From Apostichopus japonicus (Eukaryota; Echinodermata; Holothuroidea; Aspidochirotida; Stichopodidae): a stretch of 64,000 bases of DNA. Made by a program: the position numbers and the translations under genes. The notes under the pieces were generated by a model that made no database searches, was not told the DNA's origin, and worked only from the letters and a program-made list of their open reading frames with translations. Location: the NCBI RefSeq assembly GCF_037975245.1, contig NC_092571.1:13480917-13544916 (forward strand), in the 5' to 3' direction. Below are positions 1-64,000 of this stretch, one piece after another; position 1 is the stretch's first letter; each line of letters begins with the position of its first letter.

Positions 1-879
1 TAACATGCTTTTACCTGATTTCTTCATCAAACAAATCGAAAGTCCATTAAAAATAACACTATTGCCTGTGAACCTCTGTTACATCACAGAGGTGTCTACA
101 ATAGACACATAGTTCAATTAAATCAAAGCCAAATAACAGTAAAAATGATATTCTGAACCTTCATTAACGCCTGTTTCTCACTTTTAGCTAACGTAGCTGT
201 TTGTGCTAACCAACGGTAATAACAAGATCCAAACATACAGGTATCATTTGATACCACTTTACTGGTTATATAAGTATTAAGTATTATCATATGATTTTAA
301 ATCGGTATGTGAACAATATTCAGAGGTTTGATTGACGCCTGTTTCTCACTCTCAGCTTACGCAGCTGTTTTGGATGATCAAAGGTACTACATACACGTAT
401 TATTTTACCTTTAGTAATGTTTCATCTGGTATAATAGTCTACGGGGACCTAACTATGGAAATGCTATAAGGCAAGACACGATTAACTTTATAAAACTTTA
501 CAATGTATGTTTTGAAAATCCTATTACCAACGTCTACAAGGTGATAGTCACAGCCAAGCCACTTATCTCATATACTTTGATTCTAGATAGGCGTATTGAT
601 GGCAGTTCCATGTGTACTCAATATTATAATATTCACTTAAAATGATTGCTTATTAGTGGACCCCAATAGATCCCGCAACAACATAGGACTCTTTCCATTA
701 TAGAACTTTTCCTTAACTTCATAAAATCAACGATATATAAATATTTCAGTTCAACATATATCCAACTGTTTTTAAGCTGTGCGTTAACGTTCCCGCAGAC
801 ATATTCTGCAATTGTTATAGTTAAATGTTTAAGATTGTAAACCCCAAATCCTGCAGATACGAAGGACAAGTCCAAGTTT

Positions 880-2640
880 TATTACTCTGTTTGGTATCAC
901 TTACTATTGAATCCATGATTCATCAGTAAATTTTCGGGCAGATACGTCACCGATACGATACAATTCGGTATTGTTCAGCTCTAATCGAAGTACTTAATGA
1001 TATTTGTATGACATTGAAATCATATGGAAAGAGAAAGTCACATCATCCCATGACAGAAAACAATATTTCATCTCATAGTTGCTTCATCTTGACAAGAAAA
1101 TCCATTCAGTGCCTTCGTGAAACGTTATCAGGAACATTTCGAAAAATAAACCAGGAAGACGGGAAGACTCCATATTGGATTATTCCAGTTTACAAAAATC
1201 TTCAAATGGCTTTATACGTTGTACGTTAACTACCATGCCTTTCATAGCTTAAAGACTTTTCCATCGTACACAAAAGTACGGACAGATATTTCTCCGGTGT
1301 GCACACCTCGGTGACATTCCACTCAAATCTAAGTACATCTTTATGATATTTATATGAAGAAGAAATATTAGAGAAGGCAATGTCAAATCATAAAACTTCG
1401 AATAAGAACAGGTTAACCTGATAGTTGATCTATCTTCACTATAAAACTAACGATAAGATCCCTTTGGAAAATGACGCTAGCAGGAAGAATACGAGGAATA
1501 ATATAGAAAATGTTAAATCATTACGTTGCAAGATTTCGTCTCAATAAAATTCGACTGTATTTAGGCTGTGCGTTAACGATGTTGCCGCAAATCTTTGTTT
1601 TTTAACAATGGCCTGTTCCGTCAAAAGATTAGCATTGAACAACCTAAATTTGGTTATATATAATTTACGTACTATAAATATTAATATGGAAAGCAAAACT
1701 CATATCCTACAACCAAAGAAAAAACTGTTGATCTGATAGTTGGTCCTCCTTGACAATAAAAATATAAAAAAATTCAGGGAAATGTCGTTCGTTGTGTTCC
1801 TGCTAACGACATTTCCCTGAATAAACCAGAAAAATTGAAAATTTGTTCATTATAAAAACTTAGTTTAATTAGGATTGAAAACAAATCATGAACTTACGAT
1901 GGATAATCTCCACGTTAGTGCTTCTTACCAAACAGCACTAGCCAACTAGCCCATTCTTACAAACAAAAATCAAACTCCATGTGAGTATTCTACTTGAAAT
2001 GCATAACGCTTGAATCTATGATTCACATCCCAAAACAGCTGATTGTACGCAACACTACGGTCAGATTTGTCTCCGGTGTAAGTCATCCCCATGAGTTTCA
2101 ACACGAAAGGAACATTTCATTGTACACAAAAGAACGAACAGATATGTAGCCGCTCTGTGATGTCTCGGTGATATTCAACTCTAATCTAAGTACTATATAA
2201 TATTTATATATAAAATTAGACCAGGCCACACAATAGAAAGACAGGCGAATAACAAGATATTGATTTCATAGTTCATCCATCTTGACAATAAAAATACAAT
2301 CAATATTCTCGAGAAAAAGTGCATTTTCCTTTTTAAAATAGTTTAGAAGGTGTAGGTTTGAAAGAAACAAGAAAACATGATCATATTCACTGTGTGAGTA
2401 TTCTTCCCCGAGCATATAATCTTTGAATCAAAGATACATCTCCGAGAAAACAGCCGATTGTACGCAACACTACGATCAGATTTGTCTTCGGTGTAAGTCA
2501 TCCTCACGAGTTTCAACACTAATCTAAGTACTATATAATATTTTTATGAAAACGAAACATTTGTAAAGGGGAAGTGATATCTACAGCCAAACAACGTATT
2601 ATTGATTTTTAGTTGCGTTAATAACAGAGAAATCATTATG
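880..2640 (-). pseudogene. String of six decayed V-type Ig exon fragments (block A)
   Basis: On the minus strand this region repeatedly resembles the first exon of the Ig genes at 8605-9391 and 13489-14314. Fragments lie near 900-1140, 1260-1500, 1640-1800, 1890-2100, 2105-2335 and 2380-2640. Recurring landmarks are the TGACAA...GATC(C/T)ATC block around the N-terminal cysteines, the AGTACTATATAATATT block at the TA-rich strand, the CTCCGGTGT block and the GTGTGAGTATTCT block. All are interrupted by stops and small deletions, and none reaches the DAGTY part of the domain. They lie on the coding strand of the TM exon at 3501-3585, downstream of it. Block B has the same arrangement with more members. 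Confidence 0.7.
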
Positions 2641-2744
2641 TTGTCCCGTTTTCTAGTTGCAGGTTTAGGATTAAAAAAAACAAATCATGGAAGTAAGATA
2701 GATAATCTCCGCTTCAAATCGTATCAAACATCATCGCATTGTAC

Positions 2745-2991
2745 TTTTTACGTGACCCGTCCTGTGGGAACCAAAACATCACGGCCAAACGGCACTGAGA
2801 ATCAAATCGCCTCTCATAAACAGAACTCACAGCCCAAACAAGCCAGAAACAAAAGGCTTACCACCTCCCACCCGAACATTCAAAGTGCTACAAACGGACG
2901 ACCAGCCCGCAATGAAACAAACTGCCTTTCCCAGTTTACCAGCGCCCGTAGAAGGCAACCCAGATAAACGGCGAAAATCACCTGCAACCTG
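2745..2991 (-). mobile_element. 3' end fragment of Tx1-like LINE (block A)
   Basis: The stretch matches the 3' end of the LINE at 30129-31816: the TTTTTACGTGACCCGTCCTG start, the CACGGCCAAACGGCACT block, and the AGATAAACGGCGAAAATC block that encodes the C terminus of the reverse transcriptase protein. It is reverse oriented and 5'-truncated. The same fragment sits at 57514-57800, so it predates the A/B duplication. Confidence 0.8.
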
Positions 2992-3000
2992 ATTATCTTC

Positions 3001-3199
3001 CGCATAAGGGTACTTTTTAAGAAAAAGTCGCCCAGGAAAGAAAACCAAACTACCGAACGACTGATCCGTTCTCAACCCTAATACCCTTGCATCGGGACTG
3101 TGACTGTGTGATCATCGTCAGGTGTGCATCACCATTCCCCTCGAAAGGGAACCGAAACCAAACTACACATGATCTTAGCCAAAAGGGCGTATAAGGGTA
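3001..3199 (-). mobile_element. U2-snRNA-headed SINE-like insertion, copy a, with target-site duplications
   Basis: The element (3013-3187, minus strand) begins with CCTTTTGGCTAAGATCATGT, which is U2 snRNA from about nucleotide 13. A TTCCCTTTCGAGGGGAA hairpin and a shared 110-bp body follow, then a GCCCAGG/CCTGGGC-type end and CTTAAAAAG. It is flanked by CGCATAAGGGTA (3001-3012) and CGTATAAGGGTA (3188-3199), a 12-bp duplication with one mismatch. The duplicate block at about 57804-57816 has the site without the element. That filled/empty pair shows it moved as a unit after the A/B duplication. The 5' truncation fits target-primed reverse transcription. Confidence 0.85.
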
Positions 3200-3500
3200 A
3201 TACTTTTCAAAAGCATTTGGCAGCCAGTGTGAAACTCACAATGTTATAAACTTTATGATAAGTATGAAAGACTGAAAATATATGCATTCACATGTTCGGA
3301 AAGATAATTCGTCAATCATAGCATAATCATGTAAATTATTCTGGATAATGAACGCCAAAGTACATAAAATAGTATTAATCATCTATTCCTGTTAACTAGT
3401 GATACATATACACAAGGCATACTTTGAATGAACTTATATGTAGTTACAGTCATAGTTGAACTATTTTTACTGTAGATGTATAGCGTATAACTTTGCTTAC

Positions 3501-3585
3501 CTGTAGACATATACGATGGCTATCACAGAGACGACGAATATTACGGCAATTACGATCATCACCAACGTCATTATGTTCTTCGTGT
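3501..3585 (-). CDS. Transmembrane exon of Ig-type receptor gene (block A)
   Basis: On the minus strand a TTTCTGCAG acceptor is followed by 85 bases and a CAG/GTAAGC donor. In the phase-1 frame the exon encodes TKNIMTLVMIVIAVIFVVSV and then IAIVYVYR: a hydrophobic helix of about 23 residues followed by Arg, as expected for a type I membrane protein turning into the cytoplasm. Entry phase 1 fits the phase-1 donors of the Ig exons at 6693-7004 and 8605-9391; exit phase is 2. The exon is conserved without a stop in the duplicate block (58022-58106), which argues that it is used. Cytoplasmic exons of this copy would lie left of the window. Assignment to a particular Ig gene is inferred. Confidence 0.75.
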
Positions 3586-3829
3586 CTGCAGAAATGACAG
3601 TAAGATGCACAAATATATTAACATCAGCAACCAAACTACGTCAGTCGATTAACTTCACCGCACTTGGGTTCATGTTCTTGTGATTTCAACATGACATACT
3701 TTTGTTTATAACATATGTACTAACTTTGTAAAATGTTACACATTTGGAAATTTGGCTTAGAAACAAGATTTTGTCGAATTGATTTTTTTGCACCAATTAA
3801 AAATTGCCCAAACGAGGTAGGTTTGCTCG

Positions 3830-4760
3830 CAGTGTGGAATGGAGGGTTATGTATTTCGCGCCTGCCCCTCGTCGTATGTAGTAAAGGCGAAACGCGAGGA
3901 GCAGCCGGCAATGGGATATGCTCTGCTTCCAGTTTCGAAGGGTTCTAGACAGGGTAAAAAGATGGAGGTCCCGGTGCCCACTGTGTATCCCTTGTTGATA
4001 CTGACCCCTTAACGAACCCAGCAGATCACCCTACTGTCACTCGCTTCCCGTAACCTCTCCGACAGACGATTCCACCAGTCTGTCGAACAGTGACTTGGTC
4101 TCTTTGAAATCGTGTCCTGATTTTATGAGGTCGGGAGCCCTCTCTGAAGAGGTCGACTTCATGTGATTCCGTTGAGGAATTATGTAACAGAACCCGCGTA
4201 AAATGGTTGGAGCCCTCTTTATTGTCAAATGTTTTACTTCATTTGGTCTGGTAAAACAGAACTTTTTAAAGGGGTGGTTTTATATCAGACTTTCGTCACT
4301 GGGGATTCGGGTGTGGTATATTTGCCCAGCAAACAGCAAACTATCAACTAAGGCAACTGTTCGTAGCAGTAGAAAATGAAGGTTTGCCATATTCGTATTT
4401 TTGCAGATTTTGGGGTGGCTTGCATGTGCGTCGGAACCACAACGTAGTACGCCATCTGATGTTATTGTTAGCATTATTGAAACATTGCGTTACCAATAGC
4501 CTTCTGTGGATTTGTCTCGGCCTTCTAATATTCAGAAGATCATATTAGAACAAGCTGTTTGACCGAGCTGTCCGCACAGAATCGTCATCCGACCGATGTA
4601 TGGCGATCTATTTATTCTAGGTTACATAATACAAGGCTTTTTCGGACATTATTACTGGTGACCGATCATGGTCAGTAATGCAGAGTTTTGTATTTTAATG
4701 GATTGATCAGTTGCTGATAGTTTAGTTACTGTGTGTAGGGTTTGGTGACGTTTTGTATTC
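3830..4760 (+). mobile_element. Broken Tx1-like LINE, internally deleted (block A)
   Basis: The left part (3830-4232) has stretches such as SLSNSDLVSLKSCPDF and GALSEEVDFM, typical of a LINE coding region but with many stops. The right part (4235-4760) matches the C-terminal half of the Tx1-like reverse transcriptase protein at 30290-31814, including the FWGGLHxRR and VHSRL regions, in several frames. Compared with block B, the endonuclease and central RT regions are missing, so copy A has lost about 2.7 kb at 4232/4235 or B has gained material. It is dead as a gene. Confidence 0.65.
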
Positions 4761-6692
4761 CGCTTAGCGCATTACCTAAAAGCATCGGCAAACAACAAAT
4801 CGATGAAAGCTACAACCGACGATGTCTGGTTAAAGAAAATAGAAGACATAAAAATGATTGCATTTTGAGATAAATGGCAAACCGAGAGTTGAAATGTTAA
4901 ATAACAAAAGTGAATTCGTGTGTTGTTCTACCTGGAATGTATTGAAAAGAACCCCTTCAAAGAAAAATCTCTGTTTGTCCGATACAATTGTCAATCACTT
5001 AATTGATCATAAAAGGAAGATAAAAACATCGTGCTTTTGTTTCGTTGTTTAACATTGTTTGACCTTGTAGTAATAAGAAACAATGAATGAAGTAATTTCC
5101 TCCTCGAATCAAACAAACTATTCAACTTGTTTACCTGTATGTAGGAAAAACAATTGAAAGCATAACAAGCTCCAATACGTTGGAATTACATTTTCTCACA
5201 AATGGCATTAATAAAGATTCTTTAAGAAAAGTATAGTAGATTAACTTGTGTTTAAATGCTTTTAGAAGTTATGACAAATGAATCCTAATAATACTAATTA
5301 ATATTAATGTGGTGATTGTATTCATTGATCAATTATCATTTAAACTTACTTTCGTGAACAATTTACTATTTCTTTTAAATAGTACTCGTACTTTTTCAAA
5401 CAACTTAATTATTGTGTGCACCAAATCACTTCTGACTTTCCCTTCGATTGGAAAAGGTAGCTTGTGTGAGCTAGATGAAGGTTTTATTTGATTCTCGTTA
5501 TAAGTGGAATTAAACTAAATGAGGGTATTTCTGTTTTGAGAACATCAAAATCATGGATCTCTCTTTCTAAATCACGTCCAAATAATATTAAACAAAATTT
5601 GACTTGTTAGGATAGATACAAATTAAACCCTGTCTGTTCTTTTTCTGGTGATCCTATGTTAGCTAGATTTAACGAAATATTAGACTAAAACTTTAATGAT
5701 CTTCCAGGCAAGATTAGAGCGTGTTGCATAGTTACATAATGATAAGGTCACATGAGATGCATTTCTAAAGAAACTGTTAGATGTGCTGCAGTGATAGTGC
5801 TTGAGATGACAGTGCCATGGATTCAGTTGTATTTTGGATGATAAACGTCCAACACAAATACTGACATTAAACAAAACATAATATACAGTTTCCTTTAGTC
5901 AATAGTTGTGACAAAAGCACCAAACAGTTTAGTTTTTGATGTTTTTCCATATTATTTGTTATCTATATTTAATTATTTTGGGAGTAGTATATCCCTTTAA
6001 AGCTGTGGTGAATCTTACTTGCATCTTCCCTCGTCTCACAACATACTAATGAGATCATTACGTCTTGCCCCCCCCCCCCCTCTCCCTCAAAGGAACTATT
6101 AGGTCAAAACCACGTTTTTCATTTGACGTCATGAGAATTACCATCAAGCTTGAAGTATTTTGAAAGTTTGTCAAGTGTATCTTCTATACAGGCTCATATT
6201 TTAAATCCATCTATGAATCCTAGGATGCCGTCTTTCATTACAATTTTGAGGTACGCAATGACACCATACTGAAAAAATTATTCTCCAGATTTTGCAATTT
6301 GTAACATGGGAATACCAACAATTTGCTTAGGTTTTGTTCCCCTAAAATTCACAGTATTTAATATCAACACGTTGTACGTGTTTCTGTACGTTTAGGTTGA
6401 ACGATTCAAATAATATGTACAACAAAGTAAGGTTGCATCTTGAATGAGTTTCAAAAATGTGGTGACTCAGGAACAGGACCTCTCCATCTCACACTATACC
6501 TAAGGTCAGAGAAACTGGAGTGATAAAAACACGCGTACAAATATTCATTACAGCTTAATACTTTAATATGTTTCATAAACTCTGTTGTTTGTATTGTTTT
6601 CTCTAGTATTTGGAAAGTGGGTTAAGAAACTGTCTGCCAGCAGTGTTCTTACAAACTTCATAATATACAAATATCATAGAGTAATGACTAAC
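4761..6692. other. Noncoding stretch shared by duplicate blocks; C13 run
   Basis: No supported exon was found. The AT-rich sequence pairs with 62080-63960, and 4920-5230 also pairs with 49180-49530, so parts exist in three copies. A run of 13 C lies at 6068-6080. The right edge (6603-6660) is the intron beside the Ig2' exon and matches 63893-63960, which shows that block B continues past the window. Confidence 0.7.
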
Positions 6693-7004
6693 CTTGATCG
6701 GTTTTAGAGATGTTAAACTCACATCTTTGTGAATACTGTGATGTAGCAAGGGACTCCGACGGTTCCTGAGTAGCGATGCATCCAATGGTTGAGTTCTGAT
6801 CACAAGAAGTAACGTACACTGAAACCTCTTTAGTTCCGTTATTATCTGTGTAATGTTTCTGATAATCACAGCCATCGGGTTTGATTACTTCCAGATTTAT
6901 CGGTGGATACCCGTCTGTTATTGAACAAGATAGGACGACGTGGTATGATGCAGATGGAGATGAGGACGGGCCTTCACAAACAAGAGGTGTAGGAGGCTGG
7001 TAGA
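6693..7004 (-). CDS. Solitary second-Ig-domain exon (Ig2'), phase 1-1
   Basis: On the minus strand TCTTTACAG is followed by 312 open bases and an AAG/GTTAGT donor. The translation is close to the second Ig domain of the gene at 13489-14314: VYQPPTPLVCEGPSSSPS, LSCSITDGYPPINLEVI, VTSCDQNSTIGCIATQ and RCEFNISKTDQ. The two core cysteines and the NISK end are kept. Entry and exit are both phase 1, so it could splice between the exon at 8605-9391 and the TM exon at 3501-3585 as an extra Ig domain. It could equally be the surviving half of a broken copy, because sequence just upstream (7005-7100) is a damaged V-domain end. Confidence 0.6.
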
Positions 7005-7100
7005 CTGTAAAGAATTTATATATGTAATGAGTGTAAAGAGTAAACGGGAGTTATCATCAGTCAATGATAGACGATTGAAGATGGAGTAAGTGAAATCAGC
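7005..7100 (-). pseudogene. Deleted V-domain remnant beside Ig2'
   Basis: This matches the end of the V domain of the gene at 13489-14314 (FSILN then the SLTDDDS region), but about 27 bases coding the DAGTYH strand are missing and the frame is shifted. The rest of the V exon is gone. The flanking block 7335-7445 matches 14900-15030, which implies a deletion of about 0.8 kb of V sequence relative to that gene. Confidence 0.65.
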
Positions 7101-8604
7101 CGTTGTTACTTAAGGAAGGTAGCACGAGTAATCCTCATTAACTTAAGTAAATTTTTATTGACAGCGAACATTCCCTCCTTTACCTTCATTATACAAAAAA
7201 TGACATTGCCAATTAAAATTTGCCGACATAATGTGGAGCTAGAAATGTAATATACCAATATTACGTTAAATCACAATATTTAAGTGGTGCACTCGTTAAA
7301 TAAAATACAAGGACTTAATGTAAAGAATGTAAAAGAAACTGGCGATGCTCTCACATGCAATATCAGACTTAACATAACTCCGTGAGCATTCTACCTTAAT
7401 CAGCTATGAATAATTGACGAATGCTTCCACAATGTGACGTTACATTGTAGACATACACCTACGCCTCGTCATATGCATGACTAAGTTAAATATATTTCAT
7501 CTAAAGCATTAAGCAAAAGTATTAATAGAATACTCCCGGAGTAACCCTTTCGAACCACTAATAATATACTATAATAGAATATCCTGTTTACAGATAAAAT
7601 CAATTATATTATATTTATCGAGTTTTTGAGATGCCACAAAAACGAGATTAGAACACACAGAAGCTATCCTTAAAAATTTTTGCACAGACTGAGAGAGTAA
7701 TACTGTATTTAATGTATTAATAATCTTGTTACGAGTTCACTGTTGATGCATATACAGTTAGCAAACGTATCTGATACTTGAGTTAGTGGGGGATAAAAAC
7801 ATTGAAATACGAAAATGTTGTAAGGCAAGACAAGATTGACCTTAGAATACGTTACTATGTACAAACTCATAGTTACATCCGAACTACTTGTACTTGTTTG
7901 TAGACATGTTCATTCATGGCTATCGCCTTCGGTAAAAGTATATTAAAAAATTGTGGTTTGATCAAGGCGGTTCATCATTACTTTATATGATATAGTACTC
8001 GTGTTTTCCAAGTGCTATTCCAAGAAGGTGATGCAGTTGTCATATATCACTAGTGTGACCTGTCTTATTTTATTAGATCAAAGAGCCGCTGTCATCGGGC
8101 CGTGATTATCAGACTGATATATTATATTCATATATTTGATATGAGACGGAATTGATCTTCAGCGTGATAAAAAATGGCAAATCAGACCTTGTTGTTAACT
8201 GCCTGGACTGCTTTTTTATAAGTTGTTGTATTTTTTCGTTTAATGTGATAGCGTCTGTCAAGACGATAAGGTTGTGTGCCGTAAATTTAAAACTACCTGC
8301 CGACGGAGAAATTATTCAAAATAAGATACTGTGAAATTATCAATATCCCACAAAATGTATGTTGAAGTGATGGGTGATAAATATATTTGAATTCGATCCA
8401 CAAATAATCCACACATATTTCATATCTTTGTTTTTCTCCATAATTTAAGGAAGAACTGGAAATAGCAATGAAAATTTGGTATCATCAAACATAACTCGCA
8501 AAGTATGTGTTTTGCCACTAAAATCATGAGACGAGATATGTAAATCGTAAGACACCGGTGATCTAGAACGCTGGAAGCAGATATCAGATAACGGTATGGC
8601 TTAC
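7101..8604. other. Intergenic/intronic sequence with a diverged duplicate patch
   Basis: No gene is supported here. 7335-7445 resembles 14900-15030, a trace of tandem duplication of the whole Ig gene unit. The rest is AT-rich with no recognised repeat. Confidence 0.5.
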
Positions 8605-9391
8605 CTGCATATGTCTTAGGAACTTCCCAAGCACAACTATCAAAGAAACCTGTGATGAACATGAAGTCTAAGTGTTTCTGGGCGGCAACACAGCCCACTG
8701 TTAAATTACCACCACACGAGGTGATGTTAACAATTACCACATTAAGGTTACCCTCACGTGAAAAATGTTTCTTAAAACTACAGTCTTTTGGTTCAATAAC
8801 GTGCAAGTCTACAACTGGATATGCGTCTGGAATGGAACATGTCAGTTCAAATTTATAGTCATTATTCGGATGTAAAGTAAGATTTTTCCTTTCACAGAGG
8901 AGAGGTGAAGGAGGATGATAAATGGTAAACAGACGGTAAGTATGTCGAGCGAAAGGTATTTTATCGATGTAATCGAACAATGACACGTGGTAGGTTCCAG
9001 CATCTTCTGGTTTCAGGTTAAGGATTGAAAAACCAAAGTCATAAAAATACGATGGATAATCTACGTGTGAGTATTCTACTTGAAAGAAATAACGATTGAC
9101 TGTGTGATTATCATCCAGAAACAACAGTTCAGTGTAAGAAAAAGTACGGGTAGGTGTATCTCCGGTGTGGGCCATCTCGGTGAAGTTCAACTCTAATCGA
9201 AGTGTATATATATATTTATATGACAAAGAAATATCTGGAAAGGCAAAGTCACATCCTACAACCGAATAACAGTCTGTCGATTTCATAGCTGGTCCATCTT
9301 GACAATTAAAATCACAATCGCTACACTCGGAAAAAGACATTAACTGCAACATCAGGAAGAAGAAAATATCAGAAAAATGTACAACCTCCAT
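8605..9391 (-). CDS. Ig-type secreted/receptor gene 1, signal peptide + V-like + Ig2 exon
   Basis: The exon encodes 262 residues plus one base up to a GCAG/GTAAGC donor (phase 1). Residues 1-22 form a hydrophobic signal peptide. A cysteine motif follows (Cys26, 30, 41, 47; CDFNCQDGP then CYSVVGCDFAFP), then a V-like fold with NRYFFQVEYS and DAGTY at 130-134. The usual F-strand Cys after that motif is replaced (YHVS). From about residue 158 a second Ig domain has Cys185 and Cys234 plus extra cysteines. Several N-glycosylation sites (NFT, NLT, NIT) are present. The start is the first Met before the hydrophobic stretch. The next exon could be 6693-7004 or the TM exon at 3501-3585; both are phase 1. 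Function unknown; immune recognition is only inferred from architecture. Confidence 0.8.
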
Positions 9392-11020
9392 TTTTTGAAG
9401 AGATCATATCTTACAATATTTACGCTGTGCGTTACTATTACCGATGCTTAGCTCTGCAGTGTAGTCTTCTTTCGATAGAAACCAATAGAAAATATTTGGT
9501 ATTCTAGAAGAGATTAAGGTTCGTGCGCATGTACGGAAGTGTTCAGAACATGTAATATCAATGTAGCCACGCGTCTAAGATCGCTGATACTAAAATGGTA
9601 AAATAAAATATATTAGACAGTCTTTTTCAATGAATTTATACAAATTCCCTTTCTTTGCTGATGGTACGATCTGTGTCTATAATTTTGGAAGAACAACGTA
9701 TTCTTCTGAGCCTCTTTCATTAACTTGAAGTTTGCCTGATGGGAAGTGGTTGGTAGTTGTAGTAACTATGAAAGAATGCAACAAGGATGGCATCTTATTT
9801 ACAAACATTTGACACAGTTCCTTGAACACCCGGGTTTTTTATTCATGACAGCAGATACTAAGTAATATAATCGAAATGTATTTAAAAAAAGGTCAAATAG
9901 TAAGGGGTACCCGAGAAATATGAGACTAACAATAAGTTGTATTCATTATTAAATTTATACAACACCTAATTGTATTCTGGTCATTTGATTGGTCAATTGC
10001 TCGTTGATTGCATGCAAAATCCGCTCTATTCCACTCTATGAAATAGAACCATGGGTTATACTTTTTTGATAGCACTTTTGTCAATGGTAAGAGAGCAGAG
10101 AAACCTGTCTGTTCAAAACAATCTGTTGAATGAGTGCATTTTACATCCAATTATATCTTTCAGCTCATGAAATATTTGCACTATTGCACTCATAACCATT
10201 CATTGTTTGTATAATATTTAATTAAGTCCGTTAATAAATCGCCCCAGGACAACCCTGGCTGTCGACGTCAATGTCTGTATAGTTCGTCAACATTTGACAT
10301 CAAAATCGTTTATAAGCGTAACAGACTCTACAGTATAGACGCGAAATGAGTTGTTGGGCGCCCGGAATACATTCCGAGAAGCCATTATTGCATACGGTTA
10401 TTACTCGTAGTATTCAACATATTAAATTAATGAGTAATATATTTTGTTAATTTATTGTTGACTCATAGCACTTGTTTGTTCTCGTTTATCCAGGATGACG
10501 TTATTTGTCAAGTTGCTCTTGTTTAATTATGCACAAGTTGGGCAAAATTTCAGTTTAAAAGAACGAAAATCTGTATATCGACCGTCAATGAGATAATAGT
10601 AATTCATTACCTTACGAATTGAATTGGTTGTTTTTGGTACCTTTATTTATGGCAAAAGAGGCAAGGCGAAGGAAAATACAAGCTGAACGAGAAAGAAAGT
10701 GAACTTGAAATTAATCCCAAAAGTCGACGCTTATCACAGAGATATGCTAGAAAAAAAAACGAGGACATATTTGTACCCAAAGGTTCTTTCAACGTGTTCA
10801 GTTCATGACGATTGTGTACAAATATGTTTTCGTTTTCGTAACAGAACTTATAAGTAATAGGCGTAAACACTTCTGAGAATATATAGAAAGATGCTTCTAA
10901 CTGTTATTAATTACAATGTTGTGTATATTTTAAGCTCATATACGCTCTCTGTCCTTCTTCACGTCTTTGTCGACTGCTTTCTACAAAGAATCCTGACAAC
11001 AACAAATATGAGAGTGTGCC
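9392..11020. other. Upstream region of Ig gene 1; no further gene seen
   Basis: The first 70 bases upstream of the start (9400-9460) share the GCTGTGCGTTA block that also lies between the V-fragment copies near 780, 1570, 54575 and 55420, so the fragments carry 5' flank as well as coding sequence. The remainder is AT-rich sequence without supported exons. Confidence 0.5.
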
Positions 11021-11024
11021 GTCA

Positions 11025-11112
11025 TATTACCAGAATACACTTCCCACTAACTGAACAAGAATAATGGGTTTTAATTTACCTATCGAATTTTGTTTACAGA
11101 AACAGATGTGAT
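11025..11112. repeat. Direct repeat, left copy (partner 12510-12602)
   Basis: About 90 bases, beginning near CCAGAATACACTTCCCACTA and continuing through the ACTGAACAAG and GGGTTTTAAT words to the TTTACAGAAA block, recur at 12510-12602. The pair brackets the tandem duplication and the minisatellite. Confidence 0.7.
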
Positions 11113-11113
11113 T

Positions 11114-12017
11114 AATACTGATTAAATTAAATTACTGACAAGGAACATAATTTAAAGGGTTCCAGGACTATTCCCCCTGGACGATCCCTCTCCTTGGAAT
11201 TTCTACGATTGATTGACAGCCGATGTAGGCGGGGTTTAGGCTATTAGTCCAGTAAAAATGAGGGTGAAGCTAGAACTAACTACAACAGAAGTTTTCAAGT
11301 GTTGATATTGTTGTTGAATCCCCACTGAAGCGTGACTGCATATATACCTTTTGCCCCTGGCAAGGAATAAAAAAGAGTCAAAGAAAAGTCTACCAGGAAA
11401 CAAACGTAGCTATAGTGCGCGCGAGGTTTATCTAGTTTTACTACATTGCAAAAGTATTACATTGGTAGCGACAGGACGAAAGTTGTAATTCAGATCTCTT
11501 TGTAAGTAGATCAAAGTAAACCAATATCTCACACCTTTTATGGGGAAAAAAATAAGCGAAAATTTAATACTGATTAAATTGAATTACTGACAAGGAACAT
11601 AATTTAAAGGGTTCCAGGACTATTCCCCCTGGACGATCCCTCTCCTCGGAAATTTCTACGATTGATTGACATCCGATGTAGGCGGGGTTTAGGCTATTAG
11701 TCCAGTAAAAATGAGGGTGAAGCTAGAACTAACTACAACAGAAGTTTTCAAGTGTTGATATTGTTGTTGAATCCCCACTGAAGCGTGACTGCATATATAC
11801 CTTTTGCCCCTGGCAAGGAATAAAAAAGAGTCAAAGAAAAGTCTACCAGGAAACAAACGCAGCTATAGTGCGCGCGAGGTTTATCTAGTTTTACTACATT
11901 GCAAAAGTATTACATTGGTAGCGACAGGACGAAAGTTGTAATTCAGATCTCTTTGTAAGTAGATCAAAGTAAACCAATATCTCACACCTTTTATGGGGAA
12001 AAAAATAAGCGAAAATC
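11114..12017. repeat. Two-copy tandem duplication, 452-bp unit
   Basis: AATACTGATTAAATT at 11114 recurs at 11566. The two units are nearly identical over 452 bp and end in GGGGAAAAAAATAAGCGAAAA. Only a handful of substitutions separate them (for example CCTTGG/CCTCGG and ACGTAGC/ACGCAGC), so the event is recent or homogenised. The unit contains a GGACTATTCCCCCTGGAC block that echoes the GTCC-rich minisatellite downstream. No coding content is recognised. Confidence 0.9.
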
Positions 12018-12276
12018 ACTCTCTTCAGGGTAGACATGGTTTACACACAGAAAACGGAAATAAATAAACACATCACCATTGCACGAGAATCTCGCAAAAA
12101 GATACTCGTTGTTCGTATCTTTAACTTCGCGATTATTTTTTTTCTCAGGTGAGTTGGGCCCGTTTGTTATGCTAATATAAAATAATATAGTACGCACGCA
12201 CAGTTTTTATTGGTAACTAGTGTTATATAATCGTCCCTATTTGGTGCTCCCGATTAACAATCATCTGTGGGCCAAT

Positions 12277-12485
12277 AGTGTCCGGGGGAAATTGTCCGGG
12301 GGATTTCCAGGGGGAAATTGTCCGGGACGGTACTTGTCCGGTGGGAGTTGACCGGGGTGGGATATTGTCCAGGTGGAGTTTTCTCTGGTGGGAATTGTCC
12401 AGGGTAGATATTACCTGGGTGGGAACTGTCCGGGGGTACTCGTCCAGGGGGTTGTGGGGGGGGGGGGTAATTGTCCAGAGGGAGT
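12277..12485. repeat. GTCC/GGGG minisatellite
   Basis: Degenerate units of about 20-25 bases built on TTGTCCGGGGG and GTCCAGG(T)GG, ending in a run of about 13 G near 12460. The long open frame across it is only an effect of the repeat. The strong G skew makes quadruplex formation plausible. Confidence 0.8.
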
Positions 12486-12509
12486 CACCAATTAAAGAGT
12501 TTTACATGG

Positions 12510-12602
12510 TATAACCAGAATACACTAGCCACTTACTGAACAAGGAAAGTGGGTTTTAATATGACTTTCACACGTTGCTTTACAGAAATTTTACGTGGTT
12601 AA
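12510..12602. repeat. Direct repeat, right copy (partner 11025-11112)
   Basis: Shares CCAGAATACACT, TACTGAACAAGG, GGGTTTTAATA and TTTACAGAAA with the left copy, with moderate divergence. Confidence 0.7.
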
Positions 12603-13488
12603 ATTTCAAATGGTGAGTGCTGGGAGATCATAATACTGTAAATATTACTAGATAACTTACTAACTGACAATGTATTGTAGGTTCTCGTAAAACATGAATG
12701 TGAACTGAAGATAGTAAACGTAGGGGAAATAGGGGTTGCGTAAGGTTGCTTGTTACATTATTTAAATATGCCATGAACTCACTCTATATCTTCACAGATT
12801 CGATACGCAACAAAACCCACTGAAATAACAGCAGTCCAATTTCCTTACAAGAACATGTTGCTTCAACTAATTCACTACACTATGCATTAAAGACTATAGG
12901 TACTGCCCTCGTTACATCAATACTTGCTAACTTTCATTAGCTCTTATGTCGCAGCCTATGTGAATCATGCAATGGTGCCGTCTTCCATGTAATATAACTA
13001 GCATATGTTCTAATGTAGTTATATTCGCCACTGAATGCAGTGCAGCGTTTCTTAAAATAACACTATGAAGACTATTTATCAACACAGCAAGGCCTCGCTG
13101 TATCACTGTATTAAAGTACATGTGTGTTTGTACGATAGCGTTGAAAGTTCACAAATATGAACCAGGCAAAGACAGGTACATCAGGAGGCGCCTGCATAAT
13201 GGAGCTTAGTTAGGATCAGGAAACAAGAGTCCCGCGACCATACCCACCAGCCCACTGACCTTGGAGCAACGCGTGTAAGGGAACACTTTGAAAGAGATAA
13301 ATGTCATAGTGTACTCTAATAATAACAGGGAACTAGCAGTTAGAAAAGTACATCGCTTGTGTTGGTGCGATTTAGTGGGTGGGGTATTTTCATATGTTAG
13401 GCGAAGTCTTTAAGAATGATGAATAGACAGTTTTCTCTTTCAAAGCATTTGCGTACACGGTTAATAAAATAAATGACAAAAGACTCAC
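12603..13488. other. Intergenic; no gene recognised
   Basis: No exon with a usable frame and splice sites was found. The last 100 bases are the intron following Ig gene 2. Confidence 0.4.
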
Positions 13489-14314
13489 CTGGATTACTTT
13501 TAGAGATGTTAAATTCACATCTGTCCGAATACTGCTCTGTGGAAAGGAACGCCAGCGATTCCTGGGTAGCGATGCATCCAACAGTTGAGTTCTCATCACA
13601 AGATGTTATGTAAACAGAAAACTCTTGAATACCGTTATCATCCGTGTAATGTTTCTGAAAATCACAGCCGTCGGGCTCAATCATTTCCAGATTTATCGGT
13701 GGAAACCCGTCTGTTATTGAACAAGATATAGTTACGCCAGATGGGGACGAGGAGGGGCCTTGACAAACAAGAGGTGTAGGAGGCTGGTAGACTGTAAAGA
13801 GGTGATAGGTGTGATGAGAGTAAAGAGTATACGGAGAATCATCATCAGTCAATGATAGATGATAAGTACCAGCATCCTGTCGTTGAAGGTTTAAGATGGA
13901 GAAAGAAAAATCAACCTTAGTAACTTCAGGCCAGTAGTTGGACCGATCTTCCTCGATATATTCTTCTTTTACTTGAAATAAATATCGATTGACTGTCTGA
14001 TTCGGACTTATTTGTATACCGTTGAATGAGTAAGTTCCTTTAGAGGGAACGTCCCCATTAGTACGTCCGGTAAAGTTCATCGCTACTCGTAAACCATATA
14101 TATATCTATATCTATTATATATCCATACTTCAATATGATCTTTATTAACAGCAATATCCGGGAACGAGAAGTCACAACCTAGCATAGCGTAGCATTCCTT
14201 TGAATTTATTGTTTGTCCTTCTGTGCAGTGATATTTACAACCGATTACGTTAGACGTATATAATACCAGGATGATGATAAGATGAAAGAACTTTGAAACA
14301 ATGAAACCATCCAT
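13489..14314 (-). CDS. Ig-type secreted/receptor gene 2, signal peptide + V-like + Ig2 exon
   Basis: The exon codes for 275 residues plus one base before a CCAG/GTGAGT donor (phase 1). It is built like gene 1: signal peptide 1-24, the same cysteine spacing (Cys26, 30, 41, 47) in CKYHCTEGQ...CYAMLGCDFSFP, a V-like region with NRYLFQVKEEY and DAGTYHLS that again lacks the F-strand Cys, and a second Ig domain with VTISCSITDGFPPINLEM and STVGCIATQ. The core is uninterrupted. Its closest relative in the window is the Ig2' exon at 6693-7004. No TM exon is visible between it and gene 1; it may splice further or encode a secreted product. Upstream sequence 14900-15030 is shared with 7335-7445. Confidence 0.8.
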
Positions 14315-15877
14315 TTTTAATAACTAACGACTTTTTAAGTTGTCCAACGTCGCAGACGTGCGTTTGTGCCTACATTTATTTTGAAAACTCTTATTAGAGA
14401 TTGAAAGTGATCTTTGTTACAATGCGCATGCGTTAATTTGCTTTCAATTGTGCATGACTGGAAAATATATTTCCGACATGACAACATGCATGTACGAGTG
14501 TGTTTCGAATTTTAAACATCACTTTGTTTTTCTATTTAATTTGAGTAGTTATATTAGCTAAGAAGTAGGCTAATGATTTTAATATAACAATGTTAGTTAA
14601 TGACAAACATACTTTTTAAGGATGTGTGTGTATGAACCGTTTGTTGTCCTTTCGTGTTCTTGTTATTAATTTAATGCTTATACGTGGCTTTTGAAACAGT
14701 ACCCTCAAGTAACATCAAATTAAGTTTTAGTATGTGACGAATGTCATTACTATAATTTCATACTGAGTTATATCGAGAAAAACAGAGAATGAGAATGCAA
14801 CGTGGAGCTTGAAATGAAGCACCGACAGAGCATAAGCATATAGACATTATATTCATCATTTTTAAAGTGATACATTCATCCAAAACGGAATGACTGTACC
14901 TGAAAGTGATGACGCTCTCACGTGAAACATTGAACAAAACTGAATTCGTGAGCATCATTCTACTTTAATCTGCTCTGGTGACCTGACGAGTGAATTCAAA
15001 ATGTGATGCAACAGTGTAGTTAACACCACATCATCAATTGACGGCTAAAATAACATCTTCCATATGAGGTACTAACAAAAAATCCAGATTTTTTACTCTG
15101 TTTTTCTTTTTTTGGGCATTATATTTCACATCCAGGAGAATTAACATATTCATCGCACTCGATCATTTGCATCGAATTACTTTCAGTGTTACTTTATCAC
15201 AGTTTTACAACAGGCTCGTGGATTCATATGGCAGGAAGATTAGTAAAACGCACTTACAAATGGTGAGACCTTTATTTACCTTCCATTGCTTTCTTGGTAC
15301 AATCCTTCACCGTCACATATTGAATAATTTATTGAATATAATTAATCGCATTGTTCACTGTGCCGTTATCTGGTAATTTATATTAACTATGCACACCTCG
15401 ATAACGAGAGTCCAAGCCGACTTAGAAGTCAATTCGTTTTCAAAGAATATTGCAAAATTTGGCAAAGAACTGAATATCAGTCTCCATTTTGAATGTCCTC
15501 TAACCCACCTTACCTAATAACCATCCGTATATAATGGTAGTTCTATAATGTGGACATATATTCAAATTCACTTCAGAAAACGAAAAGACACATGATGTCA
15601 TCCTTGCTAACGAATAAAGTTTTTCTTTTTTATTACTTTTTATTAAACTTTTTTATTATTTCTCGAACAGCTAATCACTTGGATATTTCAGTCCGTTTTT
15701 TTTTGTTCACTCAAAATAACTTCTTTCATCAATGCATGTAAAGAATTTTAAATTTACAGTAACGTTTTGCCAGATGTTTATATGGTTTTGGTTACTCTGA
15801 GCATGTGTCGCTAACACTCGACGGCTTTTAGTCATACATAAATGGGTATGAGTAGATAAATGTTAGACAGAGCTTAC
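14315..15877. other. Spacer between Ig genes 2 and 3
   Basis: Contains the duplicate patch 14900-15030 (partner 7335-7445). The rest is AT-rich; several short open frames have no recognisable content. Confidence 0.45.
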
Positions 15878-16351
15878 CAAATAGACGGTATGTGTGTTGC
15901 AATACAGTCAGGCCGACAGTCCATTCGCTGTTTGTAGACTTTATGTCAACTTGATAAGTTCCAGCATCGTCTAGTTGGATATTTAGGATTGCGAAATTAA
16001 AGCTTAAAAAGCAATCCCAATAATCACTATCACAAAAAAGGTATTCAATTTGAAATTGATAACGATCATAAGTAAAATTTTCATTATACCTGAACATTCC
16101 AGAGTAAAGAAACGGAGCTCGAAGAACATCATCGGTGGCCAGCTCGGTGAAGTTCAAATCTAATCTGTATATATATATATATATGAAAATGAAATATTTG
16201 GAAACGATAAGTCACAGCCTACTACCACATAACAGTCTGTTGAATTTACTGTAGGTCCATCTTGACAATGATAATCACAATCAATATCTTCGGAAAATGA
16301 AAAAGTGATAAGAACAAATAAAAAACTATGTAAAACAGGTACAAATCCCAT
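15878..16351 (-). pseudogene. Ig-type gene 3, V-like first exon with a frameshift in a TA run
   Basis: The first frame (16351-16160) encodes a signal peptide and the family cysteine motif (Cys25, 29, 40, 46; CDYHCQDGP and CYVVVGCDLSFP). It then runs into a stop directly after a TATATATATATATA run at about 16164-16183. The second frame (from about 16175) carries on as RLDLNFTEL, YDRYQFQIEY and LDDAGTYQVD up to LQHTYRLF, followed by a CTATTTG/GTAAGC donor (phase 1). Relative to gene 1, four bases (CTTC) are missing after the TA run. Unlike genes 1 and 2 the exon stops after the V domain. It is a pseudogene, a slippage allele or a sequence error; everything except the junction looks intact. Confidence 0.7.
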
Positions 16352-16885
16352 ATCGATAGATCGCGGTATTGTGACAATTATTCACAGTAAACATGATGAA
16401 TTTATTGCAACCCTTCGCGCATCTGTCTGTAAAGCGAGGAGCGCTGTTTATGAATCAAAACAAGGAGTTGTTCCTAAGTAAAACCCGAGCATACGCACTT
16501 GTTTGTGTTTCATTTGAATAATATATGTGCTGATTCAAAATGAAAATGACCAGGCTGACAATGATTTTTTTTTCTTTATGGCTACCTGACAATAAAAAAA
16601 TAATTTAACTTGTAGTTTCGAGAGATGAAAGTCTGCTGATGTCTGTAGTGTTTTCATAACCTTTTAACTTGTAATCTTAATGGATTCAAAGCAGTTGAAA
16701 TCGCTCGGATGATTTTATTTTATACATGCAAGTCAAACATGTTTTAAATTCCCTGTGTCTGCATTTTCTGTAAGAAATTATAATGCGTTAAGCTTTTAAA
16801 GTATGCAATTGGTTGTCGAATCTCGTGAATTTTACATAGTTACTATCTAACTTAACCAGATTCACCACTGAATTAGTTGTTATAC
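16352..16885. other. Upstream region of Ig gene 3; no gene seen
   Basis: AT-rich sequence without supported features. Confidence 0.4.
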
Positions 16886-17100
16886 ACTCTAAACACAATC
16901 TAGTCAAGCGAGGCTAAAGTCTAGTCATATCGACTGGTTTACGTTAGTCAACGATTATCCCGCCATAATCTTGGTAGAGATGCCTTCACGACTAACCCAA
17001 AAGGTCGCCTGACCAGAACATAATGGTCACAGTTCTATTTTAATCTGGTCCTACAATAAATGTCAGCACTGGGACGAAACTCACTAGTCAATCAGGTTGA
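16886..17100. repeat. AGTC/GACT-rich element, related to 26480-26940
   Basis: Starts near ACACTCTAAACACAATCTAG and is dense in CTAGTC, GACTGG and GGTCNCNTGACC-like words. The start resembles the reverse complement of the right end of the element at 26480-26940 (CTAGAATATGTTTACAGTGT). It is probably a degenerate member of the same nonautonomous element. Confidence 0.45.
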
Positions 17101-18879
17101 TATATTCGTCACATGAAAAAGCGCGGGAAAATATTAACAATTGTAGCGCCACGGTACGGCCTAGCGTACTGCACTGAACTATAGTACATTGTACACATAC
17201 GTACACGACGAGCAAGGAACGTACAACAGGGAGTTAGCAGCCAGACGGTTACGGTACGAAAAATCAAAAAAATATTATCATCCAGTGATATTGTCAGTAA
17301 CCATTGCAAGGTTAGTATATTAGACCAGTTTTCTTTGGGCCTTTGGCCAGTGTCGTTTGTTAGTCACTTAAAAAGTATATAGTATATTAGACCATAAAGT
17401 GTGTATTTTCGATTATTCCAACTTGTGTACGAACAAGCTAAGATCTAGGTCCTAGGCTAGGCCTATCATGCAGTAGCTATTGGCGAATTGCCTAACGTTA
17501 AACCTAATGACGTTAAGCTGCCTTGTAGTTGTAGTAGTTGTACAGCACAGTTTATCGTAACAGTAGGCCTCCGTATATTTACAGTATCATGGTGGCCCCG
17601 GTATTCACGCGTTTCTCATGTTTGCAATGGATTATTTCTTTACAAAATAACAAACCTAAATTAAACTTAATATTTATAATCTGTATTAGAAACTTTAGCC
17701 TTAGGGGGATAGGACCTTGGCTATTTTATTCTTGAAATATTTTAGGCGGATAAATTCACAGCAGTGTTTCTCCTGCACTTTCAGGGGGGACATAGCCTAG
17801 GCTTAGGTTCTAGGCCATGTTATTTATACCTAGATTAGGTTTGAGTTAAGGATTAGCCTCCAATTAGGGTCACCCTAAGATAACGAATTAACTAGAATAG
17901 TGTGTATGGGATTGTGTAGTTGCGTGCGAAACTGTTACACTAAATAAGCTGATTATTCCTAGGGCCCTATAGCCCCCCCCCCCCAGGCCTAGCCCTAAAT
18001 AGTTTTCATAAAATACAGAGGCTAGGCCTATGTTTCATACGAAACATCAACTGAACATGACGCCAATCTTTTATTACCAGTTTGTCCACTGACCATCCTA
18101 TCCAACAATCCTGTTAACAATTCACAGGAGAATACACTCCCCCTTCCAAAATAAACATTGGGGACCTTGGAGCAATCTAACAGCCTATTGCTGCCACAGC
18201 TGTGTCATATCAATTTATAGGCCTAGTTGTCAGTAATATAGAGGGGGAATATTTCTGGACAATTGCACTGACTTGTCCGGAATTTTTGGCTAAAATTGGT
18301 TATATATTCTAGCGGCATGAGTTAGGACAGTTTTTTCTGCTATTTTTTAAGTTTGTACAAAACAGTTCCGATTCAGAACAAAGGTGGGTGGGTGTTTAAT
18401 TTGTTGTAGCTGTTTGTAGGGAGTCATATAGCCTTGGACTAGGCTTTTTTCAAGATGGAATATTCCTCGCTTTACCTGTGGTACCGTGAACCGCAGTTGA
18501 TCCCCCTAGGCTAACCCTAATTCCATTGGAAATAAAATAGGACATCTTTTACGGGGTGTTTCATTCAACTTTTTGGAAATACTAAAATTTCAAACATAAA
18601 TGTATTTGGTTATCATTGTACACTTGACCAATGAAAATGTAGCTACCATAGCGGATTGATTAATGTTTGCACATGTTTCTTTTCCATACAGGTATCAAAT
18701 GCATTCAGGCTTCTGTATCACTGCATAGTAATTTCACTTCCATTTCTACTGTACATTTTAGTAATGGGATGTGATTAAATAGTTGAATTGTGACTGGTAT
18801 CGTACCGTACATGTTTACCCACATGCTTTACAAAATATGCACATGAACATTAGGGATGTGAACAAATAACAAAAGTTGT
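17101..18879. other. Noncoding, rich in AGGCCT words
   Basis: Repeated CTAGGCCT/TAGGCCTA words at 17450-18040 and a C-run near 17975. No exon was found. A promoter for the downstream plus-strand gene may lie here but no element can be named. Confidence 0.4.
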
Positions 18880-18981
18880 ATGTCTATCACATTGGCAGAT
18901 AGACGTCGTTTAATTGTGGAAGAGGATGCTACTAGCGAAGTGGTTAAGAAAGTCTATCCTTGGCTATTTGAAGATGAAGAG
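18880..18981 (+). CDS. SAMD3-like gene, exon 1 seen
   Basis: The open frame from ATG at 18880 gives MSITLADRRRLIVEEDATSE then VVKKVYPWLFEDEE, ending at a GAG/GTACTG donor in phase 0. A stop upstream in frame supports this start, although a CAG at 18896-18898 could also be an acceptor. The RRRLIVEED...YPWLF pattern resembles a region found near the C terminus of SAMD3-like and related uncharacterised animal proteins. That resemblance is from memory and only moderately certain. The following exons fit in phase. Confidence 0.5.
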
Positions 18982-19381
18982 GTACTGTATTAATATGTCT
19001 TGGTAGATATTATTTATTATACAGTAGTCTGTGTAAAAGTAAAATTCAATCTTGTGGTTTCAAAAGTTATGGACATTTGAATATATTCACTTTATGCCCA
19101 CCACTTGTTCGAAGCACGACTTTGTTTTTCAAAAATCAATTCAAGACAGTGTTGCGCTAAGCAGCGCGATTGCAGGATTCCCACACTTTTTTTGCTGATA
19201 CCGCTATTGGGAATTTGTAGGGGGGATGTTCCCCCTTAAAAAGAAAACCAATTTGTTTTATTCTGAGCTAGAGCCCGATCTATACCTTTATCAGCAAGAT
19301 CACTTCGCAAAACCTCATGTCCTCATCCCAAGACTTGGGGAGCCTACTGCTCCTACATTGACCAGCTACAGTAGTCTCTCT

Positions 19382-19490
19382 CTACTTCTTTATCAATTCG
19401 CATCTTCCATCCCTTTCGACATGTCTAAACCATCTCAATCTACGTCTCTGAACATAATCCCGAATATGTGTTAGTCCTAAGCGATCTCTT
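19382..19490 (-). mobile_element. LINE reverse-transcriptase C-terminal fragment
   Basis: The minus-strand frame reads RDRLGLTHIRDYVQRRRLRW then FRHVERDGRCELIKK and a stop, the usual LRWFxHVER motif near the end of RTE/jockey-type reverse transcriptases. Short and isolated, it lies in the intron of the SAMD3-like gene. Confidence 0.6.
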
Positions 19491-19551
19491 AACTTCTCAG
19501 GTGAATTTACCATATGTACTGTATAATCTAATTGATCTCATTTAACCATAG

Positions 19552-19714
19552 ATACTACTTGAATTAAAGCGACTTGAAGGAAAGACGACAATGGCACAGT
19601 TGCTTGGTGAAGGGCTTTCCAAGTATGGAGATGCCATAATCCGCTGCACTTTGAAGATGAAGCATCCCACTGTCATAGATACATCCATGGAGAAGGACGA
19701 GGGTGCCCGTTAAG
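19552..19714 (+). pseudogene. SAMD3-like gene, exon 2 with in-frame stop at its end
   Basis: The acceptor (CCATAG) and phase 0 agree with exon 1. The frame runs ILLELKRLEGKTTMAQLLGE, GLSKYGDAIIRCTLKMKHPT and VIDTSMEKDEGAR, then TAA at 19711-19713 immediately before an AAG/GTACAT donor. Leaving after the G gives phase 1, exactly what exon 3 needs, so the ancestral exon was read through this point and the TAA is a later lesion or a base error. If real, the product would be only about 90 residues. Confidence 0.5.
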
Positions 19715-19984
19715 GTACATTAGTAACAATTCAATCTGTAATTCACTGTTCAAGTGATCATCACCCAGGTATGTGCTGGGTCTTCAAAATGGACTACGAG
19801 CAAAGTCTGAGGCAGGGGTGGATGCAAAATATGTCTTGGTAAGGGGGTATAACCATTCAGATGTATGGTAGTGAAAAATAAACACCTTCATTAGACATTA
19901 ACGTTTGTCGTCTTGCATCATACAGTCTGAGGAAAATAGGGCGCATCCATACATACTCAGACTGTGGTAGCACTAAAAGGCTAG

Positions 19985-20400
19985 TGCACGCATTTGTCTC
20001 TTGACTCTTGCAACAGACTCATTTATGGACTGCCAAATAAGCTCCAGCGTTGTACGAGCTGCCAGGTTGGTTACCTTATCTAGGAAGTGAACACATAACC
20101 CCCATCCTTGTAAATCTCCACTGGTTACAAGTGAAGAAGCGTATCATGTGTAAGTTAATGCTTTTGACCTACAAAATATTAAATAAACTTGCTCCATACT
20201 ATCTATGTAAACTTCTCAATATCAATGAACCGGTACATATTCTCAGGTCAAATGCTGCTACAACACTCATTGTACAAATGTCAGCACCATTACTTACGGT
20301 GAGAGTTCTTTTTTCAGCAGCTGCTAAACTCTGAAACCAACTACCACCATATGTTTGAAAGGCTAAATCTATATGTAAATTTAGGACCTTGTTAAGACTT
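19985..20400 (+). mobile_element. CR1/jockey-like LINE reverse-transcriptase C-terminal fragment
   Basis: Reads SCNRLIYGLPNKLQR, then (20080-20334) ITPILVNLHWLQVKKRI, LLTYKILNKLAPYYL and LFSAAAKL. These match the LHWLPVxxRIxFK...LAPxYL...FSxAAPxLWNSLP end of many CR1-like reverse transcriptases. Frame breaks at 20045 and 20334 show it is dead. Confidence 0.75.
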
Positions 20401-20433
20401 ACTAGCAGAGGGTTGTGTGATTTTAAATTATGC

Positions 20434-20477
20434 TGATTTAAATCAGTGTTTTTTTTTTAAATCACTGATTTAAATCA
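20434..20477. repeat. AT-rich inverted repeat
   Basis: TGATTTAAATCAGTG and its reverse complement CACTGATTTAAATCA flank a 14-base T-rich spacer. Either a short hairpin or the fused ends of a decayed DNA transposon. Confidence 0.6.
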
Positions 20478-22350
20478 CTTTTCTAATTCTTGGCAGGAAA
20501 AGTTGAATTTGTGGTCAGCATATTCTCTGAAATCAAGCAGTTCCTTATAAAATAGAGTCTCAATCAAGTATCAAAGCAATTTCAGTAAATCTGGGAGGGG
20601 GGGGTTGTATTTTCAGGGAGAAAAATCCTTGTCACATACACCGGTATGGCATGAGGCCTATCATGCTAAAACAAATTGAACAATTCTAGAAATTGCCTGC
20701 TAGAATCCCCTCAGAGTTCAGTTAAGTTCAGTAGAATAAGGATCAGGATGGACCCTGTGAAAGACCCTGTACCACAGATAACCCAGACTGCCAGATATGA
20801 TCATGGATGAACACAATCAAGTGCTCAGATGATAACGAGACAGGCTGTGTATTGACGGTAGATTGCATAAATTATGGCTGTGAAGTACTTCATTTGGTAC
20901 AAACAAGTGTCTGTGTTCAACAAAGGGAAATTGGTACAGTATCATGGGCCCCTTAGTGGAGGGGATAAAGGGCCTAATTTTGAAGTTATATTCAAGACTG
21001 TTGACTTCCCTTGATTGTCCCGAAATCAAATTAAATCATTGGGCTGACTGCTCGTATGTGATATGGGTGGGTATAGATGTTTTTGGAAGATTTAGGTAAC
21101 ATTTGAGAGGAAATTGAACTTTTGATTATTGCAAATTTATTCGATTATTAAAAAAAAAAATTAAAAAATCAACTCTGAATTAGCATTTATATTTGCAATA
21201 TGGGTAATGTTTTGTATAATTATATTTTTTCTGTGTGCAGTGCATTGCAGCATTGTGGTCTTGGACGGAATGCCCTATATAAAAACGTTTTATTGTTATT
21301 AAGGTTATTATAACATGTTTGAAGTTATGGATATGGATATAGAATGTCTATTCCAATTTCCAAAAATATATTGTTCAATATGCAAATCCATGGGTGGAAG
21401 TAGGTGGTATGTGACAACCTGCCCCCACTTCCCCCTATATGCCTATATGTATTATAGGCTACACGATATGCAGTTTGATCCATTTATATGATGCAATGTT
21501 ACATTGTTACAAGCTGAGTATATGGAAATCTAGTCTACTTACTCTACTTTGGAAACAAGAGGCATTTCAATTTATCACTGTCTGCATATTCTCAAATAAT
21601 ATCTTCCTTGTTCAACTTTCACACTAGTTCATGCTCTGTTGCCAGCTGAATCCTAAGGTTCAAATTTTCATGTGTCAATCTGCTTGCTAGTCTGCTCTCT
21701 ATTATCTTCATTTTACTGAAGACCTCAGAATATGATATATGGTTGTTAATTCAGGGAAAACATGTTCTCGGACTTCAGGAATCTGTAGGTATCAATGAAA
21801 CCTATCTGCTTTGGGTCCAAGATACGAGTTTGACAACTGATACATATTCTTGACAAATGGAGCAACTCTTTCAATACAATCTCAGTATTTGATATTTTTC
21901 CATTAATGTTTCTATATTTTGCTTCAAATGTTCCTTATCAGTTATCATTGTCTTGAATCCCTCAAGCTGAAATAATGACATGGATGCAATCATTTTTTAT
22001 GGCCCATGCCAGTAGGGGCCCACGAAAAATAACTGAACAATTGGCATAACTTAAAGATGCTTGCTTGGGTTGAGCTCATACTTGATATTACTTAGCTAAG
22101 TAGCCTAGACCTTATCAAATGATACAAATATCTTTGCTGAAAATAAGACCTGTGATGTATTTAGTACTCTACTTTAATATTATCACCTAAGCAATTGATC
22201 GAGTATTGAGTATTGCTCTCCGGACTGCAGATGAGTGAATCTGTGATATTTTTGTCCTATCGATGTTACCAAATATGACATAATATCACTCTTCTGAAAT
22301 GTCATGATGTTATGAATGCTTTAACATTCTGTTGTTGATTTTTCTTTTAG
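20478..22350. other. Intron of the SAMD3-like gene
   Basis: No exon or named repeat was recognised in this AT-rich stretch. Confidence 0.35.
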
Positions 22351-22439
22351 AGTCTAGAATGCATGCAGCAATTCTGTCAGTTCCGACTCTACTGAATGAG
22401 AAGTTGGGTGCTATGATTGTATTTGCAGATGAGGATAGG
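22351..22439 (+). CDS. SAMD3-like gene, exon 3
   Basis: A TTTCTTTTAG acceptor is followed by a phase-1 entry: ESRMHAAILSVPTLLNEKLG then AMIVFADEDR, leaving in phase 0 at AGG/GTAAGT. Strong splice sites and phase agreement with exons 2 and 4 support it. Confidence 0.5.
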
Positions 22440-22499
22440 GTAAGTACCCAATGTATTATTTAAATCAACAGTATGTAAACTATGGGTCAAGGCCATCAG

Positions 22500-22970
22500 A
22501 GGTGGTCTGATATTGTATGTTACAGTGTCGAGGGTTCATCATGATAGTGCCCTGGTAGTGTTTCCTTTGGGGTATTCAGCAATTTTAGGTCTGATGCCAT
22601 ATGGGCTATTTCAGGAAATAACTCAAAATTAATATTTTCCTACAGATTGTATTGTCACAATGCTTAGAGTTTAATTGTCATGATAGTGTTTTGGTAGTGC
22701 TCCTTTGGGGTGTTTGGAATTTTAGGTCAAAGGTCATGTATGGGCCATATGGGCCATTTTGAACCTCTGAACTCCGCCTGAAATAACACAAAATGTTTCT
22801 TTTCCTATGAATTCTATGGTGCAGTGTTGAGCATTTTTCACAGTGGTACTTAGGTAGTGCCTCCTTTGGGTTTTTAGGATTTTGGGGCCTAAGTCACCTG
22901 TAGACCATATGGGCCAATTTATGAAATCACTCAAAATGATACTTTTCATACAAATTTGCCCTAAAATTGG
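22500..22970. repeat. Three diverged tandem units of about 155 bp
   Basis: Each unit has (C/T)ATGATAGTG or CACAGTGGTA, then GGTAGTG(C/T)(T/C)TCCTTTGGG, ATTTTAGG(T/A), CCATATGGGCCA and a CTCAAAAT...TTTTCATAC end. Units begin near 22525, 22680 and 22835, inside the intron after exon 3. The adjacent TTTTTTTTGGGGGGGGGG tract (23005-23020) follows the last unit. Confidence 0.65.
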
Positions 22971-23670
22971 TTTAGCCCTAACATTTGTTGGGGCATCCTT
23001 CTTTTTTTTGGGGGGGGGGCATTTTTTGGCATCCTTATTTCTGGGGGGCCTTGAAATATTTGGGCCCTGAAAACCTGTCTGCAACAAAGGCCCGCACATC
23101 TGATCATTATTCCCTAACTAAATATCACATGTATGACCTGGGAGTGTTCATAGCTGTAAATATAGTAAGGGCATCATCACAAAGGTAGAATAGACTAGTA
23201 TGTATGTGATAACTGGAACAGAATGTTGGACAGATTTCAATCTGTAGTTGCAGTAACCATAACCCAATGTGGATTTCCTGATCAGCCCCAAGTGTATTAA
23301 AATCATCTAGTGGAATGAATCCCTACCATGATGTAATTAGCTGTAACAAGATGTCATAATTACTCATGGCAAATATTCATTTCTCTCTAAAATACACGGA
23401 ACCAGTGCACCATTTAGCTCTGTTGTTTCATTTATACTCTGCTATTATTTATATCATCAAAAATAGTATTACTTGTAGTGAATACGATGTACTGTACTGT
23501 AAATTGATTTGAAAAAATATTTAAGAAATTATTTATTTTGATTCCTTCGTTGGTGGAGTATATTTGTTTGTTGGTCACTCATGGCCATCATGGTGGATCA
23601 GCCACCCCTCCCATTTTCTGAAACTGGAAAGCGCTGTATATTGAATACATATACCTTAATATCTTTGCAG

Positions 23671-23962
23671 GTTACAGACTTGTCAGAAGTGCCAGTTTAT
23701 ATCCAGGTGACAGAGGATGAAGGTGTTCCAGAGTACACTGTGATAGTGGAAACCTTGCAAGTAGCTACTTTGAAAAGTTTGTTCGCAGCCATGTGCAATT
23801 ATTTGGCAGTGTTCTATGTCCTAAATATGGCATAGAGCCTTTGCTGAAGAAAACCCTTCAGCTTTTAAAAAAATCATTTTGAATGTTGATGATACTACAC
23901 CGGCAGATAAATCAGTCAATAAAATTCTGGAGAAACTAAACATGCAAATCGCTAAAAATTGA
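23671..23962 (+). pseudogene. SAMD3-like gene, last exon with frameshift
   Basis: A TTTGCAG acceptor and phase-0 entry agree with exon 3. The first frame gives VTDLSEVPVYIQVTEDEG, VETLQVATLKSLFAAMCNY and LAVFYVLNMA, then a stop at 23833. A second frame from about 23823 continues YGIEPLLKKTLQLLKKIILN, then DDTTPADKSVNKILEKLN, to TGA at 23960-23962. In related proteins the FYVxN...YP segment runs straight into a KxxxTLxFLQ helix, so the two frames are two halves of one ancestral exon. With the exon 2 stop this suggests a pseudogene, unless both are base errors. Confidence 0.5.
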
Positions 23963-24239
23963 TGGCCTAATTACTGCTCCAGGCACCTACCATTTTTTGT
24001 ACAGTTTTTTTGGCTCAAACTGTCATCACATTTATAACATAGAATACTGCCTATCAATTGCACTAGCATATATGAGTCAAAATAGGCTAAGGTGTTATAA
24101 AACTGTAACTAACTTGCAAATAATAAGTCATTGAAAATTTTTTCATTATCATTTGAGCTGTTGCATGTGTTAGTTTTGACTTACAAAATGTTGTTATTTT
24201 TGGTTACGATGCCGAAAGGCCTAGTAACCTATGCGATCA

Positions 24240-24440
24240 AGTTGGCGTGTGTGAGGGTGCGTTTGTTTTGCTATCTGACCGAGGACTTGAACAAAAGAAT
24301 TTCAGGTCCTCGGTTGTGATTTCTAAAGAATCACCACGTCCTCGGAAGAATTCTATTGTATGGGGTATTGTTAATGTTACGGTACGTGGATTTGAACAAT
24401 GGAAAATACAATGGGGTCCTCGGTCTGAACGAAACACAAA
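24240..24440. repeat. TCCTCGG-rich hairpin element
   Basis: GACCGAGGACTTGAAC, GGTCCTCGGTTGTG, CACGTCCTCGGAAG and GGTCCTCGGTCTGA alternate in opposite orientations within 180 bp, so the segment can fold on itself. A short TG microsatellite follows at 24441-24464. Likely a MITE. Confidence 0.5.
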
Positions 24441-24479
24441 CATGTATGTGTGTGTGTGTGTGATGTGACAGCTTGCTCG

Positions 24480-26040
24480 TAAACACGATATCTCAACAAC
24501 GACACATTGGATCAATGTCATATTGGACTGGTGATGTGTGGATGTTCCCTATTGTTTTTGTTCTCCATCACATGAATATTAATAAGTGGGTAGGGTTTAA
24601 AGTAAAATTCTTAAAATGTCAAGATCTTCGCAACGGTATGTCCGATCTGCTTCATACTTGGTATGGTGATGTAAGTGGTTCATTGTCACATGACAATGGA
24701 ATTTCATCTAATTAATATTTATGAGTGGGTGGGGCTTAATTCTTAATTGCTAGAAATAGCTTGTAAACCTGAAATCTTAGAAATTAAATGTTGAATTACT
24801 GTCATTTTGAACTAGTACATGCTCCATGATTAGTAGATGTTCCCTATTGTTTTTGTTGTTCATGACATTAATATGAGTAGGCAGCAGTTAAAGTGAAATT
24901 CTTAAAATGTCAATAACTTTGCAACGGTATAACCGATCATCTCCATACTTTGTTGATTGGTGGTGGATAATAATAGTTACATTTTCATATGAAAATAACA
25001 TGTAACCTCATTAATATTCATGTGTTTGTTGGCCATATAGCATTTGTTGTCACTCATTCCTAAACTCCTGTCATTCGTCACATTTGACATGTTTTCCTGG
25101 TTCTTGGGAGCTTGCTGATCTTATCTATATTTGTTTTGCTTTATAAAACCATGAAATTGTCTAGCCAGGCCATTAAAGGAGTAGTCCAGTGACAAATTAA
25201 ACTGGACTGAAAAAAAGTAACCTTTGCAATTAAGTTGGCATATGTGTATGTTGTGATGAGTTGGCATGTTTGTATGTTTTGATCAAGTTTGCGTGTGGGT
25301 ATGTGTGTATATGTATGTTGCATAAATAGCTGGCTCAGACAATTAAAGGGATAGTCTATAGTGAAAATAGTAAATGAACTTAATAATCTGGTATTACTGT
25401 ACATGTACCTATAGAGTATAGGGAAATCTTATGTGAGTGGGGTAGATTAATGTGTTGGTAGTAAGGTGTGAAACTGGTAAAATCTGATGGGTGTCAGGTG
25501 GGGGGGGGGGTTGTCAGATGAGTAGGGTGATGTTGGGATCAGGGTTGTAGGATGGTAGGTGAGGCTGCAGGTGGTATGGTGGTAAGGGTTCCGTTCTGGG
25601 TTGGGGATATGGGTTGTGTCGTATGATCCCCATGTGTTTGTCTGGAGAGGGTGTGGGGTGGTGAAATGCCTAGAGTCAACTATATCACTTTTTTTCAACT
25701 TTATATGTACATCAATAAAGGCATTAATTTTTGGTTTTGTTTACGATGGCCAGGTAATCTACAGTTTAGCATGTTTGCAAGTGTATGTATAATCTTAAAA
25801 ACAATATATTTAATTACTGTAAATGTATTGAATAACTTGTAGATATGCTACATTATCATTACATGGACCTCATTGTTTTTGTTGTCCAGTACATGAATAT
25901 GTGGGTGGGGCTTGTAATAAAATTCTTAAAATGTCGATATTTTTTTTCAAATATATGTCTGATCACCTTCATACTTGGTAGGTTGGTACAGTAGTGCCAC
26001 ATGAAACTGAAATTTCATTTATATTCATGAGTGCAACTGA
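24480..26040. repeat. Dispersed repeat of about 295 bp, three copies
   Basis: Copies near 24480-24735, 24785-25030 and 25830-26040 share CTATTGTTTTTGTT, CATGAATAT...GTGGGTGGGGCTT, AAATTCTTAAAATGTC, GCAACGGTAT and CCGATC...TTCATACTTGG. Two are in tandem and the third lies 800 bp on. Between them, 25200-25330 is a degenerate TGTGTATG-type repeat, and 25500-25510 is a G-run. Confidence 0.7.
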
Positions 26041-26320
26041 CAACTTTATGTCTGATCAGCTTCAGTTTGGTTTCAGTTGTCTGGCAATAAGTACAATACA
26101 GGTATATAACAATAACAAATTCTGACTTATCTTATTTCATAAACTTTCATCGGCATCAGAACCACTAAACCTTTGGGTTTTCTGATTCATCAATTACTGA
26201 TGAAATCAGACACTCTTTTGTACTTACTATTGAGGTGAAGCATATGTAGTGTTTAAGAGAAAATATAAAATGTGATTCCAAATTAATACAGAAATTCTTG
26301 CTTTCTTTTTTTCATGTGAG

Positions 26321-26452
26321 AGGGCTTGATGGTCTAGCAGTGGTTAAGGCCCAATCAGGTTTTATATCCAAGAATTGTTCCCACCAGTTAGCTCAACAGA
26401 CAGCTTTGTACCTATAAGGGAGTTGTCGCAGGTTCGAATCCGTGGTGGGTCA
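26321..26452 (+). repeat. tRNA-related sequence, probable SINE head or tRNA pseudogene
   Basis: 26380-26449 has a perfect 7-bp acceptor stem (CCCACCA/TGGTGGG) and a GGTTCGAATCC T-loop (B box), with GTTAGCTCAACAGACAGC as a D arm. The T stem and anticodon stem do not pair properly. A second A-box-like TGGTCTAGCAGTGGTTAAGG precedes it at 26331. No anticodon can be assigned. A functional tRNA gene is unlikely. Confidence 0.5.
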
Positions 26453-26479
26453 TATAAAACTAGTATAGAAAAACTACTT

Positions 26480-26940
26480 TTATCCATGGGCAAGACTAAC
26501 TGGATTAGTCAAGTGACTGCTGGACTAATCATTTAGGTCGCTTGACAAAAGCCTGGTCGATAGAGCATTTTTGAAAGACTAGCAAAAACTGGTCATGTGA
26601 CTAATTGAATAAGTCAATTGACATCTTGACTAATCGTTTAGGTCGCTTGACTAAAGCCTGGTCGATAGAGGCATAATTGAATGACTAGTAAAAACTGGTC
26701 ATGTGACTAATTGAATTAGTCAACTGACATCTTGACTAATCGTTTAGGTCGCTTGACTAAAGCCTGGTCGATAGAGGCATAATTGAATGACTAGTAAAAA
26801 CTGGTCATGTGACCAGGTTTACTTAGTCATATGACCAGAACTATTTGGTCACTGGACCAAAAGTTAGTCAAGTGACTAGAAGCATTGTTTGGACTAATGT
26901 ACTCTAGTCATCTTGACTAGAATATGTTTACAGTGTACGT
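26480..26940. repeat. 106-bp tandem repeat made of AGTC/GACT palindromes
   Basis: ACTAG(C/T)AAAAACTGGTCATG occurs at 26578, 26684 and 26790, spacing exactly 106. Each unit contains GACTAATTGAAT(A/T)AGTC, TTTAGGTCGCTTGAC and GCCTGGTCGATAGAG. The right edge (26830-26940) continues with AGTCAAGTGACT-type short palindromes and ends at TTTACAGTGTACG. Its outer end resembles the element at 16886-17100. Confidence 0.85.
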
Positions 26941-29843
26941 ATTTATTAAAGACAGAAAACATATCTTTGCGGCTAAAATGAGGAATCCTTTGACGCAAGT
27001 TTTATATTTCTACAACTTTATATCGTAACGATTTTTATACTCAAAATAAGATCATTGTAAGTAATCAAGGTGAGACACCCTCATAGGATTTCGAAAACAA
27101 TGTCCTTTTTATTATAATCCTACATAGTAGGCAATTAGTAGGCAACGCATGTAGTTGTAGCCATCTATTCTACTAGTTTAGAGAGAATACTTCATGTGTA
27201 TTTTCAATATTTTTAAATTTTACAAGATAGTTAAAATATTATTATCATGTATGGAGACTAAAAACCGTCCATTGGTTGTCTAGCTTATTTTGAAAAATTC
27301 AATGTTTGGGTCGCCGATGTAGAGTGCATCCTGTGCTAGAGAAGTGAGGGGCGGGAAATTACGCCTGCCCCCTCCCACCTATAAAAGGGGGAGATTTGTC
27401 TATCTTCACCCCTGCCTCCCGCCCACCCACGAAAACACATTTCAACGAGTTTGATGGCTACATCATAATAATAGGCGAAACAACCCGGTAAATATGACGT
27501 GGTTAGAAGTGGATATTTCGTTCTATGACTATGATCCATTCCTAATAAATCATGACTATGTTACGTCATTATAGATGATACAACTTGAAACAGTAAAGCT
27601 TCTTTAATATTTTTTTCTAGATTTGTGGTAACTGCGTTTCATTTTGATTGGTAGATTTGGCAATCATGTAATATGATTAATAGAAAGCGTTTATGATAAA
27701 TTGGTTAATATACTATAAGGATTATATGTTCAGATCCTGACTGGATCACTGGGTTGTGTCCTTTGGCTTATTCTTCTTCACTCAGGTGTGTAACAGGGGA
27801 CCTAAAGTTTTGGTTATAACCAACATAGTTAAATGCATGGCTCATTTTATACGATTTGCCGGACGATTCTCATGACTTTATCAGGTTAAACTGGTAAAGG
27901 TGAGAGCCGTTAATCAGTTAAAACTGATGTGTGTTATCATTTCTTAACAAGTTTAACATTTATGACCAGTTGCTACTAAAGGACTAACAAACAGAAAATA
28001 CTAAACACACATTCATACACGCATACTGATTTACTGGATTTAGCAGAATATTCTACAGGTTTCGCCACGATTTCGTCCACATTGTAACAGATAGTGGATA
28101 TCACTTAACTGCAGAACGCATGAAATGTCTTAACAAGGTATATTTATTAATCAAATAAGACCAGTCTGTTGCTTAGAATCTTAACCAGTCATTAGTTGAA
28201 AATAACCCTTGAGTATTGAATTCGTCTGTTAGCAATTTTTTTTCCACAGTAGCTTCTGCTGACAGGTTTAACATGTGTAATGGTGTTATAACATACTTCA
28301 TTTTACACTGATTAGAGGTTGTATCTTATTCACAGTACAAACTGATCAAGACATCTACGTTGCGTAGATATCCTTTAAGAGGACGCGTCTTTAGCCCGGA
28401 ATGGAATATCATCATACACCATCTATGGATTGATCTTGACCACCTGTACAATTTCTAATGATAATTGCTCTCTTCGTAGCAGTCTCCTGTGATTTTAAAT
28501 CAAGCAATAATACAAACCAACAATTTTGTTCCCAATTTTTAATAGATTTTACCAGGAGGGTTGTGTCGTATGTATTTTATTAATTCTAACCAAGTCATTC
28601 GTATAGAGTATATATGTGGAAGCAAAAAACGCTTTGATTAGTCAAAGGTAACATTTATTACATTATGATTTTTCCCTCTATGAATAAAAAAGAATAATAA
28701 TAAAAAGCCATCTTGAAATAGTTTAGTGATGATATTTTAGGTGTATTATCCAATACGTTCTGCAGGTTGTCCAAGTTTATTGAATCGTTATGATCGAGGT
28801 ATATGGAACAAAAATTCGACCATGTTGTTTGCCTAGTGCTATTTTCTAATAATTTAATAACAAAGTGGAATGATCCAACAACTCTGTGGAATACATGCCG
28901 TGCTAAACAATGGGGGTGAGAAACATACTCCTGCCCTCCACAATTTAAAAAGGGAAATATATCTCTCCCTCCCATGCACACCACCCCTCCCCAACACCCT
29001 TGCCACTTTGGACGCCTGTTATGGCAATGTGATCCGAAACAATTCTGTGTATATTTTAAATGGCCTGAAGTCGAGGTTTCCTAAATAACTAATAATTCAT
29101 TACGAATCAGTAATGAATTTAATACATGGCTGTGACAAGACACCACACCATGTGATGACTGCCAAAAAGCATCAAGAGAATGTCAAAGTGTACACTGTAG
29201 TCCCATTAAATTGCAATAGCTGTCATTTATTCTTGTATTTTATTTCTTCTTAAAGAGAAACAACTCCGTACCGTTGTCGAAGTATGATGTGTCAGATCGA
29301 ACGAAGGTTGGTTGGTTATTCTAATCGATAAAATACATTTAATTAACAATTAAAATAGTCTAGTAACCATGCTCATAATCATTTAGTTTTAGATGGCGCT
29401 GTACCACTATATAACAAGAGGAAGTTATAGAATTCTAACTGCATGTTTCTTTAGGTGATAAGAGTAGGTAGAGTATGTGTTATTAAATGTTCTTGTTCCT
29501 TTCAAGTAGGAGATCGATTGTTATGAGCATATATTACAGAGGACAATATCTCGGGTGGAATGTCTTTATCTGTCTCTCTTATATACATCATTCAGCAATT
29601 TGTATTGGAATGACCTTGAACACCTGACCACCTTTCTTTGACAGTTATCTGTCGCAATAATTGCAAATCAAACAACAATAAAAACCAATAATATAGTTAC
29701 GGTGGTCCTGATGGAACAGGCGAGTTGCAGACTTACTGCGTTAATATAAACCGACAACTAGTGAAAAATACAATATTTGGGGTGTTGTCCAGTTACGTGC
29801 AGCACTACAACTGATCATGTTGGGATTCTTCGTCAAAATGCCA
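26941..29843. other. Noncoding, with a weak internal duplication
   Basis: No exon was supported. 28430-28520 and 29600-29690 share a GACC...CACCTG...AATCAA(G/A)CAA(T/C)AATA pattern. 27340-27440 and 28900-29000 are both pyrimidine-rich CTGCCC(C)TCC stretches, which suggests an old tandem duplication of about 1.2 kb. Both open frames over the pyrimidine-rich parts look fortuitous. Confidence 0.4.
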
Positions 29844-30056
29844 ATGCATATAATCGCTTCTCGGCCTGTTGGCTAAGATCATGTGTAGTATCTTTTCCCT
29901 TTCGAGGGGAACGGTGATGCACAACCGACGATGATCGCACAGTCACAATATCGATGCAAGGGGGCTGGGGTTGAGAGCGGATCAGTTGTTCGGTAGTTTG
30001 GTTTTCGTGCCCAGGTTCTTTCCTGGGTGACTGTTCTTGAAAAGTATGCATATAAT
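29844..30056 (+). mobile_element. U2-snRNA-headed SINE-like insertion, copy b, full 5' end
   Basis: The element (29853-30045) starts exactly at U2 nucleotide 1, ATCGCTTCTCGGCC(T/G)..., and follows U2 to about nucleotide 41, including GTGTAGTATCT with the branch-site recognition bases. Then come the TTCCCTTTCGAGGGGAA hairpin, the shared body and the TTCTTTCCTGGGTGAC end. ATGCATATAAT at 29844-29854 and 30046-30056 is an 11-bp target duplication that overlaps the first AT of the U2 head. No U2 Sm site or stem-loops III-IV are present, so this is not a U2 gene. Confidence 0.85.
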
Positions 30057-30128
30057 AGCTTGTCAACTAGGCAAACATAATAATTTGTCGAGATGTGTAC
30101 AATTCGCCTGTATCGAGAAGAATATGGT

Positions 30129-31816
30129 GCTTTTTACGTGACCCGTCATACGGGATACAAAACGTCACGGCCAAACGGCACTACCAAACCATCCCATTCT
30201 TACAAACGAACCTCAGGTCAAGCGAGCCAAAAAAAGTACATACGCTCACCGACCTGCAGAGACAAAACGCCCAACCCCCCACTGAAATATTAAAAAACTA
30301 CAAAAGGACGACCAGCACGCAGCGAAACAAAACACCCTTCCCCAGCACACCACCGTCCAAAAAAGGCAGCCCTAGATAAACGGCGAAAATCGCCTTCAAC
30401 CTGAAGGCGAATGTCAGACTTCACCGCCTCCAGGACTGCCTGCCAACTGGCAAATTTCCCCCTAAAAACAACATCACATCTATTCCTCCAAATAAGTTTT
30501 TTTACAACAGAACAAACATAAATAATACGCTGCAACACAGCAACGGAACAAACTGGAGGATCTAATCCATACAAGACAAAACCCTGTCCTACCGACCAGG
30601 AACGGTCTCCCGTTAAACGGTCGGTCCAGGACTGAAACCACTCCCACAAGTTCAAAACAAAGGGGCAATGCCAAAAAACATGGGCAGTACTCTCTAAGCT
30701 GTCACAGCCGGTCCTCGGGCACAGTCCATCACCCAATCGCCAGTGATACCTTTTCAGATTGGTCACCAAGGCACCGTGTGCAATTCTCCATGCAAGGTCA
30801 CGGAGCCTGCAACCATTCAGCCTTGAATGCACCGAACGCCATACTTCGACAGGATGACGTCCCTGTACAAAAATTGCATTCAAGGCCCTATCCCGCAACG
30901 AACTGTGAACGAGGGCCGGCTGTGACAGGTCAACAGGGGGCAACTCAATCAGAGCGGAGCAAAAGACACGCACCACCCTGTTTGGAGTACTACTATGCGG
31001 TTCTCTGTTGCTAAACAGCGCCGGGACCCATCGACGCAGGTGCAAACCGCCCCAAAAACGTACAAAATATGAACAAGGCAACCCTGGGTCAGTTACCGCT
31101 ACAAACAACTGCTTAAATAACAAACAACTTAACTTACTTCCCAGATGAACAACCCCTAACCCACCCTTCTCCAGTTTTTGGTACATTACCGCCCTTTTCA
31201 CAAGCTCTGTACCACCCGACCAAATAAATGAAAATATCGCTCTCTCCAACCGCACTAGGACGCGACGCGGAATTGGATACACCGCGCCCGGGTACCACAA
31301 GATGGGCGAAACAAAACGATTAACTACGGTGACTTTCCCTAGGATCGAAAGCCAGCGGGTGCCAAAGGTTTCGAGCCTGCTCTCAAATACCTCAGCCCTC
31401 TCGCTCCAGGTGACATCACCAGGTGCATCGTAGCCGAACCATATACCATTAATTTTGATATTCTGATCCGACCACGACGCACCGAATGGTAAGTCTCTGT
31501 ATCTCCAGCTACCAAGACGAAGGCCCTTTGTCTTTTCTGGATTCAACTTCGCCCCGGTAGCTCTCTCGAAAATAGATAAATCCTGCGAGAGTGCGCGAAA
31601 GGAGCCCAGACTCGAAACAACACATGTCACGTCATCTGCATATTGAGCGCATTTCACTTTGGCACCCCCTGGCACAACGAATGGAACAAGTCTGGAGTCC
31701 CTTTCCAAAAGACGAGAGAGGGACTCGCTAAACAAAACATAAAGTAATGGAGACAGAGGGCACCCCTGGCGCACCCCCCTCTCTACGTTAAAAACCTCCG
31801 AACAAAAATATGCGAA
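30129..31816 (-). mobile_element. 5'-truncated Tx1-like non-LTR retrotransposon with target-site duplication
   Basis: AAGAATATGGT occurs at 30118-30128 and 31817-31827, an 11-bp duplication that bounds the insert. The 3' end on the minus strand is ...GGGTCACGTAAAAAGCAC, shared by the fragments at 2745, 50190, 57514, 60569 and more weakly 32074. The insert holds the C-terminal two thirds of the second open reading frame and a 3' UTR of about 160 bp. It interrupts an older sequence whose halves are 30060-30128 and 31828 onward. Confidence 0.85.
30290..31814 (-). CDS. Tx1-like LINE reverse transcriptase, C-terminal part
   Basis: The frame is open for more than 500 codons. It enters the reverse transcriptase domain at GVRQGCPLSPLLYVLF, carries the catalytic YADDVTC, then LNPEKTKGLRLG, ILGKVTVVNRF and YQKLEKGGLGVVHLG. 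It ends with a zinc-finger-like region with a Cys/His pattern (CPRTGCDSLESTAHVFWHCP) and a short tail. The endonuclease and RT motifs 0-3 are lost to 5' truncation. The first residues after the nearest ATG (31843) are flanking DNA, since the insertion border is at 31816. The clade call rests on the KINGIWFG, GKVTVVNRF and zinc-finger patterns. There is no stop in the remaining frame, so insertion is recent. Confidence 0.85.
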
Positions 31817-31929
31817 AAGAATATGGTATCGATGATTGTTCACTTCAACAACTCATTGTGCAAGATTGCTTGGTGGTGAATGAGATGGCGTCGAGACCTG
31901 TTTCCAAGGGCCGTTGTTATTCTGGTTTG

Positions 31930-32074
31930 GGGTAATAGAGGGCCTACGGACGGTCCGACCGTTTTTACTTTTGTAGATGATTCGTGTTCAGTTCGGTGAG
32001 TGTGTGAAAAGGGGCGGTTCAGCACTTAAGCCGTGACGTTTTGAATTCCTCTGGGCGGATCACGTAAACAGCAC
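31930..32074 (+). mobile_element. Second Tx1-like LINE 3' end
   Basis: CACTTAAGCCGTGACGTTTT, then GGGCGGATCACGTAAACAGCAC, mirrors the 3' terminus of the LINE family on the plus strand with clear divergence. Upstream sequence is not recognisable as RT. A related subfamily or an old copy. Confidence 0.55.
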
Positions 32075-32175
32075 AGTAAAGTTACAACCAATAACAATCG
32101 GTCCGAACCACTGGGAGTACCATATTACGTAAATACCCCCCCCCCCCCCTTCTAAGTGAGAATATCAGCATATAG

Positions 32176-32260
32176 GCCGGGAAGCGAATTTTTTCCCAAC
32201 AGGTTTGCAATTGCGTGTAAATAGGCGCTCATGATTGGTCGGAAATGTTACGTCATCACG
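32176..32260. repeat. Outer inverted repeat, left arm (partner 38565-38645)
   Basis: GGCCGGGAAGCGAATTTTTT, then CCCAACAGGTTTGCAATTGCG, matches the reverse complement of 38580-38640, with the (T/C)GATTGG(T/C) and ACGTCA words following in both. The hAT element and the inner inverted repeat lie between the arms. A C-run (32138-32150) precedes it. Confidence 0.7.
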
Positions 32261-32612
32261 ATAGAAACCTTCACTTCCAGGTAACCAAAGTGTCTGCATC
32301 CATTCGTTACAACGAAGATATGCCCGTTCAAAGTTACCCGAAGCTTTTCGTTAATATATGTAGATGTGTTTGGAACTGGTTTAGACATATTGAGCACACT
32401 AGTATGGTATGATCATCTACTTTGATCGAAGTTTTATGTGAAGGCATGCATTAATCGATAACATCGCACAGTGAAATGTTCGTACATGGTACATCACACA
32501 TGCGCTGGTGGCCTATATGTATTATAACTGTGTACACAGTGCAGTGACGGAAAATATCCTACTGTACACTAAACTGTTTGCGTATATTCATTCAAGACTC
32601 GATTGATTTTAG

Positions 32613-33040
32613 TGTAGGCCTATACGGAGAGCCAAACGTTCCATAAATGTCGAAAAAGAAAGTGAAGTGTCCAAGTTAATATATATATGTCCAAATCGAT
32701 ATCAACATGTTACAATTCGATATCAGCATGTTACAATTCCATATGAACATGTCGAAACAAAATACAATATGCCATTGCGTCTATGAACATGTCAAATTCA
32801 ACATCAGCATGTCGAAAACTTGTAACAGCATGCCATTACTACATTGGTCATGTCAACATGCTATATTTACATCGTGCTATAATTTTGGCACTTCGGCGCG
32901 CGCCAACGTTTCGTATATGTCGAGATTTATTTCAGTATGTCCAAAACTTGTGTCAGCATGGTGAGCGAAGAGTAGTGAAGTATTGCCATGACAACGTTGC
33001 ACATGGTTCGTGTCGTTCACACGGTACTATGGTTGAATAT
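32613..33040. repeat. Inner inverted repeat, left arm (partner 34290-34715)
   Basis: About 428 bp are nearly identical to the reverse complement of 34290-34715, from GTAGGCCTA...GGAGAGCCAAACG to the GGTACTATGGTTGAAT end. Inside, CATGT(T/C) recurs about every 20-21 bases between 32700 and 32860. A GGCGCGCGCCAACG palindrome is at 32896-32909. The matching open frames on the two arms follow from the repeat and are not evidence for a gene. Confidence 0.9.
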
Positions 33041-34289
33041 ACTGTAGCGGAAAGCTACGACTTTTCCTTGGTGAGATACGTTTCGTTCCCTCAGGGGTTA
33101 CATCTGTTGCGCTCCGCGGAGGTAACGAGAGATGTTTATCCGAAACAGGAACAGGAACTGATTACGTAATTTTGCTATATCGATGTATTCCCGTGACTGG
33201 CATAGGCAGGCACGGCGGTGGGTGTGTGAGTCGATCCCATTGGTCGCAACTCATCTAAAAAACTGTGACCTTCACCTGCAACAGACATACAGTTTAAGTA
33301 CTGTAAAAATATTAAAGCATTCTGAGTACTCTTAACTTTCATGTAACGTTTTTTTAAGGGCAAATGGCACATAACCTGCTAATTATCTTAGAATCTGTTC
33401 CTCATGTTTTTCAACAATTAATGTATCTTCCAAATTTATGTCGTCTGGAACATCCAGCCTCTCAAACTCTTCAATCATCAGCTTCACCGTAAATTCAACT
33501 ATATCCTGTAGCATGAACATTTCTAATGTCCTCGGCGGATGCAAAGTTTTTTGGCAGCCATGTTTCGTGTTAAATTAATTTTGTTAATTTTATAACACTA
33601 GGTTCCCAATGCAATAACAAACAGCACTAACGTTATTTGCCTAACGAACGAAGAAAAGTTTTATTTCATTTCATTTATTTTTCCATTTCCTCACAATGTT
33701 TATATAATAATAGGACTGTGAAGACAATACCATGCAAAGAAAATAATAAGTAATAAATCATATAAAAGAAAAATAATGGAAATTTCGGAGAGAAAATGGT
33801 GGAAGGGCTTGGAAGCCGTAGCTTGTACAAGAAGCCCACCAAAAATAAAGATAACAAGTATAAAGTATATGGGCAAGATAATAAAGCCCCTTACACTTGA
33901 CTAAAAGTACCTATTTCGCCATTACTTGTTCATATATTGCGATGAAATATATGCTGAGATAAACAATTAATTATTAAATACGAATCTTCGCATGATTCGG
34001 TGAGAAATGAAAGATATATTCCGATCGAAATTCTTACAGGTATGCGTAACGTAACATATATGAGTACTGTGTATACTATTTCAATTACATATACGTTAGG
34101 ATCGGAGTGTCTGTTGTTATGTTGTGAGGGACGCTATATACGAAATGACCTTTGTACCAGGATTACGTAATAGCTGATGATGGCTTTACCCGTGTTTGTG
34201 CCCTGAGGCATGTTTACTTATGGCGATCAAATTTTGTCGGTTACAATGATACTTCAAAGTGGGTTTTCTCCTTCTGTTTATAGCTCCAT
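33041..34289. other. Loop between the inverted repeat arms
   Basis: 1.25 kb without a supported exon. 33655-33930 on the minus strand resembles the 3' tail of a LINE (repeated AAATGAAATAAAA words near 33660), with low confidence. Confidence 0.4.
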
Positions 34290-34715
34290 GATTCAACCAC
34301 AGTACCGTGTGAACGACACGAACCATGTGCAACGTTGTCATGGCAATACTTCACTACTCTTCGCTCACCATGCTGACACAAGTTTTGGACATACTGAAAT
34401 AAATCTCGACATATACGAAACGTTGGCGCGCGCCGAAGTGCCAAAATTATAGCACGACGTAAATATAGCATGTTGACATGACCAATGTAGTAATATGGCA
34501 TGCTGTTACAAGTTTTCGACATGCTGATGTTGAATTTGACATGTTGATAGACGCAATGGCATATTGTATTTTGTTTCGACATGTTCATATGGAATTGTAA
34601 CATGCTGATATCGAATTGTAACATGTTGATATCGATTTGGACATATATATATTAACTTGGACACTTCACTTTCTTTTTCGACATTTATGGAACGTTTGGC
34701 TCTCCGTAGGCCTAC
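34290..34715. repeat. Inner inverted repeat, right arm (partner 32613-33040)
   Basis: Reverse complement of the left arm with few differences, including the GGCGCGCGCCGAAG block and the CATGT-spaced region (34465-34640). Confidence 0.9.
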
Positions 34716-35535
34716 TCATTCCACGAAACGAATTCCGATTGTAGTAGAACGGCTCACAAATCTTGAATAACGTAAACACGAACCCAATATAATGTAGTGT
34801 ATGCAGGGGCGTCAATCCGATTTGAAACGTGGGGGGACGGAATCGATTCGAGTATTCCGGCCGTAAGTACTATCTAAGCGGAGCGCCACCATCGGTTGGC
34901 GCGCAGCGTACAAGAAAATTTTTCTTCTGGCAGACCCCTCAGATTGCAGGAAACGGCATTTCCCGTGCATTATGGCAGAAAGCAACACCCCTAAAATTGA
35001 TAAAAATTTCCGGCAATTTTTTATGTTGGGAAATATTCTCGAAGGAAGTGATCGCCATTTATTCCTAAGTTTACCAATTCCTCGTCTCCCAGAAGCGCCC
35101 AACATTTAAGATATCGAAACATTTTCGTGTTGGCTGATCCATGATCACCGCCCATCAAGGGCGGCGGAAGCACTTTTAATCTGGGGGGGGCACCGACATC
35201 AAAGGGCACTTTGCAGCAATTCGATTGGACTGATGCAGCCTTATATTTAGTACCCTTTACAACTCTTATTGTATTATCTTATTTGTGTACACACATCACT
35301 CCATCAACGCCCCCCCCCCCTCTCAAGGAAAATATGCATACTAGCACTGCAATATCCAATGTGCAAATTGGGTAACAAGGAACAAGTTTTCTTTTGAGAC
35401 AAAATGAGGCGAAATCATGCTAATTGCTAATGTAGGAATCTTCCGAATTAGAGTTTAGTTCTTGTTAATATCTTAACAAATTTGTTTCATTCGAAATAGC
35501 TTTGAGTTTGACCCACAGAAATTCACTAAGAGTCA

Positions 35536-36188
35536 GAGGCGTAGCCAGGAGTTGCAAAGTTGTATGCACGACTATCTGGGCGGAGCGCCACCATCGGTTG
35601 GCGCAGAGCGTAGTAGAAAATTTTTGGTTTTACAAACCCCTCAGATGGCCGGAAAAAGGCCCTTCCCGAGTGTTCATTCTGGTTCCCTGGCCTCTTGCTA
35701 ACTTGAGACACCTCAATTTTTATGTAGAAAATGGGCACATTTTTAACCTGGGGAAAAGTGGGGGCACGTGCCCCCTGTGCCCCGCGTTTCCGCCGCCCTT
35801 GCCGCCCATGCCCGTGAGAAGTGGTGACTGGGTGAAGAAAAAGCCATGCCGTTTGAAAACATGGGCAGAAAAAGTGAAAGTAGCGAAACCTAAGGTAAAA
35901 CGCGCGATAACGAAGTGATTATTTTCCAGGTTAATTGAGACTGTATCAAACGCGAGCTTAGGACAAACATATTCAAAGGTAATGGCATTACTAATCCCTA
36001 TACAGTATGTCGTCTTTGAGGTGTGTGGAAAATCCTCAACGACCATCAAAGAGCAATTGAATATTTAGTCTACTTTTCGATTTCGAAAACACTTTTTTTT
36101 TTAAATTATGACAAAATTTTATGACACCTTTGATTTTTTTTTGGGGGGGGGCCTGTGCCCCCCGGGCCCCAATGGGCACGACGCCACT
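35536..36188. mobile_element. Nested hAT-like MITE
   Basis: Ends CAGAGGCGTAGCCAGG and (reverse) CAGTGGCGTCGTGCCC. Near the left end GCGGAGCGCCACCATCGGTT repeats a block at 34877 inside the host element. No target duplication could be matched. Confidence 0.5.
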
Positions 36189-36217
36189 GACCCAGGGCCT
36201 CAGATATAGGCCCATTG

Positions 36218-36577
36218 CAGGGGTGGGCAACCTTTTGAAAGAATGGGCCAGATTTTAGGAGTGAAAGATTGACAGGGCCGCACCTAACCAACGGCCTGCT
36301 GCTGATTTCAAACCTTTGATTCCGAGGACGTTCAAGCAATAGGTGTGTGTACTTAATCTGTATTCACAAAACCATAATGTCAATACAGTCCTGTTGATAA
36401 TTAATGGTGATAATAGACCAACCTGACAGCATAATAAGTGCAGATAAATTCTAAGCAGCTAGCTCGTTTTTGGTGATGATACAAAATAGATTGAGTTTTT
36501 CTTTTTCTTGAGACATCTCACGGGCCGCAAAAAAATCACTGGCGGGCCGCATGTGGCCCGCAGGTTGCCCACCCCTG
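36218..36577. mobile_element. Nested hAT MITE with CAGGGGTGGGCAACC ends
   Basis: Starts CAGGGGTGGGCAACCTTTT and ends GGTTGCCCACCCCTG, a perfect 15-bp inverted terminus, with GGGCCGC blocks inside both ends, a form common to short nonautonomous hAT elements. Flanking 8-mers GCCCATTG and GTCTATAG agree at five of eight positions, a possible decayed target duplication. Confidence 0.75.
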
Positions 36578-37076
36578 GTCTATAGGAACGATGTCCCAAA
36601 ATTTCCCCGGACATATAGGCGAAGGAAGCTATCCGCCGCGACTGCATGTGAGTTTCTCGACTTTCTGTCCTGGGAGTCATACCACAAATGGTGCATTTCC
36701 TCATACGCCATTATTAATAATTTAAATAACTAACTAATAAGGCACAGCCCATATCCGAGTTCGTATAGCGAGCTTAGCGCAAATTTGGCGCCAGCATGTT
36801 AAACCAGGTTGCTAGGTCTACGAGAATACATTTACATGAAATTTGAAAACAAGGATAGCAAGACAAACAACTTTTATTATGTTTTCAGGACCTCACACAT
36901 GCGCATGTATCGTCAGACTTAGAAAAGGTCCCATGTGAGTGGTGGCTAAAGTGATGAAGGCATGAAAATAAATCAGTGGTTGTTCGTTGGAGTCCTCAAG
37001 CAAGTTACCTCGGTTGCTAGGTGGATTTGTATCGGGTGAATTCTGGTCGGAGCGTACTATATAACCACCATATACC

Positions 37077-37928
37077 CAGGGACGTAGCTAAGGCCTGATG
37101 ATTGGGGGGGGGGGGGGGTGTAGTGGCTGAAAATCGGTTTTGAAGCCAGAAAATTCCAACTGCTGCTTTGTACCCCCCACCCTCCCGCTACTCGTCAACG
37201 ATACGGTCAGTGTCAGTCAGAAAATCCAATCTTTCGCGACTGCACTTCTGTTACGAACTTGTTGCGATACATTTGTACCCACTGGCACTCATTTCAAAAA
37301 CTTATTGCCCCCCCCCACCCCAACCAACTATTTTTGTGAAATTCGGGCAATATGCTGATAGCTTTTTTGATAATTTGCAATGTGTTTTTCAGTGGTTATA
37401 CTGATATTATTATTACCCAACAATTATCACCAATACGGAAGGGTAATAAGACGGAAAATTATTGTATGCTATTTGCATGCGATGTAAAAACCGATGCATG
37501 CCTGTATGATATGCACATGATCATGTGTGCTGCGCGCGTAGCGCGCGAAAAATTTTGGTTATATTTTTCGGGCAAGTCGTTACAACCCCCCCCCCCCCCC
37601 CACAAAACAAATTGGGCTCCTACGCCTATGACGGTAGTTCTATTAGGCATTTTTTTGTAGCATTCAAAGTCATAAGAAGTTTTGTACGATGGAGTATAAG
37701 AATCGCGAAAAACAATTTCCCAAAGTGGCAAGGAAAACGTGGTAAATATGACAGGTTAAAGGTCAATTTTGACCGAAATTTTTAAAAAAATTTACATGAA
37801 AAGGCCTAGATAAACTAGAGTGCGACAGTCGGAAATTCCGACTGTCGCACACCAATTTTCCAACTAGCGTCAGTTTTACCATGGCTTGGGGGTGAGACAC
37901 ACCCACACCCCCTCTAACGACGTCCCTG
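37077..37928. mobile_element. Nested hAT-like element in the transposase 3' end
   Basis: CAGGGACGTAGCTAAGG at the left and ACGACGTCCCTG at the right form inverted ends. The right border lies where the transposase frame loses similarity. G- and C-runs (37106-37119, 37587-37600) lie inside. Flanks do not give a clean 8-bp duplication. Confidence 0.5.
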
Positions 37929-38305
37929 CGCGGTGAATATGGAACACGATCACATGGTTCAGCCTCTGTTGAGTCATGGTGCTCCGTAGCCTTGTCTTCA
38001 AACGCCTCAAAGCACTAAAAGATCTCTCGGCTTTCGTCGAACTGGCGGAGGAGACGAGGAGCAACCGCAAGAGAGCTTCGACTTCACCAAACATAGCCCG
38101 TACCACTGGATTCATCAACTTGAATATTTGTCTATACCCTTCAACCGACGACGAATGGAACTGGCCTCGAAATAAAGGCAGACTAAGCTTAAGATTGTTG
38201 GAGAGCTCAGGGTACCAACTCACGAGATCTGGGTGGAATTCTCCATTCAGCAACATTGAGTGATATTCGAGGATATGAATCCTAAGATGTGTAAGCCGTA
38301 ACTAA
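37929..38305 (-). pseudogene. hAT transposase C-terminal dimerisation region
   Basis: The minus-strand frame runs from about 38305: LEYHSMLLNGEFHPDLVSW, LPLFRGQF, LLRLLLVSSASSTKAERSFS and LRRLKTRLRSTMTQQRLNHV. This matches the conserved hATC end (...P.SSA..ERSFS.L..IK...R..M...RL..L). The catalytic N-terminal part is not present in this element, and the end of the frame runs into the nested element at 37928. It is therefore a truncated, nonautonomous copy. Confidence 0.85.
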
Positions 38306-38564
38306 ATAGAGCCACGACATTACTCTTTTTCCAAATGTGTGGGGGGGGGACATTTGATATTGTTTACCCCATCCATCGAAATGTGGGGGGACGTGTCCCC
38401 CGTCCCCCCCTGGATTGACGCCCATGAGTGTATGTATCATAAGTAATGTCAACATGTGATTCAAGCATTAAAAGTAAAGTAACTAGACTTAATTAAGTGT
38501 CAGTGTGTAACTCAGTACATGTCTTCGAACTTCGAAGCGATGCTCATAATTGATGCTGACGTCA

Positions 38565-38645
38565 CGAGCCATCTGATTGGCGGAAAACCTCGCAATTGCA
38601 AACCTGTTTGGGAAAAAAAATTCGCGGCCGGGAAGCTTGGCCTCG
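38565..38645. repeat. Outer inverted repeat, right arm (partner 32176-32260)
   Basis: CGCAATTGCAAACCTGTTTGGG, read in two parts with TTCGCGGCCGGGAAG, is the reverse complement of the left arm. Confidence 0.7.
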
Positions 38646-39277
38646 TATGAGTTGCAATAATTCTGACCAAAGTCGTTCATGAGGAATACATTTTGTATGT
38701 CTTACAATGTTTCTAAGTTACTAATATCTGAAAACTATTAGTCTGGTCCCCTTAATTATGTATTAATATAGTATATTATAGTAGTTATTTTTTCTGGCTC
38801 ACTGTAGCGTGGTTTGCAATGCCGTTGGTGATATAGGTAGGGTGGACGGGCGAGATCATTTTTGCATTCGAAAAATTGTTATTTCTTTTTCATCTTTTTT
38901 ATTCTTCCTGCGTGTTTCCTTTAAACTTTTTCAGCAGCCCTAGTCACTTCAATCAATTAGCATATTGTTTGATATACAATGCATATTTTTTCATTTATAT
39001 TTATCTATATTCATGTTCTCTCTCCGGAGTAAGTTTATGTTTCGTCTATATTGAATAAGTGCTTGAAATAAAATTGAATTAGATTAAAGGCGATATCGCT
39101 CGTAGACTTTTTTTTGAGGGCGCTGGCATTATCGCGGTTTCAGCGAGGTTTAATGGGACCCCTAAAACTCACGTGACCTCGGTGGCAAATTTAGATCAGT
39201 GAATAGCACAGGCAAGCGTATGCGTAACAAGCCCGTACCCATGCACACATAATGTTATAGCACAGCATTTCAGATTA
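38646..39277. other. Spacer before gene X
   Basis: AT-rich. 38876-39060 ends in AATAAAATTGAATTAGATTAAA and may be a LINE tail. No exon was found. Confidence 0.35.
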
Positions 39278-39681
39278 TTGTACTGTTTACCGCAAAGGAT
39301 TTTCGTACGCGATAGTTTGTTGTTTGTGTGCCTTTTGAGTAAAGAATACTGTACGATTTTCGTACAAATACATTCGATTAGACTAGAGTATAGTGACAAT
39401 CATGGAAAAGGGATCAGGGCAAGGAGAATCGGGCGAAAGAAAACGACCTTATCCTGGAACGAGCGTATAGGTTCAAGTGGAGGAAAGCCATTGTTGCATG
39501 GACCTGACAAAAACAGCAGTGCAAAGGAACAACAGCGACGAAGAGATGCCACGAAGATCTATCTTCTACGTTCCTACGTAAACTGGCAAATGGAGAAAGA
39601 ACTCTACAAACATGTCCACGATTTGACTTCTGTTAGCAACGCAGATTTCGCAGAACATTTGCTTCAGGATCACACAAAAAG
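39278..39681 (+). CDS. Gene X exon 1, unknown function
   Basis: The open frame ends RRDATKIYLLRSYVNWQM, HDLTSVSNADFAEHLLQD and HTKR at an AAAAG/GTAATG donor in phase 2. Its upstream half has no clear start. A second frame begins at ATG 39402 (MEKGSGQGESGERKRPYPGT, 22 codons to a stop) and looks equally protein-like, so a small frameshift near 39465 may separate the true start from the rest. The basic, Arg/Lys-rich N terminus and helical end suggest a nuclear or DNA-associated protein, but no domain is recognised. Exons 2 and 3 fit exactly in phase. Confidence 0.55.
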
Positions 39682-42079
39682 GTAATGATTTGCTAAGCTA
39701 GGCTAAAACTGTATAGGGTAATACTAGTACATAGTAGTACTACAGGGTATTGTCCTAGGTAACTGTCAGTATTGCGAAGTACAGAAAACTGCAAAGTTCG
39801 GACACCCCTAAGAAATACACGATTTCACCATGATAACCTACAAGCGAAAGCCAATATCACTAAAAATTAGGAAGCTACAGTTATTTCCTCTCCAAAATGA
39901 CCCGTGCGCAAGTATGTACGTACATATCTGTCAATAAAATGAAGATAGTTTTTGGGGTATTTTAAGGCTTAGGTGTTCGAACTTCGCAGTGTCTATGCTA
40001 TTGTATTTGTAACATACATGATTTGATGAGCCTAGGCTTTGTAACTAGGCCTATCATTCATTATTTTTCCAATGGACCTAGCGTATGCTAACCTTATCAT
40101 ACTTATCCTAGCACAAAATAGCAGTAAGTTGTATTACTGAGTCATCATCATCACTGTTTGTGAATGCTTGTCATGAGGATACTGTATAGGCCGTTTCTTA
40201 CGACTAGTCGTAACAATTATAAACTATTCTTACGACAAAGGCAAATTCAAGTGCAGTAAATAAAGCAACTGCGCATGTAGTAGAGGTAACCCTAAACATA
40301 ACCCTAACCCTAACCGGAAGTTATTGTTACTCATCGTCGTAAAATTAGTACTCCTAATCATAAAAATAGCAACTGCCCATGCGTAGCAGCGTAGTCGGAA
40401 ATTATTCTTACGACTAGTTGTAAGAATAGCCACTTTGTACTGTATACAGTTAAAAATTAAAATATCCTTCCTAAAGAAGACTGACAGGGACTGGGGGTCT
40501 TTAGTTTCACTCCTCATATTTATGCCATGGAAAGCTGGGCCTTCTCATTACCAAAAAGTAAACTGTTTTTGCCTCAACAAATTGATGGAAATATATTTTC
40601 TAACCACTAGGCCTAGGTGATCTGTTCATCCCCACCCCCTCCAGGTTCTAAATTGTTATCAGCTGTCCTTGTTTGAAGAATAATTCTTGTGAATGAGCAT
40701 TTGAAAGAAAAGCCTCACCTATGCCCAGTCATAATTAACTGGGCAATATAACATAGGACTAAGGCCTATAGTATTAGTAATAAGTATCAGAATTTAGTGT
40801 TCATAGTAACTGTATTCCCTAATTTTGTAATATACACCAGTGAGGAAGGCCTACTGTGCTGTACAAGTACAACCACATGGACCTGCAATTTTTCCTATAA
40901 AAATAATGCATCTACATAAATAATTTAGAATCACTTCTAACTGATTCACATGTTTTCACACCGCTGCGTATGCAACTAGACCTTAGGTTTTTCTAAGGTC
41001 AGCCACAGCCAGCATATATGCAATCAAGTTTTAATGGTTCATTTGGGCAACAGGGTGTTATACTGTTATCTACTGACTGTCTGTCCAATATTCCAGCAAT
41101 CATGTGTACATGTCTGTGTTTGGGATTTTTGAAGGAACCCAACTGCTATGCAAGAAGTTAGGTAAATTAGCCTCACAAATTGAGGGACCATAGTACATAT
41201 AGCTATACCTATATAAACCTTTATATAGCCATGCCTGGGGGTAAGAAAGTACCAGTTTTATTTTTTGCGTCTAGGCCTGATGCTCATACTTTATGATGCT
41301 GTGCTAAGTTATCATATTTTTTATATATAGTCAGTATATACTATGCTTGTTTTTGTTCAGCTTCTTGTGAATGATCTGATGTTTAGTGTTCAAAAATTAT
41401 AATATCTATTAAATTTGGTGGCCGAAACTATCTCTTGTGGAGAGTAATCTAGCGTTAAATTAATGGTAGTCTGAAATCAAGCTATTCATGTAAACAGGAA
41501 TTTTTCACAATGGTGGGCTTATGTCATGGTGTAAGCTACAGTAGCATCTCAATTCTCACTCATGAAACCAACTGCTCACATAAACAGGAAGTTTACACAG
41601 TAGGTAAATAATGAGTGTACATCAAACTCTCATCAAAAGACTGGACATCTTTTAGCTATATGAAACCAATCAGTTCACTAAGACAGGAAGTTTACATAGT
41701 AAATTTTACATTGACATGTGAGCTCAAGTTGTTGGGCAAGCAGTTGGGCAACACAAAATTATCCTTACAATTCTTGAAAGGTACCGCGGTTTATGGATAT
41801 GTTGAAGAAGAGTATGAAAGAATATCTCATCCTTATCTGGGTTTAAATCAATGTGGGTTAACAATATGTTATTATTGAAATATGCCTAAGTGTTTGTTTG
41901 TTACTTTTCTCTTTCATATTTTTTCTTGGGTAGGTATGATAAAAACATGTATGTTTGTAATGATTTGGTCATTACCATTTACCAGATTCATTATGCATAC
42001 AATTAAGCTTGGGGTGTACAGTAAAATTACTATTTCAGTTATATGATTTACGGACAATTTTTTTGGTTTCATTGTATAG
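39682..42079. other. Gene X intron 1 with a MITE
   Basis: Begins GTAATG and ends TTGTATAG. Contains the MITE at 40189-40431; no other exon was supported. Confidence 0.5.
40189..40431. mobile_element. MITE with inverted ends built on TTACGACTAGTCGTAA
   Basis: The left end GGCCGTTTCTTACGACTAGT matches the reverse complement of the right end GGCTATTCTTACAACTAGT over about 30 bases with few mismatches. Each end also contains a self-complementary TTACGACTAGTCGTAA-type word. It holds two to three telomere-like CCCTAA units at 40302-40316. No target duplication is clear. Confidence 0.65.
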
Positions 42080-42180
42080 GTTTCAAATGCATCTTTTCCG
42101 GAAAGATGCTGAAAGTCAAACAGAGGCATTCTCAGCAGCTGTCACCACAGAAAGATCAGTTGAGACTCAGAAAGGAGAAG
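42080..42180 (+). CDS. Gene X exon 2
   Basis: A TTGTATAG acceptor completes the split codon from exon 1 (phase 2). The frame is FQMHLFRKDAESQTEAFSAA then VTTERSVETQKGE, leaving in phase 1 at GAAG/GTAAAT. Low-complexity polar sequence, probably a linker. Confidence 0.6.
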
Positions 42181-43044
42181 GTAAATTTATATGTTTATCC
42201 TTGCATGAATTACAGACTGGAAGAGCAGTGCTAATCTTATCTGATCTGATGTGATCAGAAAAATAATACAATTTCATTCTCATTTAATTCCAAAAGAAAA
42301 GAAAAAAATGGTAGCATATTGCTCATCCACTAAAAAGCATACATGTGTATGAAAATTTATAAAAGTAAGTGGGCCTGATATTATCAGGATCTTCTTTAGA
42401 GGCAAACTGACTAGTAACAGTAAATTCAAGAGACACAATAGAGCCTGGAACAGAGAGGACATGGTGAACACAAAGAAAGAAGTTAATGGTGTATTGAACA
42501 AAAGGAGTCAGTGAAAGCAGAGGTATTTAGATAAACTGTGGAGTACAAAGCGAGGATTAAGTAAGGAGAGAGGGCGAATAAACTATAGCAGAATACAGAG
42601 ATGGAGCAGGATAAAGTTAGTCATGTCCTTCCTGTATATTGAGCCTATTCAGTTGAATGGTGCTAGGGCATTCCGTCCGCTCTCTCTATCTCTGCTGTGG
42701 TGTACTATGTCTGAGATGGTTAGTCTACGAATTCAGTTACCTGTTGGGACATGTCTTTAATGGTATGATTGGGCAGCTGAAAGTGTTCCCCTACTGGAGT
42801 CTCCATTTTCATGGTATTGACTTGTGACTAGAACTGCTTCTTGAGGGTGGTCTTGGTTTCACCAACATACTTGTAACTTCAATGTCCTCTAAACTCAATG
42901 ACACCATTTAAATTGAAATATCAGTTTCCAGTGCTGCATAAGTGTGATAAGTTCTAAACAAAAGGTATATTTTTAGTCACAGCCATAGAAGCTATAGCAG
43001 GATACTTGCAATCTAGTAACTCTTGTTTTATGTAATCTCTACAG
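42181..43044. other. Gene X intron 2
   Basis: Starts GTAAAT and ends CTCTACAG. 42640-42890 has no clear frame; no repeat is named. Confidence 0.5.
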
Positions 43045-43247
43045 ATACTCCTGATCCAGTTACTTCAACACCTCTCAAGAAGCCATGTGCCAATGTTCTG
43101 TCCAATGTTACCAGTAGGATTAGATATGGAGCAGCATGGGAGAAAAACCTCAGACTATACGAATACACATTGCCACATTTACATGATCCTGAACAAAAGA
43201 GATCATACATATGGCAGGGGCAAGCACTTTTCCCAGACTTTTGTTGA
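43045..43247 (+). CDS. Gene X exon 3
   Basis: A CTCTACAG acceptor enters in phase 1 and matches exon 2: DTPDPVTSTPLKKPCANVLS, NVTSRIRYGAAWEKNLRLYE, YTLPHLHDPEQKRSYIWQGQ and then ALFPDFC and a stop. Whether the last few codons are exonic is uncertain; no donor is obvious before the stop. No domain is recognised and no AATAAA follows closely. Confidence 0.5.
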
Positions 43248-45471
43248 CAGGTTGTGCGACATTCACAAACGTTGGATTAGCAGCTAATGATACATCTGCA
43301 TCACCAGATTGAGATAAATTGCTTTCGTCCATTTTGTTCGATAGTAGCTATGACTGTGAATCAGGAGCTTGGCCACCCTCTAAGTCAAGGTGGGCAAGGT
43401 TGGGGAAATTCAATCAAGGAGTAACAATCAGAGAATGGCCAGCTTTATATTATTGTATATAGGCCTACACGCACAGCGTGTATAAATATCTGTATCGGTT
43501 TATTTATATTGGTGTTCATTTCCGTTGCCAGGAGGGGATATGATTTGAACGTGGGGGAGGGTGTGGAGGGATGGGGAGGGGGTCCCATTTGAAGTGTCCA
43601 AACGATGCTAATCTTTACATCTATCTTCTTGAATCACATGTACCCCTATCGACACGATCAATCAGTCCTGTCTCTCACCTCCTCTCATGCACTGGTGTAT
43701 TTATTTCCTGGCAAGATAACAGTTAGGCATAGTAAGGGTCAGAGGTCATCACAACTTAAAGAGTTGTGTGAGTCCCTGTGGTCTCTTACATCCTGGTAGC
43801 AGTAGAGAGAAGAAGCCTAATAGATCAGAAACCATAATCATCTTCTGTTGTGTCTTATTTTCCAGCATCCTTGAAACATTATATCCTTCCCCTTTGATTT
43901 GTTGATGTCATAAAGCTGTATTTATGTTGTGCATTATTTAATTCCAGTATTTAGATTGTACATTCTTCTTGTGTATTTGACAGTATCCCAGTGATCTCCA
44001 TTTTTCTGCTCTTGGTTTTTTTCTCTCTGTACTTTCATATCATATCTATCTCTACCCCTAGCCTCCATCTCCACATTTTCTTTACTTTCTTCCTCCATCC
44101 CTTCATCTGTCTTTCACGCTTTCTTTCTTGACCTCTTTCCTCCCCTCTGTTTACCCTGTATGTTTTAGTTTGCCGACTCCCCCCCCACCCCGCATCTCAC
44201 TGCAAAAAAAGTTCACAAGGTTGACAAGTCTCCCCGTGCTAGTCCCAAGCTATACACCCTTGTTGTGGTGACCGTTCAATATACTTGCGGATCAAATGGA
44301 AAGCCCCACCCCCCCCCACCCCTTACTTCCCAGTGTCATGAATCGGCAAATGGAAGATTATTCGGAGTTGTTCGTGATGGTTCAATGATCTTATAGTCAG
44401 GCATAGGCCTATATGGTTCTCTTTGTCCTTCATTGCCGTCGAAGTTTGAAATGAATTAATCGTGCTAGGAACTTCCGGGCAATGTTTAATTTTCTGTGGC
44501 AAGAAAAAAAGCTTCCCCCCAGTCTCTCCTGGTTGACTATATAGAGCCCGTACGCCTATATGGTCACACAATAGTATAGATAAGTATGATCCATGCAGAA
44601 ATCTAGTATATATTTTTTTAAATTCAATCCAATTTCAGTTAAAGTTTCGAGTTGTAATTCGAGTCAGTCGTGATGAGGTGCCCCATGGTGGAGCTGGGTA
44701 ACCCACCCCAACCCCGTTGCCGACTTGTTGGCATTTCGTTGGGAGCCGTTCGGAACAAGAAGCAGGATAGTCAATTCTGGGAGAACAGTACGCTGGAAAG
44801 CAATACACTGACGTGATTTAGAAAAAAAAAAGTTTTTTGCTTTGACGGCCGATGCTCAGCGAGACACTTTTCAATGGAAATAACTATTAGTTTATTGTTC
44901 ATGTACTTATTCCCTTTTTGCCAATCCTTTCTAAAGAGGGTGGAGCCGCCCCTTATGGCAACGTATTTTGCTTTCCTTTTCCGTTCAAGTTTCGTTATTT
45001 TTTAATTCGGGTCAAAGGGGTGCAAGGACAGGGTTTACGTGCACCGGTTAGGAGGACGGGGTGCAGCTAGGGCAAGTGCTCTGTGATCGCCTAAAGGGCC
45101 CGTTGCCAGGAGTCCAAAAATAATTAAATATACATATTTATCTGTATATGGTATATGACATAAAATGCTTTGTCTTTCCCTCCTGATATAAAACTAAAAT
45201 TTATATATAAAATACAATGTAAGCTGTGACTCAGTCTATGTATAATTAATACCTAAATTGGCTGAAATACCAATTGTTCACACATGACGGACTTGACTTT
45301 ACGTTTGATACCCAATAGTTTGTAATCACTTCAGTCAATTTTTTCACTCATTCGCGTTTGTCTTTTTGTGACACCAGTCAGCGTGAATCAGACATAAAGT
45401 TCATAACTATTAGTTTCTTGAGCTGTTTCTTGACTTCGACTGCTCACCATGTAGGCCTAAAAGAGTAAAAG
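43248..45471. other. Spacer after gene X
   Basis: No supported exon. 44000-44160 is C/T-rich, with C-runs at 44183-44190 and 44309-44317. The open frame at 43605-43799 has no recognised content. Confidence 0.35.
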
Positions 45472-45677
45472 CAGGGAACTGCTAGAGTAGCAGCTCCCTG
45501 GTCGAACTATTACGCCTGATGCAAAGCTCGACCGTAACCTATACTGTACAGCCCATTAGTTGTGAAAAGTTCTGAACGTAAAACAAAGCACTGAGTTTTG
45601 TATCACACAACACACACGAAAACGCGGCGTAATACCGCATACTACTGACCAGGGAGTTGTTCCATAACAACTCCCTG
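45472..45677. mobile_element. MITE whose two ends are each a hairpin
   Basis: The left end CAGGGAACTGCTAGAGTAGC...TCCCTG (45472-45500) and the right end CAGGGAGTTGTTCCATAACA...TCCCTG (45650-45677) are each self-complementary. The element is 206 bp. The double-hairpin form resembles foldback or short palindromic MITEs. The family is not known to me. Confidence 0.7.
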
Positions 45678-45706
45678 TACTGCCACAGACAAGAAACTAT
45701 ATACAG

Positions 45707-45919
45707 GAATTTCGCCAAGGCCACCGTTCAAGTAACCGAACCCGTTTATTGCTTACTAGCCGTAAATACGGGATTGCTGAGAAATTACGAGACAACAGCG
45801 ACGATCCGATAGAGGGTAGTATTGATATTATTTTTGAATCGGGTGGTGTGAAGGACAGAATTTACGAGGAAATTACGAGCGATCCCACCTTTAAAAACTT
45901 GAATTGTACTGAGTTTTAA
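45707..45919 (+). CDS. Isolated coding exon, unknown function
   Basis: A TATACAG acceptor is followed by 71 codons ending in TAA: EFRQGHRSSNRTRLLLTSRK, YGIAEKLRDNSDDPIEGSID, IIFESGGVKDRIYEEITSDP and TFKNLNCTEF. Charge pattern and composition look like protein, with no low complexity. There is no ATG, so it would be a last exon. It starts 29 bases after a MITE. No upstream partner could be identified; gene X ends 2.5 kb away. Could be an old retrotransposon piece. Confidence 0.35.
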   Translation, partial: EFRQGHRSSNRTRLLLTSRKYGIAEKLRDNSDDPIEGSIDIIFESGGVKDRIYEEITSDPTFKNLNCTEF

Positions 45920-46599
45920 CGGTCAATACCGCAGTACAAATTGACCGAAACTAGCGACTTTCTTTTGTTTGTGTAACTTAAGTGATACCGGGTTGGTTAT
46001 CTGAATTAATCAGGTTGTTATTACAAGTTACCGTCGATTCGTCTCTTCCACCCCTTTTCTACTCAGTTCCGACGGTGGCGAGGGGTAAGGTTAACGCTGC
46101 ATATCCAATGCACTAATCACTTAATGATATTTCCATACTGTGTGTATGGAAATGACTTTCAGCAAAAATGGATTACTTTGGTGAACAACCCGCAGCATCA
46201 ACATGTTTAAGGAAATAATTGCTCTATTTATGAGACATATGGGTTAAATTCAGTGTCTGGGGGCTGCCATTTTGATGAGATATAGAAGTATAAGAGATGA
46301 CAGTCATTGCGGTTCATTTTTAGGGGCGAATATTCGCCGTCCAATTGTTTTTACTCTGTTTACCAACTATACTTTTCTATTCATTTTACTCAACGAAGAA
46401 CCTTGGTGGTTGGGGGACTAGTGTATTCAGCCACCGTCCCAGACGATATGTCTGAGACGCGAAAAACACATTCCATACTTGTCTTACGTTTTCGGGAGAT
46501 TACCCCAGCACCAAGATGCTACCAGGCGATGGAAGCATTGCCAAAGACCTTTATATTCGATTCTTATAGATTTATAGATAAAAAGCATTGCAAGTGCCC
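45920..46599. other. Spacer; no gene seen
   Basis: The open frame at 46307-46603 has no recognisable motif and no splice support. Confidence 0.3.
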
Positions 46600-47450
46600 T
46601 TGATTTTTACATTGTGAACTTTTTAAATAAGGTCTATGAAACTGAAATGTCGCCCTCACATTCAAGAGAGAGTTATCTCTTGTTTCTGAATGACAAGTTG
46701 TGGTCTTTAAGCTCCTACATGTGAAATGCTGCTTGTATTCTGTCATTAACATAACGTCCTTTGGGCAATTCTTAAAGGTTAATTAAAGATAGTCTTCACG
46801 TACCCAAACAAGTACCTCATATTTGTGAACGATAAGTAACACGCTCTCCTTACCATTGGCCAATCTTATTGTAATATATGTATTTGAAGACATTGATTAT
46901 ACACGTTGTTGATTTCTACTATTATTTTAACATGTGTTTAGATTACTTCACAGTTAATTATGGGTAGATGTAATGAACAAATTCGACTGCATGTTTCACA
47001 GAATCTATTAAATCTCTTTGAATAAAAGGATCTATATTATTTCTTGTTCCATCGAGTTATACGACTTATTGTATGTTGTGTGAAACATAGAATGTTAACC
47101 CCTCCTATATTTCCTACTTTAACCAACTTCTATATTCCATTTCGTTCATTTAATCGTTTTATACCATCTTAAAAGAATATTACTAATGTCTTAACGTCGC
47201 TAACTTTAAGCAATATTGTTATTTTACAACAGTCAAGTCTTCCAAAATTCCTGCTCTTTTACAACGTTTTCATTTTCAAAGTTGGTCAGCCAGTTGAATT
47301 GGCCCTCTCATGCATTATAATATCACTTTCTACCCCAACATAATATCTCGAGAAAAGCTGCTGCCTCACAAAGATGGTTTCATTTCATGTTCCCGTGTGC
47401 CTCGTAGGCGATAACAAACTATTAATTGGGGCGAATCCATGTTTTGTTTT
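46600..47450. repeat. Local duplication D (partner 49740-50735)
   Basis: Shares (A/C)TCGCCCTCAC(A/T)TTCAAG, GAAATGCTGCTT, AAAGATAGTC(T/G)TCA, GAAAAGCTGCTGCCTCACAAAGA and TTCCCGTGTGC(C/T)TCGTA with 49740-50735 in the same orientation. The partner holds a LINE 3' fragment at about 50190-50355. The corresponding point here (near 47068) is empty. Confidence 0.8.
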
Positions 47451-47464
47451 TTTTAGAAACTGTT

Positions 47465-47695
47465 TGGTCAATGATAACCTGTCCCAGAGACAATCCCTCC
47501 AGTCGGAATCAGTTATATACTGCGCCCAATGACAAGTTACCTCAAAGGTACCCATTTAACCCCTGGGTGGAGAGAGGCAAGTGAGATCAAGCATCTGCCC
47601 AAGGACACAACGTAATGAACTAGGCAGAAATCGAACCAGCAATCCTTGGATCACGATTCCGAGGCCTCAGCCAATTGGTCACCACGCTCTACCAA
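47465..47695 (-). mobile_element. tRNA-derived SINE
   Basis: On the minus strand GGTAGAGCGTGGTGACCAAT and GGCTGAGGCCTCGG precede GCTGGTTCGATTTC (B box). A conserved-looking body follows: GTTGTGTCCTTGGGCAGATG, CTTGCCTCTCTCCACCCAGG and AAATGGGTACC. This body is common in SINEs of marine invertebrates. Copy D of the local duplication ends at it. Confidence 0.7.
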
Positions 47696-47860
47696 AGATT
47701 CTGGACAGCTAACCAAATGGAAATATTCAGTACGCTCTTACGTTAAACAACAACAAAAGAGGAGTATTTCAGGACTGGCAATGATATACAACACTTCTCT
47801 CGGGCTTACTCTAATGACGTCATTGAGATGAAAGAGACCCTAGCAAAGACTTCTTCATAA

Positions 47861-48007
47861 ATGACAGTGACAGTAGATGGAAAATATATCATTCGCGACC
47901 CAAGAACCTTGAAAACAGTGAGCATTAAATGTTGGAACTGTGGAGAGATGGGCCCTTTTCGGAAGGACTGTCCCTACCCCACCCCACCCCATCCCCTCCC
48001 TCCCTGA
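47861..48007 (+). pseudogene. LINE ORF1 fragment with CCHC-like zinc knuckle
   Basis: From ATG 47861 the frame includes VDGKYIIRDPRTLKTVSIK, then CWNCGEMGPFRKDCP. This is a CX2CX4(H)X4C knuckle in which Pro replaces His, so the metal site is probably lost. It fits the gag-like first protein of Tx1-type LINEs. It ends in a C-rich tract. Confidence 0.6.
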
Positions 48008-48149
48008 AAAAGGTTACCCTACAGAGGAGGAATAAAATCAGGAACACGGGAAGTCTGTATTGTAAGACAAAGATGGACTGGTCCACATGGTAAGCCCGTC
48101 GATGTACCACTCTGATGGAAAAGGTTGCATTCTGTGGGTGCGAAAGGTT

Positions 48150-48470
48150 TTTTACGTTAAGCTAGAGCTGGAGGGTGTCGAAGTGAGCATAATTTTAACT
48201 TGACTCACCCTGGGGGAACTGAACGGTACTGAAATACTAAACTCCTCTCATAAACAAAACTCACAACTCAAGCAACCCAAAACAAGGCCGACCGACGGTG
48301 GCAAACAACCGACAACCCTCCCCCCCCAACCCCAACCAAAAAACGTAGAAAAACAACAAGGCAACCCTGGGTCTGTTACCACTACAAATAATTGCTTAAA
48401 TAACAAAAAAGGCCATTTCCTTTCCAGATGAATCACCCCAACCCTCCAGATTGCTCAGACAGACTGTTGC
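48150..48470 (-). mobile_element. Tx1-like LINE fragment, internally deleted
   Basis: The minus-strand frame reads GLGVIHLERKW, LLFKQLFVVVTDPGLPC, matching the reverse transcriptase protein at 30290-31814 (KGGLGVVHLG...LLFKQLFVAVTDPGLPC). It then jumps to a 3'-UTR-like part near 48240. It lies in opposite orientation to the ORF1 fragment at 47861. Confidence 0.75.
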
Positions 48471-49079
48471 ATTCAAGTTGTAAGTTAAGGAATAAAAAAC
48501 AATATTCATAGACGGATGGTGGGTAATTTAATTTCACCAAAAGGTGACGTTTTATCCTGAAATTCCAGTAGATACATTAATTTTGGAAGAAATATTTGCT
48601 GATCTTGAATATTAAAAGGTAATTTCTGGACAGGGAAAGTCACATTCTACATAAACAAACTTTGGTCTGACATTTGGTAAAATGCAGATAGCATTTCAGG
48701 AAAGCAAAATCGGACACTTCAAAACTTTCGACTTTAAATTAAAATTATCATTTTACTTATGCAACCTAATTAACCACATTGTTAATAGAATTTTAATAAT
48801 TAATGGCATTGAAAAAAGTTAATTAGATTAAATTTAAACATTTACTTTAAGCTCAAATATACACGTTTTCGCCTTTTACTTATGGTTTCAAAAATAGTAA
48901 TATTAACAAATAAATCACTATTTGTTAAATGTGATGTAATAACAGCAACCATTGTTCGGTTTGTGAATTAGTTGATAACCTATCAAGAGAAGAAGTTATA
49001 TTTATCGACAATGAATCAAGTTAGGAATTGGATGAAGTATGTATTCATATATTTCGTTCATGGAAAAGTACAATACTTT
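48471..49079. other. AT-rich spacer
   Basis: Nothing supported. Confidence 0.35.
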
Positions 49080-50735
49080 CATCCTACGCATACTGGTTTG
49101 TTTAAGTTTTCAAAAGCATTTGACAGTCACTGCGAAACTCGCAATGGTATATTCTTACTCATGTCTTTGTTACTCCTTTTGTAACCGCATAGCTTTCTGG
49201 AATGTGTTGAAAAGAATCCATACAAAGAAAAAATCTCTGTTCATTCGAGACAGTCGCCAACAACCTAACTTATTAAAAAGAGAATAATAATATAACAGTG
49301 TGCTTTGTTTCGTTCTTGTACATTGTTTGAAAATGAAGGATTCAAAAACAAACAATGAATGAAATGATTTCATCCACGAATCAAAGCAACTATTCAACTC
49401 GTTAGCCGTATGTAGGAAATACAGAAATAGGTTTTACTTTCATAATTGAAGAAATAGTAACTTTCAAAAAGTGAAAATTACAGTTTCTCACGAACGACAT
49501 CAATGAGCATTCTTTGCAATAACTTTCTATAGTTTATATTAACTTTATTTACTTTTTTAAGAAATATTCTACCTGATAAATACACTAAACCGTTCCCATC
49601 TACCACCTATCTGCTCTCGGCTGTCTACAAAATTCAGTTTCATAAGCTGCAACATATCAATCAGAAAAATGTTGTTTGCATTGTTTCTTGCAAATATGTT
49701 CATTCTAGTTATTAAACATAACAAGTGCCATCAATAACTACATTCTGAACTGTTTGAAATTAAGTCTAGAAAAACTTTAACATCGCCCTCACTTTCAAGG
49801 GGAGAATCATCGCTTGTTTGAAAATGAAAAGCTTTGGTCTCTAGGCCCCTGAAATGCTGCTTTGTATATTTTGGTCTATTTTAACAGTAACACTTTATGT
49901 TAATTCAAAGGTAAATAAAGATAGTCGTCATAAACAATATGAACAAAAGGTAACACACTCTGCCTGTCATTGGCAAATCATTATATCTGTCTTAAGACGA
50001 TATATATACACGAAATTAATACACACTTAGTTTCTATCATTACGTGTAGAGGTTTTTTCAAGACTCTCAGTTTATGGATAAAAATGTAGTGAACAAATAC
50101 TACCGCATGTTTCACAATATCTACTAAATATCTTTTAATAAAGAGATTTTTATTATTTCTTTCCTATTCTTTATACTTGTTGATCATCGGGTTTTACGTG
50201 ACCCGCCCTGCGGGATCCAAAACGTCACGGCCAAACGGCACTACCCAACCATCCCATTCTGACAAACAAAACTTAAGTCAAGCGAGCCAAAAAAGTAAAT
50301 ACGCCCACCTACCTGCAGAGACAACCCAACCAACCACCCACTCAAACATACAGACAGTAAGTGTATGCTGTGTGAATAATGAAATGTAAATCCCTCACTA
50401 CTTATCCTTAAACGCTACCCAAGCATCTATCATCCATTTCGTTTCCCATCTTACAAGAATATTTTTAGTGTCTTAACGTTCCTAAGTTTTAAACACTATT
50501 ACTATTTAACATGAGTTACGTGTCCCAGTTCCTACTCTCTTTGAACATTCAAAGTTGGCGTACTAGTTTAATTAGCCCTCTCATTTCTTATAATATCACT
50601 TTCTTCCCAACATATGTTTTCAAGAAAAGCTGCTGCCTCACAAAGATTGTATCTCATTGATATGTTCCCGTGTGCTTCGTAAGCAATATCAAGCAACTTT
50701 CAATTGGAGCTAATCCATATTTTTTTAAGGAAAGG
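49080..50735. repeat. Local duplication C (pairs with block A/B and with D)
   Basis: The left part (49105-49530) matches 3205-3245 and 4920-5230 (and 62300-62590): TTTCAAAAGCATTTG, AATGTGTTGAAAAGAA(T/C)CC and AAACAATGAATGAAATGA. The right part (49740-50735) matches 46600-47450. This third copy implies repeated duplication of the receptor locus with large deletions. Confidence 0.7.
50190..50355 (-). mobile_element. Tx1-like LINE 3' end fragment
   Basis: TTTTACGTGACCCGCCCTGC, then CACGGCCAAACGGCACTACC, is the LINE 3' end. It is short (about 165 bp) and absent from the paralogous site near 47068, so it inserted after the C/D duplication. Confidence 0.8.
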
Positions 50736-50801
50736 GATGGGCCCTTGGGTCGTTGAAGCTGCCTCCCATGTAGGCAGGTGGTGTAGACCTCCACTTATGA
50801 A

Positions 50802-50932
50802 TCAGCTGCTGTGATAACAATATTCATCTGGATCGACATCTAATTTAAACTTGAGCAGGTCTTCTACAGTTCTTGAATCGTAAGTTAGCTCACCGATGTC
50901 ATATCGCAGGTCCCGATGAAAGACGAAGAATG
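50802..50932 (-). CDS. Candidate last cytoplasmic exon of receptor gene (block B)
   Basis: On the minus strand a pyrimidine-rich TTTTTTGTCTCGTTGAAG acceptor leads in phase 1 to FFVFHRDLRYDIGELTYDSR, then TVEDLLKFKLDVDPDEYCYH, SS and stop. The acid- and Tyr-rich tail has no known domain. Its phase agrees with the donor of the exon at 51511-51627. It lies downstream of the TM exon at 58022-58106 on the same strand. Linkage to that gene is inferred. Confidence 0.45.
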
Positions 50933-51510
50933 CTTCAACGAGACAAAAAAGTAATATCATTAATAGTTCGATAAGCAGTAACATGATTAATGTTCTTCGA
51001 GATGAAACACAATTGGATCGCTGTATCTATCAGTACGGAGTGCTTGTTAATCGCACCCGTTAAATTTCCTTGAATACAAAATAAATAATTGCATCTGTAA
51101 CGCAGTAACGATGCACGCAACATGGATAGAGAAAAAAGCCTGCTCGTAACGCATTTATTGAACATGCCGTGGTCTCTCATGTTCATGAAGTATTTGCGTG
51201 TGAGTTGCCAACGTTTTCTTCTTTGAATACAAATGATATGTTTTTTAATGATTACGTTATATCACTAAGTATATTGATCTATGTGATGTGAATCATAGAT
51301 ATATTCATTTCCAATGAATAACGTGTATTTCTCTCAATCCGCTAAATGTAACCGATTGCAGGTATGAAAGAAGCGTGTCATTATATTGGGCTATGCAGTT
51401 ATAATTTTCCTGCAGATATTCTGTGTGATAAAAGTTGTCATTATATTTTAATAGAGCCATAGATTAAAAGATTAAAAGATAAGTAAGATTACAGATGAAT
51501 AGGTCTTAAC

Positions 51511-51627
51511 CGAGAATCACGTTTGAAGTATATATGTCATCGTAGACATGGGGTGGGGTTTGGGCCGGAGAGGTTGGTGTAGGCTTGGAAGTTTGAAGAA
51601 ATGTTCCAACTTGAAATAATGGCATTC
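51511..51627 (-). CDS. Candidate cytoplasmic exon, Pro/Thr-rich with VYDDIY
   Basis: A TTTTTTTTGTACCAG acceptor enters in phase 1: MPLFQVGTFLQTSKPTPTSP, then AQTPPHVYDDIYTSNVIL, exiting in phase 1 at CTCG/GTTAAG (a weaker donor). If the donor is not used, the frame ends two codons on. VYDDI and YTSNVI are tyrosine-based motifs of the kind SH2 domains bind, though the residue two before the Tyr is His, not the aliphatic residue of a classical ITIM. The TM exon leaves in phase 2, so at least one exon between them is unseen. Confidence 0.45.
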
Positions 51628-52152
51628 CTGGTACAAAAAAAATGATGCAAAATGATGTCAGATTTCCTTTCCACGATAGCCTTACCAAATTTTTTGTGTA
51701 TTTCATATCAATGAAGTCATAAGTGACCACAAAAAACAGGTATAATGCTTGCTATTTGTGTTTTAATCTATCAAGGTTTTATAGTCTGACCTATTTCTAC
51801 CACCGTAAGTTTACTTTATTTAACACCGTAACAATTCCAGGAAAACAAGGCGTAAGGTTCATCGAAAAGTGAGTGCTACGGTGGGTACTAACTTTTTCTA
51901 TATTCGAACATCTTAGATGTTCCTTATAAGTGCTATACTGTGCATATCAGATGAGACTTGTTATAATTATAAATTAAATAATGTGAGAAGTGTTGAAGGT
52001 ACCAAACGAGTGTCACGAGGGTAGTTTCATAAGGTTCCGAGAAGTGCCCTAGGAGAGAGGAAACCTACAGGCAAGGGAAATTGTGATAGGGAAACTAACA
52101 AATTGGAACCTCATTAAGTACCGGGTCAGCGCCACTTCTGATAGAACTCGGG

Positions 52153-52227
52153 TCATCTTTTGGAAAGTTCCTGATAGGTGATCCTGTTTTCTACAGCATC
52201 TCTGTAAATAGCGTGCCAACCGGACAT
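52153..52227 (-). CDS. Candidate cytoplasmic exon with ITIM-like ITYQEL
   Basis: A strong CTATTTTTTCTTTTGCAG acceptor is followed by a frame reading SGWHAIYRDAVENRITYQEL, then SKR and a stop. ITYQEL fits the ITIM pattern (I/V/L/S-x-Y-x-x-L/V/I). The phase (0) does not follow directly from the TM exon (2), and no good donor is seen before the stop. It would need an intervening exon or be an alternative end. The assignment is tentative. Confidence 0.35.
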   Translation of the reverse strand: MSGWHAIYRDAVENRITYQELSKR

Positions 52228-53479
52228 CTGCAAAAGAAAAAATAGTCCGTGATTGGAAAACTTAATAGACCTTTAAACAATGCGGTACATCAAGAGTCGT
52301 GCAATAATGGTGTAAAGATGAAGTATTCAAATTAGTTGAACTAATTTAAACACCATTATGATACAATGCATCGAGATTGACAAATACCAATCAATATATC
52401 TAGACCGCAAATACGCTAAATTAAGTATAATTTTTGAAACACAAATACCAAAACGATACATCTACAACCGTTGAAAGCAATGTGATGAAACAAACCAAAA
52501 TAAGCAATGATGATTAACCTATGCTAATAAAAACAATATAGTTAATCTTACTTAAGAAAAATATAGCATATACGATGTACCTCTAAAACAAGACATCACA
52601 GTATCCCCAACACCAATAGGAATAGATCCATAACTTCTTAAACACCTAGACTATATCTAGAATCAATAAAATGAAAACCTAATATTACAATAAGAAACCA
52701 ATCAAAGGGATATGTACAGAACCGAGGAAAGAAGTAATAGCACATTTGGATTCCTAAAGAATAGTCATAGTAAAATCTATCCTACGGAAAGATCAATACT
52801 TTGAAATCTCTTTCAACTTATTGGCTAGTCAGACGATGCCAAGAAACGTCTCTTAAAGCAAAATATGTTTGTGGGTTTTCAGTTGGGTTTATGGTGGTTG
52901 TTAAACAGACTGGGATTGTTTTTGGTTTTGTTGACCTTTGGTCCGTGTCCGTTTTCTTTGCACGTAAAAAGCACAAAATATGATCACAAATGCTGAATGA
53001 TGATATAAAAAAATATCCTTAATTAGCAAACGATTATCTATAAAGCCTACTCAAATACTTAAAATGACATTTCCAGAACCATGGAAACATTTACAAACCC
53101 TTAAACATAATATAGGAGAATGCAGCCATAATAAACAAAAACTTGTTATCGTCAAGTGTAAGTATTCTACCATTTGGATCTGTTTTTAAAGGTATATTTA
53201 TATTAAATGCTATCATTTTCCCTTCTGTGTTTATCTTGTCATGTGATATACTTAATAACTTAAGATGACTACTGGTTATATCTTTGTCTCTTGTAATTAA
53301 TGTGACCTTAAAGGGTTGTACAGAAAAAAAATCGATTATCGTTATGTATCTAACATAGTTTTAGGACTTTCAAGAATGGATAGACGATAAACTCCTCCTT
53401 CTTCATTCAAATACCGTGTAAGATAAATTTCTTTTCATTTCTGTCAAAGCTTACAAAACTCAAAATCGTTTACATCATT
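52228..53479. other. Noncoding; no feature seen
   Basis: AT-rich, presumably intronic in the block B receptor gene. Confidence 0.35.
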
Positions 53480-53660
53480 GGCTAAGGTCATGTGTAGTAT
53501 CTGTTCTTTTCCCTTTCGAGGGGAATGGTGATGCAAACCCGACGATGATCACACAGTCACAGTCTCGATGCAAGGGGACTGGGGCAGGGAGCTGATCAGT
53601 TGTTTGGTAGTTTAGTTTCGTGCCCAGGGTCTTTCCTGGGCGACTTTTCCTTAATAAAAA
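53480..53660 (+). mobile_element. U2-snRNA-headed SINE-like insertion, copy c
   Basis: Begins GGCTAAGGTCATGTGTAGTA and TCTGTTCTT (U2 from about nucleotide 19 to 47). The TTCCCTTTCGAGGGGAA hairpin, the shared GGTGATGC...GATCACACAGTCACAG body and GTGCCCAGGGTCTTTCCTGG then follow. A T-rich degenerate head may extend to ATCG at 53466. Flanking target duplication is not clear. Confidence 0.75.
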
Positions 53661-54699
53661 GCATTCACAATTATTAAGCATACTTGACGGCCTGAACCGT
53701 TCGCCTGATGTATAATTTATACATGCATGGTCTTCACTTGACCGTCTATACTATGGTGCTTAATATTCATTTCCTTGTTTTTTGTGACAGCATATTAATT
53801 GATATTTTAATAGGGTATAAATAAGAAATTTCTCCGAACGATTAAGCGTTTTATTACAATTGTTATATTATGACTTTGAAAAGTATAGAAATACACACAC
53901 AATGCCAGTTGCGTATAAATAGAAACACTGTTCAAATGAGCATATATAAACTCTCAATAATAGGTGTTTTCGTTTAACGAATATGACACAGAATCACTTT
54001 ATACTTTCACTTATCCAGGTAACAATAGACTATTCACTCTTTGTAGATTTTTACTTTCCCCTCTGTGAATAAATTTGAACAATATTTAGAGGCTTTATTG
54101 ATGCATATTTCTCACTGATCAAAGATACTAACAAAATGCATACATACACGTATCATTTGATACAGGTTCACTATTTATACGTATAATCTACCTTTAGTCA
54201 ATGTTTCATCTGGTTTAACAGTCTATGGGAATCTTAAGATATGAAATGCTATAAGACAAGACACGATTCACTTTATACCACTTTACAATGAATATGTTGA
54301 AAATTCTATTGCCAACGTTCACAAAGGTTGTAGTCACATCCAAGAACCTTATTTGATATACTTTGAGGAAAGCGTAGTGACGACTGCTGCTTAAAGTAAA
54401 CATGCACCCAATATTATGAAGCAATCGAAGCGTTTTACTATTCAATTTATATTATTGTATACTCGTAGACCCCAATACATCCGGCAACAATATAAAAGAT
54501 GTGCACCGTAAGGTTTTTCCTTAATGAGGATTGCTACTAAATTCAGTTCAACATATATTCAACTGTTTTTAAGCGGTTCGTTAACTTTTCGCAGACCTAT
54601 TCTGCAATGTCACTTTCCAGTTAAAAGTTAAGGATTGAAAAACCCAAATTCTATATGTACAAAGGACAATCTCCGTTTTTATTACTCTGCTTTGGTATT

Positions 54700-57310
54700 A
54701 GTAACTATTGAATCAATGATCCATCAGAAAAATGTACGGGCAGATATGTCACCGTTAAGGTACATGTTCGGTGACGTTCAACTATAATCGTAGTACTAAA
54801 TAATATTTACATGAAAGTAAAATATTCCACATCCCAAATATCTCACAACCGAAAACAATCTTTTCATCTGACAGTAGCTTCATTTTGTCAAACAAATCCA
54901 TTCAGTGCTCTCGGGGAAAGACATTATCAGGAACATATCGACGAATTACGCAAGATTACAAAAATCTCCAACTGCTTGTACAAGCTGTATGTTACCTACC
55001 GCAGATTAATGTTGCTGTGTCGCGTTCCTGTAGAATGTTTAGGGCTGGAAATCCTCCGTCAGAGTATCTTCTTGAAATAAATAACGATTGAATCCATATC
55101 TGAAAAAGCATTCCATCGTACACAAACGTACGGACAGATATGTCTCCGGTGTCACACAGCTCGGTAACATTCCACTCAAATCTAAGTACATCTATATGAT
55201 ATTTATATGAAGAAGAAATATCAGAGAAGGCAAAGTCAAATCATAAACGTCGAACGAGAACAGGTTGACCTGATAGTTGATCCATCTTTACTATAAAAAT
55301 AACAATAAGTTCCCTTTGGAAAACGACGCTAGCAGGAACATTACGAAGAATAATATAGAAAATGTAAAATCACTACATTGAACGATTTCGTTTCAATAAA
55401 TATTAACTGTCTTTAAGCTGTGCGTTAACGATGTTACCGCAAACTATTTTTACAATGGCCCGTTCCGTTAAATGATTAGGATCGAACTACCCAAATTCGT
55501 TTAAATATTATCTAAGTACTATATAATATTTACATGGAGAGAGAAACTCATCTCCTACAACCAAAGAACAAACTGTTGATCTGATAGTTGGTCCTCCTTG
55601 ACAATAAAACTATAAACATTTATCCGGGAAATATCGTTAGCAGGAACAAAACAAAGATTAAACCAGAAAAATGGAAATTCTGTGCATAATAAAATTTTAG
55701 TTAAATTAGAATCGAAAACAAATCATGAACTTACGATGGATAATCTCCATGTGAGTATTCTGCTTGGAAGGTGTAACGCTTGAATCTATGATACATATCC
55801 ACAAACAACTGATTGCACGCAATATTACGGCCAGATTTGTCTCCGGTGTGATTTGTCCCCATGAGTTTGAACACTTATCGAAGTACTATATAATACTTTT
55901 ATGAAAAATAAATATCTGAAAAGGCTTCCCATAATACACAGAAGTTTGTACAGATATGTCTCCTGTGTGACACATCTCGCAGACTAAATATTTTTTTGAC
56001 AATTAAATATTTGGAAAGCCAGTCTGACATCCTAAAGACAACAATGCTGATTTTTAGTTAGATTTTTGGCAGCAAAAGTCAAAATCAGCATGCGGAACGT
56101 TTCTCTAGCAGGAGCATTACGAAGAGGAAGACAGGAAAGGTAAAATAATCCATATTGATAAATTTCATTGTAATGAATCATAAAATGTGTTCATCTGGTG
56201 CGTTAGTAACAGAGAATTAATTCTGTTGTCGCATTTTCCACATGGTTTGATAACAAATCGTGAACGTTTTACTGATATTCTCCGTGTGAATATCTACTAG
56301 GAATAAATAACGATTGAAGTTATCATCCAGATCGAAAAGAACATTTCATTGTACCCAAAAGAACAAACAGATATGTAACCGCTCTGTGATATCTCGGTGA
56401 TGTTCAACTCACAATCTAAGTACTATATAATATGTATTTATTAAATATGTAGAAAGACCAGGCCACACAACAGAAAGACAGGCGAATAACAATATGTTGA
56501 TCTCACAGTTGATCCATCTTGACAATACAAAATACAATCAATATTCTTGAGAGAAAAAACCTTTTAATGAACATTTCGAGGAAAAAACAGGAACACTACA
56601 TTTGCAAGAATTCACTTCAAAACATCTTATTTCACATTTAAGCTGTCAGTTAAAGCCGTTCCTGCAGATTTATTTTGCAATGTCGCGTTCCAGTTAAAGA
56701 TTAGAAATAAAAATCCCAAATACAATGAATAATCTCCGTTTGTGTAAGCTACTTGGATTAAGTAGCTATAGAATCCATGATCTATTTCGGAAAGAGCGGA
56801 CAAAATGTGTATGGTGTTTCAAATATAAGTACTATATAATATTAATATGACGAAGACATATCTAGAAAGTCATATATCCTACAACTAAAAAAAGAAAGTG
56901 TAAATCTAATAGTTTGTCCATCTTGACATTAGATAATATAGTCAGTGCCCTAGGAAATGTTAGCAGGATTTTTATGAACAATACATAGAAACAAAGAAAA
57001 TTTCTATATTGTGACATCTCAGTTCAATAGAATGCAAGTGCACTTTCCTTTTTAACATATTTTAGAAGGTGTAGGTTTGAAAGAAAGTATTCTTCCCTAA
57101 ACATATAATCTTTGAATCTAAGATACATCTCCGAGAAAACGGCCGATTGTACGCAATACTACGAACAGATTTGTCTCCGGTGTAAGTCATCCCATGAGTT
57201 TCAACACTAATCTAAGTACTATATATTATTTTTTTATGAAAACGAAATATTTGTAAAGGCGAAGTGATATCTACAGGCAAACAACATATTATTGATTTTT
57301 AGTTAGGCTA
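54700..57310 (-). pseudogene. String of seven or more decayed V-type Ig exon fragments (block B)
   Basis: Fragments near 54700-54940, 55090-55400, 55500-55680, 55730-55910, 56260-56560, 56700-56960 and 57080-57310, about 420 bp apart on average. In the best one the minus strand at 55190-55140 reads VLRFEWNVTELCDTGD, clearly the LRLELNFTEMAHTGD strand of Ig gene 1. GTGCGTTAACG-type 5' flank separates units. All are truncated before the DAGTY strand and carry stops. The string lies in the intron after the TM exon at 58022-58106, as in block A. Confidence 0.7.
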
Positions 57311-57513
57311 TTAATTAGAAGACAGAGGAAGATAAAACCTACAAATTGAAAGAAAATTAATTAAATCGCCAGCTACCTTTTCAGTGTTGCGTTAATAACA
57401 GAAAGTTAGTTGTTGTCCCGTTTTCTAGTTGGAGGTTTAGGATTGAAAAACAAATCATGGAAGTAAGATAAATATTCTCCGCTTCAAATCGCATCAAACA
57501 TCATCGCATTGTA

Positions 57514-57800
57514 CTTTTTACGTGACCCGTCCTGTGGGAACCAAAACGTCACGCCCAAACGGCACTGAGAAACCAACCGCCGCTCATAAACAGAACTCAC
57601 AACCCAAACAAGCCAGAAACAAAAGGCCCACCGACCAGCGGTGACAAACAACCCACCACCTCACACCCGAACATTCAAAGTGCTACAAATGGACGCCCAG
57701 CCCGCAACGAAACAAACTGCCCTCTCCCAGCATACCAGCGCCCGTACAAGGCATTGGCAGACCCAGATAAACTGCAAAGATTACCTTCAACTTTATTATC
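57514..57800 (-). mobile_element. 3' end fragment of Tx1-like LINE (block B)
   Basis: Same fragment as 2745-2991. The sequence after it, CCGCATAAGGGTTTAACTTT, is the empty site for the U2-headed insertion of block A. Confidence 0.8.
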
Positions 57801-58021
57801 CTCCGCATAAGGGTTTAACTTTTGAAAATCATTTGGCAGCCAGTGTGAAACTCACAATGTCATAAATTTTATGACAAGTATGATAGAAAATATATTTATT
57901 CACACGTTCGGAAAGATGAAGATGCATATACACAAGGCATACTTTGAATGAACTTATATGTAGTTTCATTCATAGGTGAACTATTTTCTTCTGTAGATGT
58001 ATGACGTATAACTTTGCTTAC

Positions 58022-58106
58022 CTGTAGACATATAAGATGATTATCACAGAGAGGACGAGTATTGCGGCAATTACGATCATCACCACCGTCATTATGTTCT
58101 TCGTGT
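58022..58106 (-). CDS. Transmembrane exon of Ig-type receptor gene (block B)
   Basis: Acceptor, length (85 bases), phases (1 in, 2 out) and donor are identical to 3501-3585. It encodes TKNIMTVVMIVIAAILVLSV then IIILYVYR. The substitutions keep the helix hydrophobic, as expected under selection. Its Ig exons would lie beyond the right end of the window. Confidence 0.75.
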
Positions 58107-58339
58107 CTGCAGAAATGACAGTAAGATGCACAAATATATTAATATTGAGTAAATCGATTAACTTCACCGCACATGGGTGCATGTTCTTGTGATTTCAACA
58201 TGACATACTTGTGTTTATAACATATGTACTAACTTTGTAAAATGTGATACAATTGGAAATTTGGCTTGGATACAAGATTTCGTCGAATTTATATTTTTCT
58301 TTCTGCACCAATTAAAAATTGCCCAAAGGAGGTAATTTG

Positions 58340-58760
58340 TTCACAGTGTGGAATGGAGGGTAATGTTTTGGCGCCTGACCCTCGTCGTATGTAGCAAAGG
58401 TGAAACGCAAGGTGCAGCCGGCAATGGAATATTTTCTACTTCCAGTTACAAAGGGTTCTAGACAGGGTGAAAATATGGAGGTCCAGGTGCCCTCTGTGTA
58501 TCCCTTGTTGACACTGACCCCTTACCGACCCCTGCGGACCCCATGCGGATCCCCCTACTGTCACTCGCTTCCCGAAACTCCTTCGACAGACGATTCCAGC
58601 AGTCTGTCAAACAGTGACTCGTTTTTTTTTTTTTAAATCGTGTCCTGGTTTGATGAGGTCGGGGAGCCCTCTCTGAAAACGTCGGCTTCATGTGATTCCG
58701 TTGAGGAATTAGGTATCAGAACCCACATAAAACGGTTGGAGTCATCTTTATAGTCAAATA
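58340..58760 (+). mobile_element. LINE coding remnant, left part (block B)
   Basis: Matches 3830-4232, including the SSSLSNSDS region and a T-run (58621-58634). It has stops in all frames. Confidence 0.6.
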
Positions 58761-58848
58761 TGACTAAATTATTGTCAATATTCACCCTCAGTGTGAACGG
58801 CATGAGAGAGTCACAAAAACGTAGTCATGTTTTTTCAACATTGTAAGC

Positions 58849-59108
58849 ATCGCTTCTCGGCCTTTTGGCTAAGATCATGTGTAGTATATGTTCCTTACTT
58901 AAAAAGTATGAGGATAGTTTTAAGGAAAGTCACCAAGGAAAGAACCTGGGCACGAAAACTAAACTACCGAACGACTGATCCGCACTCAACCCCAGCCCCC
59001 TTGCGTCGAGTCTGTGGTTGTGTGATCATAGTCGGGTGTTTATCACCATTCCCCCTTGAAAGGGAACAGATACTACACGTGATCTAAGCCAATAGGCAGA
59101 GAAAGGAT
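58849..59108. mobile_element. Palindromic pair of U2-snRNA-headed repeats, copy d
   Basis: The left end is U2 nucleotides 1-48 on the plus strand: ATCGCTTCTCGGCCTTTTGG, then CTAAGATCATGTGTAGTATA and TGTTCCTTA. From about 58900 to 59108 a full-length copy lies on the minus strand, its own U2 head ending at 59108 with a sequence resembling ATC(G)CTTTCTCTGCC. Both outer borders are therefore U2 5' ends pointing inward, with the truncated plus copy joined to the tail of the minus copy. Confidence 0.8.
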
Positions 59109-59690
59109 ATCGACTACGTTTACATTCAGGAAACCCACAGCTGGGGAAGAGGATGCAGATTTATGGACATATAAATGGTTCCAATGCCGGTTCAGTTGGT
59201 TAGTTTTATATCGTCCCATCGTTTGGTAGATGTTTACCGGTGTATTAACTCTAGCAAACACCGGTTTACTTATGTAGACCAAATTTTTATGATGCTTCCA
59301 GGAAATAGGAAGGGGAATTTTGAAGCTTAATTGTCAAATTCTAAGGGAAACAGAGGTCCGCCGTGAATATGAAGACAGGTACAAAAGATGGTGTACCTTG
59401 AAGCCGGCCGTTTCGTCTTTATCAGACTAGAAGGGTGTATAAGTTGCGCACCAGACGCTATGCTGTGTAGTACTGTGTAGTCAGAGCTCTTCGTCGGAGA
59501 ATTTTCGAAACTCTGCGCAGATGTCAAAACTTGGGGTTTCCTCCGCTGATGCCGCTATAGAGAAATTAATGAATACAACTGTCACTGCGCTCGCACACGA
59601 GCTCAGAGGCCAGCTCTTGGTAGACAGTACGTGATCCGGTAGACAGATATTTTTACTCTTATCTATTTTCACAAGAAGTCAACCTTAGGC
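59109..59690 (+). pseudogene. Tx1-like LINE endonuclease region, decayed
   Basis: Starts DYVYIQETHSWGRG, the conserved (L/I)QETH motif of apurinic-type endonucleases at the N terminus of LINE ORF2. Stops and frameshifts follow throughout. Confidence 0.6.
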
Positions 59691-60569
59691 ATGGTGGTAT
59701 TCCGGACAGGGTGGTGCGTCTCATTTGCTCCGCTCTTGTTTGGGTTGCCCCCTGTTGACCTGTCGCCGCCGGCCCTCGTTCGCAGTTCCTTGCGGGATAG
59801 GGCCTTGATGTAATTTTTACGGGGACGTCGTTCTGCCGGGTCGTTGCGTTCGGTGCATTGGGGGCTGGGTGGTTGCAGGCTTCGTGGCCTTACCTCGGAG
59901 GGGGTTGCACACGGTGCCTTGGTGACCGATCTGGGGGTTATCATTGGCGATTGGGGGGTGGGCTGTGCCCGGGGACCGACTGTGACGGCTTGGGGAGTGC
60001 CGCTCATGTTTTGGCATTTTTTTTGGCATTGTTGATTTATTTGGGATTTATGGGGCTGGTTCCAGTCCTTGACCGGCCGTGTGGCGGGGGACCGTTCGTG
60101 GTCGGTGGGGCGGGGCTTTGTTTTGTATGGGGTGGGTCCTCCGGTTTGTTCGGTTGCTGTGTTGCACCGTGTTGTTTTTGTGGGGGGGGGGGGTGGTGGG
60201 CTTGTTTGGAGGAGTGTGTGTAGTGTGGATTTTGGGGGGAGATTTGCTGGCTGGCGGGCAGTCCTGGAGGCGGTGAAGTGTGGCATCCGCCTTCAGGTTG
60301 AAGGCAATTTTGGCCGTTTATTTGGGGCTGCCTTTTTTGGACGGTGGTGTGCTGGGGAGGGGTGTTTCGTTTCGCTGCGTGCTGGTCTTCCTTTTGTGAT
60401 TTTTTGAATGTTTGAGTGTGTGTTTGGGGGTTTGTCTCTGCAGGTCGGTGGGCGTATTGACTTCCTTGGCTCGCTTGACTTGAGTTTCGTTTGTAAGAAT
60501 GGGATGGTTCGGTAGTGCCGTTTAGCCGTGACATTTTGGATCCCGCATGGCGGGTCACGTTAAAAGCAC
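59690..60569 (+). mobile_element. Tx1-like LINE 3' part inserted in the broken LINE
   Basis: The plus strand corresponds to the last third of the protein at 30290-31814 (PDRVVRLICSALV, VHXXLXGCRLRGL, AHGALVTDL, GDRSWSVGRGFVLYG) and ends in GGCGGGTCACGTTAAAAGCAC at 60569. It is G-enriched relative to the other copy, with several frame breaks. Confidence 0.8.
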
Positions 60570-62030
60570 TCTATGGCTAAGTATGGATATCCCTTGGAAT
60601 CGTCTAGGAAATGGCCTAGAACCTTATTGAATGTGGATTACAAGTTGATGAGTATGTTTTGTGAAATCGTTTAGCACTCGCAATGCAACTTATTGTAAGT
60701 CATCTCTAGACTTGTTCCGTTAGCGGGTATTGTATCCGTTAAAACTTTTGGTCGATGAGTCACTTGACTGATTCTGTCATAGAACGTGGTTTGTTGTGTG
60801 GGTTGGTCTCTCTTGATCAACAGGCCTTCGACATGGTGGATCACGACTTTTTAATGAAAGTTCTCGAAACGTTTGGACTTAATCCAAATTGTTGTATTGG
60901 ATTTCCATTTTATACAGCAGAAGTTTAAGTTATGTTTCTGTAGAGAAGGGGACCGTCAAGGATGCCCCTTATCTCCACTGCATTGTTTTATTTAGAAAGA
61001 CAATGTCATATGTTTAATAAAGATGTTCGTTTCGTTACTTTGGTGTTGCCGGGTGGTTAGAGAGTCCAATGCGTTCAATACGCAGATGATGTTACATGTA
61101 TAGTTTCAAGTCGGCCCTCTTTCAAGGCCCTCTCTGAGAACCTGGTGGTGATTCAGAAAGTTAGCTGGGCAAAGTTAAATCCTCTGAAGACAAGCGGTCT
61201 TCGTCTTGTTAGGTGGCGATTCAAGACGCGTCTTTCAGTGCGTCATGGTTGCATCACCATATCGAAATCAATGGTATATGGTTCGGCTGTGACGCACCTG
61301 GTAATGTCACGTGGAAAGAGATAGCAAGCTTGTTTGAGCGCAGACTTGATAGCTTTTTTGAGCGCTGGTTGTCTCTTCTTGGAATGGTGATGGCCGTAAA
61401 ACCGTATTGCGGCACCTGTTCTGTGGTACCCGGGCATGGCTTATGCCATCCCTCGCAACGTATTAACTTGACTTGAGAGGGAATTTGGTCTGGTAAAACA
61501 GAACTTGTAAAATGGGTGGCTTTATATGATACTTTCGTCACTGGGGACTAGGGTGCGGTTTATTTACCCAGCGAAAACGCAAACTATCAACTGAGGCAAC
61601 TCTTCGTAGCAGTAGAAAATGAAGGTTTGTGATATTCGTATTTTGCAGATTTTGGGGTGGCTTACATGTGCGTCGTTACGGAACTCGGAACCACATCGTA
61701 GTACGTCATCTAATGTTATTGTTAGCATTATTGAAACATTGCGTTACCAAGAGCGTTCTGTGGATTTGTCTCGGACTTCGAATATCAGAAGATCATATTA
61801 GAAAAAGCTGTTTGACCGAGCCGTCCGCACAGAATCGTCATCCGACCGATGTATTGCGATCTGTACATTCTAGGTTACATAATACAAGGCTTTTTCGGAC
61901 ATGATATCTGGTGACCGATTTTGCTCAGTAGGGCAGAGTTTTGTATTTTACTGGTTTGATCCGTTGCTGATAAGTTAGTTACTTTGTGTAGGGTTTGTAA
62001 CGTTTTGGATTCCGCTTAGCGCAATACCTA
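60570..62030 (+). pseudogene. Tx1-like LINE reverse transcriptase, decayed outer copy
   Basis: Contains SLDQQAFDMVDHDFLMKVLE (RT motif region), then GPSRMPLISTAL, QYADDVTCIVSS, LNPLKTSGLRL and (61490-62000) KTELVKWVALYDTF, FVAVENEG and RHPTDVLRSVHSRL in shifting frames. It continues the coding remnant at 59109 across the inserted 59690-60569 segment. The last 500 bp match 4235-4760 in block A. Confidence 0.75.
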
Positions 62031-64000
62031 AAAGCACCTGCAATAACATAGCAATATGTTGACTTGTTTGAAACTGGTCCGTCAAATCAATGAAAGCTAC
62101 AACCGGCGATGTCTGTTTAAAGAAAATAAAAGACATAAAAATGATTGCATTTTGAGATAAAGGGCAAACCGAGAGTTGAAATGTTAAATAACATACGTGA
62201 ATTCGTTTGTTGTTATTATTAGTATTATAGTATTATGTGTATCTGAGTAATGCTGCACAAACTTTGACCACGTAAAACAGCTAGTTTTGAAATGTTGGCA
62301 TTCTACCTGGAACCCCTTGAAAGAAATATCCCTGCTTGTCCGATACAATTGTCAATCACTTAATTGATCATAAAAAGTAGATATAAAAACATCGTGTGCT
62401 TTGTTTCATTTTTTAACATTGTTTGATCATTTAGTCATAAGAAAAAATCAATGAATGAAAGTAATTTCCTCTACGAATCAAAACAAACTATTCACCTTAT
62501 TTGCCTGTACGTAGGAAAAACGGAGAAACAAGTTTCAATACGTTGGAATTACATTTTCTCACGAATGGCATTTATAAAGATTCTTTAAGTAAAGTATAGT
62601 GGATTAACTTGTATTTTAAATAAAGTTATGACAAATGAATCCGTCTAATCGATACACTACACTTTGAAAACTTTCTTTGGATTTTTGTTGGACCTTATAG
62701 TGTTCAATAAGAATATTAATGTGGTGATTGTATTCATTGATCGATTAGCATTAAACTTACTTTCGTGAACAATTTACTAGTTATAGGAAAAATGGTTAGC
62801 AATTATTTCTTTTGATAAAATTGTATTAAAAAAAACATGTCTTACTATAATATGGTAAAATTTGCCTCCTTCCTTCAAACGCATGAAAAATGAAAAAATC
62901 AGCATATATACCGCCCGAAATAAGTGTTTCGACTGAAAATGAGATACTTAATCTTATTTCATTTAAATAGTACTCGCTCTTTTTCAAAAAGTTAATTATT
63001 ATTTACACCAAATCACTTTTCCTTCGATTGGAAAAGGGAGCTTGTGTGAGCTAGATGAAAGAACTAAATGAGATTATTTCTGTTTTGAGAACATCAAAAA
63101 TCATGGATATCTCTGTCTAAATCACTTCAAAATAATATTAAACAAAATATGACTTGTTAGGATAAATAAATATTAAACCCTGTCTGTTCTTTTTCTGATG
63201 ATCCTATGTTAGCTAGATTAACGAAATAGTAGACAAAACTTTGATGATCTTCCAGGCAAGATTAGAGCGTGTTACATGAGATGTAGTTTCCTAACACTGC
63301 ATTGCTAAAGAAACTGTTAGATGTGCTGCAGTGATAGTGCTAGAGATGACAGTGCCATGGATTCAGCTGTAAGTATTTCGGATTATAAACGTTCTACATA
63401 ACCACTGACATTAAACAAAACATAATAAACAGCTTCCTACTTTAATCAAGTTGCACAAATAAACTTCCAATAATGCACAGCTACAGTTTAGTTTATGATG
63501 TTTCCATATTATTTCTTACCTACGTTTTAATTATTTTGGGAGTAGTAGATCCCTTTAAAGCTCCAGATTATGCAATTTGTAACATGGGAATACCCACAAT
63601 TAGCTTAGGTTTTGTTCTCCTAAAATTTCACAGTATTTAATATCAATACATTGTACGTGTTTCTGTATGTTTAGGTTAAACGATTGCAAATAAAATGTAC
63701 AAAAATGTGAATAATTAAGGTTGTGTCTTCAATGAGTTTCACAAATCTGATGACTCAGGAACAGGACCTCTCCGTCCCCCCACTATACTTAAGGTTACAC
63801 AAACTGGAGCAATAAATACACGCGTAAAAATATTTGATTACTGTTTTATACTTTAGTATGTTTCTTTAACTATGTTGTTCGTCTTGTGTTTTAGTATTTG
63901 GAAAGTGGATTAAGATATTGTCTGCCAGCAATGTTTCCAAAGGTCAGGCGGTGTTCTTTAAATATAGCTTTCCCGTTCAAATAACGTTCTTACAAGCTTC
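62031..64000. other. Noncoding part of block B up to window end
   Basis: Pairs with 4770-6650, with insertions such as 62790-62950 that A lacks, and a deletion over the A segment containing the C13 run. It ends just before the expected Ig2' exon of this copy. Confidence 0.6.

Follow-up and report, generated by a model that had tools for sequence, protein, structure and literature searches.

The genome of the sea cucumber Apostichopus japonicus carries a short interspersed element (SINE) that has a head derived from U2 small nuclear RNA (snRNA) and copies docked inside the U2 genes themselves; this combination is what is new here, and the docked copies are probably the sources of the family. 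The promoters of snRNA genes lie outside the transcribed RNA; once a SINE headed by snRNA sequence has jumped, it should therefore be left without the means of its own transcription. Docking at a fixed site in U2 would be a concrete answer to this problem of self-transcription and would link the way in which a SINE arises with LINEs that are target-specific, with the U2 array serving as a small and readable source locus. If true, docking would also explain the origin and the continued activity of other SINEs with snRNA-derived heads.

In the window, by which we mean the whole stretch of 64,000 nucleotides analysed (C11:13480917-13544916), a 20-mer from the U2 head is found five times with up to three mismatches, against none in 100 shuffled versions. 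The original prediction had read four loci here as copies of one repeat. All four are real and belong to one family (Table 1), but the locus at 58849-59108 is made of two oppositely oriented pieces and hence is not one copy, which brings the number of pieces to five. The copy at 29853 had been said to begin at U2 nt 1, which alignment to the consensus bears out, and to lie between 11-bp target-site duplications (TSDs); seen by eye, the duplication is present as ATGCATATA(AT), 9 bp and 2 more that also belong to the element; the element ends in AAAAGTA. The flanks of this locus are common to L006, L008, L009 and L011 and, less fully, to L007, all on the same contig, so the locus has also been duplicated. 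Also by eye, a duplication of ~12 bp that differs at one position (3001-3012 and 3188-3199) flanks the copy at 3011-3189, and the flanks of the copy at 53478-53657 show no clear duplication. The Rfam U2 matches at 58849 and 59013 both exceed the gathering score, and the U2-head fragment at the former adjoins the inverted SINE. Elsewhere, L010 has a degenerate head before an inverted SINE, and in L118 13 bases separate a U2 head (nt 4-44) from the full SINE after it.

Table 1. Coordinates of the SINE pieces in the window (positions within the window) and of other loci named in the text (contig:positions).
Feature	Position	Strand	Remarks
SINE, full-length, nt 1-194	29853-30046	+	94% to consensus; starts at U2 nt 1
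Head part of this SINE	29853-29897	+	body and tail continue to 30046
TSD of this SINE, ATGCATATA	left 29844-29852, right 30046-30054		by eye
SINE copy, nt 10-194	3011-3189	-	85% to consensus
SINE, 5'-truncated, nt 17-191	53478-53657	+	89% to consensus
SINE copy, nt 6-190	58918-59103	-	91% to consensus; Rfam U2 match 59013-59108
Isolated U2 head, nt 1-46	58849-58894	+	98% to consensus; Rfam U2 match 58849-58963
L118, U2 head before full SINE	C11:23845700-23846240		
L099, L119, fourth APE-type LINE	C16:31082200-31088990		
L074, LINE in U2 spacer	C16:31040200-31046500		
L083, LINE beside tRNA genes	C15:7599450-7600790		
L086, LINE beside tRNA genes	C13:14832630-14833900		

Across the 671,581,487 bases and 35 contigs of the genome searched, the family proves far from a handful: a 56-mer of the body has 1,116 matches with up to three mismatches (control, 0), and an exact 27-mer of the tail has 216 (reversed control, 0). 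One of the contigs, C35, is mitochondrial; its cox1 can be read well if AAA is taken as Asn, and after it come what look like trnR, nad4L and cox2, a gene order and a code typical of echinoderms. Capture-recapture, with 26 of 60 tail copies also matching the body, puts the total at a rough 2,575 copies, a figure that presumes independence and is probably low. The element is non-coding, about 191-194 nt long, and consists of U2 nt 1-45, a body of ~146-149 nt (149 in the dispersed consensus, 146 in docked copies) and a fixed 3' end, ..CTTAAAAAGTA. The consensus was drawn from 27 of 30 near-full-length copies, the remaining three falling below 85%; over nt 4-45 its head is identical to the host U2, including the host's own variant CATGTG, while nt 1-3 are present in individual copies. 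The body is not U2, as had been foreseen: compared with U2 46-193 it has no similarity, 454 of 500 shuffles scoring as high. The hairpin where head and body meet reads CCCTTTCGAGGGG in the dispersed consensus and varies among the near-identical copies L073, L076, L077, L078 and L108 (CCCTTAGGG, CCCCTCGGG, CCCCTAGGG and CCCTTCGGG).

The 60 copies sampled come from 100 listed places of the 216 tail matches (every one listed on C1-C7 except three, together with two on C8); the sample is not random and, being chosen by an exact tail 27-mer, favours young copies. Substitution divergence in its 27 near-full-length members has a median of 4.7% (2.6-10.5%). Half of the sample (30/60) starts at U2 nt 1-7 and the rest is 5'-truncated at scattered points; the 11 bases before each of the 11 copies that start at nt 1 hold no U2 upstream sequence. 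TSDs above threshold flank 20 of the 60 copies but only 1 of 176 control pairs, in which the flanks came from different loci; the 20 correspond to 18 loci, L021/L022 and L032/L054 each being a single duplicated locus. Flanks are shared through duplication among L018/L020/L065/L072 and within L021/L022, L059/L060 and L063/L064. High copy number, TSDs and scattered 5' truncation together support the proposed SINE family with a U2 head. It might be argued that such loci are plain U2 retropseudogenes or one segmentally duplicated locus, given that Rfam assigns two of the window pieces to U2 and that some copies share flanks. However, the similarity to U2 ends at nt 45, short of the Sm site and stem-loops III/IV, in agreement with the prediction that these are not plain retropseudogenes, and the TSDs differ from locus to locus. 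These two observations rule out plain pseudogenes and pure segmental duplication, and this explanation has next to no probability.

The host U2 genes form a tandem array on C16 (645-bp unit), with single copies on C15, and it is within such genes that the SINE is found inserted between nt 38 and 39, the site also used by resident Keno-like LINEs. This insertion is plainly site-specific, as read in the assembly. The junction of the SINE tail with U2 nt 39 has seven exact matches, six in the C16 array and one in a diverged U2 on C20; an eighth, with two mismatches, is the nested copy L097 described below. The pattern WAGTATCTG.. marks U2 3' halves, T standing for an intact junction and A for an occupied one, and its 80 exact matches divide into 60 intact sites (4 on C15, 56 on C16) and 20 occupied ones, all in the C16 array. 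The SINE occupies six of the 20 and Keno-like LINEs the other 14 (seven of family A, four of B, three of C), with 13 sites read as sequence and seven assigned by ORF positions. Full-length docked copies have the order U2 1-45, body, U2 39-193 (L077, L078 and, with one change at nt 43, L076), and in the 5'-truncated docked copies (L075, L078) the insertion is bounded by a perfect 15-bp duplication, TCTGTTCTTTTCAGC, which is U2 39-53. For the SINE, the 5' breaks in U2 are at nt 40, 45 or 53. One U2 unit holds two tandem SINEs (L073), and in the C20 copy (L079) a SINE that has a head of its own comes after the U2 target. In the docked units that can be compared (L073, L076, L077, L078), the upstream DNA matches that of an intact unit over 452 bp with 0-1 mismatch.

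The docked copies form one young, nearly uniform subset and differ from the dispersed consensus at several positions, so that those docked today did not give rise to the older copies and can be sources for the youngest dispersed ones only. The short junction of TTAAAAAGTA with TCTGTTC occurs exactly 20 times, seven times in the C16 array, once on C20 and 12 times elsewhere (with one mismatch allowed, 50 times, against 15 for the reversed control). Eight of the 12 dispersed junctions belong to SINE dimers (L097, L100, L101, L102, L105, L106, L107, L108), in which the tail of the first unit, truncated in L100, leads into U2 39-45 (39-50 in L097) and then into a second body. The others are L104, a SINE monomer beside TCTGTTC, L103, which holds no SINE, and L109 and L110, a degenerate pair that have their flanks in common; among the seven one-mismatch junctions that were read, two are dimers (L112, L117) and five have no SINE. 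Over ~100 nt, both units of L102, L106 and L108 have 99-100% identity with the docked copy L077. Perfect TSDs enclose the whole dimer in L106 (15 bp) and L108 (13 bp), and TSDs are also present round the older L107 (12 bp) and the truncated L100 (13 bp); the script found only a weak one for L102 and none for L101, L105, L112 and L117, of which L105 shows one by eye.

Not every such pair need stem from a dimeric transcript. L097 is a full-length SINE inserted into an older SINE, at 38/39 of the latter's U2 head, and L101 and L105, whose first unit is of docked type and whose second is more diverged, look like nesting in an older SINE as well; U2 sequence in SINE heads is thus also a target. Where the two units are equal and young, the most plausible reading is that the dimer derives from the RNA of a docked dimer. 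Since dispersed dimers carry the U2-site junction and are near-identical to docked copies, the docked copies are probably source genes, and we consider it likely that the sources of the SINE are copies docked inside U2 snRNA genes which borrow the U2 promoter. Alternatively, this could be an ordinary SINE driven by an internal pol III promoter, whose true sources are the dispersed copies, the insertions in U2 being incidental to the target choice of a LINE. Most copies are indeed dispersed, and the docked ones are just one young, nearly uniform subset; but Rfam finds only U2 in a docked copy, with no tRNA, 5S or 7SL match, and the young dispersed dimers, which match docked copies near-perfectly and carry the U2-site junction, speak against the pol III explanation. 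It seems improbable.

If docked copies are the sources, which enzyme disperses their RNA? Among loci with TSDs, TA stands at the junction in 9 of 14 against a background of 0.088 (p = 4e-7), although the TSD scoring prefers longer matches and may slightly favour TA. These 14 were obtained from the 20 TSD-positive copies after removal of duplicates (L021, L054), an ambiguous case (L053) and two TSDs shorter than 9 bp, and, from the 15 that remained, of L066, which lacks a TA end. Their TSDs are 9-18 bp long, 13-18 bp in 12 of the 14. Both the lengths and the TA resemble the U2 site, TATCTGTTCTTTTCAGC, and on this likeness a Keno-type enzyme is a candidate for dispersal.

A general search for reverse transcriptase (RT) uncovered the LINE ORFs inside the C16 array. 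One array LINE has an ORF1 and a 1,162-aa ORF2 with APE endonuclease and RT, its 3' end joins U2 nt 39, and one unit further a SINE lies in a U2 gene, also joined to nt 39. Family A of the Keno-like LINEs has APE endonuclease and RT domains (Pfam), and families A, B and C all have their 3' junction at U2 nt 39; their 5' breaks in U2 are at nt 50 in A (full and truncated), nt 25 in B (by position) and nt 29 in C. Among the matches listed, 11 of 11 A, B and C ORFs are in the U2 array, whereas most SINEs are dispersed, and this counts against Keno as the dispersal enzyme. A fourth APE-type LINE (L099, L119; ORF2 of 1,157 aa), outside the 20 occupied sites counted, also lies in a U2 gene, preceded by U2 1-30 and with its end, ..CATTAAAAGAAA, joined to U2 nt 39. 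Another kind of LINE (L074; ORF1 of 407 aa, ORF2 of 961 aa) is found in the U2 spacer, with just a few bases between it and the U2 gene downstream, and ORFs of its length and score occur also on C7, C17, C8, C2, C16 and C23.

SINEs often, though not always, have a 3' tail in common with a resident LINE. Comparison of the SINE 3' end with the tails of resident LINEs, which had been suggested as a check, gave no match among the LINE ends read, namely Keno-like A, B and C and the further families D and E; SINE and Keno-like tails have little beyond AAGTA in common. In the flanks of the 60 sampled copies, a LINE sharing the SINE tail was sought and none had a recognisable LINE upstream (0/60), and in the tail-only, duplicated loci L063 and L064 the further 2.6 kb upstream contain a tandem repeat, its step being ~56 bp, and lack a long ORF. 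A tail structure shared by the SINE and Keno was also considered and dropped, as Keno tails fold no better than shuffles. A poly-A-tailed LINE, the ORF2 of which is ~47% identical to that of Keno-like A, ends directly beside tandem tRNA genes identified by ARAGORN (seven tRNA-Gly at L083, four tRNA-Leu at L086) and possibly targets tRNA arrays; at L085 and L087 it has tandem repeats beside it in which ARAGORN finds no tRNA, and L082 has neither.

With somewhat less confidence than for the docked sources themselves, we favour a life cycle that would do without an internal promoter. It would start when the SINE inserts at the Keno-like site, nt 38/39 of U2 genes, a step visible in the sequence. 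The U2 promoter would then transcribe U2 1-45 and the body from U2 +1, as suggested by the intact DNA upstream of docked units and by dispersed full-length copies that start at nt 1 without upstream sequence. This RNA would be reverse-transcribed, with a Keno-type LINE as the most likely source of the enzyme, and inserted with target duplications at many other sites, preferably those that, like U2, have TA at the junction. The outcome of this third step, dispersed U2-headed units with TSDs, monomers as well as dimers, is directly apparent. The dispersed copies, away from the external U2 promoter, would probably leave no progeny unless they happened to insert into a U2 gene, and the cycle would send daughters with a U2 head, as well as docked dimers, across the whole genome.

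In such a cycle the head would be captured target sequence, a by-product of docking and not an internal promoter, for its end at nt 45 falls within the docking breaks observed at nt 25, 29, 30, 40, 45, 50 and 53. A different origin of the head is conceivable, in which the RT of a LINE jumped from SINE body RNA to U2 RNA and docking came later. U1 and U2 sequences are said to have been added repeatedly in the SINEU elements of crocodilians. Template jumps that add snRNA to the 5' ends of LINEs are documented, as for R2, which can gain a U12 leader in this way (PMC3414825). The R2 case, however, gained 156 nt of U12, whereas the SINE head ends within the range of docking breaks, and a template jump leaves unexplained both the SINEs at the Keno site in U2 genes and the dispersed dimers with a U2-site junction. 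We regard it as unlikely, and docking as the better account of the head.

These findings also bear on the annotation of this genome. The published SINE content of A. japonicus, 159,644 bp in all or 0.02% (PMC10344927), is probably too low. Since Rfam can report a SINE head as U2, the published number of splicing snRNAs, 996 (PMC10344927), may be inflated. Among the titles and beginnings of abstracts listed by searches of the open-licence literature, none reports a U2-headed SINE from an echinoderm; phage collections and IMG/VR, where animal SINEs are not expected, gave no match to the SINE.

Among the closest known systems is SINEU, families of which, with heads from U1 or U2, were reportedly described in crocodilians by Kojima in 2015 (GBE 7:1702), their partner being, it is said, a Tx1-type LINE with a Mariner target. 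The present SINE likewise has a U2-derived head, equal to host U2 nt 4-45, but unlike SINEU it belongs to another host and has probable source copies sitting in U2 genes. In work on U2-specific LINEs, Utopia insertions have U2 from nt 39 onwards on their 3' side, and the U2 sequence flanking Keno at its 3' end is said to be identical (PMC4640811). The resident LINEs share with Keno the APE and RT domains (family A) and the junction at U2 nt 39 (PMC4640811), whereas the SINE is non-coding, mostly dispersed, and has a tail that shares little beyond AAGTA with the resident Keno-like LINEs. A further parallel is offered by R2 and the R2/R1 SIDEs of Drosophila, where non-autonomous elements reside inside a host RNA gene and depend on a LINE and on a cotranscript of the host gene (PMC3414825). 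According to the same account, SIDEs are the ends of LINEs and reside in rDNA (PMC3414825), while the SINE described here keeps the 5' end of its target as its head and spreads genome-wide.
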